Below the pieces are notes generated by a model, which made no database searches, was not told the DNA's origin, and saw only the letters and a program-made list of their open reading frames with translations. A DNA stretch of 64,000 nucleotides from Halomonas denitrificans (GTDB lineage Bacteria; Pseudomonadota; Gammaproteobacteria; Xanthomonadales; Wenzhouxiangellaceae), in assembly GCA_019800895.1 (NCBI GenBank), contig JAHVKF010000003.1, forward strand, positions 310,001 through 374,000, given 5' to 3'. Both the position numbers and the translations under genes were made by a program. Shown here piece after piece: positions 1 to 64,000 of this stretch. The first letter of the stretch is position 1. The number at the start of each line of letters is the position of its first letter.

Positions 1-2
1 AG

Positions 3-281
3 GTGCCGTTCTTCCACAACAACGACGATTTCGACGAACTGATCTTCTATCACGCCGGCGAATTCTTCTCGCGCGACAATATCCATCCGGGAATGATGAC
101 GCTGCATCCCTGCGGCTTCACCCACGGCCCGCATCCGAAGGCGCTGAAGAACGCGTTCGCGCCCAAGGCGGAGGCGACCGAGGAAGTGGCGGTGATGATC
201 GACACGCGCGACGCGCTGGAGGTCACGCCGGGCGCCGAGTCCATCGAGTGGACCGGATACGTCGACAGCTGGAAAGGCTGA
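3..281 (+). CDS. hmgA: homogentisate 1,2-dioxygenase, C-terminal part (5' end outside window)
   Basis: The last 92 residues of a non-heme iron dioxygenase that opens the homogentisate ring to maleylacetoacetate in tyrosine and phenylalanine catabolism. The visible stretch has the family's histidine-rich core: FYHAG, then SRDNIHPGMM, then LHPCGFTHGPHP, which carries iron-site histidines. The reading frame is open to the left edge, so the true start lies outside the window. The next gene on the same strand, 115 bp on, encodes a fumarylacetoacetase-like hydrolase, which fits a later step of the same pathway. No maleylacetoacetate isomerase is seen in this window. Confidence is high for the family and moderate for exact substrate. 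Confidence 0.88.
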   Translation: MPFFHNNDDFDELIFYHAGEFFSRDNIHPGMMTLHPCGFTHGPHPKALKNAFAPKAEATEEVAVMIDTRDALEVTPGAESIEWTGYVDSWKG

Positions 282-299
282 GCGGCACGCTCGAGAAGC

Positions 300-331
300 G
301 GTTTCTCGCAGAGACGCAAAGGCGCAGAGAT
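300..331. repeat. short dispersed-repeat-like sequence
   Basis: Between hmgA and the hydrolase gene lies a purine-rich segment with the internally repetitive core CGCAGAGACGCAAAGG followed by CGCAGAGA. Strings of this kind recur between genes in many unrelated bacterial genomes. No protein or strong hairpin is associated with it here. It could be a remnant of a small mobile repeat. Confidence 0.35.
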
Positions 332-396
332 CGAAACGCGGGAAAAGGAATCGAACACGCTATTCAATCAAACTCAACGCATCAGGAACGAATCTC

Positions 397-1383
397 ATGA
401 AACTCGCCACTCTCAAGGAAGGCGGCCGCGACGGCACGCTGATCGTCGTTTCCCGCGACCTGAAGAAGGCCGTCAAGGCCGACGGAATCGCACCGACGCT
501 GCAGGCCGCGCTGGACGACTGGGACCGTGCCGCGCCGCGTCTGAACAGCCTGTTCGCGGACCTGCAGGAAGGGCGCGCCGACGATGCATTCGAACTGGAC
601 ATGAACGCCCTGGCGTCCCCGCTGCCGCGCGCCTACCAGTTCGTCGACGGAAGCGCCTACCTGCCTCATGTCGAGCGCGTGCGCAAGGCACGCGGTGCGG
701 AAGTGCCGGAGAGCTTCTTCACCGACCCCCTGATGTACCAGGCGGTCAGCGACGGCTTTCTCGGACCGCGCGACGACATCGCGATGGAGAGCACCGAATG
801 GGGCATCGATTTCGAGTCCGAGATCGGAGTGATCTGCGACGATGTTCCGATGGGCGCGACGGCGGCCGAATGCGCCGATCACATCCAGCTGGTCACGATT
901 CTCAACGATGTGTCGCTTCGCAACCTGATTCCGGGCGAACTGGCCAAGGGCTTCGGTTTCCTGCAGTCCAAGCCGCGCTCGGCCCTGGCCCCGGTGGTCG
1001 CGACGCCGGACGAGCTGGGCGATGCCTGGAAGGAGAGCAAGCTGCATCGCCCGCTGGTCACGCACCTGAACGGCGAGCTGTTCGGCCAGCCCGAGGCGGG
1101 CGAGGACATGCAGTTCAGCTTCGCCGAGCTGCTGGCGCATGCCGCGAAGTCGCGGCCGCTGGCGGCCGGCACGATCCTCGGTTCGGGCACGATCGCCAAC
1201 CAAGACACGAGCCGCGGCGCCAGCTGTCTGGCCGAGAAGCGGATGCTGGAGATCATCGCAAACGGCGAGCCGGAAACGCCGTTCCTTCAGTTCGGCGACA
1301 CGGTCCGCATCGACATGAGCGATGAAGACGGCAACAGCTACTTCGGCGCGATCGAGCAGAAGGTGGTCGAGTACGAGCGGTAG
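397..1383 (+). CDS. fumarylacetoacetate hydrolase family protein
   Basis: A 328-residue FAH-fold hydrolase, expected to cut fumarylacetoacetate to fumarate and acetoacetate, the last step of homogentisate breakdown. Family signatures seen are the acidic metal-binding run WGIDFESEIGVI around residues 135-150, the later GxxLxxG-type LNGELFGQ, and the C-terminal GSGTIANQDTSRG with FGDTVRIDM. The start is an ATG preceded by AGGAA. The last 39 codons plus stop (1264-1383) are duplicated at 2591-2710 beyond an AT-richer insert, so the 3' end of this gene is probably a hybrid produced by an integration or recombination event. The protein remains full length. The exact substrate is inferred from the neighbouring hmgA. 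Confidence 0.85.
   Translation: MKLATLKEGGRDGTLIVVSRDLKKAVKADGIAPTLQAALDDWDRAAPRLNSLFADLQEGRADDAFELDMNALASPLPRAYQFVDGSAYLPHVERVRKARGAEVPESFFTDPLMYQAVSDGFLGPRDDIAMESTEWGIDFESEIGVICDDVPMGATAAECADHIQLVTILNDVSLRNLIPGELAKGFGFLQSKPRSALAPVVATPDELGDAWKESKLHRPLVTHLNGELFGQPEAGEDMQFSFAELLAHAAKSRPLAAGTILGSGTIANQDTSRGASCLAEKRMLEIIANGEPETPFLQFGDTVRIDMSDEDGNSYFGAIEQKVVEYER
1264..1383 (+). repeat. left copy of a 120-bp direct duplication (3' end of the FAH-family gene)
   Basis: Bases 1264-1383 match 2591-2710 at a constant offset of 1327 with 8 differences in 120 positions, all seen by direct alignment. The reading frame is kept through both copies. They differ in stop codon (TAG here, TGA in the other) and in a few codons such as ccg/tcg and gag/cag. 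The copies flank the AT-richer segment 1384-2590. Confidence 0.9.
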
Positions 1384-1424
1384 GCGTTACTCGGTTCCTG
1401 CGCAAATGACAGGTGCCAAGAAGT

Positions 1425-1449
1425 ACGACCCCCGGCTGGCGGGGGTCGT
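1425..1449. terminator. strong hairpin after the FAH-family gene
   Basis: A perfect 9-bp inverted repeat ACGACCCCC / GGGGGTCGT with a 7-base loop, 41 bases after the hydrolase stop and just beyond the end of the convergent insert gene. There is no long T run on either side, so it may act as a transcript-end stabiliser or weak bidirectional terminator. It lies inside the insert, not in host flanking DNA. Confidence 0.6.
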
Positions 1450-1469
1450 TTGCGGACTGACGGCCAGTC

Positions 1470-2324
1470 TTACGGGTGACGACAACTTAGTCGCCAAACA
1501 TTTGGCTCGACTTGTCTAAAAGTGCAGTTGTTAAAGTTGAAGCTGTTTACCGCATCGATGAAATCATTCGCAGCGTCGGTGATGTTCTCCCCCTGAAAGG
1601 CATAATCACCATCAAGTGTGTTCACATCTACGGGATTTGGTCCGTTAGGGTTCACGAGCACATCTATGGCATTGCCTTCTGGGTCGATAACTACGATATC
1701 TGACCAGGTCCCGTCCGGATGATAGGTGACCTCAATTCTTGAACGGTCCGGGTAGCGAATCCAAATCGTCAACGGAACGACACGCAATGACTCGCTGACC
1801 CCGCCGTTAGCACCAAGCCCCCTAAGCTGGACTCCCGCTGAGGCCCCTGTTGAGTCTACGGTTGGCAGGAGGCCGTTCGTCGATATTCCAACGCGTAGAG
1901 CGCTAAAGAACGAGTTTCTCAAATAGCCCGTTCGAATATCAAATAATGCCGAGGGTGAAGGAGAAAGCCCTCCGCTGTAGGCCGCCAATTCTGACTGATC
2001 AATCGAGAACTGCGTGATCTGCGATTTCTCGAGAGCCTCGCGGAATGCATCTTTCTCATGTTGGGGAAAGTACGCCTCGGCTACATGGGTCATCCGAACT
2101 GGCCCGGTGCCAAAGTCTTCCCAAGTAAAAAATCGAGAGTACTTCCTAGTTTCGAGAGTGTTCGGGTTGGAGACATAAACTGTCTCATCTTCGCCGTGAG
2201 CATCGATTGCAGCAACCTGAAATTGGTTGTCTGAGCTGCAGGTGCTGCACAGTTCCCACCATGCCAAACTTGCCTTGGCGGGTTGAACCAGAAAAAGTAA
2301 GGCCAAGATCAAAACTTTGTTCAC
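1470..2324 (-). CDS. secreted protein of unknown function (CxxCS...Q family), insert cargo
   Basis: A 284-residue protein with an N-terminal signal peptide (VLILALLFLVQPAKA), then WWELCSTCSSDNQFQVAA close to the predicted mature N-terminus. The start is GTG with a strong GGAGGA five bases upstream. Later landmarks are IWIRYPDRSRIEV near residue 190 and two more cysteines near the C-terminus. The spacing CxxCSxxxQ(F/W)xxAA and the later (I)x(Y/F)PDxSxIxV match the product of the gene at 7465-8256, so I infer the two are distant relatives. Codon choice is AT-richer than neighbours, in line with transfer. I do not recognise a described domain. The two CxxC-like cysteines could form a disulfide in the periplasm. 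Confidence 0.75.
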   Translation of the reverse strand: MNKVLILALLFLVQPAKASLAWWELCSTCSSDNQFQVAAIDAHGEDETVYVSNPNTLETRKYSRFFTWEDFGTGPVRMTHVAEAYFPQHEKDAFREALEKSQITQFSIDQSELAAYSGGLSPSPSALFDIRTGYLRNSFFSALRVGISTNGLLPTVDSTGASAGVQLRGLGANGGVSESLRVVPLTIWIRYPDRSRIEVTYHPDGTWSDIVVIDPEGNAIDVLVNPNGPNPVDVNTLDGDYAFQGENITDAANDFIDAVNSFNFNNCTFRQVEPNVWRLSCRHP

Positions 2325-2587
2325 TGAATCCTCCTACTTCGATCAAGAAAATGCCAAACGCTTTAGATTTGAGACGCTCAAGTTAAGCGACTCGCTTACT
2401 ATTCTGTAGCGTTAAATCCTGATCTTCAATCGGGTTTTTTCCTACGAGCGGCTGGAAAAATAACTGAGCTATTAGTCGCTCGATTCTTGGCCCAGCGCTT
2501 TAATCAATAAACCCCTACAGCCGGCGTTGATATGAATTGAGAAGTCAATTGCGGCTCAATCAGCGCTCACACCAAAGCAGCGGGCTG

Positions 2588-2710
2588 ATGGGCGAATCGG
2601 AAACGCCGTTCCTGCAGTTCGGCGACACGGTCCGCATCGACATGAGCGATGAAGACGGCAACAGCTACTTCGGCGCGATCGAACAGAAGGTGGTCGAGTA
2701 CCAGCGTTGA
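2588..2710 (+). pseudogene. displaced 3' fragment of the FAH-family hydrolase gene (right repeat copy)
   Basis: Forty codons reading MGESETPFLQF through VVEYQR and a TGA stop, in frame and nearly identical to the end of the intact hydrolase. Bases upstream of 2588 show no resemblance to the hydrolase. This is probably the original chromosomal gene end left behind when the insert brought or created a second copy. There is no convincing ribosome binding site, so it is unlikely to be expressed as a protein. Confidence 0.8.
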
Positions 2711-2783
2711 AGCACTTGCTTGAGCGCCGGCGCCTCGGCCGCAGTCCCGGGGCGTGATTCCCGTCAGCTTACCGGGCGCGAAC

Positions 2784-3740
2784 TCAGCGGCGACCCCGTT
2801 GCATCGGCTTCACGATGCGGCGGCCGGAAAGTTTGAGTCTCCGGCCGAGTCGAAACGCTAGCGACGGGCGGCGGTGATCGCGGCTCAGCAGGCTCAGCAC
2901 GGTAACGGTGGCGAGCACGATCGCCATGCCCACCAGCTGGGATGCCGCGAGCGTCTCGCTCAGAACGAGAACACCGAACAGCGCGGCCGCGACCGGTTCG
3001 ACCATCGCGATCATCGACGCGATGGCGGGCGGCGTCTGACGCAGTCCGATCACGTACAGCACGAAGGAGACCCCGGCGCCCAGCACGCCCAGGGCGAGGA
3101 ACAGCCACCGATCGGGAGTCTCCACCAGCACCGCGTCGAAGCGGTCGATCCCGGACAGGGCCAAGAGCCCGACCACGACGACCGCGAACGCGACAGCGAG
3201 CACGGCCTGCGGGGAACCGTGCCTCGAGGCGAACTTGAAGCCGAAGATGAATCCGGCGTAGGAGAGGCCGGCCAGCAGACCGGTCGCGACGGCCACCGGC
3301 CCGATGGAGGTCGCATTCAGATCACCGGCACCGGTGACCAGGAAGACGCCGAGCAGCACGAAGCCGATGGCAGTCCATTTCGCTCCACTCGGCCGTTCCA
3401 GTCGGAACGCGAAGGACACGAGGAAGACGAAGACCGGTGCGCAATACATCAGCGTGGCGGCGACCGCGACGCTGCCGTGCTGAACGCTCGTGAAATAGAA
3501 GGCGAAGTTGCCTGCGACACCGAGCCCGGCCAGTCCAGACCAGATCCACAACCAGCGGCGCCCGAAACCGTGCCCCCCGGGACGTAGCGCGAGCCAGGCC
3601 AGAACGAACAACCAGCCGACCGCGCCGCGAACGAGGGCGACCAGGAAGGGGTCCCAGCCGCGCTCGAGCAGCAGGCCTCCGAGGCCGCCAGCGAGGCCCC
3701 AGAAGAGCGCGGCAAGAATGAGCAGGACGGGGCTGATCAT
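2784..3740 (-). CDS. EamA-family (DMT) transporter
   Basis: A roughly 318-residue inner-membrane protein of the drug/metabolite transporter superfamily, with two EamA halves. About ten hydrophobic segments are visible, beginning MISPVLLILAALFWGLAGG, and the second half includes SFVLYVIGLRQTPPAIAS followed by MVEPVAAALFGVLVL, a typical EamA end. The first ATG giving a plain transmembrane start lies 14 codons after a possible upstream ATG at 3782. I prefer the inner one because the extra residues are not hydrophobic and match nothing in the family. The C-terminus ends in a basic tail. Substrate cannot be told. The gene lies alone on the minus strand, convergent with the displaced hydrolase fragment. 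Confidence 0.85.
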   Translation of the reverse strand: MISPVLLILAALFWGLAGGLGGLLLERGWDPFLVALVRGAVGWLFVLAWLALRPGGHGFGRRWLWIWSGLAGLGVAGNFAFYFTSVQHGSVAVAATLMYCAPVFVFLVSFAFRLERPSGAKWTAIGFVLLGVFLVTGAGDLNATSIGPVAVATGLLAGLSYAGFIFGFKFASRHGSPQAVLAVAFAVVVVGLLALSGIDRFDAVLVETPDRWLFLALGVLGAGVSFVLYVIGLRQTPPAIASMIAMVEPVAAALFGVLVLSETLAASQLVGMAIVLATVTVLSLLSRDHRRPSLAFRLGRRLKLSGRRIVKPMQRGRR

Positions 3741-3898
3741 TCGCGTTCGGCATCCTCCCGCTGTGTCGGCAGCTTCCCTCAAGCTGCCTGCACTATGCCA
3801 TCGCTACCTCCCCTGAGTCAGCCTTCGCTTCCGGTTGTCGGTTCCGAAAGTCGACTTCTGCGGACACGCGGGAATGCGGCGGCCATGCCGAACGGGGA

Positions 3899-6076
3899 TC
3901 AGAACGTGCCACGTACTTCCAGGTACAGGGTCCTCGATCGCTGACGATCGCGCAGTTCGCGGAACGCGAGGGCGCTGCGGTCGCGCGGGCCCTCGAAAAC
4001 CCGACGGTCGCGATTCTCGTTGTTTCTGAGGATGGCGTCGACACCGAGCCGGATGCGAAGCGCTTCGATGGCCCGGCTCTCGACATACGCGCTGAGGTTG
4101 CCGATCCCGAGGTAGCGATCGAGCTCATCGAGGCCGAACCGGGAGAAGCCGTCGTTGATGGATCCGTTCAGTCCCCAACCCATCCGGGCCTGCGGCAGGT
4201 CCTGCCGGAACTCGGCCTCGACGCGCCAGGCGCGCTCGTCGGACAGGATGCGTTCCTGTCCGGTCAATGGATCGTCGACGCCCGAATCCTGCCATCGGCC
4301 GTTGAGGTCCAGGCGCGCGTTGTCGAGTCCGAACAGGTCCAGCGGCGTGGTCAGCTCGCCACGGATCCCGTAGCGCCAGCCCGAACCGATGTTGCCGGGA
4401 ACTTCGAGCTGGTCCTCCAGCGGCAGCAGGTCCTCGACGTCGTCGATCCAGTCGTAGAACGCCGTGAGGCTCAACAGGCCGATGCTGTTGAAGCGGGTTT
4501 CCCAGGTGAGGTCCATCGTCACCGTGGTCTCGGGGCTGAGCGAGGGGTTGCCGAGGCTGAGCTCGTCGTCACCGAGATCGGCGGCGCTGACGAAGTCGGA
4601 GAAGTCGAGCTGGCCGACCTTGCGCAGCAGTCGCCCCCGGAGCAGCGCGTCGTTCTCCAGCGTGTAGGTGAGGGTGGCGCTGGGCTTCCAGAAGAAGAAC
4701 GATCGTCGTTCGGCAAAGCCACCGGTCTGGCTGATCTCGGAGGCTTCGGCGGCGAGTTCGAGGTCGACGGCCAGCGCGCCGGCAGCGAAGGAATCGGCCA
4801 CCGACACGTCGAGCCTCTGTTCTTCGACCTGGGTGCGTGCTCCCGGTACCGGTACCGGCCGAAGGCTTCCGTCGATGCGCCTTCGCAGCTCGAAGTCGCT
4901 TTCCAGGCGGTTTTCCGCTCCCTCGACCGACGCTTCGAAGAGGTGCCCGGTCACACCGGAGTAGTCGGCCTCGAGGCGCACGATCTTCTCGGTCTCGAGC
5001 CGGTCGGTGATGGCCACGGTTTCACGAATGCCCGGTGCGTCCGGCGCGCCGCGCACCAGGTCTCCGGTCCACATCCGCTCTTCGCGTCGATACAGCGCAA
5101 TCAGCTTGCTGTTGGTGTGCTCGCCCCAGGGCCGCTCCGCGTCCACGCCGATCTCGAAGGCCTCTTCCCGTTCGTCGGAGCCCTGCCGCAGCAGCACCGA
5201 CTCCGGATCCGGCCCATCGGCGGCCGGCCGACGCAGGGAAACCTCGCCGCCGTCCTGCTCCTCCCATTCGTACTGCGCGTTGAACCCGTAGCGGACCCGA
5301 TCTCCCGCATAGGTGGCGTTGGCGCTCAGGTCGAAACCGTCTTCCACCTGGCCGTACTCTTCGTCGCGGAACTCCAGGACCTCGCCGTCGGGGCCGAGCA
5401 GCCGTTCTTCCGACTGGCTCTGGAACTGCGAGCGTTGCACGCCGCCGCCCACCGTGTAGCTGAGGGCACCGCGGGTGTCGGAATAGCTCATCGTCCCGGA
5501 GGGGAGAAACCGGGCGCCCGGTTGCTGGGTGGACGCGCGGACGGACCAGGCACCGGTGGCGCCGCCGTCCTTCCGGATGACGTCGGCGATCACGCTCTGG
5601 CCACGCAGATCGGTGCCTCCGACCTGTCCCCGGATCACGACGATGCGTTCGACGTCGGCGGCCGGAATTCGCGACAGCAGGTCGCTGGGCGACTCGCTCT
5701 TGGCCGAGACCCGCTCGCCGTTGATCAGGATGTTGCCCGCCGCGCCGCCGAAGCCGCGTGAGCCGGTATCGCCGTTGTCGAGATTGAAGCCGGGCAGGTT
5801 GTTGACCATGTCCAGCGCGGTGACGGGCGCGTAGATCGAGAAGAACGCGGCGTTGAAGGTGGTGCGGCAGCTGGCGTCGGTGCATTCGGCCTCGGGCACG
5901 GGCCGGGCCGGGGGAAACTGGGCCAGGGCGGTCGGCGCACTGCATGGGAGCAGGGCGACGAGCAGCAAGGTGGGGAGCGCGATTGCGCGGACCGAGCCCC
6001 CGTCGTCGCGGGAGCACTGCAGTCGGGAAAGGGCGGATTCGAGGAATGCGGAAACGCTGCCGAGCATGGCGATCAT
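3899..6076 (-). CDS. TonB-dependent receptor-like outer-membrane protein
   Basis: A 725-residue protein with a secretion signal (IALPTLLLVALLPCSAPTALA) about 30 residues in, followed by a plug domain. The plug reads TALDMVNNLPGFNLDNGD, GSRGFGGAAGNILINGERVSAKS and LLSRIPAADVERIVVIRG, which is classical TonB-receptor plug. The rest alternates aromatic and polar residues in beta-strand-like repeats and ends with the outer-membrane C-terminal phenylalanine (LYLEVRGTF). The start at 6076 leaves an unusually long N-region before the signal; a GTG about 28 codons inside would give a conventional one. Ligand unknown; no transport operon adjoins it. No carboxypeptidase-regulatory domain is present, unlike the receptor at 43012. 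Confidence 0.85.
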   Translation of the reverse strand: MIAMLGSVSAFLESALSRLQCSRDDGGSVRAIALPTLLLVALLPCSAPTALAQFPPARPVPEAECTDASCRTTFNAAFFSIYAPVTALDMVNNLPGFNLDNGDTGSRGFGGAAGNILINGERVSAKSESPSDLLSRIPAADVERIVVIRGQVGGTDLRGQSVIADVIRKDGGATGAWSVRASTQQPGARFLPSGTMSYSDTRGALSYTVGGGVQRSQFQSQSEERLLGPDGEVLEFRDEEYGQVEDGFDLSANATYAGDRVRYGFNAQYEWEEQDGGEVSLRRPAADGPDPESVLLRQGSDEREEAFEIGVDAERPWGEHTNSKLIALYRREERMWTGDLVRGAPDAPGIRETVAITDRLETEKIVRLEADYSGVTGHLFEASVEGAENRLESDFELRRRIDGSLRPVPVPGARTQVEEQRLDVSVADSFAAGALAVDLELAAEASEISQTGGFAERRSFFFWKPSATLTYTLENDALLRGRLLRKVGQLDFSDFVSAADLGDDELSLGNPSLSPETTVTMDLTWETRFNSIGLLSLTAFYDWIDDVEDLLPLEDQLEVPGNIGSGWRYGIRGELTTPLDLFGLDNARLDLNGRWQDSGVDDPLTGQERILSDERAWRVEAEFRQDLPQARMGWGLNGSINDGFSRFGLDELDRYLGIGNLSAYVESRAIEALRIRLGVDAILRNNENRDRRVFEGPRDRSALAFRELRDRQRSRTLYLEVRGTF

Positions 6077-6241
6077 TGTTGTTCTGGATTGGCTTTTACT
6101 TCGGGCAGCAGGTTCTGACGCCCGAGTCGCGGATCGGTTCCATGAAACTTCGAGCCCGATGCGCTTTCGTCGAGCCGTGTCGCCGCAAACGCATCCGGTG
6201 CACGCCGATTCCCGGGCGGGTCCGCGACGATTCGCCGCCGC

Positions 6242-7024
6242 TCAGTCCCCTGCGGCAGGATCGCGCTCCACGGCGTGGGCGATGGAGGCCATGGCTGCCC
6301 GGCCGTGGGCGGCCATCTCGGGGTAGTGGATCAGGGCATAGATGTTCTGCACCAGCCAGAACCGCAGCAGGTCCGGCAGATCATCGTCACCGATGATCCG
6401 CGCGACCGTGTCGGACAGACCGGGATGCATGCGTACCGCCTCCGTACAGTCATGGGTCAGGATCTCGACCTGGCCTTCGTTGATGCGATAGCAGTCGCGC
6501 CAGAGAAGGTCGGCGAGACCCGGATCGAGATGGCCCCGGAAGCGCTCCCGGAACGGAGGTGGCGTTTGATTGACGGTCTCCCAACCCGAGAGATACTGGT
6601 AGTACGGCCGGATCCGCTCCCGCAGCGACAGGTCGCGCGGCAGGCCGATCCGTTGCAGCTCCTCGGCGGTGGCAGTCGAGTGCGCGGTGCCCCAGACCTG
6701 AGAGGCATGGAACAGGTCGACCAGCCGTTCCGCGCAGAACGGTTCGCAGTCCGATCTTTCGTCGATCCAGTCCAGCGCCGCTTCACCCCCATCGACCACG
6801 CGGCGGGTGAACGCCTCGCGATATGCCAGCGATCGCAGATTTCCATCGATCTCGTCGTGGAGCTGCGCGAGGAAGGCCCGCTCCTGGTTCGCGAACACGC
6901 GTTCCTCGTTCCAGTTGCTGACCTGCAGGCCGACGAAGATGCCGACGACCACGATCAGGAACTCGATCAGGACCGGGAGCCAGTCCTGGCGGCGAAGTGC
7001 GTTGGCGATGCGCTTCAGAAGCAT
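6242..7024 (-). CDS. DUF6090-type single-pass membrane protein
   Basis: A 260-residue protein starting MLLKRIANALRRQDW, then one transmembrane segment (VLIEFLIVVVGIFVGLQVSNW, residues about 18-38), then a charged soluble region with EERVFANQERAFLAQLHDEI. This N-terminal layout, with a basic start, a VVVGIFVGLQV helix and NWNEER, is typical of DUF6090 proteins, which have no assigned function. Topology suggests the bulk lies on the periplasmic side. It stands alone between the TonB receptor and a 440-bp gene-free region. The assignment rests on the helix motif only. Confidence 0.7.
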   Translation of the reverse strand: MLLKRIANALRRQDWLPVLIEFLIVVVGIFVGLQVSNWNEERVFANQERAFLAQLHDEIDGNLRSLAYREAFTRRVVDGGEAALDWIDERSDCEPFCAERLVDLFHASQVWGTAHSTATAEELQRIGLPRDLSLRERIRPYYQYLSGWETVNQTPPPFRERFRGHLDPGLADLLWRDCYRINEGQVEILTHDCTEAVRMHPGLSDTVARIIGDDDLPDLLRFWLVQNIYALIHYPEMAAHGRAAMASIAHAVERDPAAGD

Positions 7025-7464
7025 GGGCGACCCCGGCTACATGGCTGATCGATGAACGACTGGGACGGCCCGAGCGACTCCGTTTCTCCTGGCTCGGGCA
7101 TGGGCGGCCCGGCGACGGCCCGACACCGAAGCTTCGCATCGAGGCGGCCGATCGTCCATCCTGATCGGCGATCGCCGAACCCTAGCCCTGCACGAGCAGT
7201 TTGACCCCTTTTTTCAGCATTCGCCACAGCGTTGGCAGGTTCGCGGGATCGTACCGATGCATCGGTTGGTGCGCGCTCGTGATCGACCCCGGGGCGATTT
7301 CCTACGCGATCCTGCGCCGATTTCCTACACGATACCGGGTCGATTTCCTACACGGGCAGAAGTCGATTTCGTACGGTCCTGCCCAGGATCCGACGTTAAG
7401 CTGCGGACCACCAGGCATCGACCACCTGTCGATGACCGTTGGTCCACGGAACAGGACGAGGACG
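7025..7464. other. gene-free region with tandem repeat and probable promoter of the 7465 unit
   Basis: No convincing gene is visible in these 440 bases. Bases 7295-7386 hold four 23-bp tandem units (see that entry), and the region just before 7465 holds GAGGACG as ribosome binding site. Divergent transcription units start on both sides, with the DUF6090 gene leftwards and the secreted-protein gene rightwards, so promoters for both should lie here. Confidence 0.5.
7295..7386. repeat. four tandem 23-bp units with a conserved 14-base core
   Basis: Units begin at 7295, 7318, 7341 and 7364, exactly 23 bases apart. The core CGATTTCCTACACG heads units 2 and 3, unit 1 has one change in it and unit 4 is more divergent. 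The remaining nine bases of each unit vary. Period 23 is not a multiple of three and no reading frame uses it. Spacing near two helical turns suggests a row of protein-binding sites upstream of the gene at 7465, but that is inference. It is too short and the gaps too small for CRISPR. Confidence 0.7.
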
Positions 7465-8256
7465 ATGGCCGATGCACATGGGCAGGCGTGGATGAGCCGG
7501 ATGACAGGCAACCGGTGGATCGTTCTGGCAGGGCTGCTCGCCGCCGTACCCACGGGCGTCCTCGGCGCATCGAAACTGCCGGTGCTCGGCTACTGCGACG
7601 GTTGCAGTGTTGCGATGCAGTGGCGCTTGGCGGCCGAAGCGACGGCGCAGGACCTCGCCCCGATCGAACGCGTCGCGCAGGAGATCTATCTCGTCGATCG
7701 CGTGGGCGCATCGGTGGCCGCATTCTCGATCAGGCAGCAGCCCGATTCGAAGCCGATGCCGTCCGTCGGGCAAGGGGGTGGCCGACCGCGCTCGGACCGG
7801 CGCGCGTTGCGTGCGGTCGATGTCGAGCGGATCGATCCTGACCCGGCCGTGCGACGAGCGGTTCTCGATGGGCTCCGCGCGGCGAACGAAGTCCGACAGA
7901 TCTTCGCGTTCGGCCGTATTTCCATCGAGGATCTCGGGCTGACCGAACGAATCCCCTCCGCCATCGACCTCGTGGGGCCGGAGGTCACTGATGCCGGCCG
8001 CAACCGGGCGGCGCTTCGCGATGCGCTCGGGCACTACGTGAACGGGATCATCGGTGACGCGGAGGCGGCGCTGGATGGGCCGGCAAGGGAGGTGATGGCG
8101 AACCTGCTGTCCGACCGTTCTGCAGTCTCGAACGGTGGTTTCGTCATCGCGTTTCCGGACGGCACGACGATTCGCGTCGCGCTCGATGGACTGCATCGGC
8201 TGCCGCGAGATCGACAGAGGACCCGGGCCGAGAGTCAGCGGGCTGATTCGTCATGA
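7465..8256 (+). CDS. secreted protein of unknown function (CxxCS...Q family)
   Basis: A 263-residue protein. The start at 7465 has GAGGACG just upstream; later in-frame ATGs at 7492 and 7501 are possible. A signal peptide (WIVLAGLLAAVPTGVLGA) precedes GYCDGCSVAMQWRLAAEA near the mature N-terminus, then QEIYLVDRVGASVAAFSI. Near the C-terminus is GGFVIAFPDGTTIRVAL. Both landmarks parallel the protein encoded at 1470-2324, so they probably belong to one family despite low overall identity. Function unknown; the paired cysteines suggest a periplasmic or exported location. It is translationally coupled to the small membrane protein at 8253 through an ATGA overlap and lies downstream of the 23-bp repeats. 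Confidence 0.75.
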   Translation: MADAHGQAWMSRMTGNRWIVLAGLLAAVPTGVLGASKLPVLGYCDGCSVAMQWRLAAEATAQDLAPIERVAQEIYLVDRVGASVAAFSIRQQPDSKPMPSVGQGGGRPRSDRRALRAVDVERIDPDPAVRRAVLDGLRAANEVRQIFAFGRISIEDLGLTERIPSAIDLVGPEVTDAGRNRAALRDALGHYVNGIIGDAEAALDGPAREVMANLLSDRSAVSNGGFVIAFPDGTTIRVALDGLHRLPRDRQRTRAESQRADSS

Positions 8257-8489
8257 GCGCGCGAATCGGCTTGCGCGTCGCCCAGTTCGTCGCCGGCGCG
8301 CTCGTGCTGACGAGTCTGGCACTGCAGCTTCTGATCTTCGAGGCACTGGCGGTCACGGGATACGGTCTGTGGCCGGTGCTTGTCGGGTTCGTCGCGATCG
8401 TGACCGTGCTCGCCCCGGGCCCGGAGCAGGCGACGCGTCGACGCCGCTCGGTCGTGGCACGGCGCGGTCGTCGTCCTCGTCGTCGGTAG
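8253..8489 (+). CDS. small membrane protein, unknown
   Basis: A 78-residue protein with two hydrophobic stretches (VAQFVAGALVLTSLALQLLIF and YGLWPVLVGFVAIVTVLA) followed by a strongly basic tail rich in arginine. Its ATG overlaps the stop of the preceding secreted-protein gene by four bases, implying translational coupling and a shared role. No family recognised. The basic tail would face the cytoplasm if the protein is a two-helix hairpin. Confidence 0.55.
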   Translation: MSARIGLRVAQFVAGALVLTSLALQLLIFEALAVTGYGLWPVLVGFVAIVTVLAPGPEQATRRRRSVVARRGRRPRRR

Positions 8490-8567
8490 GGGGGCTGTCT
8501 CGAAGGTCGAGCCGGTACGCTCGAACGGCTCGCTTCAGCGGCGGCCCGGCATCGTCGAAGATCGAGG

Positions 8568-9470
8568 CTAGGCGGGCGCTGCGAGAAAGTCGCGGATCAT
8601 CGGGACCAGGCGATCGGCGGCATCTTCGAGCACGTAGTGGCCGGCGTCCTCGAAGTACTCGATCCGCGGATCGGGGAAGATCTCGCGCCACTTGTCGAGG
8701 ACCTCGTCGTTGAAGACGAAGTCCTTCGCGCCCCAGCCGAAGAACTTCGGCTTGTCGGCAAGCGCGGGCAGCAGGCGCTCGGTCTCGGCCAGCACCGGCC
8801 AGGCCGGGTCGGCCTCGGTCAGCGGAATGTCCTGGACGAAGCGCAGGGTCGCCAGGCGACGGTGCGATCCGCCGCGATAGGGCGCGGTCAGGCCGCGGGC
8901 GACATTCCTCGGCAGCTTCGAGGCCGTGGCCATCCGCGTGGCCAGGCCGGAGAAGGCGTTGAAGCCCTTGATCAGGAACGCGCCGAGCCCGGTCCGGGCG
9001 AAGGCCAGCGATTTCGGCAGGTTGGCATCGTCGGGAATCGTGAACGCCCAGGTATTCAGGATGACCAGCTTGCCGATCCGCTCCGGGTTGCGTGCGGCCC
9101 AGCCGAGACCGATCGCGCCGCCCCAGTCGTGAACGACCATGTCGATCGTCCGGTCCGGTTCGACCGCGTCCAGCCAGTCGCCGAGGTCGTCGATGCGCTG
9201 ACCGAGCGTGTAATCGTAGTTCTCGTCCGCGGGGCGGTCGGACAGGCCCATCCCGATGTGGTCCGGGGCCAGGCAGCGGTGCTCGCTCGCCAGCGCCCGG
9301 ATCACGTTGCGGTAGTAGAACGACCAGGTGGGGTTGCCGTGGACCATGACCACGGGGCGACCGGATGCCGGACCCTCGTCGACGTAGTGCAAGGCGTGGC
9401 CGCTCGGCAGCGCGTGGTAATGGCTGTCGAACGGGTACAGCGAACGGTCGAGGCCGGGCAGTTCGGTCAC
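8568..9470 (-). CDS. oleB: OleB-like alpha/beta hydrolase (beta-lactone decarboxylase)
   Basis: A 300-residue alpha/beta hydrolase of the haloalkane dehalogenase-like group. In the olefin pathway OleB removes CO2 from a cis-beta-lactone to give the long-chain alkene. Seen here: oxyanion region VMVHGNPTWSFYYRN, nucleophile elbow VVHDWGGAIG with Asp115 as the predicted nucleophile, and the C-terminal EDAGHYVLEDA carrying the catalytic histidine. It lies 66 bp downstream of oleA on the same strand, which decides the assignment over a true dehalogenase. The start is ATG at 9470. The family also includes dehalogenases, so sequence alone would be ambiguous without the context. Confidence 0.82.
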   Translation of the reverse strand: MTELPGLDRSLYPFDSHYHALPSGHALHYVDEGPASGRPVVMVHGNPTWSFYYRNVIRALASEHRCLAPDHIGMGLSDRPADENYDYTLGQRIDDLGDWLDAVEPDRTIDMVVHDWGGAIGLGWAARNPERIGKLVILNTWAFTIPDDANLPKSLAFARTGLGAFLIKGFNAFSGLATRMATASKLPRNVARGLTAPYRGGSHRRLATLRFVQDIPLTEADPAWPVLAETERLLPALADKPKFFGWGAKDFVFNDEVLDKWREIFPDPRIEYFEDAGHYVLEDAADRLVPMIRDFLAAPA

Positions 9471-9536
9471 GGTCGGCGGTCTCCGGCGGTCCGGCGGATC
9501 AGGTCAGTTACGAGGCGGCGATCGGTTCGGCGGGTC

Positions 9537-10553
9537 TTACCAGACCACCTCGGCCATCGAGCAGTTCAGCCCCGAGCCGATGCCCATCAGGGCGATCTTG
9601 TCGCCCCGGTTGACGCGGTTCTCGTCGACGATGCGCGAGAGCACGGTCGGGATCGACGCCGGGCCGATGTTGCCGAGCCGCGGGAAGATGCGGTAGACGC
9701 GCTCGGGTTCCACCCCGAACATGCGGATGAACATGTCCGTGTGCGCCTTCGAGACCTGGTGGATGACGATGTGGTCGAGATCGTTGGCCACCCAACCGAG
9801 CACGGTACGGGCGGCCGTGAAGGTCAGCGTGGCCAGCTTCATGCCTTCGGTCAGCAGGCTGCGCGTGTCGGTCCACATCTGGTGGTTCCAACCGCGGCAA
9901 AGGTTGTTGAACTGGGTCGCGGCACGCGTCACGCCGCCCTTGTAGGCGGGGCCCTCGGGCATCAGGTCGCGGCGCGTCATGACCATCGCCGCAGCGCCCG
10001 AGCCCAGCGTCAGCGACGCGAACTCGCTCTTGAACTGCTTGCGCGTGACCGACGGCTGCAGCAGCCGATTGATCGTGGTCTCGTTGAGTTCCTTGCTCGA
10101 CTCGCCGTTGACGATCAGGGCGTAGTCGATCTCGCCCCGCTCGAGCATCCGGCCGGCAATGTTCATGCCGTTGATGAACGCCAGGCACGCGTTGCCCACA
10201 TCGAAGCTCTCGCAGGTGTTCGAAAGCTTGAGGTTGTTGTGCACCACGCAGGCCGTCGACGGCTCGAGAAAGTCGCGCGACACCGAGGTGTTGATGAGGA
10301 TGCCGACCTGACCGGGTTCGATGCCCGCGCGCTCCATGGCCTTGCGGCCGGCCAGCGTCGCCGCGTCGGAAGGTTGCATGCCGTCGTCCCAGTAGCGTCG
10401 TTCCTGGATGCCGGCCAGGTCGATCAGCGGGTTGCCGCGAACGCGCAGGCGCTTCAGGGTCGGCGCCAGGCGCTCCAGGACTTCCTCGCTGGAGACCTTG
10501 TGCGGCGGGTCGACGGAGACCACGGACTGGATGGCAACGTTTTCGAACAGCAT
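9537..10553 (-). CDS. oleA: OleA, thiolase-fold acyl-CoA condensing enzyme
   Basis: A 338-residue KAS III-like enzyme that joins two fatty acyl-CoAs head to head to a beta-keto acid, first step of long-chain olefin synthesis. Seen: LAGIQERRYWDDGMQPSDAA in the N-terminal part, active-site Cys123 in the VGNACLAFING context, and IVIHQVSKAHTDMFIRM with the catalytic histidine, followed by GNIGPASIPTVLSR. Ordinary FabH proteins have a different start and the motif DTACAGF. Length fits OleA. It is first in the minus-strand pair oleA-oleB and faces a divergent DUF1704 gene 90 bp away, with a TATAAT box between them. Confidence 0.88.
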   Translation of the reverse strand: MLFENVAIQSVVSVDPPHKVSSEEVLERLAPTLKRLRVRGNPLIDLAGIQERRYWDDGMQPSDAATLAGRKAMERAGIEPGQVGILINTSVSRDFLEPSTACVVHNNLKLSNTCESFDVGNACLAFINGMNIAGRMLERGEIDYALIVNGESSKELNETTINRLLQPSVTRKQFKSEFASLTLGSGAAAMVMTRRDLMPEGPAYKGGVTRAATQFNNLCRGWNHQMWTDTRSLLTEGMKLATLTFTAARTVLGWVANDLDHIVIHQVSKAHTDMFIRMFGVEPERVYRIFPRLGNIGPASIPTVLSRIVDENRVNRGDKIALMGIGSGLNCSMAEVVW

Positions 10554-10601
10554 TCTCGCTTCCGGCCCGCGCGCGGCGGGTCTATGGGCAGGTAACCTCG
10601 T

Positions 10602-10607
10602 ATTATA
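10602..10607 (-). promoter_or_regulatory. candidate -10 box for oleA
   Basis: ATTATA on the plus strand reads TATAAT on the minus strand, about 49 bases before the oleA start. The surroundings CGTATTATACG are nearly symmetric, so a plus-strand use for the DUF1704 gene is also possible. No clear -35 element is seen. Confidence 0.4.
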
Positions 10608-10642
10608 CGTCGATCACGCCACCGCCCGGTTCACGTCCTCCC

Positions 10643-11929
10643 ATGCCCGACCCAGCTTCCGCTTCGCGGCTTTCCGAGTCGATCACGCGTGCGGCCACCG
10701 CGCTGCGCGTCGCCGAGCAGCCGCTGCGCATCCTCGGCCTGCTGGCCTGGCCCCAGGAGGTCCGCCGGACCTTTCTTGCCGGCGGCGCTCGGCGGCTTCC
10801 GCGGGTCGACTACCCGAAGGTCGATCCGCGCCCGGTCCGTCAGGCGCTGGCCGAGGCCCGCCGCGTCATCCCGGACTGCGGTCCGGCGCGTCCGTGGTTC
10901 GAGCGGATCGCGGAGCGCCTCGACGAGGCCGCGTCCATGACCACGCAGCTGGGGCGGGCGCCGTTCTTCGAGCATTCGCGGCGGCTCTACGGCGCACCGT
11001 CGGAAACCCTGTCCGACGCGCGAACCACGCCGCTGAAGCTGGCCCGTCGCATGCGTCGCCTGCTCGATCGCTTGTCGCACATCGATCTCGGCGCGGCCGA
11101 GGACGCCACGGTGACGGCGGAGGCGCTGGCAGAGCGGATGCGTCCCGCGGTCGCCAGGCTGTTCGGTGACGAGGCGCCCGAGATCGAGCTGGTCGAAACC
11201 CTCTCGGCCAATGCCACGGCCGGCCCGTCGCGGATCAAGATCCGCGCCGCGGCGCGCTTCACCGATCGCGACGTGGCTCAGCTGATCCACCACGAGGCCG
11301 GCATCCACGTCGCGACCGCGCTCAACGGCCGCCACCAGGAGGCGCTGCCGATCCTCGCCGCGAGCCATCCCGGCACCACCCGGACCCAGGAAGGCCTGGC
11401 GGTGTTTTCCGAGTTCATCACCGGCAGCATGGACCTCGATCGGCTGGGGCGCCTGACCGACCGGGTGCTGGCCATCCAGATGGCCATCGACGGTGCCGAC
11501 TTCGTCGAGGTCTACGGCTACTTCCGCGATCGCGGTTCGGACGAGCGCGAGGCGTTCGAACAGGCCCGGCGCGTCTTCCGGGGCGGGGTGCTGTCCGGCG
11601 GTGCGCCATTCACCAAGGACGTGGTCTACCTCGACGGGCTGCTCCGGGTCCACGACTTCCTGCGGTCGGTGGTCGCCGGCGGCCGCGCCGACCTCCTGCT
11701 TCTCCTGTTCTGCGGCAAGCTCGACCTCGACGACGTGCCGGTGCTCTGCGAGCTGGCCGACCTGGGCCTGGTCGCGGCGCCGAAGTTCCTGCCGTCGTGG
11801 GCCGAGGACCGCCGTTTCCTGGTCAGCTATCTCGCCTATTCCGGGTTCCTGGGGCGGGTCCGCCTGGGCGAGGTGCACAAGCGATTCGCGCGCCTGCTGC
11901 ACGACGCTCCGCCGGTAAAGTTCGCCTGA
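10643..11929 (+). CDS. DUF1704 / QEGLA-motif metallopeptidase-like protein
   Basis: A 428-residue protein of the family named flavohemoglobin expression-modulating QEGLA motif protein. The name-giving motif is visible (TRTQEGLAVFSE, about residue 250), as is the zinc-type HHEAGIHVAT (HExxxH) about 35 residues earlier. The eukaryotic member MATCAP of this domain family is a tubulin tyrosine carboxypeptidase, so peptidase activity is plausible, but bacterial substrates are not known. It is divergent from oleA and 58 bp upstream of oleC on the same strand, so it may be co-expressed with oleC. Whether it has any part in olefin synthesis is unknown. Confidence 0.85.
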   Translation: MPDPASASRLSESITRAATALRVAEQPLRILGLLAWPQEVRRTFLAGGARRLPRVDYPKVDPRPVRQALAEARRVIPDCGPARPWFERIAERLDEAASMTTQLGRAPFFEHSRRLYGAPSETLSDARTTPLKLARRMRRLLDRLSHIDLGAAEDATVTAEALAERMRPAVARLFGDEAPEIELVETLSANATAGPSRIKIRAAARFTDRDVAQLIHHEAGIHVATALNGRHQEALPILAASHPGTTRTQEGLAVFSEFITGSMDLDRLGRLTDRVLAIQMAIDGADFVEVYGYFRDRGSDEREAFEQARRVFRGGVLSGGAPFTKDVVYLDGLLRVHDFLRSVVAGGRADLLLLLFCGKLDLDDVPVLCELADLGLVAAPKFLPSWAEDRRFLVSYLAYSGFLGRVRLGEVHKRFARLLHDAPPVKFA

Positions 11930-11987
11930 CCGGCGAGGGCGTACTACACTTCGGGGCAGCCGGTTCCCATCCGAAGCGACCTCCGCC

Positions 11988-13672
11988 GTGACCGAACTCG
12001 TCAACATTGCCGAAGCGCTGACCCGCCAGGCGCGGGCCCGACCGGACACCGTGGCCCTGATCGTGCCGACGCGCCGCGTCGACGGCCGCTGGCAGGACCG
12101 GCGCTATACCTATCGCCAGCTCGACGACCTCAGCGACCGGCTGGCGGCGGGACTGCAGGCCCAGGGTTACGAGCCCGGCACCCGTGTCGCGTTCATGGTC
12201 CCGCCGTCGCTGGAATTCTTCGCCCTGTTTTTCGCGCTGTTCAAGGCCGGCCTGGTGCCGGTTCTGATCGATCCGGGCATCGGCATGAAACCGCTCAAGG
12301 CCTGCCTGGCCGAGGCCCGGCCCCGGGTCTTCATCGGGGTGGCCCGCGCGCAGTGGGCCCGTCTGCTGCTCGGCTGGGGTCGTGAATCGATCCGCTCGAC
12401 GATCACGATCGGCCCGCGCCCGTTCGGCCTCGGGAGGAAGTACAAGGATCTGCTGGCCGGCAATGCGACCGATTTCCAGCCGCCGCCGTTCGATGACGAC
12501 GAAGCCGCGGAGCGACCCGCGGCGATCCTGTTCACGTCCGGTTCCACCGGCATTCCGAAGGGCGTGGTCTATCGCCACCGCAATTTCGTCGCCCAGGTCC
12601 GGCTGATGCGCGAAACCTTCGGCATGAGCCCGGGCGAAGTCGACCTGCCGACGTTCCCGCCGTTCGCCCTGTTCGACCCGGCCCTGGGCATGACCACGGT
12701 GATCCCGAAGATGGATTTCACCCGGCCGGCCAAGGCCGACCCCGACATGCTGGTCAGCATGCTCGAACAGTACGGCGTGACCAACCTGTTCGGCTCCCCG
12801 GCGTTGATGAACACGCTGTCGCGGCACCTCGAAGGCAACGGCATCGAGTTGCCGACGCTCAAGCGTGCGCTGTCGGCCGGCGCGCCCGTGCCGCCGAAGG
12901 TCGTCGAGCGGGTGCTCCGGGCGCTGAATCCGACCGCGGACCTGCACACGCCCTACGGTGCGACGGAAGTTCTGCCGGTCGCCACCGTGGCCGGCCGGGA
13001 GCTGCTCGACGGCTTGGCCGACGCCCACCGCGAAGGCCGGGGCATCTGCGTCGGCCGTCCGCTTGCGGCCAATACGGTGCGCGTCATCAAGATCACAGAC
13101 CGGCCGATCGAGAAGCTGGCCGATTCGGCCCGGGTCGACCGCGGCGAGATCGGCGAGATCTGCGTGTGCGGGCCGACGGTGACCGAGCAGTACTGGCAGC
13201 GCGATGCGCAGACCCGGCTGGCCAAGATGGTCGGCCCGGACGGCGCCGTGTGGCATCGCATGGGCGACCTGGGCTGGATCGACGACGACGGCCGACTATG
13301 GTACTGCGGCCGCAAGTCCGAGCGCGTGATCACCACCGACGGCACGCTCTACACCGAGTGCGTCGAAGGCCGGGTCAATGCCGTCCACGGCGTGTACCGG
13401 TCGGCCCTGGTCGGGGTCGGGGAACCGGGCCGCCAACTCCCGGTGGTCATCGTCGAACCCGAGCCCACGGTCAAGCCCGGCCCGGTGATCGCCAGCGTCC
13501 ATGACCAGCTCGAGATGCACGCCGAGACGGCGATGATCCGCGACGTGCTGATGCGCCAGGACCTGCCGACGGACATCCGGCACAACGCCAAGATCCGTCG
13601 GCCGCAGCTGGCCGAATGGGCCGCCCGGCGGCTGCGCCGGCGCCGGATCGGAGCGACCGCGAAGGACTGGTC

Positions 13673-13676
<4 letters not shown>
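11988..13676 (+). CDS. oleC: OleC, AMP-dependent beta-lactone synthetase
   Basis: A 562-residue ANL-superfamily enzyme. OleC activates the beta-hydroxy acid with ATP and closes it to a beta-lactone. Seen: the P-loop AAILFTSGSTGIPKGVVY near residue 185, YGATEVLPVAT (A5-like) near 322, and the C-terminal hinge region GDLGWIDDDGRLWYCGRKSERV. The early IDPGIGMKPLKACLAEA is typical of OleC rather than acyl-CoA synthetases. Start ATG at 11988; TACACT at 11945-11950 could be a -10 box. The stop overlaps the start of the following channel gene (GTGA). OleD, the reductase that normally acts before OleC, is not encoded in this window. Confidence 0.86.
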
Positions 13677-17719
<4,043 letters not shown>

Positions 17720-17723
<4 letters not shown>

Positions 17724-18451
17724 CCGGTCCCGCCGGGGCGATCGAACATCGGAGCCTGCCGCTGGGCTCGCTGCCCATCCCCGACGAGCGTGTCGTCGAC
17801 GTCTGGTTGATTCGGCAGGACCGTCTGCCGCTGGCCGGCCTCGGTGCGCTGGCCGCGACCTCGGAAGGGGCCGACACGCGGCAACTCGAACGGGTCCAGC
17901 AGCGCTTTCTGCTGCGGCTTCTCCTCGGTGCCTATCTCGATCGGCCCGGGCGCGACGTGACGATCGATCGCGAGTCCGCCGGCAAGCCGGTGCTGGTCGG
18001 TGAGGACGCCCGCAGGCTGGCGTTCAGCCAGTCGCACGCCGGCGCCTGGCTGGCGATCGCGGTCAGTGGCGGCGTCCCGGTCGGCATCGACATCGAGCCC
18101 GGCGACCGCCGGCCGCGTTGGGAACGGTTGGCGCGCCGCTACTTCCCCGCCCACGATGCCGACGCGGTCTGCAGCGACCCCGCGTCCGGCGGCTGCCGGC
18201 GGTTCCTCGATCACTGGACCGCGCGCGAGGCGCTGGTCAAGGCGGCGGGCCGCACGCTGGCCGGAAACGTGGCCGGCATCGAGCTCGGTGCCGATCCCGG
18301 CGACCGGCCTGCGGCCCTGCCCAGCGATTGGCCAACGGGCGCATGGAGCTTGCGCAGGCTCGAGACCGCTCCCGGTCTGGTCGGCCACGTCGCCTGGGCG
18401 GCAGATTCGGCGCCGGATCTCCGCCTTCGACAGCTGGCCGGCCCCGGTTGA
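17720..18451 (+). CDS. 4'-phosphopantetheinyl transferase (Sfp-type)
   Basis: A 243-residue enzyme that transfers phosphopantetheine from CoA to carrier-protein serines. Motifs seen are GKPVL, FSQSHAGAWLAIAV, the magnesium-binding GIDIE, and WTAREALVKAAG with catalytic Glu and Lys. The ATG overlaps the preceding stop (ATGA). The family serves fatty-acid, polyketide or siderophore carriers; no such synthase is in this window, so its partner is unknown. It ends the run of overlapped genes; ubiE follows after 112 bp. Confidence 0.88.
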
Positions 18452-18563
18452 CCCGACCGCGGCTCGAACGGGCGTCGTGCAGCGCGCGCCGACGCGGTCG
18501 CGTCGGCGGATCGGGTACCCTGTCCGGCGTTGCCTACAACGGCCAGAATCGCTGGATTGCACC

Positions 18564-19298
18564 ATGACGGATTTCGGATTCCGCGAGGTTTCGCCCGAGG
18601 AAAAGACGCAGCTGGTCGGCCGCGTGTTCTCGTCCGTGGCGGATCGTTACGACCTGATGAACGACCTGATGTCGGTCGGCATCCACCGCCTGTGGAAGCG
18701 CCACTTCGTGGCCGGTTGCGCGCTGCGTCCCGGCCAGGCGGTGCTGGATCTCGCCGGCGGCACGGGAGATATCGCCGACCTGGTCCGGCGCCGGGTCCAG
18801 CCCGGCGGCAAGGTGCTGGTCGCCGACATCAACCGGGCCATGCTCGAAGCGGGCCGGCGGCGCATGGACGATCGAGGCCGCGTCGGCGGCTTCGAGTGGC
18901 TGCAGGTCAACGCCGAATCGCTGCCGTTCGCGGACCGCTCCTTCGACCACCTGACGATCGCCTTCGGCCTGCGTAACGTGACCGACAAGACGGCCGCGCT
19001 GGCCGAGATGCATCGGGTGCTCAAGCCCGGCGGGCAGGTCCATATCCTCGAGTTCTCGCACGTGGCGCCGGAACCGGTCGCGAAGGCCTACGACCTGTGG
19101 TCGTTCCAGGTCCTGCCACGGCTCGGGGCCCTGGTTGCCGGCGATCGCGACAGCTACCAGTACCTGGCCGAATCGATCCGGCGTTTCCCGAACCAGGAAG
19201 CGCTCGCGGGTCAGCTCCAGGAGGCCGGGTTCGAGCGCGTTCGCTACGAGAACCTGTCGGCCGGCATCGCCGCGATCCACCGGGGCGCGCGCACCTGA
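18564..19298 (+). CDS. ubiE: ubiquinone/menaquinone C-methyltransferase
   Basis: A 244-residue SAM-dependent methyltransferase of ubiquinone biosynthesis. It starts MTDFGFREVSPEEKTQLVGRV, has the family's VFSSVADRYDLMNDLMSVGIHRLWK, SAM loop VLDLAGGTGDIADL, and the later FAFGLRN-type TIAFGLRNVTDK and LKPGGQVHILEFS. The C-terminal YENLSAGIAAIHRG is also typical. The stop overlaps the ubiJ start by one base. With ubiJ and ubiB it forms the usual gammaproteobacterial ubiE-J-B operon. Confidence 0.95.
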   Translation: MTDFGFREVSPEEKTQLVGRVFSSVADRYDLMNDLMSVGIHRLWKRHFVAGCALRPGQAVLDLAGGTGDIADLVRRRVQPGGKVLVADINRAMLEAGRRRMDDRGRVGGFEWLQVNAESLPFADRSFDHLTIAFGLRNVTDKTAALAEMHRVLKPGGQVHILEFSHVAPEPVAKAYDLWSFQVLPRLGALVAGDRDSYQYLAESIRRFPNQEALAGQLQEAGFERVRYENLSAGIAAIHRGART

Positions 19299-19915
19299 TG
19301 TCGCGCTACGTCACGCCCCTGCCTGCGCTGCTGGCCCGTGCCTGCGAGCTGGTCGCCAACCGCGCTGCCGCCCTGGACCCCGCGGCGGCCGAGCATCTCG
19401 CGCCGCTCGCCGGGCACTGGCTCCGGTTCGAGCTCGACGGCCTGGGCATCGACCTGTGGGTCGGTGCCGAGGGGGAGCGCCTGCGGGTGCTGGCCGAACC
19501 GGAGGATCCGGACCTCGAGGCCGACACCATGGTCAGCGGCACGCCCGGCGCGTTGCTGGCGATGGCCGTGCCCGACCTGTCGGGCCCCGGCGGTGTCCGG
19601 ATCGAGGGCGACGCGCGCCTTGCGCAGAAATTCCAGCAGGCCATGACCCGCATCGACCCGGACCTGGAGCAGGGCCTGGCCGATGCCTTCGGCCCGCTGC
19701 TCGGGCCGCAGATGTATCGGGTCGTCCGCGAGACGGTCGATTTCGGCGGCCATGCCGCGCGAAGCGGCGGCCACCAGTTCGCGCACTGGCTGCGCGAGGA
19801 GAGTGACCTGGTGCCGCCGCCGGCCGACTGGCGGGCGTTCCGGGACGGCGTCGACGAATTGCGCGAGGCCGTGGACCGGTTTGCCGGCAGGGTGCGCAGG
19901 AGGCTCGACGCGTGA
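19298..19915 (+). CDS. ubiJ: ubiquinone biosynthesis accessory factor with SCP2 domain
   Basis: A 205-residue protein. The SCP2-like lipid-binding region lies in about residues 30-130 (GHWLRFELDGLGIDLWV ... DTMVSGTPGALLAMA ... VRIEGDARLAQKFQQAM). UbiJ with UbiK organises the soluble Ubi complex and binds lipid intermediates. A charged C-terminal region (DWRAFRDGVDELREAVDRFAGRV) looks helical and may be the UbiK-contact part. Position between ubiE and ubiB, with overlaps on both sides, decides the name. Confidence 0.88.
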   Translation: MSRYVTPLPALLARACELVANRAAALDPAAAEHLAPLAGHWLRFELDGLGIDLWVGAEGERLRVLAEPEDPDLEADTMVSGTPGALLAMAVPDLSGPGGVRIEGDARLAQKFQQAMTRIDPDLEQGLADAFGPLLGPQMYRVVRETVDFGGHAARSGGHQFAHWLREESDLVPPPADWRAFRDGVDELREAVDRFAGRVRRRLDA

Positions 19916-21555
19916 TCCGCCGCGCGCTTCGAATGCTGCGCATCGCGGTCGTGCTCGCGCGGTACCGCCTGGACGAACTGCTGGTCGAGCTCCCCCCGCT
20001 GCGCATCGCCCGCGCCGTGCGCCTGGTCCCATGGGGTCGGCGCCGAGTGCGCGAACTTCCGCGCGGGCGTCGCCTCCGGCTGGCGCTGGAAGAACTCGGC
20101 CCGATCTACGTCAAGTTCGGCCAGATCCTCTCGACGCGGCGTGATCTGCTGCCGCCCGATATCGCCGACGAGCTCGCCGACCTGCAGGATGCCGTGCCGC
20201 CGTTTTCCGGCGAGCAGGCTCGCTCGATCGTCGAGCAGCAGCTCAAGGCGCCGATCGATGCGCTGTATGCACGCTTCGACGTCGAACCGATGGCGTCTGC
20301 CTCGATCGCCCAGGTCCACGCCGCCGAGCTGCCGGACGGCGAGCAGGTCGTGGTCAAGGTCGTGCGTCCGGGCATCGAGGACCGGATCCGGGACGACCTG
20401 GAGCTGCTCGGTGCGCTGGCCCGACTGGCCCGCCGGTACCACCCGGAAGGCGACCGCATCCGGCCGAACGAAATCGTCGAGGAATTCGAGCGCTTCATCT
20501 ACGACGAACTGGACATGCAGCGCGAGGGCGCCAACGCCAGCCTGCTGCGGAGAAACTTCGAGGAGTCCGACGACCTCTACATTCCGCGCATCCACTGGTC
20601 GCATACGGCGGACCGGGTGCTGACGATGGAGCGGGTCGGCGGCGTTCCCGTGCGCGATGTCGACGAATTGCGGCGCCGCGGCGTGGACCTCGAGAAGCTG
20701 GCCCGCCGCGGCATCCGCGTGTTCTACCAGCAGGTCTTCCGCGACAACCTGTTCCACGCCGACATGCACCCCGGCAATATCCGGATCGACACCAGCGACC
20801 CCGACAATGCCTCCTACATCGCGCTGGATTTCGGCATCGTCGGCAGCCTGACGCCGAAGGACCTCTACTACATCGGCGAGAACTTCCTGGCGATCTTCAA
20901 CCGCGAGTATCGCCGCGTGGCCGAACTGCACATCGAGGCCGGGTGGGTGCCCGCCGATACCCGGATCGACGAGATGGAAGCCGCCGCGCGAACGGTCTGC
21001 GAACCGAGCTTCACCCGGCCCCTGGAAGAAGTCTCCTTCGCCGAACTGGTAGTCAACCTGTTCAACGTCGCGCGGCGCTTCAAGCTGACCGTGCAGCCGC
21101 AGCTCATCATGCTGCAGAAGACGCTGCTCAACATCGAAGGCATGGGTCGCGACCTGTACCCGAAGATCAATATCTGGGACGTCGCCAAGCCCGAGCTGGA
21201 GCGGATCTTCCGGGAACGCTACGGCATCAAGCGCACCGCGCGCCGGATCGGCCGCGAGGTACCCGCGTGGCTGGCCAGTGCGCCCGAAGTCCCGGGTTTC
21301 GTGCTCGATGCGTTGAAGCACGCGGCCCGCGGCCGGTTTCGTGCGCGGCTCGAGAGCGAGGACCTGGAAACGATCTCGGCTTCGCTGAAGACCCACAACC
21401 GCGGCACGCCCGGCGCCGTGCTGACCGCCGGCCTGTTGATCGCCTCGGCCGTCATGGCTGCCTTCGACGTCGGTCCGTTCCTGTCCGAGCACTCCGTGCC
21501 CGCGATGATCGGCTTCGCCTTCAGCGCATTGATCGCCTGGCGGGCGATGCGCTGA
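19912..21555 (+). CDS. ubiB: ubiquinone biosynthesis kinase-like protein
   Basis: A 547-residue atypical kinase (ABC1/ADCK family) required for ubiquinone synthesis. Visible marks are the KxGQ motif YVKFGQILSTRRDLLP, the alanine-rich loop ASASIAQVHAA, the lysine run VVVKVVRPG, the DMHPGNI catalytic region, and DFGIVG. Two hydrophobic segments close the C-terminus (AVLTAGLLIASAVMAAF and MIGFAFSALIAW), anchoring it in the membrane. GTG start overlaps the ubiJ stop. The family works as an ATPase rather than a protein kinase. Confidence 0.94.
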   Translation: MIRRALRMLRIAVVLARYRLDELLVELPPLRIARAVRLVPWGRRRVRELPRGRRLRLALEELGPIYVKFGQILSTRRDLLPPDIADELADLQDAVPPFSGEQARSIVEQQLKAPIDALYARFDVEPMASASIAQVHAAELPDGEQVVVKVVRPGIEDRIRDDLELLGALARLARRYHPEGDRIRPNEIVEEFERFIYDELDMQREGANASLLRRNFEESDDLYIPRIHWSHTADRVLTMERVGGVPVRDVDELRRRGVDLEKLARRGIRVFYQQVFRDNLFHADMHPGNIRIDTSDPDNASYIALDFGIVGSLTPKDLYYIGENFLAIFNREYRRVAELHIEAGWVPADTRIDEMEAAARTVCEPSFTRPLEEVSFAELVVNLFNVARRFKLTVQPQLIMLQKTLLNIEGMGRDLYPKINIWDVAKPELERIFRERYGIKRTARRIGREVPAWLASAPEVPGFVLDALKHAARGRFRARLESEDLETISASLKTHNRGTPGAVLTAGLLIASAVMAAFDVGPFLSEHSVPAMIGFAFSALIAWRAMR

Positions 21556-21681
21556 CCCGCGTCGGGAGGTCCTGCCCGATTCCGAGTCCCGCTCCGGATT
21601 CCGGGCCCGGCTCGACACGCCTTCCGCGAGACGGCGCCTCCGCTCGATCGAGGCCCCGCGGTCCCCTTGGACCTCGAGGGG

Positions 21682-23082
21682 CTATTCGAACCCGTCGAAG
21701 AACACGCCCTCCAGCACCAGGCCGCGGGCGAACAGGTGTCCCTCGCCCAGGTTCGGCGCCGGCCACGGCGGGTTGTCCGAGGGCGAGCGGAACGCGACCC
21801 GGCCGGTGTTCGAGGCGAAGGGTTGGTAGGCGTGGCTGTTTCCGGCCACGTCGAGCGCCTGGCTGACCCACTGGATATCGAAGGGGGCGATCGGGTCGCG
21901 TTCGAGCTCGACCGTGTAGACGTCCGACAGGCCGTTCGTATCGTTCGGGTCAAGGGCCCGCTGGGTCGAGAAGGCGATCAGGTTGCCGTTCGACGACAGG
22001 GAGACCTCGTTGAGCACCTGGCCGAACGCGAAACCCGGTGGTTCGAGGGAGGTCCCCACCGGCGCTTCGATCAGGGTGATTCGACGCGCGATCAGGTCGA
22101 AAACGTACAGGTCCGCGTCGTCGCTATCGCCCGGCTGGAGTTCGTTCCGGGTCCAGAACGCGATCCGCGATCCGGAACAGTCGATCGACGGCGCTCCCCC
22201 CGCGTTGTTGCCGAGAACTCCGTCGTCGGGGGGCAGGCCGGCTTCCGCGCCGACCCGCACCCAGTTGCCGGCGATCGAGTTGCCGACGAAGTAATCGGTG
22301 TAGGTTTCGCCGAAGGCCAGGTCCTCGCCCTCGACCCAGGGATGGAAGCTGCCGCCGCGGAACGCCATGATGGCCCCGCCGCAGGAGATCGTGAAGCCGC
22401 CGCAGGCCGAGTCCGGTCGGGGCACGCCGTCGCGATCGCGGCAGGCGGCCTGGGTGCGCGCGCCGCTTCCGACCGGCGCATCGAGGCGGTGCAGGAAGAT
22501 GCCTCCGGACGGCGCCAGCGGATCGAGGTTGGTGGCGAAGGACATGAACGCGACGGCCACCCCACTGGGATCCAGCGTGTAGCGCTCGGTCACGCTCTGG
22601 TTCGCCGGCACGTCGTCGTTATCGACGCTGACCAGGGTGGTGGTCTGGGTCTGCCGGTCGCGCACGAACAGCCAGATCAGCGAGCCGGGGTCCACGCCCG
22701 GCACGAGATCGGCCGACGAAGAGCGAAATGCGACGAACCTGCCGTCGTCGGAGATGACGCGCCGGTTGGAGACGTCCGGGTCCGGGTCCGGCTGCGCCTC
22801 CGACGACGCGCTGCCGCCCGGCGTCGCACTGATCAGTTCCAGGTCGCCGGTTTCCAGGTCGCGCAGGTAGACCTGGTTGCCGGTGGAATCGGCGGCGACG
22901 AGCGGGCTCAGGGACCGGAACACGGCAAATCTGCCGTTGCCCGATATCCCCATCAGCCGTCCACCCTGGGTCGCCAGGCTTCCTGCCTCGGTCTCGGTCA
23001 GGACCGTCAGGTCGGGATCCTGCCCGAAGGCGGGCAGCGTCAGCGCCGCGAAAAACGCGGCGGTCAGGATTGTACGAAGCAT
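21682..23082 (-). CDS. secreted WD40/TolB-like propeller protein with DGFE tail
   Basis: A 466-residue protein with a signal peptide (ILTAAFFAALTLPAFG) and at least four repeats of propeller type, such as GISGNGRFAVFRSLS, SDDGRFVAFRSSS, DPSGVAVAFMSFA and SSNGNLIAFSTQRA. It ends with VFFDGFE, a short tail that recurs on secreted proteins of Xanthomonadales relatives as I recall it, perhaps a sorting signal. Cysteines near the middle (DSACGGFTISCGG) suggest disulfides outside the cytoplasm. It lies 164 bp downstream of the ECF sigma gene in the same direction and may be its target. Function unknown. Confidence 0.72.
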   Translation of the reverse strand: MLRTILTAAFFAALTLPAFGQDPDLTVLTETEAGSLATQGGRLMGISGNGRFAVFRSLSPLVAADSTGNQVYLRDLETGDLELISATPGGSASSEAQPDPDPDVSNRRVISDDGRFVAFRSSSADLVPGVDPGSLIWLFVRDRQTQTTTLVSVDNDDVPANQSVTERYTLDPSGVAVAFMSFATNLDPLAPSGGIFLHRLDAPVGSGARTQAACRDRDGVPRPDSACGGFTISCGGAIMAFRGGSFHPWVEGEDLAFGETYTDYFVGNSIAGNWVRVGAEAGLPPDDGVLGNNAGGAPSIDCSGSRIAFWTRNELQPGDSDDADLYVFDLIARRITLIEAPVGTSLEPPGFAFGQVLNEVSLSSNGNLIAFSTQRALDPNDTNGLSDVYTVELERDPIAPFDIQWVSQALDVAGNSHAYQPFASNTGRVAFRSPSDNPPWPAPNLGEGHLFARGLVLEGVFFDGFE

Positions 23083-23246
23083 GTCGATCTCCCCTGTCGG
23101 ATGGGCCTGAACGCCGGCCGGTGCCGGCCTCTCGAGGAGTTATGCGCACGATCGGCGCGAACCACGCCAGGAGATCCGGCCGCGGCCGCGAGGCCGCCGG
23201 CGGTTCGATCCGAGCGATGTCCCTTCCGCAGCCGAAGCGCCGTGCG

Positions 23247-23831
23247 TCAGCGAGGCCCGCGAGGCCCCATGCGCACCAGCAGCCAGGCGCGCGCGGCCTC
23301 CCAGTGCCGAGCCACGGTGCGTTCGGACACGTCGAGCGCCGAGGCGGTTTCGGGAATGGTGAAACCGACGAAATAGCGGAACTCGACGACATCGGCCATG
23401 GCCGGATCGCGCTCGCGTAGCGCGGCGAGGGCGTCGTCGAGGGCGAGCAGGTCGGCTGCGTCCAGGCCGTCGTCGCCGGCGATCCGGTCTTCGGCAAAGG
23501 TGGCCATCAGCGGCCGGTTGCCGCGCTTGGCGGCCTGCTGTCTGCGGGCACGGTCGACCATCCACTGGCGCATGACCCGAGCGATCAGCGCGAGGAAGTG
23601 TCGATTGTCGTTGATCCGGTCGATCGGCCGGCCGGTGAAACGAAGGAAGGCTTCGTGGACCAGGACCGTCGGCGAAACGGTGGCGGCGGCGCGCTCACGG
23701 CCGAGGTGTCGGCGGGCGATGGCACGAAGTTCGTGGTAAAGGGCTTCGAACAGCTCGCCGGAGGCGTCGGGCGCGCCCTCGTTGAAGGCGCGCACCAGCG
23801 TTCGGTACTCGTCGTCGATCGACCGGTCCAT
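23247..23831 (-). CDS. ECF-type RNA polymerase sigma factor
   Basis: A 194-residue sigma-70 relative. Region 2 includes FEALYHELRAIARRHLGRE and the following LVHEAFLRF; region 4 has a helix-turn-helix TIPETASALDVSERTVARHWEAA. There is no anti-sigma gene beside it. A Ser/Thr protein kinase gene starts divergently 182 bp away, and sigma/kinase pairing without an anti-sigma is known from ECF43-type systems (Vibrio EcfP-PknT), in which phosphorylation switches the sigma on. The assignment to that group here is an inference. Start ATG at 23831; a longer upstream frame would run into the kinase gene. Confidence 0.85.
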   Translation of the reverse strand: MDRSIDDEYRTLVRAFNEGAPDASGELFEALYHELRAIARRHLGRERAAATVSPTVLVHEAFLRFTGRPIDRINDNRHFLALIARVMRQWMVDRARRQQAAKRGNRPLMATFAEDRIAGDDGLDAADLLALDDALAALRERDPAMADVVEFRYFVGFTIPETASALDVSERTVARHWEAARAWLLVRMGPRGPR

Positions 23832-24013
23832 GGCTGCTCGTCCCCTCGGGCCGCGGTGCAGGGTGCGTCCCATTATCGATGCCGGCGAAGCGGGAGTGGG
23901 CGGCTTCGGCCGACGGGCAGCGTCTCCTCGGGAGGATGCACGTATGATCGGGGGAGGGGCCCGGAGCGACCATCGTCCCGGGGCCGTGAACGTGGGCTGC
24001 ACTCCATGACGCG

Positions 24014-26722
24014 ATGAGCCGATCCGACTGGACCGACCTGTGGGAGCGATTCCACGCCGCCCTGGCGCTGCCGCCATCGCAGCGCGATGCGTGGCTGGAC
24101 GAGCACTGTACCGACCCTGCTCTTCGCGCCGAGCTGGCCGCGCTGCTCGAAGCCGCCGGGCGCACCGGTACGCCGCTGGACCGGGAGGGGGTCGCTGCTG
24201 CCGAGCCCCTGGCGCCCGGCACGCGAATGGGTCCGTGGCGGATCGTCGCTCCGCTCGGCAGGGGCGGCATGGGCGAGGTCTATCGGGTCGAGCGCGCCGA
24301 CGGGCGCTACGACAAGCAGGCGGCGTTGAAGCTGCTTGCCACAACGCTCCAAGGCGACGCGTTCCGGGCCCGCTTCGATCGCGAGCGCAGGATCCTGGCC
24401 GGGCTGGATCATCCCGGCATCGCCCGTCTCATCGACGCGGGACAGGCCGACGACGGGCGGCCCTGGCTGTTGATGGACCTGGTCGAGGGACAGCCGATCA
24501 CCCGGGCAGCCGCCGAATCCGCGTGGCCGCTGGAGCGGCGCCTGCGCGTGTTCGCACAGGCCTGCGACGCAGTCGCGTACGCCCATCGACGACTCATCGT
24601 GCACCGCGACCTCAAGCCGGCCAACCTCCTGGTCGACCCCTCCGGCCGGCCCCGGTTGCTGGACTTCGGCATCGCGCGGCTGCTGGAAGCCGGCGGTGAC
24701 GACGACCTGACGCAGGCCGGGCGGGGCGCCCCGAACACGCCCGGGTACGCCAGCCCCGAGCAACTGGTCCGCGACGACACGGGAACCGCCGTCGACGTCT
24801 ACGCCCTGGGCCTGCTGTTGCACGAACTCTGCACCGGCCAGGCGCCGTTCGGGCCGGACGGGGAAGCCGATGCGCTCGAGCGCCGGCGAAGGCCGCCGCG
24901 TCCCACCGCGGTCGACCCCGACCTTCCGCGGGAACTGGACTGGATCGTCGGCCGCGCATGCGCCTTCCGGGCCGAGGACCGCTACCCGGGCGTCGATGCG
25001 CTGATCGACGACATCCGGGCCGTTCTCGAAAACCGCCCCCCACGCGCGCGAGCCACCGGCCCGGTCTACCGGATCGGCAAGTTCGTCCGTCGCAACCGGG
25101 CTGCCGTGGCGGCGACGACGCTGGTCGCAGGCGTGATCGTGACGCTCGCCACCGGGATCGTGCAGGAAACCGCCCGAACCCGGGCCGCGTTGGCCGAAAG
25201 CGACCGGCAGCGCGAGCAGGCCGAACTGACCGCCCAGTTTCTCCGCGACCTGTTCGTGCAGTCCGATTCGACCCGGAACGAAGGCGCGGAACCGACCGCC
25301 GGCGAACTGCTCGCGCGGGGTCGCCAGCGGCTCGCGGAACGCGGAGACCTCGATCCGCGGTTGCACGCCGGTCTGCTGCGCACGCTGTCCGACGTGCATC
25401 GCAACCTGGGCGACTACCCGGCGGCGCTGGAACTCGCGAAGGAAAGTCTCGCCCGCCTCGAGCCGACGGACAGGATGGTGCACGCGGTCGATCGAGCCCG
25501 GGGATGGCTTCGCGTCGGCCGTGCACAGCTGGCCTCCGGGGACCCTGCGGCAGCACACGAAGCGCTCGGACGCGGTCTGGAACTGCTCTCTGCCGACGGC
25601 CCGTCCCCGCTCGTCGTGGATCTCCTGCACGCTCGCGGAGCGTCCGCGCAGCTGCGGGGCGAGCTGGACGAGGCCGGGCTCGATTTCGACGCCGCGATGG
25701 CTCGCCTCGACCGGTTGCCTTCGCCGGACCCGCGCCGCGCGGCCGAGAACCGGCTTCGCCGCGGCTCCTGGCACTGGATGAACGGGCGTCTCGGCGACGC
25801 CCTGGCGGCGTACGGCGAAGCGGTTCGCTGGCAGCGCGAGCGTAGCGACGGATCGAGCGCGGATCTGGCCACCGCGCTGGACGCCGAAGCCAGCGCACTG
25901 TTCGCGCTCGGCCGGATGGAGGAAGCGGAGGCCGCCTTCGCGCAGGTGGTGCGCCTGCGTCGCCGCGTCCTCGGCGCGGATCATCCCCTGACGGCCCGTT
26001 CTCTCAGCCACCTCGGCGGCGCGCGCTTCGAACTGGGTCGCATCGAGGATGCCCGGAGCACGCTGGGGGAGGCCCTCGCCATCCTCGAGCGGATCGACAT
26101 GGGCGACTCGCCGCAGGCCGCCGGCGTGCTGAACAATCTCGGGCTGGCCGAACGGGCCGCCGGGCGAACCGTCGAAGCCCGTTCGGCGTTCGAAGGGGCG
26201 CTGGCGATCAACCGCGGTACGCTGGGTCCGGACCACCTGAACGTGGCCAACAACCTGAACAACCTTGGCCTGGTCGCCGAAGACGAGCAGGCATGGGAGC
26301 AGGCGCTCGAGTATTACGACGACGCGGAACGCATCATCCGTGCGATCAAGGGCGACGGTCACCCGGACCGGGCGTTCCAGCAGACCAATCGGGGCCGGGT
26401 GCTGCTTGTTCTCGACCGCATCGAGGCGGCGCGGGTCGAGCTGGATGCAGCGCTCGAACTCCGCACGGGAGCGCTGGGTCCCGAGCATCCGCGCGTGGCC
26501 GAAACGCTGTTCTGGTCCGGCCTGGCCGAATGCCTGCGGGGGGCTGCCGAGGAGGGTTCGAATCGACTGCAGCGGGCGATCGAGGTGAGCCCGGCCGCGG
26601 AACCGAGGGTGCGCAGCGCGCTGGAAGCCTGCCGGGGGCGTGCGGACACCGGACCGGCAGTGCTGCAGTCCGGTGCCGAACGGAGACTGGTCCAGCGCCT
26701 GTTGGATTCGACAGCGCGCTGA
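24014..26722 (+). CDS. membrane Ser/Thr protein kinase with TPR sensor region
   Basis: A 902-residue Hanks-type kinase. The kinase domain (about 72-345) has the glycine loop PLGRGGMGEVYRVE, Lys106, the HRDLKPANLL loop (H197, D199), DFGIARLL and a SPEQL activation end. A transmembrane helix (AAVAATTLVAGVIVTLAT, about 363-385) follows. The C-terminal half, about 500 residues, is TPR-like with repeated pairs of helices, e.g. LGDYPAALELAKESLARLEP and NNLGLVAEDEQAWEQALEYYDDA, presumably outside the cell membrane. It is divergent from the ECF sigma gene, so kinase and sigma factor probably form one signalling unit. Confidence 0.88.
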   Translation: MSRSDWTDLWERFHAALALPPSQRDAWLDEHCTDPALRAELAALLEAAGRTGTPLDREGVAAAEPLAPGTRMGPWRIVAPLGRGGMGEVYRVERADGRYDKQAALKLLATTLQGDAFRARFDRERRILAGLDHPGIARLIDAGQADDGRPWLLMDLVEGQPITRAAAESAWPLERRLRVFAQACDAVAYAHRRLIVHRDLKPANLLVDPSGRPRLLDFGIARLLEAGGDDDLTQAGRGAPNTPGYASPEQLVRDDTGTAVDVYALGLLLHELCTGQAPFGPDGEADALERRRRPPRPTAVDPDLPRELDWIVGRACAFRAEDRYPGVDALIDDIRAVLENRPPRARATGPVYRIGKFVRRNRAAVAATTLVAGVIVTLATGIVQETARTRAALAESDRQREQAELTAQFLRDLFVQSDSTRNEGAEPTAGELLARGRQRLAERGDLDPRLHAGLLRTLSDVHRNLGDYPAALELAKESLARLEPTDRMVHAVDRARGWLRVGRAQLASGDPAAAHEALGRGLELLSADGPSPLVVDLLHARGASAQLRGELDEAGLDFDAAMARLDRLPSPDPRRAAENRLRRGSWHWMNGRLGDALAAYGEAVRWQRERSDGSSADLATALDAEASALFALGRMEEAEAAFAQVVRLRRRVLGADHPLTARSLSHLGGARFELGRIEDARSTLGEALAILERIDMGDSPQAAGVLNNLGLAERAAGRTVEARSAFEGALAINRGTLGPDHLNVANNLNNLGLVAEDEQAWEQALEYYDDAERIIRAIKGDGHPDRAFQQTNRGRVLLVLDRIEAARVELDAALELRTGALGPEHPRVAETLFWSGLAECLRGAAEEGSNRLQRAIEVSPAAEPRVRSALEACRGRADTGPAVLQSGAERRLVQRLLDSTAR

Positions 26723-26916
26723 CGGGACGCGGGTCGGTCAGTTACCGCAGGAACCGCTGTGGGCGCATCGGTCGTGGCCGAGCGGGCGATCCTCGAGGGC
26801 GATAGCGAACCGCGCAACCTACGCTCGCCCGGTCGAGGCGCCGGTGCGCGCTCCTGCGGCACGACCGGCCGTTCCGCGCGATCGGCGCTGGCGTGGCCCG
26901 TCGGCGACGAAGGCCG

Positions 26917-27312
26917 TCAATCGTACGGCTGGTAACTCTTCTCTTCGACGATGTTGGAGCCGAGCAGACGGTTGATCTCGCGCTTGACTTCGGCGCGGCG
27001 GTCATTGGTACGGTAGACCGAGCGGGCCAGTTCGACAAAGCGGTCGCCGAAGTGGCCTTGGCGCTCGCATTCGCGGATCGCGTCCTCGATCTCCCACAGC
27101 GATTCGTTGATCCGCTTCAGCTCGCCGCGCTGGGCGGTCACTTCGGACGTTTCCAGCGACGTGGAGTGCCACAGGCCGGTCAGCAGGTCGAGTTCTCGCT
27201 CGACGTTGGAGCGCTTGTCGGGATCGGCGATCCGGTCGGCCTTGATCTCGAGGATCGAGATCTTGTCGAGTAGTTCGCCGGGGGAAACGGGTACGGAAAG
27301 GGTCTTGGTCAT
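26917..27312 (-). CDS. DUF6165 family protein
   Basis: A 131-residue acidic helical protein starting MTKTLSVPVSPGELLDKISILEIKADRI, with an early conserved GELLDKISILEIK and later ELKRINESLWEIEDAIRE and RTNDRRAEVKREIN. These match DUF6165, whose function is not assigned. It is the next gene after pnp on the minus strand and begins 19 bases after the pnp terminator's T run, with GGAAGA as ribosome binding site. There is no room for a normal promoter between, so it is presumably read by transcripts that pass the terminator. Confidence 0.8.
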   Translation of the reverse strand: MTKTLSVPVSPGELLDKISILEIKADRIADPDKRSNVERELDLLTGLWHSTSLETSEVTAQRGELKRINESLWEIEDAIRECERQGHFGDRFVELARSVYRTNDRRAEVKREINRLLGSNIVEEKSYQPYD

Positions 27313-27330
27313 GCGAATCTTCCGGGTATG

Positions 27331-27361
27331 AAAAAGCCCGGGGCGCGGGGCGCCCCGGGCT
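27331..27361 (-). terminator. rho-independent terminator of pnp
   Basis: On the minus strand an 11-bp perfect stem AGCCCGGGGCG / CGCCCCGGGCT with a 5-base loop is followed by a run of Ts (AAAAA at 27331-27335 on the plus strand). It lies 15 bases after the pnp stop and just before the DUF6165 start. Confidence 0.9.
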
Positions 27362-27376
27362 CGATCGGGGTTGCGA

Positions 27377-29470
27377 TCAGTCCTGCTCGACTTCCTTCAT
27401 GCTGAGCCGGATCCGGCCCTGCTTGTCGACTTCCAGGACCTTGACCTTGACCTTCTGGCCCTCGGCGAGTTCGTCGGTGACGTTCTCGACGCGCTCGTTC
27501 GAGATCTGCGAGATGTGGACCAGACCGTCCTTGCCCGGCAGGATCTGCACGAAGGCGCCGAAGTTCATGATCTTCTGGACCGTGCCTTCGTAGATCTTGC
27601 CCACCTCGACATCGGCCGTGATCTGCTCGATCCGACGGCGCGCGTCGTCGGCGGCGTCCTTGTTGGCGGACGCGATCGTGATCGTGCCGTCGTCGGCGAT
27701 GTCGATGGTCGTGCCGGTCTCCTCGGTGATCTGGCGGATCGTCGAACCGCCCTTGCCGATCACTTCGCGGATCTTGTCCGGGTGGACCTTCATCGTGAAC
27801 AGGCGCGGTGCGTATTCGCTCATTTCCGAGCGCGGCTTGTCCAGCACCTTGTTCATCTCGCCGAGGATGTGCATGCGGCCGGCCTTGGCCTGCTCCAGCG
27901 CGGCATGCATGATCTCGCGGGTGATGCCATCGATCTTGATGTCCATCTGCAGCGCGGTGATGCCGGAATCGGAACCGGCCACCTTGAAGTCCATGTCGCC
28001 GAGATGGTCCTCGTCACCCAGGATGTCGGTCAGGACCGCGAACTTGTCGCCTTCCTTGATCAGGCCCATCGCGATGCCCGCGACCGGCGCCTTGACCGGC
28101 ACGCCGGCATCCATCAGGGCCAGCGAGGTGCCGCAGACCGAGGCCATGGAGCTCGAGCCGTTCGACTCGGTGATTTCCGAGACCACGCGCAGCACGTAGG
28201 GGAAGTCTTCCGGCTTCGGCACCACGGCCATCACGCCGCGTCGTGCCAGGCGGCCGTGACCGATCTCGCGACGCTTCGGTGCCAGCATGTGGTTGGTCTC
28301 GCCCACGCAGAAGGGCGGGAAGTTGTAGTGCAGCATGAAGGGGTCCTTGTATTCCCCTTCGATCGCGTCGATCAGCTGGGCATCGCGGCCCGTACCGAGG
28401 GTGGCGACGACCATCGCCTGCGTTTCACCGCGGGTGAAGATGGCCGAGCCGTGGGTGCGGGGCAGGGCGCCGACCTGCACGTCGATCGGACGGACCGTGG
28501 TCAGGTCGCGGCCGTCGATACGCGGCTTGCCTTCGATGATCTGGCCGCGCACGAATTCCTTTTCCATGGCATGGAAGGCGTCCTTCACGTCGCCTTCGGT
28601 CCAGACGGTTTCCTCGCCTTCCGGGCACAGCGCATCGACGACCTTCTTCTTCACTTCGCCGATGGCTTCGTGGCGCTGGGTCTTGTCCGTGTGCTGGTAG
28701 GCGGATTCGAGCCCGCTCATGCCGAGCTCGCGGACCTTCTCGGCCAGGCCTTCCGGCTTGGCCGGCGCCTGCCAGTCCCATTTCGGCTTGCCGGCTTCGG
28801 CGACCAGTTCGTTGATCGCCTTGATCGCGGTCTGCATCTGGTCGTGGCCGAAGGTCACGGCGCCGAGCATCTCGTCTTCACTCATCAGGTCGGCTTCCGA
28901 CTCGACCATCAGCACGGCCTTGTCGGTTCCCGCGACCACCAGGTCGAGGCGCGAGTTCTCGAGCTGCGAAGCGCTCGGGTTGAGCACGTAGTCGCCGTCG
29001 ACGAAGCCGACGCGGGCCGCACCGATCGGACCCTGGAACGGGGCGCCGGAGATGGCCAGGGCGGCCGAGGCGCCGATCAGGGCCGGGATGTCGCCATCGA
29101 CTTCCGGATTCAGCGACATGACCGTCGCGATGACCTGCACCTCGTTCAGGAAACCCTTCGGAAACAGCGGGCGGAGCGGACGGTCGATCAGACGCGACGT
29201 CAGCGTTTCCTTCTCCGTCGGTCGACCTTCACGCTTGAAGAAGCCGCCGGGAATCTTTCCCGCCGCGTAGAACTTCTCCTGGTAGTTGACCGTCAGCGGA
29301 AAGAAGGACTGACCGGGCTTGGCTTCGGGGCGGGCGACCGCGGTGACGAGGACGACGGTGCCGCCCATCGAAACGAGTACGGCGCCGGTCGCCTGGCGGG
29401 CGAGGTGGCCGGTTTCCAGGGTGACGGTGTGCTCACCGTACTGGAACGATTTGGTGACTTTGTTGAACAC
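27377..29470 (-). CDS. pnp: polyribonucleotide nucleotidyltransferase
   Basis: A 697-residue 3'-5' exoribonuclease of the RNA degradosome that phosphorolyses RNA to nucleoside diphosphates. Two RNase PH-like domains are visible ([21 protein letters not shown]; later [20 protein letters not shown] and [16 protein letters not shown]), then KH ([19 protein letters not shown]) and S1 ([21 protein letters not shown]). The GTG start at 29470 is preceded by GGAG eight bases away. It follows rpsO, as in most gammaproteobacteria, and ends in a strong terminator. Confidence 0.97.
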
Positions 29471-29554
29471 TGCGAATACTCCAGGGACGTAAGTAGGGTC
29501 GATCGTTGGAAAAGCGGTGGACGGAGCGCGTGCGCCGATTCCGGATACGACGAA

Positions 29555-29586
29555 GCATCGGCTGTTGAATGAACAACAACCGATGC
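29555..29586 (-). promoter_or_regulatory. hairpin between rpsO and pnp
   Basis: Minus-strand stem GCATCGG...GTTG / CAAC...CCGATGC with a small loop. In E. coli the corresponding interval carries the rpsO terminator and an RNase III processing hairpin that controls pnp. The position here agrees with such a site, though the T run for termination is poor. Confidence 0.5.
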
Positions 29587-29615
29587 CGTCGAATCACATG
29601 AGCCGGGAAGCGCGC

Positions 29616-29885
29616 TTAACGGCGGAGGCCGAGGCGCTGGACGATGTCGCGGTAGCGCTGGACGTCCTTGTTGCGGACGTAGTCGAGCAGCGAGCGACGC
29701 TGGTTGACCAGCTTGATCAGTCCGCGCCGCGAGTGGTGATCACCCTTGTGGTCCTGGAAGTGGCCCGTGAGGTGCTTGATGCGTGCGGTCAGCAACGCGA
29801 TCTGCACTTCCGGGGAACCGGTATCGCCGCTCGAGAGCTGGTATTCCGAAACGATCTGCTGTTTCTGTTCTGCGCTCAAAGACAT
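29616..29885 (-). CDS. rpsO: 30S ribosomal protein S15
   Basis: An 89-residue protein, the usual S15 length. It starts [16 protein letters not shown]; the conserved [14 protein letters not shown] and the 16S-binding [15 protein letters not shown] are present. GGAG lies about 11 bases upstream of the ATG. It begins the rpsO-pnp unit; a promoter at 30065-30094 and a leader of about 170 bases precede it. Confidence 0.97.
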
Positions 29886-29976
29886 TTCGTCTGAAACTCC
29901 ACGTGTGTACTTCGGTCCGGATCGTTCCGGGCCGGATGGTTTCGAGTGGCGACCGGGCTTTTCCAGAAAACCCCCT

Positions 29977-29993
29977 CCGAACCCGGGGTTCGG
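29977..29993 (-). promoter_or_regulatory. leader hairpin of rpsO
   Basis: CCGAACCC and GGGTTCGG form a short stem within the likely rpsO leader, followed on the minus strand by a G-rich then T-rich stretch. Leader structures that bind S15 autoregulate rpsO in several bacteria; whether this one does is not shown by the sequence. Confidence 0.35.
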
Positions 29994-30064
29994 CGGTCGG
30001 CGTCGGGCCGACCGGACAGGCGGGCTTTGTGCAAAAGCCACGATCACCACGAATCAAGCACGCC

Positions 30065-30094
30065 ATTATACGTGCTGTTTCGTGTCCGGGGCAA
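30065..30094 (-). promoter_or_regulatory. candidate sigma-70 promoter for rpsO-pnp
   Basis: On the minus strand TTGCCC and TATAAT are separated by 18 bases. Transcription would begin near 30058 and give a leader of about 170 bases before the rpsO start. Confidence 0.6.
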
Positions 30095-30129
30095 GAGGTT
30101 CGGCGACGATCCGCGACCGGTCGGTCCGC

Positions 30130-32466
30130 TCAGCGAGTGAGGCGCTGGCGGGCGCGGGCGAACAGGGATCCGTCGGGGAATCGGCCGTCGATGCGCTTGC
30201 CCGGATGCTGGCCGGCCAGCAGCTCGATCGCCTGGGCCACGCTGCCGACGGCGAAGACCTGGAACAGATCGTTACCGGAGGCCTGCACGATGCGCGGGCC
30301 CAGCATCAGTTCGTCGCGCTGCACCGCCGGAATCGCCACGCCGGCCCCGGATGGACCGGTGCCGCCGCCCGATCGACGGCCGCTGCGGTAGCAGCTCTCG
30401 AACAGCGACTCGATCCGCTCGTTCAGCTCGGTCACGGGCAGCACCCGGCCGGTCAGGTCGATGTCGCCGATCAGCGCGATGTCCTGGCGAAGCGGCGTGC
30501 GCGTGACCTGGCTGAGCAGGGCGACCAGCGCCGCCAGGGAAAACGTCTCGCCCGGCGCATCGGTGACCACCGAGCCGTCGGCCGCGATCAGCTCCAGCGC
30601 CGCATGCAGGCCGGGCTCGTTGTCGAGGCCCAGGAGGGAGCCGAGCAGGATTTCGAGCTGGTCCTCGGTGCCCGCGCGGTCCTGCAACCCGACCGGGACG
30701 CGGATCGACGCATGGCGGGCCGGCAGGCTCGCGCACTGGAGCCGGAGCACGCGCGCGGCGCCGCGTGTTCCGTCGTCGCGGCGGGCCAGCAGGTGGACCT
30801 GGCCGGGCATCGAGCGGGCGCCGGGGAACGCCGCGCTGCCCTGGGCTTCGTCGCCCTGCAGGCGCAGCAGGGGCACGGTGGCCTGTTCGATCGCGAACTC
30901 GACGTGGGCAGCCTCGACCTTCGAATCGCCGGCCTGGCGGGCCAGCCTGGCCGCGGCGCGGGCCCGGGCGAGCAGCCGGTCCAGGGAGGTCGACAATCCG
31001 CCGCGGCCGTCCAGCCGGGCGGCTTCTTCGACCAGGCGGGCCCGCGCACCGGCGTCGAAGGGCGGCAACTCCAGGCGCTCGCACTCGTTGACGAGCAGTG
31101 CGGACAGGGCGCGGACGTTGTGCTCGTCGCGCGAGACCCGGTCGGGCAGGTCGATGACCTGGTCCAGGCTGCGGGCGAGTTCGCCGTGCTCGCGGTTGAG
31201 CTGGCGCCAGGCGTCGAAAGAGCCGATCAGGACCAGCTGCAGCGAGACCGGCACCGCATCGGGTTTCAGCGAGGCTCCGGGTGCACGGCGGTCGATCGAT
31301 TCGATCGACAGTTCACCGGTGGTCAGCGTCCGCTGCAGCCGGTTCAGGCATTCCGGGTGCTCGAGCAGGGCGTCGGCATCGACGATCAACAGTCCGCCGT
31401 TGGCCTGCAGCAGGCTTCCGGCGCGCAGGCCCTGGAACGAGACGGCATCGGCCCGGCCGGCGTGCCAGACGGTGTCGATCGAACCGAACAGGTTGCGCGC
31501 GCTCGGGTGTTTCTCGATCACGACCGGGGCCGTGCCGTCGGGGTCGACGGCGATCAGCAGATTGGCGCCGTAGCGGCCTTCCAGGTCCAGGTCCGCCGCC
31601 CGGCCACCGCCGACGCCGTGTTCGAGCACGTCCTCGAGGATCGCCTCGAGATGGCGGGCGACCTCGGGGTGGCCGATCTGGTCGTCGACGCTGCGCATCA
31701 GGCCGGCCAGCAGGCGGCGCGCTTCGCTCTGCACCAGGCGGTTGGCCAGGTCCTGGCTGCGACGCCAGATCTCGTTCACCCGGGTCGTCAGGCGGGCCAG
31801 TTCGTCCTGCTCGTCCCGGATGATCTCGCGGATCTTGCGGTATTCCTCGCGGTCGACCTGGCCCTTGGAGACCAGGTTGGCCAGGTCGTCCTGGGAAATC
31901 ACCCGGCCCGTCTGCTTGACGTGGACGGACAGGCGCACCAGGCGGCCGACCTCCTCGCGCACCAGGACCAGCCCGTCCGGGCGGAGCCGCTCGTCCATCG
32001 GGTCGGTGATCTTGCGCATCTCGGCGTCGGCACGATCGTGCAGGGCCTGCAGCCGGTTGCGGATCGGCCGGGCCTCGAGCGCGGGGTCCAGCTGGTCCCG
32101 GATGAAGCGGATGACCGATCGCAGTTCGGCACGGACCTTGCGGCCCATGCCGGCCGGCAGGCGGAGCAGGCGGGGCTGGTGCGGGTGGTCGAAGTTGTAC
32201 ACGAACACCAGGTCGTTGCCGGCCGCCGGCGGGGGCGTCCGGTTCGCCAGGGCGCGTTCCACCAACCGGCGTCGCCCGGTGCCCGGGCGGCCGCGCAGGA
32301 ACAGGTGGGGTTGGTCGCCGTCGTTGCCGCGCAGCGCGTTGCCGAGCGACTCGATCGCGTCTTCGCTGCCGAGCGTGGCGACGGGCGCTTCGCCAGCGGG
32401 CGCATCGAGCAGGTCGGGACGGACGTTCCAGCGAAGCTGGTTGGCCGAGAGTCTGGTGATTGCCAT
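30130..32466 (-). CDS. Lon-like AAA protease homologue with altered catalytic residues
   Basis: A 778-residue LonB/AAA_32-type protein. A P-loop-like LRGRPGTGRRRLV lies at about residues 57-70, with Arg65 in place of the usual Walker Lys. GGLLIVDADALLE looks like Walker B. A helical insertion follows the nucleotide region, and the C-terminal Lon domain reads APGETFSLAALVALLSQVT then LRQDIALIGDIDLTGRVLPV and TELNERIES. In Lon the catalytic Ser and Lys are 43 residues apart; here those positions, 43 apart, are Thr641 and Arg684. So the protease is probably inactive or unusual. It follows rpsO by 244 bp upstream on the same strand. Chaperone-like or regulatory use is possible. Confidence 0.8.
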   Translation of the reverse strand: MAITRLSANQLRWNVRPDLLDAPAGEAPVATLGSEDAIESLGNALRGNDGDQPHLFLRGRPGTGRRRLVERALANRTPPPAAGNDLVFVYNFDHPHQPRLLRLPAGMGRKVRAELRSVIRFIRDQLDPALEARPIRNRLQALHDRADAEMRKITDPMDERLRPDGLVLVREEVGRLVRLSVHVKQTGRVISQDDLANLVSKGQVDREEYRKIREIIRDEQDELARLTTRVNEIWRRSQDLANRLVQSEARRLLAGLMRSVDDQIGHPEVARHLEAILEDVLEHGVGGGRAADLDLEGRYGANLLIAVDPDGTAPVVIEKHPSARNLFGSIDTVWHAGRADAVSFQGLRAGSLLQANGGLLIVDADALLEHPECLNRLQRTLTTGELSIESIDRRAPGASLKPDAVPVSLQLVLIGSFDAWRQLNREHGELARSLDQVIDLPDRVSRDEHNVRALSALLVNECERLELPPFDAGARARLVEEAARLDGRGGLSTSLDRLLARARAAARLARQAGDSKVEAAHVEFAIEQATVPLLRLQGDEAQGSAAFPGARSMPGQVHLLARRDDGTRGAARVLRLQCASLPARHASIRVPVGLQDRAGTEDQLEILLGSLLGLDNEPGLHAALELIAADGSVVTDAPGETFSLAALVALLSQVTRTPLRQDIALIGDIDLTGRVLPVTELNERIESLFESCYRSGRRSGGGTGPSGAGVAIPAVQRDELMLGPRIVQASGNDLFQVFAVGSVAQAIELLAGQHPGKRIDGRFPDGSLFARARQRLTR

Positions 32467-32555
32467 GGCCCCCCGGCTCCTGTTCGTTGTCTGGCCGCCA
32501 TTCTAGCGGCGAACCGGGACGATGCCCAGCCGCAGGGAGATTCGCGGTCGCGGGC

Positions 32556-33494
32556 TCAGCCGTCGAGGCGCGCCCGGGCCAGCCGTTCCGTGTAGCTGGT
32601 CCAGGCCTCGGCCACGGTACAGGGGTTCTCGAGCATCGGCAGATGGCCGGTGTCGGGCAGCAGCAGCGTCTCGGCCGACGGCATCCGTTCGGCGATGGCC
32701 GCGGCGCCGGCCGGATTCAGGACCTGATCGGAGCGACCCCAGACGACCAGCGCGGGCACCTGCAGGCCGTCGACGATGCGCTCGAGGGGTTCGGAGTCGA
32801 AGCGGATGGCGTCGAACGCGCGCTGGTGGTCGACGGCTCGACCGGCCGCCCGCGAGGCCAGGAAACGGGCCAGCGGCCCTGGAATCCAGGGCGGGTGCAC
32901 GAAGCAGTAGTCGATCAGGCGATGAAAATCCGCCAGGTGGCGGATGATCAGCGGATTGTGCCGTTCCTCGGAGATTTCCTGGAACAACGGTGAATGCGGT
33001 ACACCCTCCACGCCGCCGGGCGCCAGTAGCCACAGCGCGCGAACGCGGTCGGGCACGCGCCGGGCCACCTCGGCCGCGATGTACCCGCCCATCGAGCTTC
33101 CACCCAGGTAGCAGCGCTGGATGTCCGCGGCATCCATCCACTCGATGACCCGGTCGGCCTGGGCGCTGATCCGGTAGTCGAGCGCGCCGTCGACACGGGT
33201 ATCTCCGAACCCGGGGAGGTCGGGCGCGAGCACGCGGAAGTGACGGGACAGGTAGCGGGCGACCCGGGTGAAATGGTCGGCATCGGCATTGAACCCATGG
33301 AGGAGTACCAGCGGTTCGCCGTGCCCGCCCTCCAGCGCGTGCCAGTCGATCGCTCCGGTCCGCAGGCGGCTCGACTTCAGGCGCCCGTGCCGCCTGTCAA
33401 GGGCACGGAAGATCCGCGCGACCGGTGACGGCCACACCCGCCACAGAACAAGGGCGAGCAGCAGCGCGAGTCCCAGCGTCAGCAACGGCGTCAT
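32556..33494 (-). CDS. membrane-anchored alpha/beta hydrolase (lipase-like)
   Basis: A 312-residue protein with an N-terminal hydrophobic anchor (LLTLGLALLLALVLWRVW), then an alpha/beta hydrolase domain. Seen: oxyanion VLLHGFNADADHF, nucleophile elbow LGGSSMGGYIAAE, Asp in VVWGRSDQVLNP and His in LPDTGHLPMLEN. The three catalytic elements are complete. Substrate not known; esterase or lipase action is the usual guess for this layout. It stands between the Lon homologue and a gene-free 231 bp. Confidence 0.83.
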   Translation of the reverse strand: MTPLLTLGLALLLALVLWRVWPSPVARIFRALDRRHGRLKSSRLRTGAIDWHALEGGHGEPLVLLHGFNADADHFTRVARYLSRHFRVLAPDLPGFGDTRVDGALDYRISAQADRVIEWMDAADIQRCYLGGSSMGGYIAAEVARRVPDRVRALWLLAPGGVEGVPHSPLFQEISEERHNPLIIRHLADFHRLIDYCFVHPPWIPGPLARFLASRAAGRAVDHQRAFDAIRFDSEPLERIVDGLQVPALVVWGRSDQVLNPAGAAAIAERMPSAETLLLPDTGHLPMLENPCTVAEAWTSYTERLARARLDG

Positions 33495-33725
33495 CGGTCC
33501 CCGGTGATAGAATGCCGACGTCTAGTTTAGTGGGATTCGCAGCCCCGGGGTGGGCCTCCGGCGGCCAGCCTCGAGGACCGGCAATCCGGGGTGCCCGACC
33601 GGAACCGACGCCGGGTCTCCGTTCCCGCTGAGCGCATCCTGCACGGATCGCCGGTCGTCCGACCGTCGTGCTCCGACGACTCGAAGCCAACCGCCCCGGG
33701 ACGGGGCTCGACATTCCGCGGCGGC

Positions 33726-34508
33726 ATGAACGATTCCACCAACGACCAATTCGAACGTGACGGATACCGGGTGGTCCCGGGCCTCTGCCCCGCCGGCCGC
33801 GTGGCCGCGATGCGCCATGCCGCGGAGCGCGCGCTGTCGAGGCGCGCATCGCCGTTCGAGCTCGAGCGCGAGGTCGGATATCCCGGCGCGCCTTCGGCTC
33901 ACGCGCCCGGAAGCGAGACGATCCGTCGCCTGCTCGACGCGCTGGCCCTCGACCCGGTGTTCTCCGACTGGGCCTGCGCCCCGGACCTGGTGGCGTACGT
34001 CAAGGCCTTCCTGGGGGCCCCGTCGGTTCGCGTGGTGCGCGCCCACCACAACTGCGTGATGACGAAGCTGCCCGAGTTTTCCAGCGCCACCGGGTGGCAC
34101 CAGGACCTGCGCTACTGGTCCTACCGGCGTCCGGATCTTGTCAATGCCTGGACCGCGCTCGGCCACGAAGCCCGGGGCAACGGCGGAATGCGCGTGATTC
34201 CCGGCTCGCACCGGGCGAAGTTCGGCAGTGACAGTTTCGATGCCCAACGCTTCTTCCGCGAAGATGCACCGGCCAACCGTTCCTGGTTGGAGCGCGCGGT
34301 GCAGGTCGACCTGGCGCCCGGCGACGTTCTGTTCTTCCACGCCGGTCTGCTTCACGCCGCCGGCCGCAACCTGACCGATCGTCGCAAGCTTTCCGTGGTG
34401 TTTTCCTACCGACCGGCCGACAATCTGCCGATCCCCGGAAGCCGGTCGGCCTCGCGGCCCGACCTCGACCCCGACGCCGCCGTCACCGGGCCGTCCGGAT
34501 GCGACTGA
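33726..34508 (+). CDS. phytanoyl-CoA dioxygenase family protein
   Basis: A 260-residue Fe(II)/2-oxoglutarate oxygenase-like protein. Iron ligands are visible as WHQDLRYW (H and D) and the later histidine in LFFHAGLLHAAG, with an Arg in LTDRRKLSVVFSY for 2-oxoglutarate. Start ATG at 33726; no strong Shine-Dalgarno is seen. The end overlaps the next gene by 10 bp. The substrate is unknown; members hydroxylate diverse small molecules. It lies upstream of the queuosine-precursor transporter gene, but a link between the two is not implied by the sequence. Confidence 0.82.
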   Translation: MNDSTNDQFERDGYRVVPGLCPAGRVAAMRHAAERALSRRASPFELEREVGYPGAPSAHAPGSETIRRLLDALALDPVFSDWACAPDLVAYVKAFLGAPSVRVVRAHHNCVMTKLPEFSSATGWHQDLRYWSYRRPDLVNAWTALGHEARGNGGMRVIPGSHRAKFGSDSFDAQRFFREDAPANRSWLERAVQVDLAPGDVLFFHAGLLHAAGRNLTDRRKLSVVFSYRPADNLPIPGSRSASRPDLDPDAAVTGPSGCD

Positions 34509-35038
34509 TCGCTTTCCTCACGCTGGCGATGATGACGATCGTCGCCAGCGCCAACGTGCTGGTCCAGTACCCGGTCAACGACTGGCTGACCTGGGGAGCC
34601 CTGACCTACCCGATCAGCTACTTCGTGACCGATCTCGCCAACCGTCTGCGTGGCCCGCTCGCGGCCCGCCGGGTCGTGTGGGCGGGCTTCGCCCTGGCCG
34701 TCGTGCTCTCGGCCTGGCTGGCGAGCCCGCGGATCGCGCTGGCGTCGGGTGCGGCGTTCCTGGCGTCGCAGATGCTGGACGTGTCGGTCTTCGATCGCCT
34801 GCGTGGCCGCGCCTGGTGGCAGCCGCCGCTGTTTTCGTCGGTGGTCGGCTCGGCGCTGGACACGGCGCTGTTCTTCGCGCTGGCGTTCGCCGGCACGTCG
34901 ATGCCCTGGGTGACGCTGGCGATCGGCGACTACGGGGTCAAGGTGGCGATCGCGCTGGTCATGCTGGCGCCTTGGTGGTGGGTGGCCGTGCGAACGCGGC
35001 GCCTTCCGCCGCCTCGATCGGGCGATTCCGATGGGTGA
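34499..35038 (+). CDS. queuosine precursor transporter (YhhQ-type)
   Basis: A 179-residue integral membrane protein with about six hydrophobic segments. The YhhQ signatures seen are LTYPISYFVTDLANRL near the N-terminus, FLASQMLDVSVFDRLR and the end AIGDYGVKVAIALVMLAP. The family imports queuine precursors such as preQ0/preQ1 for tRNA modification by Tgt, whose gene is at 15628. Start overlaps the preceding dioxygenase stop by 10 bp; its end overlaps the DMT gene by 8 bp. Confidence 0.85.
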   Translation: MRLIAFLTLAMMTIVASANVLVQYPVNDWLTWGALTYPISYFVTDLANRLRGPLAARRVVWAGFALAVVLSAWLASPRIALASGAAFLASQMLDVSVFDRLRGRAWWQPPLFSSVVGSALDTALFFALAFAGTSMPWVTLAIGDYGVKVAIALVMLAPWWWVAVRTRRLPPPRSGDSDG

Positions 35039-35906
35039 GTTCTTCTCGGTCGCCTGTGCCGCGGTCTGGGCCATGGCGGTGGTGCTGTTCCGACGGTCGG
35101 GCGAGACGCTGCCGGCCTTCGAACTGAACCTGTTCAAGAACCTGCTCGGCGTGGCCCTGCTGATTCCCACCGTGTTGCTGACGGAGGGTCTCACGCTGCC
35201 GACCTATTCGGCCGCGGAGTGGGGCCTGGTCGCGGTCTCGGGCGTGATCGGCATCGCGATCGCCGATACCTGGTACCTGCGCGCCCTGAACCTGATGGGG
35301 GCGGCACGGACCGGCGTCACGGCCAGCTTGTACAGCCCCTTCGTCATTCTTCTTTCCATCCTGTTTCTCGGCGAAACGCTGGCGCCGTGGCAGATGGCCG
35401 GCTTCGTCCTGGTCCTGGCCGGCATCCTGCTGGTGACGTGGCGGACGAACCGGATGGACGTCTCGTTGCGGGCGCTCCGGCTGGGCGTTGCGTTCGGGGC
35501 CGGTTCGGTCCTGCTGATGGCCACCGGCGTGGTGATGGTCAAACCGGTGCTCGAGGGCGACGACTTCTTCTGGACCGTGCTGCTGCGCCTCGCCGCCGGC
35601 ACCGTCGCCATGCTGGCGCTGGTGGCCGCGACCGGTTCCGCGGGGCGGGTCATGGCCCGCTACCGCGAACCGCAGCCGTGGCGGACCATTGTCGTGGCCT
35701 CGTTCCTCGGCACCTACCTGTCGATGATCCTGTGGCTGGCCGGCTACCGGCTGACCGACGCCTCGGTCGCCTCGGTACTCAACGAGACCGCGGCGGCCTT
35801 CATCGTCCTGTTCTCGTGGTGGGTGCTGAAGGAAGAACTGAGCCCGCGCAGGATCTTCGGCGTGCTCCTGACCTTTGCCGGCGTCAGCGTGATCGTTTCG
35901 CTCTGA
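35031..35906 (+). CDS. EamA-family (DMT) transporter
   Basis: A 291-residue membrane protein with two EamA repeats, about ten helices. First half: VSGVIGIAIADTWYLRALNLM and LYSPFVILLSILFLGETLAPWQ. Second half: LGTYLSMILWLAGYRLTD, NETAAAFIVLFSWWVLKEELS. Overlaps the queuosine-precursor transporter by 8 bp and converges with the DUF2937 gene, their ends overlapping by 23 bp. Substrate unknown. Confidence 0.85.
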   Translation: MGEFFSVACAAVWAMAVVLFRRSGETLPAFELNLFKNLLGVALLIPTVLLTEGLTLPTYSAAEWGLVAVSGVIGIAIADTWYLRALNLMGAARTGVTASLYSPFVILLSILFLGETLAPWQMAGFVLVLAGILLVTWRTNRMDVSLRALRLGVAFGAGSVLLMATGVVMVKPVLEGDDFFWTVLLRLAAGTVAMLALVAATGSAGRVMARYREPQPWRTIVVASFLGTYLSMILWLAGYRLTDASVASVLNETAAAFIVLFSWWVLKEELSPRRIFGVLLTFAGVSVIVSL

Positions 35907-36411
35907 CCGCTGCGCCGTTCGCGTCCGCCTGGCGCCGGTTGCGATACCAGCGCACGCCGCCGATCGGTGCGCGGCAGAGCAGTTCGTAGGCGATCACCGC
36001 GACGACGATCCCGATGCCGGTCCAGGTCAGCGAGGCGGGATCGAGCGGGATGGCCGGGACGAAGTCGCCGGCAGCTCGTTCGGCAATCGACCACTCGCCG
36101 CGGCGCAGCAGGGTCAGGGGTCGGAGCAGGGGCGGCGTGTCCCGGAGCTGGGCCTGCAGGGCGAGCAGCTGGTCGAGGCGCACCTGCAGTTCGGCGATCG
36201 CCGTGGCGCGGCCGTCGGGCGCAAGCCATGGCAGCAGTTCTCCCTGCCGGATCTTCTCGATCGTCCTCTGGGCCTCGTCGACGTGCCCCCCGAGCCGCTG
36301 CAGGTAGGCCTGGGTGAAGGCTGGCGCCTGGGAAAATCCCAGCCCGCCGGCACCGCCGAACGCGGCGCTGCCGAGGTGGTCCATCCGTCGCCCGACCCAG
36401 CCCATGGTCAA
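35884..36411 (-). CDS. DUF2937 family protein
   Basis: A 175-residue protein. The region SQAPAFTQAYLQRLGGHVDEAQRTI fits the DUF2937 pattern of a pore-like N-terminal part followed by an AQRxxxK helix; a hydrophobic segment (TWTGIGIVVAVIAYELLC) lies near the C-terminus and a basic tail ends it. Its ATG overlaps the yidD stop (ATGA), so the two form one minus-strand unit. Role not known. The alternative ATG two codons in changes little. Confidence 0.68.
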   Translation of the reverse strand: MTMGWVGRRMDHLGSAAFGGAGGLGFSQAPAFTQAYLQRLGGHVDEAQRTIEKIRQGELLPWLAPDGRATAIAELQVRLDQLLALQAQLRDTPPLLRPLTLLRRGEWSIAERAAGDFVPAIPLDPASLTWTGIGIVVAVIAYELLCRAPIGGVRWYRNRRQADANGAAVRAKRSR

Positions 36412-36851
36412 GCGCGTTCCGCGCGGCCGTCGGTTTCGGCCGGCGTCGCGGTGCGATCGTTGCCCGGATCGCCATTCGGCTCGGTGAGCACCGCTGCGCG
36501 ATCACTGCCCGTATCGTCACTCGGCTCGGTCGGCATCGCTGCGCGATCGCTGCCCGTATCGTCACTCGGCTCGGTCAGCATCGCTGCGCGATCGCTGCCC
36601 GTATCGTCACTCGGCTCGGTCAGCATCGCTGCGCGATCGCTGCCCGGCACGGGATCCACTCCGCCGGCGCAGAACGGCTGGCAGCGCAGGATGCGCTTGA
36701 AGCCCATCCAGCTCCCGCGCCCGGCGCCGTAGAGTTCGATCGCTTCCTCCGTGTAGCGCGAGCAGCTCGGCGTGAACCGGCACTGCTGGCCGATCACCGG
36801 CGAAAGCGTCCGGCGGTAGAGGTGGATCAGTGCGATCAGGAGCCTTTGCAT
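36408..36851 (-). CDS. yidD: YidD membrane-insertion factor with a repetitive C-terminal tail
   Basis: The first 70 residues are a normal YidD: MQRLLIALIHLYRR, then CRFTPSCSRYTEEAI, then FKRILRCQPFCAGGVDPVP. YidD helps insertion of inner-membrane proteins by YidC. The start at 36851 is chosen because that is the family's usual N-terminus, 17 codons after a possible upstream ATG. An added tail of about 75 residues follows, made of four 15-residue copies of the type GSDRAAMLTEPSDDT, encoded by 45-bp DNA repeats. The tail is polar and probably disordered. DUF2937 follows with an ATGA overlap. Confidence 0.85.
   Translation of the reverse strand: MQRLLIALIHLYRRTLSPVIGQQCRFTPSCSRYTEEAIELYGAGRGSWMGFKRILRCQPFCAGGVDPVPGSDRAAMLTEPSDDTGSDRAAMLTEPSDDTGSDRAAMPTEPSDDTGSDRAAVLTEPNGDPGNDRTATPAETDGRAERA
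36451..36647. repeat. 45-bp minisatellite in the yidD 3' end
   Basis: Four whole units occupy 36451-36495, 36496-36540, 36541-36585 and 36586-36630, and a partial fifth runs to about 36647. The middle units differ by only a few bases, for example gatcgc/gatcac. Unit length 45 keeps the frame, so copies add or remove 15 residues at a time. The outer unit is the most divergent, as expected of slippage or unequal crossing-over. Confidence 0.85.
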
Positions 36852-36857
36852 CCGTAC

Positions 36858-36888
36858 TTGTGTCCGTGCCCGTAACGAGGTATATAAT
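36858..36888 (+). promoter_or_regulatory. candidate promoter for dksA
   Basis: TATAAT at 36883-36888 is preceded by TTGTGT at 36858-36863, a 19-base gap, slightly long. The dksA start follows at 36932, leaving a leader near 37 bases. It also lies beside the start of yidD on the other strand. Confidence 0.45.
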
Positions 36889-36931
36889 CGCCGGTTTGTC
36901 AACGCGCTGGCTGAACCATCGGGAATAATCC

Positions 36932-37360
36932 ATGTCGACCGAGCGAGTGAAACTGCCGAAGAACTACCGGCCTTCCGAAAAGGAAGAATACATGAACGCC
37001 AAGCAGCTGGAATTCTTCCGCCAGAAGCTGCTGGACTGGCGCCAGGAACTGATCGACGAATCGCAGGAGACGATCAACAACCTCCGCGGCGAAGTGCGCG
37101 ACGTCGGCGACGAGGCCGAGCGGGCCTCGCGCGAGACCGAGAACAGCCTCGAGCTCCGGACCCGCGATCGCTATCGCAAGCTCCTGGGCAAGATCGACCA
37201 GGCGCTGTCGAGGATCGACGACGGCAGCTACGGCTACTGCGAAGAGACCGGCGAGGAGATCGGCCTGGCCCGCCTCGAGGCACGCCCGATCGCCACCCTG
37301 TGTCTCGATGCGCAGGAACGCTGGGAGCTGAAACAGAAGCAGATGCGCGACAGCCGCTGA
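36932..37360 (+). CDS. dksA: RNA polymerase-binding transcription factor DksA
   Basis: A 142-residue DksA with the coiled-coil region (EFFRQKLLDWRQELIDE ... GEVRDVGDEAERASRE) and its acidic tip-type residues. It binds the polymerase secondary channel with ppGpp in the stringent response. In the zinc-finger region the sequence is YCEETGEEIGLARL and ATLCLDAQERWE, so the four positions that are Cys in E. coli DksA are C, T, C, A. This reduced-cysteine form is known in other gammaproteobacteria and does not by itself mean loss of function. A promoter is proposed at 36858. Confidence 0.93.
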   Translation: MSTERVKLPKNYRPSEKEEYMNAKQLEFFRQKLLDWRQELIDESQETINNLRGEVRDVGDEAERASRETENSLELRTRDRYRKLLGKIDQALSRIDDGSYGYCEETGEEIGLARLEARPIATLCLDAQERWELKQKQMRDSR

Positions 37361-37461
37361 ACGCGGCACCACGCTCGTCGTTGCCGGTCGCGGCGGGGGT
37401 GGGTCTACGGTATGATGAGACCGTTTTTCCGATCTCCAACCCTATGGGAGTGATCAACGCT

Positions 37462-38478
37462 ATGAAACGTCTGGCATTGGCAATCTGCGGAGCGCTGGCG
37501 GCGAACGCTGCGGTCGCGCAGGACGAACTCTTCGACGATCGTTGGTACGTCACCGGTATCGGCGGCGCCGCGCTGGTCGACGAGGACCGGTTGGCTGACG
37601 ACGACTGGCCGTACTACGGCGTGTCGATCGGCAAGTTCTTCTCGCCCAATTTCAGCCTCGAGTTGCAGATCGACGCCTACGAATCCGAGTTCGAGGGCAA
37701 CGCTCTGACGGTGCCGGCCGGCGCCGACTCGAGCTTCGAGAACGTGGGCTACGGGCTGTTCGGCCGCTACCACTGGGGCCAGTACTCGAACTGGCGCCCG
37801 TTCGTGCTGGCCGGCGTCGGTCTGCAGGAACACGACAATTTCCTCGACGACGGGCGTGATGCGTTCGCGTCGGTCGGCCTGGGCGCGACCGCCCAGTTCG
37901 GCGACCACTGGAGCCTGCGTACGCAGTTCGAGGCGCGCTACGACAACGATCGGGCGACCTTCGACAACGACAACGGTTTCCTCGACGGCATCTTTTCGCT
38001 GGGCCTGAGCTACAAGTTCGGCGAGCCGCCGCGTCCGCCGGCACCGGAACCGGAGCCCGAGCCGTACGTCGCACCGGAACCGGCTCCCGCGCCGGCGCCT
38101 GCTCCCGCACCGGCGCCCGAACCCGAGGTCATTCTGGAGCTGGACTCCACCGTGACCTTCGAGTTCGATTCGTCCGTGTTGCTGCCGGCCGCGGAGCGTG
38201 AGCTCGACGGTGTGGTCGGCACCCTGAGCGATGCCGACACGATCGTTTCGATCGAGATCGCCGGCCATACGGACAGCATCGGTACCGATGAGTACAACCA
38301 GGGACTGTCCGAGCGGCGCGCCCAGTCGGTCGCCGACTACCTGGTTTCCCGGGGCGTGCCCCGCGACCGGATGGATGTGGTCGGCTACGGCGAATCGCGG
38401 CCGAAGGTGCCGAACACCTCGCCGGAGAATCGCCGCATGAACCGCCGCGTCGTGATTTCGGTGGTTGCGCGCGACTGA
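37462..38478 (+). CDS. OmpA-family outer-membrane protein
   Basis: A 338-residue protein with signal peptide (LALAICGALAANAAVA), an eight-strand OmpA-like beta barrel (GNAWYVTG-type DRWYVTGIGGAALV, later YGLFGRYHWGQYSNW and FSLGLSYKFGE), a proline/alanine/glutamate-rich linker, then an OmpA C-terminal peptidoglycan domain (LDSTVTFEFDSSVLLP, IEIAGHTDSIGTDEYN, LSERRAQSVADYL). The Asp and Arg of the diaminopimelate pocket (HTDS; NRRMNRRV) are kept. The start at 37462 with GGGAG upstream is chosen over ATG 37444. TATGAT at 37411 may be a -10 box. Terminator follows at 38530. Confidence 0.88.
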   Translation: MKRLALAICGALAANAAVAQDELFDDRWYVTGIGGAALVDEDRLADDDWPYYGVSIGKFFSPNFSLELQIDAYESEFEGNALTVPAGADSSFENVGYGLFGRYHWGQYSNWRPFVLAGVGLQEHDNFLDDGRDAFASVGLGATAQFGDHWSLRTQFEARYDNDRATFDNDNGFLDGIFSLGLSYKFGEPPRPPAPEPEPEPYVAPEPAPAPAPAPAPAPEPEVILELDSTVTFEFDSSVLLPAAERELDGVVGTLSDADTIVSIEIAGHTDSIGTDEYNQGLSERRAQSVADYLVSRGVPRDRMDVVGYGESRPKVPNTSPENRRMNRRVVISVVARD

Positions 38479-38529
38479 TCGCGACGTTCGCAGGATCGAC
38501 GTTGCGCGGCCGCCGGGCAAGGTCAGAAG

Positions 38530-38560
38530 GGGCCCGCCATGCGCGGGCCCTTTTCGTTTT
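38530..38560 (+). terminator. rho-independent terminator of the OmpA-family gene
   Basis: GGGCCCGC and GCGGGCCC pair over 8 bp with a 5-base loop, followed by TTTTCGTTTT. It ends the transcript of the OmpA-family gene 50 bases after its stop. Confidence 0.85.
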
Positions 38561-38630
38561 CGGGCCGTCCGATCGGCCCGGTGGCAGGCAGCGAACGGAT
38601 TCCCGGATGGGGGAGGGCGCCTGTGCCGAT

Positions 38631-39155
38631 TCAGCCCAGGTCGTGGATCAGCTGGACCGTCGCGTCGCGGATTCGATCGATCCGCTCGAGCAGGTCATCG
38701 GTCGCTTGCTGGCGGGTTTCACGATCCTGGGCGTGCAGCCGGCCGGCTGCCGATTGCCAGGACTCGAACAGCTGCCGGCCGCGGTCGGGCAAAGGTTCGG
38801 GTAGCACCGTCGACAGATCACGGATCATCATCACCTTGCCCCAGCCCATGATCCAGGTTGCCGGGTCGGGTACAGCAGTCGTGGAGGGGTCCTCGACCCG
38901 GCCAACGAAGAAGCTCCGAGTCAGCACGGCTTCGCGGAGTTCGCCGACTTCGACCAGGATCCGGAAGGCCGCTTCCCGATGATTCCGCTGGACTTCGGAC
39001 GTCTCCCCGCGCCAGGCCGCATAGCCCAACGAGGTAATCGCGAGGACCAGGCTGATCAATGCGACGGTGTTGCGGCGCAGCGACGCACGGACCGATCGGG
39101 TCTCGCCGAACGAGTCCCTGGCGCCGCGCGTCCAACGTGGACCGCGTCGACTCAC
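38631..39155 (-). CDS. membrane-anchored protein of unknown function
   Basis: A 174-residue protein with one hydrophobic stretch (NTVALISLVLAITSLGYAAW, about residues 29-48) after a basic N-terminus, and a soluble helical part with WIMGWGKVMMIRDLS and ATDDLLERIDRIRDATVQLI. The start GTG at 39155 overlaps the sufE stop by 4 bp, which decides it. Family not recognised. It forms a minus-strand unit cysS-sufE-this gene. Confidence 0.6.
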   Translation of the reverse strand: MSRRGPRWTRGARDSFGETRSVRASLRRNTVALISLVLAITSLGYAAWRGETSEVQRNHREAAFRILVEVGELREAVLTRSFFVGRVEDPSTTAVPDPATWIMGWGKVMMIRDLSTVLPEPLPDRGRQLFESWQSAAGRLHAQDRETRQQATDDLLERIDRIRDATVQLIHDLG

Positions 39156-39574
39156 GCAGCACCCAGCGCGCTGCGAGCGTGCCCCTTGATCGCGGCAAGC
39201 ATGCTGGCCAGGCCGTTGGCCCGGGTCTGCGACAGGTGCTGGCTCAATCCGATCGCGTCGACGAACTCGGGCTCCGTATCGACGATCTCGCGCGCGCTGC
39301 GGCCGGAATAGACCCGGAGCACGAGATGGATCAGGCCGGAGACGATCGCCGCGTCGCTGTTGGCGCGGAAGAGCATTCGATCGGCATCGCCGTCGACGAT
39401 CAACCACACCTGCGATTGACAGCCGTCGAGCAGGGCGTCGTCGCGCATTTCTTCCGGCGCCAGCGGCTCGAGCTTCCGGCCCAGGTCGATGATGTACTGG
39501 TAGCGGTCCAGCCAGTCATCGAACAGCTCGAACTCTTCGATGATCTCGCGTTGCTCGTCCATCGCCGAGTTCAC
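39152..39574 (-). CDS. sufE: SufE-type cysteine desulfurase activator
   Basis: A 140-residue SufE protein. It receives the persulfide from the cysteine desulfurase SufS for Fe-S cluster building. Motifs seen are [18 protein letters not shown], then [10 protein letters not shown] with the sulfur-accepting Cys, and ADSDAAI-type [18 protein letters not shown] start overlaps the cysS stop; ATG at 39562 is an alternative. The rest of the Suf operon is not nearby, and the linkage with cysS is unusual but fits a cysteine theme. Confidence 0.85.
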
Positions 39575-40956
39575 GGGCCGCCCCCGGCCCGGACCTGCCA
39601 GCGGGTGCCGTCGGGACCGTCCTCGAGTTCGATGCCTCGCGCGTCCAGTTCGTCGCGGATCCGGTCGGCGGTGGCGAAGTCGCGGGCCTTGCGGGCGGCA
39701 TTGCGCTCGGCGACCAGTCGCTCGACCTCCTCGCTATCGACGTCGGTGACCGCTTCGGTCCGGGCCGCGTGCCAGCCTTCGGGGTCCTGCAGCAGGCCCA
39801 GGACCGCGCCGGAGGCCGCGAGGGCCGCCGCCTTTCGAGCGCGCTCGGCGCCCTCGGCCTGCGCGGTCTCTCGCGACAGTCGGTTCAGTTCGGCCAGCGC
39901 GGCCGGCGTGTTGAGATCGTCGTCGAGCGCCTCGAGCACGGCCGGGTCGGGGTCGGCCGCCTCGCCGGGCGCATCGCTTTCCGACAGCGTCCGGTAGAGT
40001 CGATCGAGCGTGGTCACGGCCTGGACCAGGGCCGATTCCGACCAGTCCAGGGGCTGCCGGTAGTGGGCCGAGAGGAGCAGGTAGCGCATCGCTTCGCCGG
40101 GCCAGTCCTCGAGCAGGTCGTGGACGATCTGGGTATTGCCGAGGCTCTTGGACATCTTGCGCTTCTCGACGGTCACGAAGCCGTTGTGCAGCCAGAAGCG
40201 AGCGAACGCGTCGCGACCGTGGCAGCAACGGCTCTGGGCGACCTCGTTTTCATGGTGCGGGAACACCAGGTCCTGGCCGCCGGCATGGATGTCGATGACC
40301 TCGCCCAGGTGCGCAGCGCTCATCGCCGAGCACTCGATGTGCCAGCCCGGTCGACCCCGCCCCCAGGGGCTGTCCCAACCGGGCTGGGTGGAATCGGAGG
40401 GTTTCCACAGCACGAAATCGCCGGGGTTCTTCTTGTACGGCGCGACCTCGACGCGTGCCCCGGCAACCATCTCCCGGCGGTCCCGGCGCGACAGGGCGCC
40501 GTAGTCGTCGAAGGTGGTCACGTCGAACAGGACATGGCCTTCGGCGGCGTAGGCGTGGCCGCGCTCGATCAGCGTCTCGATCATCTCGATGATTTCGGCC
40601 ATGTGGTCGGTCGCGCGCGGCTCGACGGTAGGCGTCCCGACGCCCAGGGCGGCCATGTCGGCGTGGTAGGCGTCGGTGAACCGCCGGGTGATCGTGCCGA
40701 TTTCGATGCCCTGTTCGTGGGCGGCGGCGTTGATCTTGTCGTCGACGTCGGTGATGTTGCGCGCGTAGATCACGTTCGAATACCGTCGCTGGAGGAGACG
40801 GTAGAGCAGGTCGAAGATCACCGCCGGCCGTGCGTTGCCGATGTGCGCGTAGTTGTACACGGTCGGGCCGCAGGCATACATCGTCACCCGCTCGGGGTCC
40901 TGCGGAACGAACGCTTCCTTGCGCCGGGTCAGGGTGTTGTACAGGGTCAGCGGCAT
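39571..40956 (-). CDS. cysS: cysteinyl-tRNA synthetase
   Basis: A 461-residue class I synthetase charging tRNA-Cys. Seen: [17 protein letters not shown], the zinc-binding [17 protein letters not shown] with [22 protein letters not shown], and [12 protein letters not shown]. The C-terminal helical part and the [19 protein letters not shown] anticodon-side motif are complete. Start ATG at 40956 gives MPLTLYNTL, the usual N-terminus. The promoter region is the 215 bp shared with pepQ, which is divergent. Confidence 0.96.
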
Positions 40957-41171
40957 GCGGTATCCATGGTCGTCGCGTGGGTTTCGAGCGTGCCGATCGA
41001 GCCTGCGCACTGGTTCTTCCAGCGCCGGGCGAACGGACCGTCGTTCGATCGTTCGACCCGTCGCCCGGCCGCCCGTTCGACGCTCCTCGAACCGTCGTCG
41101 TGCGCACGCTGGAACGGTACGCGGGCTTGTTACACTGCCCGGCTTCAGTCTAACCAATCCGGTCCAACGCC

Positions 41172-42515
41172 ATGTCTTCCCGCTCCGATTTCCTGCCCCC
41201 GGTCCGGCACTACGCCGCCCACGTCGAAACGCTGACCCGCAACACCGTCGAACGCCTGGCCCAGGCCGGCTACGACCGCCTGCTGATCCACAGCGGCCGG
41301 TCGCACGCACGCTTCCAGGACGACTACCACGCGCCGTTCCGGGCCCACGGCCATTTCGTCCACTGGCTGCCTCTGCCGAGCCATGCCGATTGCCTGCTCG
41401 AAGTCCGGCCCGGTCGCAAGCCGACGCTCTGGCTGAACGAGCCGGACGACTTCTGGCACGCCGCAGCGACGCCGCCGGAGGACTGGTGGGCGGACGCCTA
41501 CGCGATCGAGACCGTTCGCTCGGCCGATGACTGGGCCCACGTGCTCGACGGCGACCGTGCCACGGCCCTGATCGCCGACCCGGTCGATTTCCCGGACCTC
41601 GGTGCGCGGGCCGACCTGAATCCGGCGGACCTGCTGTGGCGCCTCGACGAGGACCGCACGGTCAAGTCCGACTGGCAGCTCGATTGCCTGCGCGGGGCCA
41701 GCCGACGCGCAGTGGCCGGGCACCTCGCCGCCGGCGAGGCCTTCGACGGCGGCGGCTCCGAGCTGGAGATCCACCTGGCCTACCTGCAGGCCGCGGCCCA
41801 TGACCCCAACGATCTCCCCTACAACAGCATCGTGGCGCTGAACGAGCACGCGGCCGTGCTGCATTACCAGCTACGGGATGCGGTGGCGCCGGAGACGCAC
41901 CGGACCTTCCTGATCGATGCCGGTGCGGAGTGCCACGGCCTGGCCGCCGACATCACGCGGACCCGTGTGCGGTCCCGGGAAGGCCTGTTCGCCGATCTGC
42001 TCGACGCCATGGAATCGCTGCAGCTGCAGTTGGTCGAGCGCATGCAGCCGGGCATGGACTACGTGGCGATGCACCAGGAGGCACACCGCGGCGTGGCGCG
42101 CATCCTTCACGATGCCGGCCTGGTGAAGATGCCCGTCGATGCGATGATCGAGGACCGCATCACCAGCCGCTTCTATCCGCACGGCCTGGGCCACCACCTC
42201 GGTGTCCAGGTGCACGACGTCGGCGGCCGGGTCGCGCCGGACGGGTCGCCCCTGCCTCCGCCGGACGCGCACCCGTTCCTCCGCCTGACCCGGACCCTGG
42301 AGGAAGGCAACGTGATCACCGTGGAACCGGGGCTGTACTTCATCCCGAGCCTGCTGCAGGACCTGCGCGAGGGCGGGTTCGCCGATCGCTTCGACTGGAA
42401 GGCGATCGACGCGCTGATTCCCTTCGGTGGAATCCGCATCGAGGACGATGTGGTCGTGCGGCGCGGTGGTGCGCCGGAGAACCTGACCCGTGACGCGTTC
42501 GCCGCAGCGGAGTAG
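41172..42515 (+). CDS. pepQ: Xaa-Pro dipeptidase
   Basis: A 447-residue pita-bread metallopeptidase. The N-terminal domain is creatinase-like ([20 protein letters not shown]). The five metal ligands can be seen: [41 protein letters not shown], and the last Glu in [10 protein letters not shown]. It splits X-Pro dipeptides and can also act on organophosphates. A TACACT box at 41131 may be the -10 of its promoter. No terminator is seen directly after it. Confidence 0.93.
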
Positions 42516-42548
42516 GAGCGGCCGCCGGCACAGGAGGGTCCGGAAACG

Positions 42549-42574
42549 AAAAACGGCAGCGCGAAGGCTGCCGT
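42549..42574 (-). terminator. terminator after tRNA-Pro
   Basis: ACGGCAGC pairs with GCTGCCGT over 8 bp with a six-base loop. The minus strand has a following T run (AAAAA at 42549-42553 on the plus strand), so it ends the tRNA-Pro transcript rather than pepQ, whose side lacks a T run. Confidence 0.75.
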
Positions 42575-42616
42575 CTTGCGGTGACTCGCGCCGGGAACGC
42601 GGGCCGTTCTGCATCG

Positions 42617-42693
42617 TGGTCGGGGTGACTGGATTCGAACCAGCGACTCCTGCCTCCCGAAGACAGTGCTCTACCAGGCTGAGCTACACCCCG
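42617..42693 (-). tRNA. tRNA-Pro(CGG)
   Basis: On the minus strand the gene begins CGGGGTGTAGCTCAGCCTGG, giving an acceptor stem CGGGGTG/CACCCCG, D-arm, an anticodon loop TTCGGGA with anticodon CGG, T-loop GTTCGAATC, and a genome-encoded ACCA at 42617-42620. Length is 77 bases. Anticodon stem CTGTC/GGCAG has a single G-T pair. No duplicate of its 3' end lies nearby, so there is no sign of an element integrated here. Confidence 0.95.
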
Positions 42694-43011
42694 AACGAAG
42701 CGCGACAGTATAAATGCACCGTTCGAGGCTGGCAACACCCCGGTGTCATTTTCTCCGCCTTCGCCGGCCCGAAGCCCGCATCGCCGCTGGATCGGGGGCT
42801 CCCACGGGCCGATTCGTAAATTTTCCGTGAATTCGGGTCGCGCTCCGGGCGCCCGTTCCGTTAAAATCCTGTAATCGCGGTGTCATCGACGGCCCGTACC
42901 TTGCACTGGTTCCGATCGGACGGTGCGTGCCGTGACCCGGGAGGCTCGTCGCTTTTGTTCGATCCGAGTTGCATTCGATTCAACGATTCACCATTTCTGG
43001 AGTTTGACTGC

Positions 43012-46000
43012 ATGAAACCCACGAACCTTTCGATCAGCCTGCGCGCGCTGCTCGCCCTGGTCGTCGTGAGTGCCCTGGCCGCGTCCACGGCCCTTGCACA
43101 GACCACGTCGTCCAACCTCCGCGGCCAGGTCATCTCGGCCGACGGCGATGTCATCGACAGCGCCTCCGTCGAGATCATCCACGTGCCGTCGAGCACCGTG
43201 TCCCGGGCGCAGACCAACGAGACCGGCCAGTTCTTCCAGGGCGGTCTGCGTGTCGGCGGCCCGTACAACATCACGGTCACCGCGGACGGCTACCAGATCC
43301 AGCGCCTCGAGAACGTGTATCTCGATCCGGGCGCGCAGGATCCGTTCCGGTTCACCCTGGTCGAAGCGGCTGCCGATCTGGATACGGTGCAGGTCACCGG
43401 TGCAGTCATTTCCCGGGCCGCCGAGCTGAACAACGGCGTGGGCTCGACCTATTCGGCCGAAGACATCGCCAACCAGCCGGCGACGGACCGCGACGTGGTC
43501 CGCACGCTGCTGCGCGATCCGCTGGCCCAGTCCGACGGCGTCGGCAACCTGTCCGTCGGCGGCGTCAACCCGCGCTTCAACGCGTTTACCATCGACGGCG
43601 CGGCCCAGACCGACGACTTCGGCCTGAGCTCGGGCACCTACGCCACCGCGCGTTCGCCGATCAACCTCGATGCGGTCGAGTCGGCGACCCTGGTCGCGGC
43701 CGACTACTCGGTCACCGCCTCGGACTTCACCGGCGGCCTGATCGACGTGGTCACCAAGTCCGGCACCAACGAATGGGACGGCTCGATCTACTACGCCTAC
43801 AACGACGACAGCTTCATCGGCAACGACCTCGACGGCGGCCAGACCTTCGATCCGGGCAACTTCGAAGAAGAGGAGTACGGTTTCACGCTCGGCGGGCCGA
43901 TCCTCAAGGACCGGCTGTTCTTCTTCCTGTCCTACGACGAGTACGAGAACGCCGCGCCTGCCGATTTCCAGCAATTCGACGTCAACAACGAAATCGATCC
44001 GTCCTTCTACGCGGCCATCCGCGAGCTGACCCAGCAGGTCTACGGCTTCGATCCGGGCGGTCGTCCGCAGGTCGCCAACGTGCCGGAAACCTCCGAGCGT
44101 ACCCTGGCCAAGCTCGACTGGAACATCAACTACGACCATCGCGCGTCGTTCACGTACCAGAAGACCGAAGAGAACGACACCTCGGTCGGCGCGGACGAGT
44201 TCACCGGTGCCTGGTATGACGTGCCGAACGAGATCGACGCCTACACGCTGCAGCTGTTCAGCGACTGGTCGTACAACTTCTCGACCAGCCTGCGCGTCAA
44301 CTACGTGGAAAAGGTCCGCGGCCAGAACTGCCGCGTGGGCCGCGGCTTCGGTCAGATCACGCTGGACGACTGGAACGCGGACGCCGTCGCCGGCAGCCCT
44401 CTGGAAGGTCTCCTCGGTGACGACGAAGTCAGCTTCACGCTGGGCTGCGATCGCTTCCGCCACGCCAACGCCTTCGACGACGAGCGTCTCGACATCCTGC
44501 TGTCCGGTGAGTACTTCGCCGGCGACCACGTCGTGACCTTCGGCGCGGAGTACGAGCAGTACGAATTGTTCAACCTCTTCGTGCCGCGTTCGAACGGTGA
44601 ATTCACCTTCAACGACTACGACGAGTTCGTCAACCGGACGCCGGGTCGGGTCCGCTACGAGAACGTGACCAGCAACAATGCCCAGGACGGCGCCGCTGCC
44701 TGGGGCTACGACCAGATCGCGTTCTTCGTCCAGGATCGCTGGGCCATCACCCCGGACTTCGAGCTGAGCGCCGGCGTGCGCTACGAGCGCTTCCTGCAGG
44801 ACGACAAGCCGGCCTTCAGCGGTGCGATCAACAGCCTTTACGGCGTCAACACGTCGAACAACCTCGACGGCAACGCCCTGTGGCTGCCCCGCGTCGGCTT
44901 CCTGTGGACCCCGGCGGCGCGCACCACCGTGTCCGGTGGCTTCGGCCTGTTCTCCGGCGGCAACCCGGAAGTCTGGGTGTCGAACGCGTTCCAGAGCGCG
45001 ACCTTCTTCGCCCAGACCTTCGATGCGATGAATGTCGATATCCGCAACGTGCCGCAGGAACTGCAGGACGCGGTGGCGCAGGGTGTCGCGGTGCCGATCG
45101 ACTACATCGCCGAGGACTTCGACACGCCGTCGGACTGGAAGGCCTCGCTGCGCTTCGAGCAGGGCTTCGACCTGAACAACGTGTTCGGCATGAACCTGGG
45201 TGACAACTACCGCTTCACCGCCCAGTACCTCTACACCAAGGTCCGCGACGGCTTCGTCTGGCGCAACCTGGCCCAGACCGCCAACCCGGACGCACTGCCC
45301 ACTGGCGTCGCTCCGGACGGCCGCGTCATCTACGCCGACCTCGACGACCTGGGCATCAACAACCTGACCCAGCTGGGCAACGCCGACGGCTCCGAGAGCA
45401 GCGTGTTCACGGTCGGCCTGTCGAAGGCCTTCGATTCCGGCTTCAACTTCGATATCAGCTACGCGTACACCGATTCCGAAGTGATCTCGGAAGGCACCTC
45501 GTCGCGCGGTATCTCGAACTGGCGCGGCCAGTACACGCTGGACCAGAACAACCCGGCGCCGCGCACCTCGCCGTTCCAGATCGAGGATTCGTTCAAGTTC
45601 AACTTCGGCTACCAGAACGAGTTCTTCGGCGACCTGCTGACCCGCGTCGACGTATTCGGCCGCGTGTTCAAGGGCGACGTGTTCGGCGCCACCTTCGACG
45701 TCGGTCGTGACAACGCGCTGTTCGGCCGTGCCGGCCAGGGCGAGAGCCCGTTCGACAACCGTCCGCTGTACATTCCGACCCCGGGCAACGACCCGCTGGT
45801 CGTCTACGGTTCGGACTTCGACGTCGCCGGCTTCTTCAACTACGTCGAAGAGAACAACATCCCGGTCGGCGGCATTCTCGAGCCGTACTCGCTGGTGTCC
45901 GATGACTGGAACAACATCTGGGACCTGCGCTTCCAGCAGGAACTGCCGGGCATCCCGGGCATCGGCAAGTTCGTCGGCGACAACCGGTTCAAGCTGATTC

Positions 46001-46293
46001 TCGATGTCGAGAACTTCCTGAACCTGATCAACGACGACTGGGGTCGCTTCACGAACGGTCCGAGCTTCGGCCAGGCCAACATCGTGCGCGCCGACCTCGT
46101 GTCCGCAGCCGACGTGGCGGCCAACGGCGTCGATGGGGCAACGGCCCTGACCGGCGACGCGCCGCGTACGACCTGCCTCCAGGCCACCGACTGCCTGTAC
46201 CGGTTCACCGATTTCGACGACGACCCGACGGTGTTCACCAGCCGTCCGCAGTCGGTCTACGAAATCCGCCTGACCCTGCGCTACGACTTCTGA
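43012..46293 (+). CDS. Oar-like TonB-dependent receptor with carboxypeptidase-regulatory domain
   Basis: A 1093-residue outer-membrane receptor. Signal peptide ALLALVVVSALAASTALAQ is followed by a CarboxypepD_reg-like domain (SNLRGQVISADGDVIDSASVEIIH), then plug (VGSTYSAEDIANQPATDRDVVRTLLRDP, cut for length as GSTYSAEDIANQP...) and a barrel ending IRLTLRYDF. The size and order match Oar-type receptors. ATG at 43012 is preceded by TGGAG. It is a single-gene unit with a strong terminator after it. Ligand is unknown; peptide or protease-derived substrates are proposed for some relatives. There is no TonB/ExbBD operon nearby. Confidence 0.88.
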   Translation: MKPTNLSISLRALLALVVVSALAASTALAQTTSSNLRGQVISADGDVIDSASVEIIHVPSSTVSRAQTNETGQFFQGGLRVGGPYNITVTADGYQIQRLENVYLDPGAQDPFRFTLVEAAADLDTVQVTGAVISRAAELNNGVGSTYSAEDIANQPATDRDVVRTLLRDPLAQSDGVGNLSVGGVNPRFNAFTIDGAAQTDDFGLSSGTYATARSPINLDAVESATLVAADYSVTASDFTGGLIDVVTKSGTNEWDGSIYYAYNDDSFIGNDLDGGQTFDPGNFEEEEYGFTLGGPILKDRLFFFLSYDEYENAAPADFQQFDVNNEIDPSFYAAIRELTQQVYGFDPGGRPQVANVPETSERTLAKLDWNINYDHRASFTYQKTEENDTSVGADEFTGAWYDVPNEIDAYTLQLFSDWSYNFSTSLRVNYVEKVRGQNCRVGRGFGQITLDDWNADAVAGSPLEGLLGDDEVSFTLGCDRFRHANAFDDERLDILLSGEYFAGDHVVTFGAEYEQYELFNLFVPRSNGEFTFNDYDEFVNRTPGRVRYENVTSNNAQDGAAAWGYDQIAFFVQDRWAITPDFELSAGVRYERFLQDDKPAFSGAINSLYGVNTSNNLDGNALWLPRVGFLWTPAARTTVSGGFGLFSGGNPEVWVSNAFQSATFFAQTFDAMNVDIRNVPQELQDAVAQGVAVPIDYIAEDFDTPSDWKASLRFEQGFDLNNVFGMNLGDNYRFTAQYLYTKVRDGFVWRNLAQTANPDALPTGVAPDGRVIYADLDDLGINNLTQLGNADGSESSVFTVGLSKAFDSGFNFDISYAYTDSEVISEGTSSRGISNWRGQYTLDQNNPAPRTSPFQIEDSFKFNFGYQNEFFGDLLTRVDVFGRVFKGDVFGATFDVGRDNALFGRAGQGESPFDNRPLYIPTPGNDPLVVYGSDFDVAGFFNYVEENNIPVGGILEPYSLVSDDWNNIWDLRFQQELPGIPGIGKFVGDNRFKLILDVENFLNLINDDWGRFTNGPSFGQANIVRADLVSAADVAANGVDGATALTGDAPRTTCLQATDCLYRFTDFDDDPTVFTSRPQSVYEIRLTLRYDF

Positions 46294-46345
46294 TCGTGGC
46301 GTGACCTCAAGTCCCGGCCCCCGGCCGGTGCTTGAAGCAGCACCC

Positions 46346-46381
46346 GAGCCCGCCGAGCGATCGGCGGGCTCTTTTTTTTTT
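46346..46381 (+). terminator. rho-independent terminator of the Oar-like receptor
   Basis: GAGCCCGCCGA pairs with TCGGCGGGCTC over 11 bp with loop GCGA, followed by ten Ts. It lies 53 bases after the receptor stop and is the strongest terminator in the window. Confidence 0.95.
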
Positions 46382-46398
46382 GGAAAGGAAAGTGATTT

Positions 46399-46697
46399 AC
46401 CGCAGATGAACGCGGATGAAGAGGCGGAGACCGAGTCCTCTTCGATCTCGGCGCCGGACCGTCGGCGAGAACGGGGGGTGTCTGCTCGAGAACAGGAACG
46501 ACAGCCCCGAGTCAGTAAAGCGATGCGCACGCGTTGCCGGCCTGTGTGCGCAAGAAAACCGATCGCGTAGCCGGCAACCGGTGCCATGGGGCAGGGTGGA
46601 AACCGCAGCGCCGGATCGTTTCATTGCCACCCCGGATGACTCCCTGCGTCACGAATTCTTCCGCGTTCATCCGCGTTCATCCGCGTTCATCTGCGGT
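46399..46697. mobile_element. small MITE-like element with 22-bp inverted ends
   Basis: Bases 46399-46420 (starting ACCGCAGATGAACG) are the exact reverse complement of 46676-46697. The right end also repeats a 10-base unit CGCGTTCATC three times. The core is 255 bp with no gene. No convincing target-site duplication is seen. Such inverted-end, non-coding elements are typical of MITEs or fossil repeats, and this end sequence resembles a string scattered in many genomes. Confidence 0.5.
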
Positions 46698-46824
46698 CAG
46701 TGCTCTTGAACGTTGGCCAGCGAGCTCCGGGCTTTCCTTTCTGCGCCGGATGCGTACACTGTTCGGCCCGCTCGATTCGGCCCGATCCGACCGCGCGGGA
46801 TCGAATCGGAGCAAAGGACGAGAA

Positions 46825-48228
46825 ATGAGCCAGAACGAACATTCGCCGCGCAACGGATGCGCGCAGCAGAAGCACACCACGCACGTGTATCCGGCCGGCA
46901 CGCTGAACATCCTGTCGCGCGAGGAAGTCTCGCGCCTGTCCGACGCGACCCAGGAAGTCGGCGACATGCTGCGCCGCTGTGCGCTGGCCGTGCTCAACAG
47001 CGGCAACCCCGGCGACGACGCCGAGGAGATGCTGTCGCGCTATGCGGATTTCGCGATCCGCGTCGAACAGGTCAATCGGGGCATCCGGCTGGACCTGGAC
47101 AACGCGCCCGGTTGTTCCTTCGTCGACGGTGAGATGATTCGCGGCATCCGCGAACTCCTCTCGGCAGTCGTTCGCGACATCGTCTACTTCCACACCGAGA
47201 TCCGGCCCAATCCCTACTTCGACCAGGCGTCGTCGGAGGGCATCACCAACACCGTGTTCGAGATCGCGCGCAACGCGCACCTGCTCGACACGGGCGTGGA
47301 CCCGAACCTGGTGGTCTGCTGGGGCGGCCACTCGATCCCGGACTTCGAATACGACTACACCAAGGAAGTCGGCTACCAGATGGGCCTGCGCGGCATCGAC
47401 ATCTGTACCGGCTGCGGCCCCGGCGCGATGAAGGGGCCGATGAAAGGCGCGACGATCGGGCACGCCAAGCAGCGCACCCTCCCGGGGCGCTATGTCGGCA
47501 TCACCGAGCCGGGCATCATCGCTGCAGAATCGCCGAACCCGATCGTCAACGAACTGGTGATCCTGCCGGACATCGAAAAGCGCCTTGAAGCCTTCGTGCG
47601 GCTTGGTCATGGCGTGGTCGTGTTCCCGGGCGGCGTCGGTACGGCCGAAGAAATCCTGTTCCTGCTCGGCGTGTTGCTGAACCCGGCCAACGACGGCCAG
47701 CCGTTCCCGCTGGTCTTCACGGGGCCGGCCGAGTCGGCCGACTACTTCGAGGAAATCGATGCCTTCGTCGGGTTGACTCTCGGCGACCAGGCGCGGGAAC
47801 GCTACCGCATCATCATCGACGATCCGGAAGCGGTCGCCCAGGAGATGCGGCAGGGACTGCAAGCGGTGCGCGCCTACCGGGTCGAGACTCAGGATGCGTT
47901 CTACTACAACTGGCTGCTGCACATCGACGACGAATTCCAGCGCCCCTTCGATCCGACCCACGAAGCGATGGCGAACCTGCCGGTATCGCGGGACCTGCCT
48001 CGCCACGAACTGGCCGCCAACCTGCGGCGGGTGTTCTCGGGGATCGTCTCGGGCAACGTGAAGGCCGACGGAATCCGTCGCATCCGCGAACATGGAAAGT
48101 TCGAGATTCGCGGCGAGCGGGAGATCATGGACGCGCTCGATCGCCTGCTGCAGCGCTTCGTGCGCCAGCACCGGATGAAACTTCCCGGCGAGACGGCGTA
48201 CGAGCCCTGCTACCGCATCGTCAGCTGA
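46825..48228 (+). CDS. ppnN: nucleotide 5'-monophosphate nucleosidase (LOG family)
   Basis: A 467-residue PpnN/YgdH-like protein that cleaves purine and pyrimidine monophosphates to base and ribose-5-phosphate and is known to be controlled by ppGpp in E. coli. The Rossmann core has VVCWGGHSIPDFEYDY, the LOG loop GCGPGAMKGPMKGATIG, and the PGGVGTAEEILF motif. Flanking N- and C-terminal domains match the long form rather than short LOG proteins. ATG at 46825 is preceded by AAAGGACG. It runs alone between repeat elements. Confidence 0.9.
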   Translation: MSQNEHSPRNGCAQQKHTTHVYPAGTLNILSREEVSRLSDATQEVGDMLRRCALAVLNSGNPGDDAEEMLSRYADFAIRVEQVNRGIRLDLDNAPGCSFVDGEMIRGIRELLSAVVRDIVYFHTEIRPNPYFDQASSEGITNTVFEIARNAHLLDTGVDPNLVVCWGGHSIPDFEYDYTKEVGYQMGLRGIDICTGCGPGAMKGPMKGATIGHAKQRTLPGRYVGITEPGIIAAESPNPIVNELVILPDIEKRLEAFVRLGHGVVVFPGGVGTAEEILFLLGVLLNPANDGQPFPLVFTGPAESADYFEEIDAFVGLTLGDQARERYRIIIDDPEAVAQEMRQGLQAVRAYRVETQDAFYYNWLLHIDDEFQRPFDPTHEAMANLPVSRDLPRHELAANLRRVFSGIVSGNVKADGIRRIREHGKFEIRGEREIMDALDRLLQRFVRQHRMKLPGETAYEPCYRIVS

Positions 48229-48272
48229 GGCGAGCGCACGCGAGGAGGCACAGACGTCCTGCCGACCATAGT

Positions 48273-48341
48273 CTGTAGGAGTGAGCTTGCGAGCGAACGG
48301 GTACCAGCGTTCAGCTCTCGCCTGCAAGCACTGTCCTGCAG
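48273..48341. repeat. REP-type doublet (imperfect inverted pair)
   Basis: Bases 48273-48297 (CTGTAGGAGTGAGCTTGCGA...) and the reverse complement of 48317-48341 agree at 18 of 25 positions. The first unit resembles the well-known REP sequences of Pseudomonas and relatives (TGTAGGAG..GAGCTTGC). It lies after ppnN and before a convergent secreted-protein gene, where REPs often sit. A hairpin CAGCCCGG / CCGGGCTG just beyond could finish either transcript. Confidence 0.65.
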
Positions 48342-48369
48342 CCCGGATCGGAGCCGGGCTGGACCGGGG

Positions 48370-49137
48370 CTACTCTCCGCCGCCGTCCGCGTCGGCGCGA
48401 TTTGCCTCGTCCAGCGCCTGCCGGAGCGTCGCGGCGCGGCGCTGTTCGCGAGCGCGCATCGCGCCGTCTTCGTTGACCAGTCCGTCGCGCATCAGGCGCC
48501 GGAAGTCGCTCAGCGGAATGCCGCGCGTCGGAAGCAGGGCCGTGCCTTCGACGCGCATGAACTGTGCCTCGGCGCGTGCGCGGCGCTGGTGCGCGAGCAT
48601 GTCCGAGGCATCGATCCGCGAACGCGGCCCCTGGAAGCTCATCGGCCGGACCAGCGCCTGCAGCGCCTCGTCGCCCCGGCCGTTCTCGCCACCGAGCGCC
48701 GGCTGCGGCCAGCGGATCGCGTAGCCGTTGTCGGCACCCACCAGCACCTCGAAGGCGCAGCCTTCCGGGTGGCCGCGATAGCCGTCGTCCGGGTCCGTGA
48801 CCAGGAACAGCAGGTAGCGCGGGTTCTCGGCACCGGACGCCGTTTCCGGGAAGTAGCACTCGACGTCCTTCAGCCCGGATTCCTTGACGATGAAGCGCTC
48901 GACGACGCGCGGTGCCTTATAGGACAGCAGCACGTCGAACCAGGCCCGGCCGTCGACCGGGAAGCCGCGGGCATACTCGTAATCGGTCCGATCGAGCTTG
49001 GCCAGCACCACCACGTCGGAGGTGGCGGCCCGGTCGGCCAGCCAGTGTTCGTCCTGTGCCGATGCATTGCCCAGCGAGAGCATCACAGCGGCGAGGAGCG
49101 CCGCGAACGGGATCTGCAAGGTTCGTTGAAATCTCAT
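48370..49137 (-). CDS. secreted protein of unknown function
   Basis: A 255-residue protein with a signal peptide (IPFAALLAAVMLSLGNASAQ), then DEHWLADRAATSDVVVLAKLDRTDY and cysteines in VECYFPE and HPEGCAFEV, likely disulfide-bonded in the periplasm. The C-terminal third is helical and basic. ATG at 49137 is chosen; a GTG at 49143 overlapping the psd stop is an alternative. It follows psd in the same unit. No known domain is recognised. Membership in a family of envelope proteins is plausible from the signal peptide only. Confidence 0.65.
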   Translation of the reverse strand: MRFQRTLQIPFAALLAAVMLSLGNASAQDEHWLADRAATSDVVVLAKLDRTDYEYARGFPVDGRAWFDVLLSYKAPRVVERFIVKESGLKDVECYFPETASGAENPRYLLFLVTDPDDGYRGHPEGCAFEVLVGADNGYAIRWPQPALGGENGRGDEALQALVRPMSFQGPRSRIDASDMLAHQRRARAEAQFMRVEGTALLPTRGIPLSDFRRLMRDGLVNEDGAMRAREQRRAATLRQALDEANRADADGGGE

Positions 49138-49139
49138 GT

Positions 49140-50027
49140 TCACTCGGACGATGGAGAGTCGTTGGAGTTCCGTCCGCTGCGTTCCGTCAGCGCTTCGCCG
49201 AGCCGCATGCGACGGCCCGGCCGGAGCGCGTCGGACCAGTCCGGCGCGTCGGGGCCGGTCAGCAGGACCACGGTCGAGCCCCAGTGGAAGCGCCCGAGTT
49301 CGTCGCCGGCCGCCAGCGCGACCGGGGCGTCGAAGTCGCGGCGCGAGACCCGGCGTCCGGGGCGGTGCGGCCCGCCTGCATCCCAGACCGTCTCGATACC
49401 CGCGACCAGCATCGCGGCGACCATGACCACGGCCATCGGCCCGAAGTCGGTGTCGAAGAGGGCGACCATGCGCTCGTTGCGGGCATAGAGGCGATCGATG
49501 CTGCGGCTGGTCGTGTCCGATACGCTGAACAGGCGGCCGGGAACGCGGATTTCGCTCTGCAGCCGTGCGCTGGCGGGCATGTGCACGCGATGGTAGTCGT
49601 AGGGGGCCAGGTAGATCGTCGCGAAGCGCCCGCCCGCGAAGGGGGTCGCCGCGTCTTTGTCGGTCAGCAGTTCCCGGACCGTGAAGATGCGGCCCTTGGC
49701 CTGCAGGATCCGTCCGTCGTCGATCCGCCCGCTCTGGCTCAGCGTGCCGTCGCAGGGGCTGACCAGGTCAGCGTCCGCGATCGGGCGAACGCCGGGCTTC
49801 AGCGCACGGGTAAAGAAGTCATCGAAGCTGCCGAACCCCTCGGCCGGCACCTCGGCTTCCTCCAGGTCGACGTCGAACACGCGCTGGAAGCCCGCCATCA
49901 GGGGCTTGCGCACCCAGCCGGCGCGGGACACGGAGATCCGATGGGCGAGTGCGGTCAGCGCGTGCTGGGGCAGCAGGTGCTGCAGCGCGACACCGGCCCG
50001 GCCGGCGGCAGATACGCGGTCAGCCAC
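49140..50027 (-). CDS. psd: phosphatidylserine decarboxylase
   Basis: A 295-residue proenzyme that makes phosphatidylethanolamine. Seen: SFDDFFTRALKPGVRPI, SPCDGTL, YHRVHMPASARLQSEIRVPGR, and the self-cleavage site HWGSTVVLL where Ser251 would become the pyruvoyl group. GTG start. It overlaps the SCO gene's stop by 8 bp and is followed by the secreted protein gene with 4-bp overlap or a short gap. Confidence 0.93.
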   Translation of the reverse strand: MADRVSAAGRAGVALQHLLPQHALTALAHRISVSRAGWVRKPLMAGFQRVFDVDLEEAEVPAEGFGSFDDFFTRALKPGVRPIADADLVSPCDGTLSQSGRIDDGRILQAKGRIFTVRELLTDKDAATPFAGGRFATIYLAPYDYHRVHMPASARLQSEIRVPGRLFSVSDTTSRSIDRLYARNERMVALFDTDFGPMAVVMVAAMLVAGIETVWDAGGPHRPGRRVSRRDFDAPVALAAGDELGRFHWGSTVVLLTGPDAPDWSDALRPGRRMRLGEALTERSGRNSNDSPSSE

Positions 50028-50712
50028 TCCGGCGAACCAGTTCGAACAGGTCGGCGATCATCGCTTCCGTGTCGATCGGCTGGGCGAACCGGCCGATCAT
50101 CCGGCCCTCGCCATCGACGATGACGACCATGCCGGAGTGATCCACGCTGTAGAAGCCGGAGTCGTCCGGCGCCTGGCGGATGTACAGCGCGCCGAGTTGG
50201 CGGGTAACCGTGTCCAGCGCTTCGTCGTCGCCGGTCACAGCGCGGAAGTCCTCGTCGAACCATTCCACGTAGTCGCGCATGGTCTGGCCGCCGTCCCGCT
50301 CCGGGTCGACGGACACGAACACCACCTGCGGCAGTTTCTCCACGCGCATCAATTCGAGACGCTCGACGGCCGTTGCCAGCTGGCCCAGCGTATCGGGACA
50401 CACATCGGGGCAGTTGGTGAAGCCGAAGAAGACCAGCGACAGCCTGCCCTGCAGGTCGGCTTCGGTGAACGGTCGGCCGTTGCCGTCCTGCAGTGCGAAG
50501 GGCTCGATCGGCCGCGCCTGCGGGTACAGCGACGCGGCGCGATACTCGGGCGCGGGCGAGAACATCGGGCGGGCCACGATCACGCCCGCCAGCACGGCGA
50601 CGAGCGCGACCAGGACCGTCCACAGGACCCGTCCCGAGGCGCGCTCCGGAAGGGCAGGCCGAGCGGGCAGCGGGACGGGCTTCGCTGGGGTACGGGGCGT
50701 TGGTGATCGCAT
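50020..50712 (-). CDS. SCO1/SenC family copper protein
   Basis: A 230-residue protein with an N-terminal transmembrane anchor (WTVLVALVAVLAGVIVA, about 31-47) and a thioredoxin-like fold. The copper-binding TNCPDVCPDTL holds Cys101 and Cys105, and the partner histidine appears in YSVDHSGMVVIVDGEG. It helps deliver copper to cytochrome c oxidase, or acts as a redox protein. Its ATG is six bases after a TATACT box that is shared in palindromic form with prmB; no Shine-Dalgarno is seen. Confidence 0.88.
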   Translation of the reverse strand: MRSPTPRTPAKPVPLPARPALPERASGRVLWTVLVALVAVLAGVIVARPMFSPAPEYRAASLYPQARPIEPFALQDGNGRPFTEADLQGRLSLVFFGFTNCPDVCPDTLGQLATAVERLELMRVEKLPQVVFVSVDPERDGGQTMRDYVEWFDEDFRAVTGDDEALDTVTRQLGALYIRQAPDDSGFYSVDHSGMVVIVDGEGRMIGRFAQPIDTEAMIADLFELVRRSG

Positions 50713-50718
50713 GGTTGA

Positions 50719-50739
50719 AGTATACCAATGCCGTATACT
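50719..50739. promoter_or_regulatory. palindromic divergent promoter of the SCO gene and prmB
   Basis: AGTATAC and GTATACT are arranged as a perfect inverted repeat with a 7-base centre (CAATGCC). Each arm ends in a TATACT box, one on each strand, and each box is followed by exactly six bases and then an ATG: 50712 leftward and 50746 rightward. With transcription starting about seven bases after a -10 box, both mRNAs would be leaderless. Neither start has a Shine-Dalgarno. Confidence 0.55.
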
Positions 50740-50745
50740 CGACCC

Positions 50746-51729
50746 ATGTCGACGCGGTCCGATCAAGCCCCTCCGCCGACCCTCGGCGAGTGGGTCCGGA
50801 AGGCCGCCGAAGCCATGGATTCGGCCGGATTGTTCTTCGGTCACGGCACCGAGCGATCGATCGACGAGGCGTGCTGGATGGTCGCCCACCAACTGGATCT
50901 CTCGCCGGATTTCGACGAGGCGATGTTCGAGGTGCGCGTCGCCGACGAGGATCGCCGCGCACTGGAGACGCTGCTCGCGCGACGGATCGATACGCGCCGA
51001 CCGCTCGCCTATCTGCTCGGCGAGGCCTGGTTCGCCGGCCTCCGATTTCACGTGACGCCCGAGACCCTGGTGCCACGTTCCCCGCTGGCCGAACTCATCG
51101 TCGAGGGCCTGCAGCCCTGGCTGGACCTCGAGCGTCCGCTGCGGGTGCTGGAGATCGGGACCGGTTCCGGTTGTATCGCGGGGGCACTGGCGTGGCACTG
51201 GCCGGCCCTGAGCGTCGACGCGAGCGATATCAGCGCCGGTGCGCTCGAGGTGGCGGCCGGCAATCTGCGCAGGCTCGGCGTCGGCGATCGGGTGAGGCTG
51301 TTCGAATCCGACGTCTACGACGCGCTCGGTGAGTCGCGCTACGACCTGATCATCAGCAATCCGCCGTACGTTCCCCAGGCATCGATGACCGATCTGCCGG
51401 AGGAGTACCGCCACGAGCCGGCACGTGCGCTGGTGGCCGGCCGCGATGGACTCGATATCGTGCGGCGGTTGATCGCCGGGGCCGGCGACCGTCTCGAGCC
51501 GGGCGGCCTGCTGCTGGTCGAGGTCGGCGAAGCGGCGCCGATGGCCGCGCAGCTGCTCGCCGATACCGATGCGATCTGGCTGGAGTTCCAGCACGGCGGG
51601 GAAGGAGTGTTCCTGCTCGATCGGGCCGCCGCGGTGGAACTCGCCGCCTCGGGCGGACTGGATCGGCCCGTGTCGATCGAAGTCGCGGACCGCGGAGTTT
51701 TGGAACGGAACCGGGAGAACGAGGCATGA
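50746..51729 (+). CDS. prmB: ribosomal protein L3 glutamine methyltransferase
   Basis: A 327-residue SAM-dependent methyltransferase that modifies Gln of ribosomal protein L3. The N-terminal helical part includes [19 protein letters not shown], then SAM motif [16 protein letters not shown] and the catalytic NPPYVP. ATG at 50746 is chosen, and ATG at 50728 would lie inside the promoter palindrome. The stop overlaps aroC (ATGA). The release-factor methyltransferase PrmC is similar, but the N-terminus and its neighbours fit PrmB. Confidence 0.9.
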
Positions 51730-52817
51730 GCTACAACCGATTCGGCCGCGTGCTGAGCATCACGACCTTCGGTGAGAGTCATGGGCCGGCGATCGGGTGC
51801 GTGATCGACGGCTTTCCGCCCGGCGTGGCGATTTCGGCCGAAGAGATCCGGGACGCCATGCTGCGCCGGGCGACCGGTCGCTCGCGGCACACCTCCCAAC
51901 GGCGCGAGGCGGAGGACGTCCAGATCCTGTCCGGCACCTTCGAGGGGCGTACCACCGGGACGCCTATCGCCCTGGTCGTCTACAACACCGATGCCCGCAG
52001 CAAGGATTACGCCGACATCGCTGCCCAGTTCCGACCGGGCCATGCCGACTACACCTACCACCACAAGTACGGCGTGCGCGACTACCGCGGCGGTGGGCGA
52101 TCCTCGGCGCGCGAGACCGCAATGCGGGTGGCCGCCGGAGCGCTGGCGGCAAAGTATCTCCATGACCGCTTCGGCATTCGCATCACCGGCTGGCTGGGCC
52201 AGCTCGGTGAGCAGGTCTGCGACGAGAACTTCGACGCCGAATCGATCGACGACAACCCGTTCTTCTGCCCCGACCCCCTGAAGGTACCGGCGCTCGAGGC
52301 CTACATGGACGCCCTGCGCAAGGAGGGCGATTCGGTTGGCGCACTGGTCCGCGCCCGGGCAGAGAACGTGCCGCCCGGATGGGGCGCACCGGTCTATGCC
52401 AAGCTCGACGGCGACCTGGCCGCGGCCATGATGAGTATCAATGCGGTCAAGGGCGTGGAGATCGGGGCGGGCTTCGGCTCGGTTGCGCAGAAGGGCACGG
52501 AGCATCGCGACGAGATCACGCCCGACGGGTTCCTGGGCAACCAGGCCGGTGGAGTCCTCGGCGGCATCTCGTCGGGCCAGCCGGTGACGGTAGCCGTTGC
52601 GTTCAAGCCCACGTCGAGCCTGCGGATTCCGGGGCGCACCGTCGACACCGAGGGGCGGCCGGTGGACATCGTGACCACCGGACGGCACGATCCCTGCGTC
52701 GGAATCCGGGCGGTGCCGATCGTCGAGGCCATGCTGGCACTGACTTTGATGGACCATTACCTGCTCCACCGTGCGCAGTGCGGCGACGTTCCGCCGCAGT
52801 CGCCGCGGGTGGAGTGA
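51726..52817 (+). CDS. aroC: chorismate synthase
   Basis: A 363-residue FMN-dependent enzyme giving chorismate, the last shikimate step. Visible: [39 protein letters not shown]-type region, [16 protein letters not shown], and [18 protein letters not shown] near the end. The start overlaps the prmB stop. It is followed by asd, joining aromatic and aspartate-family synthesis. Confidence 0.96.
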
Positions 52818-52846
52818 GCGCGCTCGCGATGCGCACGGAGGCAAGA

Positions 52847-53884
52847 ATGACGGAACGGACCTACGACGTCGCCATCGTCGGCGCGACCGGCGCCGTCGGC
52901 GAGGTGCTGCTCGCCCTGCTCGCCGAGCGGGGGTTCCCGGTCGGCCGGGTGGTCGCGCTGGCCAGCGAGCGCTCGGCCGGAGACGAAGTGCAATTCGGAA
53001 AGAAGACACTTCGCGTGCAGTCGCTCGACCGCAACGACTTCGCCGGCATCGATTTCGCGTTCTTCTCGGCCGGGGGTGCGGTCTCCGAAGTCCATGCGCC
53101 GCGTGCGGCTGCGGCCGGCGCGGTGGTCATCGACAACACCTCGTTCTTCCGCATGCACGCCGACGTGCCCCTGGTCGTCCCGGAAGTCAATCCGGATCGG
53201 CTGGCACCGTTCGCCGACCCCGAACGTGCGGGCATCATCGCCAATCCCAACTGCTCGACGATCCAGATGGTTGTTGCCCTGGCACCGATCCATCGCGCCG
53301 CCGGCATCGAGCGGATCAACGTGGCGACCTACCAGGCAGTATCGGGAGCCGGCCGGCGGGCGATGGAAGAGCTGGGTCGACAGACGGCGGACAAGCTCAG
53401 TTTCCGCGAGCCGACGGTCGACGTGTTCACGGCGCCGATCGCGTTCAACGTGATTCCCCGGATCGACGTGTTCGACGCCGAAAGCAGCATGCCGGGATTC
53501 ACCCGCGAGGAACGCAAGATGCACAACGAGACCCGCAAGATCCTCGACGACGATCGAATTGGCGTCAACGCGACCGCCGTGCGGGTGCCGGTCTTCTACG
53601 GTCACTCCGAGGCGGTGCACCTGGAGACGCGCCAGCCGATCGACCTGGAACGCGTCCGCGCGCTGCTGGCCGACGCGCCGGGCGTCGAGCTGCTGGCGTC
53701 CGATGCCGAACCGACGCCGCTGCAGCACGCCTCGGGCCGCGATGCGGTCGTCGTGGGCCGACTGCGTCGCGACCCGACCCACCCGCGTGGCATCGACCTG
53801 TGGATCACCGCCGACAACCTGCGCAAGGGCGCGGCGCTCAACGCGATCCAGATCGCGGAAACGATCCTCCGGCTCCAGCGCTGA
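52847..53884 (+). CDS. asd: aspartate-semialdehyde dehydrogenase
   Basis: A 345-residue enzyme that reduces aspartyl phosphate to the semialdehyde, needed for lysine, threonine, methionine and diaminopimelate. Seen: NADP loop VGATGAVGEVLL, FFSAGGAVS, the active-site Cys in IANPNCSTIQM, QAVSGAGR, and later GHSEAVHLE. The ATG at 52847 is preceded by GGAGG. It follows aroC by 29 bp. Confidence 0.95.
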   Translation: MTERTYDVAIVGATGAVGEVLLALLAERGFPVGRVVALASERSAGDEVQFGKKTLRVQSLDRNDFAGIDFAFFSAGGAVSEVHAPRAAAAGAVVIDNTSFFRMHADVPLVVPEVNPDRLAPFADPERAGIIANPNCSTIQMVVALAPIHRAAGIERINVATYQAVSGAGRRAMEELGRQTADKLSFREPTVDVFTAPIAFNVIPRIDVFDAESSMPGFTREERKMHNETRKILDDDRIGVNATAVRVPVFYGHSEAVHLETRQPIDLERVRALLADAPGVELLASDAEPTPLQHASGRDAVVVGRLRRDPTHPRGIDLWITADNLRKGAALNAIQIAETILRLQR

Positions 53885-54017
53885 AGCGCCGCTGTCCGGC
53901 CGTTCCGAAGGCCGGCGGTCGGCTGCGGCTTCGGGCTGTCTCGGGCCGAACCCCCTTGCTATACTCCGGCCATAATCATAAGCAGTGGCTCGGACAACGA
54001 GCACAGGGGAGTCGCTC

Positions 54018-56633
54018 ATGCGCGGTACACGTATTTTCGCGATCCTGGCCGCCGTCGGCCTGGCGGCTCTGGCTGCCGATCCGGCCCGTGCACTGGGACT
54101 GGGTGAGGCACGGGTCGATTCCTACCTGAACCAGCCGCTGGACGTTCGAATCCGCCTTCTGGACGCGTCCGAAGCCGACCTCGACTCGCTGACCGTCGAC
54201 ACGGCGTCGGCCGAGGACTACCAGCGCCTGGGCCTGACCGCCAGCGCGCTGGCGCTCGGTCTCGAACTCGAGGTCGACCGAAGCCGCTCGCCGGCAGTGG
54301 TGCGGGTCCGATCGACGCGGCCCGTGTCCGACCCGATCGTCCAGATGCTGGTCGATGCTCGCTGGTCCAGCGGCCGCATGCTGCGCGAATACACCCTGTT
54401 TCTCGATCCGCCGGTGCTCGACATCGCGCCGCCGCCCAGCACCCGCTCCGAGCCGGCGCGTGCTGCCGAGCCCGCGTCCCGTCCTGCCGAGACCGCTACG
54501 CGGCCGTCGACGTCTTCGCGCCCTGCGCAATCGGATCGCCGGGCCGCCCAGGAAACCCCGCGCGCGGTTCGTTCCGGGGGCGGACAGCGGCTGGTCCGGA
54601 GCGGCGACACGTTGTGGTCGATCGCGCGAAGCAATCTTCCGGCCGACGACGTGACGATGAACCAGATGATGGTCGCGATCGTCGAGCTGAACCCGCAGGC
54701 GTTCCGCAACGGCAATATCCACCAGATGCTGCGCGGCAGCGAGCTCACGCTACCCACCGCCGACGAGGTCCGCCAGGTCGATGCCGCGTCCGCCCGGGCG
54801 ACGGTGCAGACCCAGAACCGGATGTTCAATCAGCGGCTCGCCGGCGACGTGCCGGTGATTTCCGATGCTGCCCGCGGCGGTGATGCCGATCCGGATCGCT
54901 CCGAACCCGCGGCGCGGCCCGAACCGGAAGAGCCGCGCGATCCGCGTCCGGCCGCCACGACCCCCACCGCATCGCGCGAGCCCGAACCCGAGGGCCGCCT
55001 CGAGCTCGTTCCGGCCGGCGAGGATGCCTCCGGCACCGGCATGGAGGACGACGAGGCCGAAGTGGCGCAGCTGCGCGAGCAGCTGGCCCGGACCGAGGAG
55101 GAACTCTACGCCGCGCGCCTCGAGGCGGAAGACTTCCGCGCCCGCCTCGACGATCTCGAGACGCTGGTCGAGAACAACCCCGGCGGCGCCGGCATTTCCG
55201 ATGCCGAACTGGCCGGCCTGGAGCAGACGCTGCGGGCCGCACGGCTGGCTGCGGAAGAGGACGCCGACCCGGCCATGCGCGCCGAGGTCACGGCCCAGCT
55301 CGACGACTACCTCGATCGCTTCGAAGCGGCCTCGATGGACGACGTCGATCCGGAGGCCGGTCCGTCCATCGATGACGGCGCCATCGACGACGCCGGAGAC
55401 CTCGCCGCGGACGATTCGACCGCGGCTACGGGCGAATCCGAGGACCGACCCGGCGAACCTGCGGAAGAGACGCCATCCGAACCGGTGGTCACGCAGGTCG
55501 GCGGCAGCCGGGACGGAATCCTGTCCCGGCCCCTGTTCTGGCCGATCGCCGGCCTGGTCGCGCTGCTGATCGCGATCGGCGGATTCTGGGTCGCGCTGCA
55601 GCGGCGCCGGCGCGAAGCCGAAGACGCATCGGCCGTGGCCGGAGTCGTTCGCGGAACCGGCCCGGCGCGGGGCGCCGTCCCGCCGGCCGCCTCGGATCCG
55701 GTCGACCGCGCCCGTGCGGCGGTGGCGGAGCGTCCGGACGACCTGGCCGCGCATCTCGCGCTGCTGCAGGCCCTGGCCGGACGCGGCGAGAAGCAGGCCT
55801 TCGAGGACGCGCTGGAGCACATGTTCGAACACGTCGATTCCGGTGAAGAGCCGGCCTGGCGCGAGGCCGTCGAGCTGGCCGCCACCGTGTCGCCGGAGCA
55901 TGTCCTCGTCAAGGGCAGTGCCGACTGGATGAGCGCATCGGTCGATTCGTCGGCCGAGCCGAAGAGCGAGATCGACGAAGAAAGCGAAGTCGGTGATCTG
56001 ATGTCGAGGCTCGACGCCGAGCAGGACGAGGAGTCCGACGACAGCGAATGGCTGATCGACGAAGACGACGAAGCGGCCGAGACGGACGCAGGCCCGATGC
56101 TGCGGGATAGCGCCGACGAGGAGGACGAACCGCTGGTTCTCGGCGGCAAGGATCCGGACCACGATGATCTGGACAGCAAGGTCGAGCCCACGGGAGCCGA
56201 CGAGCCGGCCATCGGCATGCTCGGCGACGCCAGCACGCCGGACGTGCCCGACGAGGAAGACGAAGCCGAGTGGCTCGACGACGACCTGGCCGGCGATGCC
56301 GAGCGCGACGACGCGACCCGCCGGATCGGCGACCAGACCGAGGCGGCCGGGGATGCCGGTGTTGCGGCGGACGACGACGCTTCGCTCGGCGACTGGACCA
56401 GCGAAGGCGAGGGCGGCGACGTGGCCGACGGTGGCGACGATTCGGCCGAAGCGGACGGCGACGACGACATCTTCGCGCCCAGCGACGACGACGTCGACGT
56501 CAAGCTCGACCTGGCACGCGCCTACCTGTCCTGGAACAGCACCGACTCGGCGAAGACGCTGCTCGAAGAAGTCGTCCGCGAGGGCAACCCCGAGCAGAAG
56601 GAACAGGCCCAGAAGCTGCTGGATGACCTCTGA
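54018..56633 (+). CDS. fimV: FimV-like inner-membrane hub protein
   Basis: An 871-residue protein. Signal peptide (ILAAVGLAALAADPARALG), a FimV N-terminal domain (VDSYLNQPLDVRIRLLDASE), LysM-like peptidoglycan binding (about 190-250, RLVRSGDTLWSIARSNLP), a coiled-coil region, one transmembrane segment (about 504-528), then a long acidic Asp/Glu-rich cytoplasmic stretch and a short C-terminal FimV motif (VKLDLARAYLSWNSTDSAKTLLEEV, 824 to the end). FimV positions type IV pili and polar proteins. GGGGAG lies before the ATG; TATACT at 53960 may be its -10. The truA start overlaps its end. Confidence 0.88.
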   Translation: MRGTRIFAILAAVGLAALAADPARALGLGEARVDSYLNQPLDVRIRLLDASEADLDSLTVDTASAEDYQRLGLTASALALGLELEVDRSRSPAVVRVRSTRPVSDPIVQMLVDARWSSGRMLREYTLFLDPPVLDIAPPPSTRSEPARAAEPASRPAETATRPSTSSRPAQSDRRAAQETPRAVRSGGGQRLVRSGDTLWSIARSNLPADDVTMNQMMVAIVELNPQAFRNGNIHQMLRGSELTLPTADEVRQVDAASARATVQTQNRMFNQRLAGDVPVISDAARGGDADPDRSEPAARPEPEEPRDPRPAATTPTASREPEPEGRLELVPAGEDASGTGMEDDEAEVAQLREQLARTEEELYAARLEAEDFRARLDDLETLVENNPGGAGISDAELAGLEQTLRAARLAAEEDADPAMRAEVTAQLDDYLDRFEAASMDDVDPEAGPSIDDGAIDDAGDLAADDSTAATGESEDRPGEPAEETPSEPVVTQVGGSRDGILSRPLFWPIAGLVALLIAIGGFWVALQRRRREAEDASAVAGVVRGTGPARGAVPPAASDPVDRARAAVAERPDDLAAHLALLQALAGRGEKQAFEDALEHMFEHVDSGEEPAWREAVELAATVSPEHVLVKGSADWMSASVDSSAEPKSEIDEESEVGDLMSRLDAEQDEESDDSEWLIDEDDEAAETDAGPMLRDSADEEDEPLVLGGKDPDHDDLDSKVEPTGADEPAIGMLGDASTPDVPDEEDEAEWLDDDLAGDAERDDATRRIGDQTEAAGDAGVAADDDASLGDWTSEGEGGDVADGGDDSAEADGDDDIFAPSDDDVDVKLDLARAYLSWNSTDSAKTLLEEVVREGNPEQKEQAQKLLDDL

Positions 56634-57453
56634 GGAAACGACCGGAGGTCGCCATCGCATCGCGTTCGGGCTGGAGTACGACGGGAGCCGCTTCCGCGGC
56701 TTCCAGCGCCAGCAGCAGCGTCCGACGGTTCAGGAGGAGCTCGAGCGCGCCCTCGCGGCGGTCGCCGACCACCGCGTGACCGTGCACTGCGCCGGGCGCA
56801 CCGATACGGGGGTCCACGCCGCCTGCCAGGTGATCCACATCGAGACCGCTTCGACCCGCAGCGAGCGGGCCTGGGTGCTGGGCGCGAATTCCAATCTTCC
56901 GGAGGCGGTGGCCGTGCGCTGGGCGCGCGTCGTCGACGACCGGTTCCACGCGCGATTCTCGGCGCGTGGCCGGCACTACCGCTATCGGATTCTCAATCGC
57001 TGGATCCGGCCCGGCCTGCATGCGGGGCGAGTGGCCTGGGAGCGGCGGGCCCTCGATGCGCAGCGTATGCACGAGGCCGCTCAGGTGTTGGTCGGCGAAC
57101 ACGATTTCTCGTCGTTCCGTGCCCTCGGCTGCCAGGCCCGGCACGCGGTGCGCGAACTGAAACGGATCGACGTCCGCCGCCGCGACGACGAGGTGGTTCT
57201 TGACGTGTCTGCCAACGCCTTCCTCTACCATATGGTCCGGAACATCGCGGGCACGTTGATCGCGGTCGGCTGCGGTGACCGTCCCGCGGACTGGGTCGGC
57301 GAGGTGCTCGCGTCCAGGGACCGCGCCCTGGCCGGCGTCACGGCGCCGGCCGAAGGGCTGTATTTCATGGGCGTCGACTACCCGGACCATCCGGAACTGC
57401 CGACCCGGGCCGACGCGCTGGACGCGTTCCCGCGGGGCCGTGACCTGAGCTGA
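56623..57453 (+). CDS. truA: tRNA pseudouridine synthase A
   Basis: A 276-residue enzyme making pseudouridine at 38-40 of tRNAs. Seen: FGLEYDGSRFRGFQRQ, active-site Asp in AGRTDTGVHA, HARFSARGRHYRYRI and the late FLYHMVRNIAGTLIAVG. ATG at 56623 overlaps the fimV stop by 11 bp. trpF follows after about 95 bp. Confidence 0.95.
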   Translation: MTSEETTGGRHRIAFGLEYDGSRFRGFQRQQQRPTVQEELERALAAVADHRVTVHCAGRTDTGVHAACQVIHIETASTRSERAWVLGANSNLPEAVAVRWARVVDDRFHARFSARGRHYRYRILNRWIRPGLHAGRVAWERRALDAQRMHEAAQVLVGEHDFSSFRALGCQARHAVRELKRIDVRRRDDEVVLDVSANAFLYHMVRNIAGTLIAVGCGDRPADWVGEVLASRDRALAGVTAPAEGLYFMGVDYPDHPELPTRADALDAFPRGRDLS

Positions 57454-57548
57454 ACTCGAGCCGGCGTCGCCTCCGATCGCGCGTGGCCGCGTCGGACTCC
57501 CGGATTCACCTCAGGGCCTCACCGCCCGTCGATCACGAAAGGAGCATC

Positions 57549-58157
57549 ATGCGAACGCGGGTAAAGATCTGCGGCATCACGCGACCGGACGATGGCCGCC
57601 AGGCGGCCGAGCTCGGCGCCGACGCCATCGGACTGGTCTTCGTGGAGCGCAGTCCGAGGCACGTCGAGGTCGAGGCGGCGCGGGCGATCTGCGAAGCGTT
57701 GCCGCCATTGACCGGTGCGGTCGGGCTGTTCATGAACGCGACGCCGGAGCAGGTGCGCGCGGTGCTCGATCGGGTGCCGCTGAACTGGCTGCAGTTCCAC
57801 GGCGACGAAGACGCCGCCTACTGCCGTCAGTTCGGCCGGCCGTACATCAAGGCGCTGCCGATGAAATCGCCCGGGGCGGTCGATTACGATGCCTTTCCCG
57901 ACGCCTCCGCGCTGCTGCTGGACGCCCATGCGGCCGGCGGCATGGGGGGCTCGGGGCAGCGCCTGGACTGGGCGGCCCTGACCCCGCCGAAGCGGCCCTG
58001 GATCCTGGCCGGCGGCCTGGGTCCGGACAACGTGGCCGAAGCGGTCGGCGCACTGCGGCCGCCGGCGGTCGATGTGTCGTCGGGGGTGGAATCCGCCCCC
58101 GGGATCAAGAGTGGTAATCTGATGGATCAATTCATGCGAGGTGCAAGGAATGGCTGA
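57549..58157 (+). CDS. trpF: phosphoribosylanthranilate isomerase
   Basis: A 202-residue TIM-barrel enzyme of tryptophan synthesis. The catalytic Cys is in [33 protein letters not shown] and [11 protein letters not shown] are typical, with the catalytic Asp near VDVSSGVE. The ATG is preceded by GAAAGGAGC, the best ribosome binding site of the trp genes. It overlaps trpB by 8 bp. Confidence 0.95.
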
Positions 58158-59400
58158 AGCGGCGCCCCTGTCCGCGGATCGAGCGCGGGCCGACGACACG
58201 GCGACCCGGGACCCGCTGCCGGATGCCCGTGGGCATTTCGGCGCGTACGGTGGACGGTTCGTATCCGAGACGCTGATGGCGGCGCTGGAAGAGCTCGAGG
58301 CCGCGTGGCGGCGCTACTCGGACGACCCGGAATTCCAGGCCGAGCTCGACGCCGACCTCGCCCACTTCGTCGGCCGCCCGTCGCCCCTGTACCTGTGCGA
58401 GCGCCTCACGGCCCACGCCGGTGGCGCGAAGATCGTGTTCAAGCGCGAAGACCTGAATCATACGGGCGCACACAAGATCAACTCGACGGTCGGCCAGGCC
58501 CTGCTGGCCCGTGCGATGGGCAAGAAGCGCGTCATCGCGGAGACCGGCGCCGGGCAGCACGGCGTGGCCTCGGCCACGGTCGCGGCGCGCATGGGCATGG
58601 AATGCGTGGTCTACATGGGCGCAGAGGACATCCGCCGCCAGGCGATCAACGTGTTCCGGATGAAGTTGCTCGGCGCGAAGGTCGTCGCGGTCGAATCCGG
58701 CGCTCGCACGCTCAAGGACGCGCTGAACGAGGCGATGCGCGACTGGGTGACCAACGTCGACGATACCTTCTACATTCTCGGCACCGTGGCCGGTCCGCAC
58801 CCGTATCCGGCCCTGGTCCGCGACTTCAACGCGGTCGTCGGGCGCGAAGCCCGGCGCCAGTTCCAGGACGAGTACGGCGCGCTGCCCGATGCGCTCGTCG
58901 CCTGCGTCGGCGGTGGCTCCAACGCCATCGGCCTGTTCCACCCGTTCATCGACGACGAGCAGGTCGCGATGTACGGGGTCGAGGCCGCCGGCCGCGGCCT
59001 GTCGGGCCTGGATCATGCGGCCAGCCTGTGCGCCGGCAAGGTCGGCGTGCTGCACGGCAGCCGGACCTACCTCCTCGACGACGAGGCGGGCCAGATCCGG
59101 CATACGCATTCCGTGTCGGCCGGCCTGGACTACCCCGGCGTCGGGCCCGAGCATTCGTGGCTCAAGGACATCAAGCGGGCCGAGTACGTCGGGATTACCG
59201 ACGAGGAAGCACTCAAGGCCTTCCACCTGTGCACCCGGAAAGAGGGCATCATGCCCGCGCTGGAAAGCGCGCATGCGGTCGCCTACGGCCTGAAGCTGGC
59301 GGCCACGATGTCGCCGGACCAGACCGTGCTGGTCAACATGTCCGGCCGCGGCGACAAGGACATCCATACCGTGGCGGACCTGGAGGGCATCGAGGTTTGA
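58150..59400 (+). CDS. trpB: tryptophan synthase beta chain
   Basis: A 416-residue PLP enzyme joining indole with serine. The PLP lysine is Lys109 in [10 protein letters not shown]; the phosphate loop is [24 protein letters not shown] and [11 protein letters not shown] are present. ATG at 58150 is used, since AAGGA lies just before it. The end overlaps the trpA start region. It is part of trpF-B-A without trpC/D/E, as is common in Pseudomonas-like genomes. Confidence 0.96.
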
Positions 59401-59405
59401 GCACC

Positions 59406-60245
59406 GTGACCAATCGAATCGATCGTCGCTTCGCCGAGCTGGCCGAGTCCGGCCGCGCCGGGCTGATCCCGTACGTGACCGCGGGCCATCCTTCGCCGGA
59501 GGCCACGGTCGATGTGATGCACCGGCTGGTCGAGGGCGGTGCCGACCTGCTCGAACTGGGGGTGCCGTTCTCCGACGTGATGGCCGACGGGCCGGTGATC
59601 CAGAATGCGTGCCAGCGCGCGCTGGAGGCCGGCATGACCCTGGACCGCGTGTTCGACATGGTTCGGTCGTTCCGCGCCGATGACGCCGAGACACCGGTGA
59701 TCCTGATGGGGTACATGAACCCGATCGAGCGGCGCGGACTGGACGACTTCGTCGAGCAGGCCGCCGACGCAGGCGTCGACGGCCTGCTCATCGTCGACTG
59801 TCCCGCCGACGAGGCGGAGGACACGCGGGCGGCGCTCGAACAGCAGGGGATGCACCAGGTGTTCCTCGTCGCGCCGACGACCACGGAGTCCCGCCTGCAG
59901 CGGATGGCGCCGATGGCCGGCGGCTTCGTCTATTACGTTTCGCTGAAGGGCGTGACCGGATCGGCCGCGCTCGACGCGGACGCGCTGGCGCCCGCGATCG
60001 AGCGCCTGCGTGCGCACACGCCGGTTCCGGTGGCCGTCGGGTTCGGAATCTCGACCGCGGAGCAGGCGGCCGACGTGGCTCGCGTGGCCGATGCGGTGGT
60101 GATCGGCTCGGCCCTGGTCAAGGCGCTCGACGGCAGCGAGACGGTCGAGGATGCGGTTGCCGTGGCCGGGCGCTTCGTCGATTCCGTTCGCAGCGCCATG
60201 GATGCCGCCCGCGCGTCGGGCAACGACCGGGTGGCCGAGGCATGA
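59406..60245 (+). CDS. trpA: tryptophan synthase alpha chain
   Basis: A 279-residue TIM-barrel protein that makes indole from indole-glycerol phosphate. The catalytic Glu is in [10 protein letters not shown] and Asp in [23 protein letters not shown] and [11 protein letters not shown] are the phosphate-binding loops. GTG at 59406 with GAGG ten bases before is preferred over TTG at 59397, which is three codons longer and overlaps the trpB stop. The end overlaps the accD ATG by four bases. Confidence 0.93.
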
Positions 60246-61261
60246 GCTGGTTCCAGAAACTGATGCCGTCGCGGATCCGCACCGAAGGCGGAAAGTCGCG
60301 CAAGGTCCCCGACGGCCTGTGGACGAAGTGCAAGGCCTGCGAAGCGGTGCTGTACCGGCCGGAGCTGGAGCGGTCGCTGAACGTCTGCCCGAAGTGCGAC
60401 CACCACATGACGTTGACCGGTCGGGCGCGGCTGGAAGCGTTCCTGGACGAGGACGGCAGGGTCGAGCTCGGCGGCAACCTGAAGCCGAAGGACCCGCTGA
60501 AGTTCCGCGATACCAAGCGTTATCGCGATCGCCTCGTCGCGGCCCAGAAGGCGACCGGCGAGAACGATGCGATGGTCGTGATGCGCGGCGCGCTGCTGGA
60601 GCTGCCGCTGACCGCCTGCGCCTTCGACTTCAAGTTCATGGGCGGTTCCATGGGCTCGGTGGTCGGCGAGAAGTTCATGGTCGGCGTCGATTCGGCGCTC
60701 GAGCACCGTCAGCCGCTGGTCTGCTTCGCGGCCTCCGGCGGCGCCCGGATGCAGGAGGGCCTGTTCTCGCTGATGCAGATGGCCAAGACGTCCGCTGGCC
60801 TGGCCCGGATGGCCGAGGCCGGCCTGCCGTTCATCTCGGTCCTGACCCACCCGACCACCGGGGGCGTGTCGGCCAGCCTCGGCATGCTCGGCGACCTCAA
60901 CGTGGCCGAGCCGGGCGCGCTGATCGGCTTCGCGGGGCCTCGCGTGATCGAACAGACCGTACGTGAGCAGCTCCCGGAAGGCTTCCAGCGCTCCGAGTTC
61001 CTCCTCGAGAAGGGCGCGATCGATCTGATCGTCGATCGTCGCGAGATGCGCTCGCGGCTGCACCTGGTCCTCAGCCTTCTGATGGGTGGTCGGGGCGATG
61101 GCCGGGTACGGATCGGGGAGATCGAGGACACGCCCGACGACGCGTTCGATGGGCAGTCGCTGCAGTCCGAACCGGTCGGCGAGGGCGAAGCGCCCGGCGA
61201 CCGCTCCGAGCAGCGCTCGCGGTCTCGCGCCGACGACGCCCCGACCGACGTCAACGACTGA
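60242..61261 (+). CDS. accD: acetyl-CoA carboxylase carboxyltransferase subunit beta
   Basis: A 339-residue subunit that passes carboxyl from biotin to acetyl-CoA in fatty-acid synthesis. The four-cysteine zinc ribbon is CKACEAVLY ... VCPKCDHHM. The crotonase-like fold follows with [24 protein letters not shown] and [16 protein letters not shown]. The C-terminus is an extra charged tail. ATGA overlap with trpA. It is the usual place for accD in this synteny. Confidence 0.95.
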
Positions 61262-61282
61262 CCTGCACCCCGATGAAGTCCC

Positions 61283-62608
61283 GTGACCCCGGCGCCCGCT
61301 GACCCGACGTCGGCGGCTGGGTCGGCTGGCGCATCTCCAGCCGGCGCTCTGGCCGAACGCCTGGCCGAACTGGAATCCCGAACGCCGGAGGGCCGGATCG
61401 ACCTCGGCCTGGAGCGCGTTCGTGCGGTGTTCGACGAACTCGCCCCGGACCTTGCCGGACGCCGCATCGTCAGCGTTGCCGGTACCAACGGCAAGGGTTC
61501 GACGGTCGCGTTCATCGAGTCGGGCCTGCGCGCAGCGGGCCGATCCACCCTGGCCTATACCTCGCCCCACGTCGTCGATTTCCGCGAGCGATTCCGCCTC
61601 GACGGTGCGCCGGCCCCGGCCGAGGACCTGGTGGCCGCGCTCGACAGGGTCGAACGTGCCCGCGGCCGCATCCCGCTGACCTACTTCGAGCAGATCACCC
61701 TGGCCGGCTTCGTGCTGGCCGAGCGGGCCGACGTCGACACGCTGATCCTCGAGGTGGGGCTGGGCGGGCGGCTCGATGCGGTCAACGTGGTCGACGCCGA
61801 CGTGGCCGTCATCACGTCGATCGGCCTCGATCACAAGGAGTGGCTCGGGTCGACCCGTGCCGCGATCGGGCGCGAGAAGGCCGGGATCGCCCGCTGCGGG
61901 CGCCCGGTGGTCGTGGCCGAGCCGCGTCCGCCGGCCGGACTGCTCGACGGGCTCGAGGCCCTCGGCGCCGAGGTCGTTGCCTGGGGATCCGGCGTGGCGG
62001 CGCGGTGGTCGCGCGGTCGCCTGTCGGTCCGCGTCGGGCCGCCGGAGCGCGCAACGCTCCGGATCGCCGGCCTGACCCCGGGAATCTCCGGCCACCACCA
62101 GCGGACCAATGCCGCCGCGGCCGTGGTCGTGCTCGATCGGCTCGGCCTCGGCGAGAAGGCGATCCGCGACGGACTGGCCTCGGCCCGCGCCCGCGGCCGC
62201 TTCGAGCGGATCGCCGACGACCCGCCGACCTTCGTCGACGTCGCGCACAATCCGCAGGCCGCGCGCGCACTGCGTGACCTGCTGGACGCGCGGCCCGGGC
62301 GCAAGCGCGCGGTGTTCGCGGCGTTGGCCGACAAGGATGTGGCCGGAATCGCGCGCGCGATCGCTCCGGCCATTCACCGTTGGTACCTGGCCGAGTTGGA
62401 GGGTCCGCGCGCGCTTCCGATCGCCAGCCTGGCGTCGCGGATCCGCCGCGGCGGTGTGTCCGGGTCGCGGGACGCGGTAGAATCGTCGCCGAAATCGGTC
62501 GCGGAGGCGCTCCGTCAAGCCCGCGCCGACTGTCGCGGTACCGACGAGGTCATCGTGTTCGGTTCGTTCCTGACCGCCTCCGCCGCCGTCCGTTGTTGCG
62601 ATTCGTAA
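61283..62608 (+). CDS. folC: bifunctional folylpolyglutamate/dihydrofolate synthase
   Basis: A 441-residue Mur-ligase-type enzyme that adds glutamate to folates and makes dihydrofolate. Seen: VAGTNGKGSTVAFIE P-loop, YTSPHVVDFRERF, ILEVGLGGRLDAVN, and TSIGLDHKEWLG. The C-terminal domain is present. GTG start with only a weak ribosome binding site, so a later start is possible. It follows accD by 21 bp and precedes a SPOR gene. Confidence 0.92.
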   Translation: MTPAPADPTSAAGSAGASPAGALAERLAELESRTPEGRIDLGLERVRAVFDELAPDLAGRRIVSVAGTNGKGSTVAFIESGLRAAGRSTLAYTSPHVVDFRERFRLDGAPAPAEDLVAALDRVERARGRIPLTYFEQITLAGFVLAERADVDTLILEVGLGGRLDAVNVVDADVAVITSIGLDHKEWLGSTRAAIGREKAGIARCGRPVVVAEPRPPAGLLDGLEALGAEVVAWGSGVAARWSRGRLSVRVGPPERATLRIAGLTPGISGHHQRTNAAAAVVVLDRLGLGEKAIRDGLASARARGRFERIADDPPTFVDVAHNPQAARALRDLLDARPGRKRAVFAALADKDVAGIARAIAPAIHRWYLAELEGPRALPIASLASRIRRGGVSGSRDAVESSPKSVAEALRQARADCRGTDEVIVFGSFLTASAAVRCCDS

Positions 62609-62624
62609 TGGATTCCGCCCGCCT

Positions 62625-63698
62625 ATGGACAACGTCCTCAAACGCCGCCTGATCGGAGCGTCCATCCTGATCGCGCTGGCCGTGATCTTCCTGCCCATGT
62701 TGCTGGTCGGGCCCGAGCCGGAGCTGGACGACCGCCGGCTGAGCGAGCCGTTGCCGGAGATGCCGGCCGGCGATCGCGAGGTGCGCCGGATTCCCCTCGA
62801 TCCCGATCTCGCGCGCGTTCCCCCGTCGCGGGTCGACGAGACGGCGGCCGGCGTCGACGGACGTGGATCGGCCCCGGCGGGCGAGTCCGCGATCACACCG
62901 GCCGATCCGCGCGCTTCCATGGATTCGCCGTCACGACAGGCGCCGCCCGACGAGATCGTGTTGAACCCGTCCGGGGGTGATCGGTCGTCCGATGCCGCAC
63001 GACCCGCCGACGCGGAGCCGCCGGTGCCCGATCCCGCCGAGGGTGGTCTCGTCGATGTAGAGCGATCGGACGTCGGGGCTCCGGGCGCCGAGGGCGCAGC
63101 GGCGGCGGACGAGGCGGCCGGTGATTCCGGGCAGGCGGCGGTCGCGCCGTCCGGTCCCGGTTCGACCGAACGTCGTCCGGTCGTCGAAGCGGCGCCCTCT
63201 GCCGGTGACGGCAACTGGGTCGTCCAGGTCGCGAGCTTCGGTTCACAGGATTCGTCGCAGGCCACCCGCGAGCGCCTCGAGGCGCTGGGCCACCCCGTGA
63301 TCACCGACGAAGTCGTGCGCGGCGACACCATGCTGTATCGCCTGCGCACCGGGCCCTATGCCGACCGGGCTCGGGCCGAAACCGCGCGCGGCCAGATCGC
63401 CGCCACCGTTGCCGGAGTCGAACCGATCGTGCGCGAGGTCTCGGACGCGGAACTGCAGGCCACGCCCGGCTTCGCCGTCCAGGTCGGCTCCTTCGCCAGC
63501 GAGGAGAATGCCGAGCGCGAGACGGCGCGACTGCGCAATCTCGGCTTCGATGCGTTCCGCCAGAGCGAAGATGCGTCGGGTCGGGCGATCTGGAAAGTGC
63601 TCGTCGGCACGGTCGAAGACCGCTCCGAGGCCGAAACACTGCGCGGGCGGCTGGTCGACGAGGCGGGCGTGGAAGGCCTGATCGTCAGTCACCCGTGA
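62625..63698 (+). CDS. SPOR-domain membrane protein (DedD-like)
   Basis: A 357-residue protein with an N-terminal transmembrane helix (LIGASILIALAVIFLPMLLVG), a long low-complexity proline/alanine/glutamate region, and two SPOR repeats: WVVQVASFGSQDSSQATRERL near 200 and FAVQVGSFASEENAERETARL near 285. SPOR domains bind denuded peptidoglycan at the division site. DedD has one SPOR; this one has two. Position after folC and before cvpA is the classical dedD place. Confidence 0.85.
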   Translation: MDNVLKRRLIGASILIALAVIFLPMLLVGPEPELDDRRLSEPLPEMPAGDREVRRIPLDPDLARVPPSRVDETAAGVDGRGSAPAGESAITPADPRASMDSPSRQAPPDEIVLNPSGGDRSSDAARPADAEPPVPDPAEGGLVDVERSDVGAPGAEGAAAADEAAGDSGQAAVAPSGPGSTERRPVVEAAPSAGDGNWVVQVASFGSQDSSQATRERLEALGHPVITDEVVRGDTMLYRLRTGPYADRARAETARGQIAATVAGVEPIVREVSDAELQATPGFAVQVGSFASEENAERETARLRNLGFDAFRQSEDASGRAIWKVLVGTVEDRSEAETLRGRLVDEAGVEGLIVSHP

Positions 63699-63723
63699 AT
63701 GGCCCCCTGCGGAGCCGGCGGGA

Positions 63724-64000
63724 ATGAACGGGGCGGACATCGCGATCCTGGCGGTGCTCGCGCTCTCGGTGCTGGTCAGCCTGTTTCGGGGCTTCATCAA
63801 GGAAGTGTTCTCGATCCTGGTCTGGGTCGCCGCGGCGTTCGCCGCATTCCAGGCCGCGCCGCTGCTGGCCGAGGCGCTGGAGCCGCACGTGGCGCTGCCG
63901 TCGGCGCGCACGCTGATCGCCTTCGTCGCGGTGTTCGTGCTGGTCCTGGTGGTCGGCGGGCTGATCAGCTACCTGGTCGGCAAGGTGGTCGAGAAGACCG
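63724..64000 (+). CDS. cvpA: CvpA family protein, N-terminal part (cut by window end)
   Basis: Open to the right edge: 92 codons of a membrane protein beginning MNGADIAILAVLALSVLVSLF, then GFIKEVFSILVWVAAAFAAF and a third helix TLIAFVAVFVLVLVVGGLI. The FRGFIKEVFSI stretch is the CvpA hallmark (related to colicin V production and purF). The window ends before its stop; purF would be expected next. Confidence 0.85.
   Translation, partial: MNGADIAILAVLALSVLVSLFRGFIKEVFSILVWVAAAFAAFQAAPLLAEALEPHVALPSARTLIAFVAVFVLVLVVGGLISYLVGKVVEKT

Follow-up and report, generated by a model that had tools for sequence, protein, structure and literature searches.

The window, a 64,000-nucleotide stretch of Halomonas denitrificans DNA, encodes a LonC-type (AAA_32) protein, here called pseudo-LonC, that carries Thr and Arg in place of the catalytic Ser and Lys and is a member of the LonC family by descent and fold, not a Lon peptidase. 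Judged from sequence comparisons, pseudo-LonC is very likely maintained in a non-proteolytic role, and not as a Thr protease. The first-pass annotation had proposed a maintained protein with a changed role, and for a non-proteolytic role this is borne out by the loss of Lys throughout the clade, by intact open reading frames (ORFs), by dN/dS ratios below 1 and by constraint that has moved to the helical/AAA half of the protein. The gene, its parts and its immediate neighbors are as follows (window coordinates).

30130..32466, minus strand: pseudo-LonC gene (LonC/AAA_32 family, 778 aa), from translation, Pfam and predicted structure
32477..32481, minus strand: Shine-Dalgarno-like AGGAG, 10 nt before the ATG, read from the sequence
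32269..32292, minus strand: degenerate P-loop, G59-RPGTG-R65-R66, with Arg at the Walker A Lys, from translation and alignments
31597..32136, minus strand: helical domain, residues 111-290, from the conservation comparison
31375..31392, minus strand: Walker B-like LLIVDA, residues 359-364, without the catalytic Glu, from translation and alignments
30202..30816, minus strand: Lon protease-fold domain, residues 551-755, with its active-site shell lost, from conservation, dN/dS and the structure model
30544..30546, minus strand: Thr641 codon (catalytic Ser position), from phmmer and MAFFT alignments
30415..30417, minus strand: Arg684 codon (catalytic Lys position), from phmmer and MAFFT alignments
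32556..33494, minus strand: alpha/beta hydrolase, immediately upstream, from Pfam Abhydrolase_1 and synteny
27377..29885, minus strand: rpsO and pnp, downstream, from syntenic context

The pseudo-LonC ORF is a single uninterrupted frame of 778 aa, in which translation places GRPGTGRR at residues 59-66, GETFS at 639-643 and NERIES at 682-687. Its Pfam matches are AAA_32 (91.8 bits, cut-off 21), LonC_helical (45.3 bits, cut-off 24), LonB_AAA-LID and a short Lon_C, all on one chain; none of the NCBIfam Lon equivalogs came near its cut-off (lon_rel, 70 bits against 516.6). Among solved proteins, phmmer places the ATP-independent LonC protease TTC1975/MtaLonC nearest (E 7e-22); an S582A mutant of it is also in the PDB. 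In this alignment GDSA of MtaLonC pairs with GETF and NAKVEG with NERIES, which puts Thr641 at the Ser and Arg684 at the Lys, and a MAFFT alignment with relatives and Escherichia coli YcbZ (GDSAS ... NEKIE) gives the same placement. The initial assignment of these two residues, 43 apart, to the catalytic positions is thereby confirmed, and measured by what defines an S16 Lon peptidase the protein has neither the catalytic Ser nor the catalytic Lys. Nor does it have the intact Walker A and Walker B of the ATP-dependent Lon proteases (LonA/LonB): its LonC-type ATPase motifs are degenerate, with GRR for GK[ST] and VDA for DE, and it is non-hydrolytic by prediction. In the same genome, which is 99.98% complete, another gene encodes a canonical Lon that retains GPPGVGKT (Walker A), DGPSAG and GGLKEK; no second AAA_32 gene was found there.

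The fold is predicted to be intact. An AlphaFold2 monomer built on a 20-row alignment has a pLDDT of 84 and matches MtaLonC (4fw9) over its full length (Z 33.4, rmsd 3.4, 581 residues, 25% identity), followed by TonLonB (Z 22.3) and then by Lon domains, RadA and BrxL. The earlier statement that the fold is otherwise intact holds for the backbone, but the active-site shell is mostly lost: the window protein lacks most of its family-invariant residues, namely (family letters) F626, E627, Q628, Y630, D640, A642, E646, T666, Q671, G679 and G680. Other residues invariant in dyad-bearing proteins, Q661, L720, A729, F735 and G756, are retained in the dyad-less ones and are probably structural.

Relatives were gathered from the same family (43 genomes), the order (398), the class (369) and a named genome collection (79 loci, some from genomes also in the order search). 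The dyad is absent from all 24 orthologues, every one within Wenzhouxiangellaceae. At the Lys position, which is readily aligned through NERIE, 21 have Arg and one each Ser, Gln and Cys, with Lys in none; at the Ser position, where indels near column 641 make single letters less certain than those of the Lys column, there are nine Ala, six Ser, five Gly, two Thr, one Asp and one Glu. The replacements are thus not conservative at the Ser column, as they had been described, but drift. The loss of the dyad is clade-wide among the orthologues, but the Thr/Arg pair itself is not: the nearest orthologue, that of XN79A (G002; 68% identical), has Gly/Arg, and the second protein with Thr at the Ser position (L028 1486-3774, from G012) has Cys at the Lys position and sits on a long branch. 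A sequencing error or a lone variant was rejected, since the 23 further orthologues, which come from independent genomes and metagenome-assembled genomes (MAGs), agree on the loss. Ser and Lys are both present in the 54 other family proteins of the alignment and in E. coli YcbZ, and in 29 of 29 proteins of the class sample. The 18 dyad-less loci of the named collection are labeled Wenzhouxiangella, Wenzhouxiangellaceae, Lysobacterales/Lysobacteraceae or gammaproteobacterial MAGs; 59 of its 61 loci from outside Wenzhouxiangellaceae (Clostridia, Synergistaceae, Armatimonadetes, Marinicella and others) have Ser/Lys and the other two are incomplete there. All sampled LonC-type relatives outside the dyad-less clade in which both positions can be read are therefore Ser/Lys. 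A search of viral contigs found no relative, and a viral origin was rejected.

In a tree built on residues 1-535 only, with the protease columns left out, the 23 dyad-less rows form one clade (bootstrap 100, SH-aLRT 99), nested in a Ser/Lys clade (clade A) beside G010 of the same family (94/97), so that the state changes once; the full-length tree likewise has one state change. The exact placement of the long-branched L028_G012 is less sure. YcbZ-like paralogues, always Ser/Lys, form a separate clade (clade B) and occur in many genomes. The neighbors common to dyad-less orthologues are the alpha/beta hydrolase (upstream, same strand), PhyH, a Vut_1 transporter and EamA, with pnp, rpsO and DUF6165 nearby; the hydrolase and EamA also adjoin Ser/Lys orthologues, for example L069 and L094. 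Synteny and tree together indicate a loss in place, and horizontal replacement was rejected on these grounds: as the trees read, the dyad disappeared a single time within Wenzhouxiangellaceae, from a gene that stayed where it was.

Several other features of the neighborhood were recorded. The alpha/beta hydrolase usually lies next to the LonC gene in clade A, on its upstream side, whether or not the dyad is kept, and a functional link between the two is possible. In G001 an open frame of 1116 aa had hinted at a fusion of hydrolase and LonC, but that frame is a shadow of the hydrolase gene, and the fusion was rejected. In loci from other genera of the family (L051, L053, L081, L096-L098 and L101) the pnp-rpsO block has the opposite orientation to that in the window genus, and a few further genes separate it from the LonC gene. 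Within the window, plus-strand ORFs at 27371-29572 (733 aa) and 29746-32595 (949 aa) run opposite to pnp and pseudo-LonC and have the look of shadow frames in GC-rich DNA rather than of genes, and 24014-26722 (plus strand) encodes a Ser/Thr protein kinase of 902 aa with a long TPR tail.

The P-loop has a different history from the dyad. Arg65 does stand at the P-loop Lys position (GRPGTGRR), as first annotated, but it does not belong to the same change. Arg occupies the Walker A Lys position in nearly all dyad-intact clade-A proteins (GTGRM, GTGRL), GK being kept in many clade-B-like gammaproteobacterial and Firmicutes members, and across the family the acid pair of Walker B has degenerated (LDA, LQA), with no Glu. 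MtaLonC, whose Walker B is similar, binds nucleotide without ATPase activity, and its hexamer assembles without nucleotide (PMC3391209). Because Arg65 is present in relatives with Ser and Lys intact, the P-loop change predates the loss of proteolysis and is unrelated to it, and a single event for both was rejected. On this comparison the ATPase motifs were already degenerate before the dyad was lost.

Loss of the dyad was accompanied by a shift in which part of the protein is conserved. Among the Ser/Lys proteins conservation is highest in the protease domain, with pairwise identity of 0.70-0.78 in clade A; in the dyad-less clade this domain is among the least conserved (0.25 for residues 551-635, 0.45 for 636-755), whereas the helical domain (111-290), in relative terms the best conserved part there, reaches 0.53 versus 0.31 and 0.47 in groups that keep the dyad; since clade A spans several families and the dyad-less clade a single one, these absolute identities are not directly comparable, and ratios between domains are the fair measure. 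The ratio of the divergence in residues 560-755 to that in 1-535 is 1.30-1.50 in the dyad-less clade versus 0.40 and 0.58-0.59 in the dyad-bearing groups. In the helical domain, P134, I135, R136, R138, R151, R170, R178, Q203, W234, E248 and R251 are invariant or nearly so in the dyad-less clade and uncommon in dyad-bearing clade A. By these ratios, constraint moved from the protease domain to the helical domain after the dyad was lost.

Over residues 1-755 the dN/dS ratio (Nei-Gojobori) is 0.05-0.48 in dyad-less pairs, values likelier too high than too low because dS is probably underestimated at a GC3 of about 0.9. The N half has 0.03-0.37, and the protease domain 0.11-0.34 in dyad-less pairs other than window/XN79A. 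In all dyad-less pairs but L006/L007 the ratio of the protease domain is about 1.5-3.5 times that of the N half, while in dyad-bearing pairs it ranges from below the N half to about twice. Between the window protein and XN79A it is 0.60-0.95, with 0.95 for residues 536-635; set against pnp (0.14) and against the hydrolase and EamA (0.21 each), pseudo-LonC is the faster-evolving protein in this pair. Taken over the clade, the ratios are those of a protein that is under purifying selection, strongest in its N-terminal helical/AAA half.

AAA_32 is absent from seven genomes of the family, several of them near-complete (G006, G008, G009, G013, G017, G041 and the congener G005). In G005 the deletion is clean (L218 2943-3470): rpsO and the hydrolase, which stays, are 527 nt apart, and tblastn detected no trace of a pseudo-LonC remnant between them. 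Because near-complete genomes, including that of a congener, are without the gene, it is not essential, and pseudo-LonC is dispensable.

The explanation that best accounts for these data is that a vertically inherited LonC-type (AAA_32) protein of Wenzhouxiangellaceae lost its Ser-Lys dyad once and has probably been kept as a pseudoenzyme. The LonC-like ring would still form, as MtaLonC assembles without ATP, and would serve as a holdase, an adaptor or a sequestering ring: it would bind its client at the helical domain and the chamber entrance, but would neither cut it nor use ATP to unfold it. We give a ring that binds through the helical domain a little less than an even chance. The more specific proposal that a LonC ring dead both as ATPase and as protease has been re-employed, with the helical domain as its functional center and a new Arg-rich surface binding a specific client, protein or nucleic acid, is put forward tentatively; the new invariant residues are mostly basic, and on this ground one may speculate that the partner is acidic or a nucleic acid. 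Against a maintained pseudoenzyme, the dN/dS near 1 of residues 536-635 in the window/XN79A pair fits a freely drifting domain rather than a scaffold. That pair also speaks for a gene in decay, in which the ORF would be a relic of little function, drifting and being deleted after proteolysis was lost: the protease-domain ratios of 0.60-0.95, the seven family genomes without AAA_32 with the clean loss in G005, favor this reading, and a neutral stop-codon simulation of the protease domain alone, in which 57% of runs stayed free of stops (the codons are GC-rich), is compatible with drift of that one domain in that one pair. Decay is nevertheless improbable, as full-length frames persist in about 20 orthologues that have diverged to about 30% identity, their dN/dS stays at 0.03-0.37 in the N half and 0.11-0.34 in the protease domain of the other dyad-less pairs, and new invariant residues arose in the helical domain after the loss.

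Continued catalysis fares worse. A Thr-based Lon protease, offered in the first-pass annotation, would use Thr641 as nucleophile and Arg684 in the place of Lys as base or electrostatic aid; both residues lie at exactly the right positions and Thr is a possible nucleophile, but Arg is a poor general base, the sister protein has Gly641, the Ser column is not conserved among the 24 orthologues, Lys occurs in none, and D640, A642, E646, F626-E627-Q628, Y630 and G679-G680 are not kept. With Thr confined to the window protein and to the remote orthologue on the long branch, we regard this mechanism as extremely improbable. An enzyme of another kind, either an ATPase with the P-loop Arg or a protein whose former cleft has acquired another active site, could draw on the invariance of Gly59 and Arg65 in the dyad-less clade, yet is highly unlikely given a Walker B without Glu family-wide, variable cleft residues and a Meiothermus LonC without ATPase activity (PMC3391209). 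Pseudo-LonC might also be a regulatory subunit in mixed rings with the proteolytic clade-B (YcbZ-like) paralogue. Inactive subunits do enter some Clp and proteasome rings, and many dyad-less genomes of genus g7, as well as G003, also encode a Ser/Lys paralogue. The window genome, G002, G036 and G033, however, have no second LonC gene, so an active partner is not required; an obligate partnership with the paralogue was rejected, and a role in mixed rings seems very remote.

Non-peptidase Lon homologues are known, and MEROPS S16 includes them (PMC9569914); here the loss maps to a single branch, and orthologues with Ser/Lys occur in the same gene neighborhood. A dyad-less clade that keeps the whole chain is a clean natural experiment on the roles of the LonC ring besides cutting. 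The function of LonC and YcbZ is poorly understood, and the conserved part of pseudo-LonC points to the helical domain; a re-employed dead ring, if true, would be a binding-only LonC. In the literature searched we saw neither a dyad-less LonC clade nor a binding-only LonC described, and nothing on this gene in work on Lon pseudoproteases or Wenzhouxiangella proteases.

Among characterized systems, MtaLonC/TTC1975 (LonC subfamily; MEROPS S16.007; PDB 4fw9, 8k8v) is like pseudo-LonC in domain order, full-length fold and degenerate ATPase motifs. The difference is that MtaLonC keeps the dyad (Ser582) and cuts unfolded proteins, whereas pseudo-LonC has Thr/Arg and has lost the shell. The clade-A Ser/Lys orthologues of the order (for example L022, L055, L069 and Marinicella L071/L125) share the P-loop Arg and, in several cases, the hydrolase neighbor; unlike pseudo-LonC, they keep GDSAS ... 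NEKIE, and conservation peaks in their protease domain. E. coli YcbZ and the clade-B paralogues have the same AAA_32/Lon_C architecture with the dyad intact, in a separate paralogous clade, and YcbZ itself (L034 2540-4300, E. coli ycbZ) is Ser/Lys, lacks a recognizable P-loop and falls short of the window protein in length by about 190 residues. In RadA/Sms, ComM and the C-terminal domain of BrxL, the Lon fold serves as a non-proteolytic structural part (PMC11612176, PMC10164562); those Lon-like domains sit on working RecA/AAA+ motors that act on DNA, whereas the motor of pseudo-LonC is degenerate.
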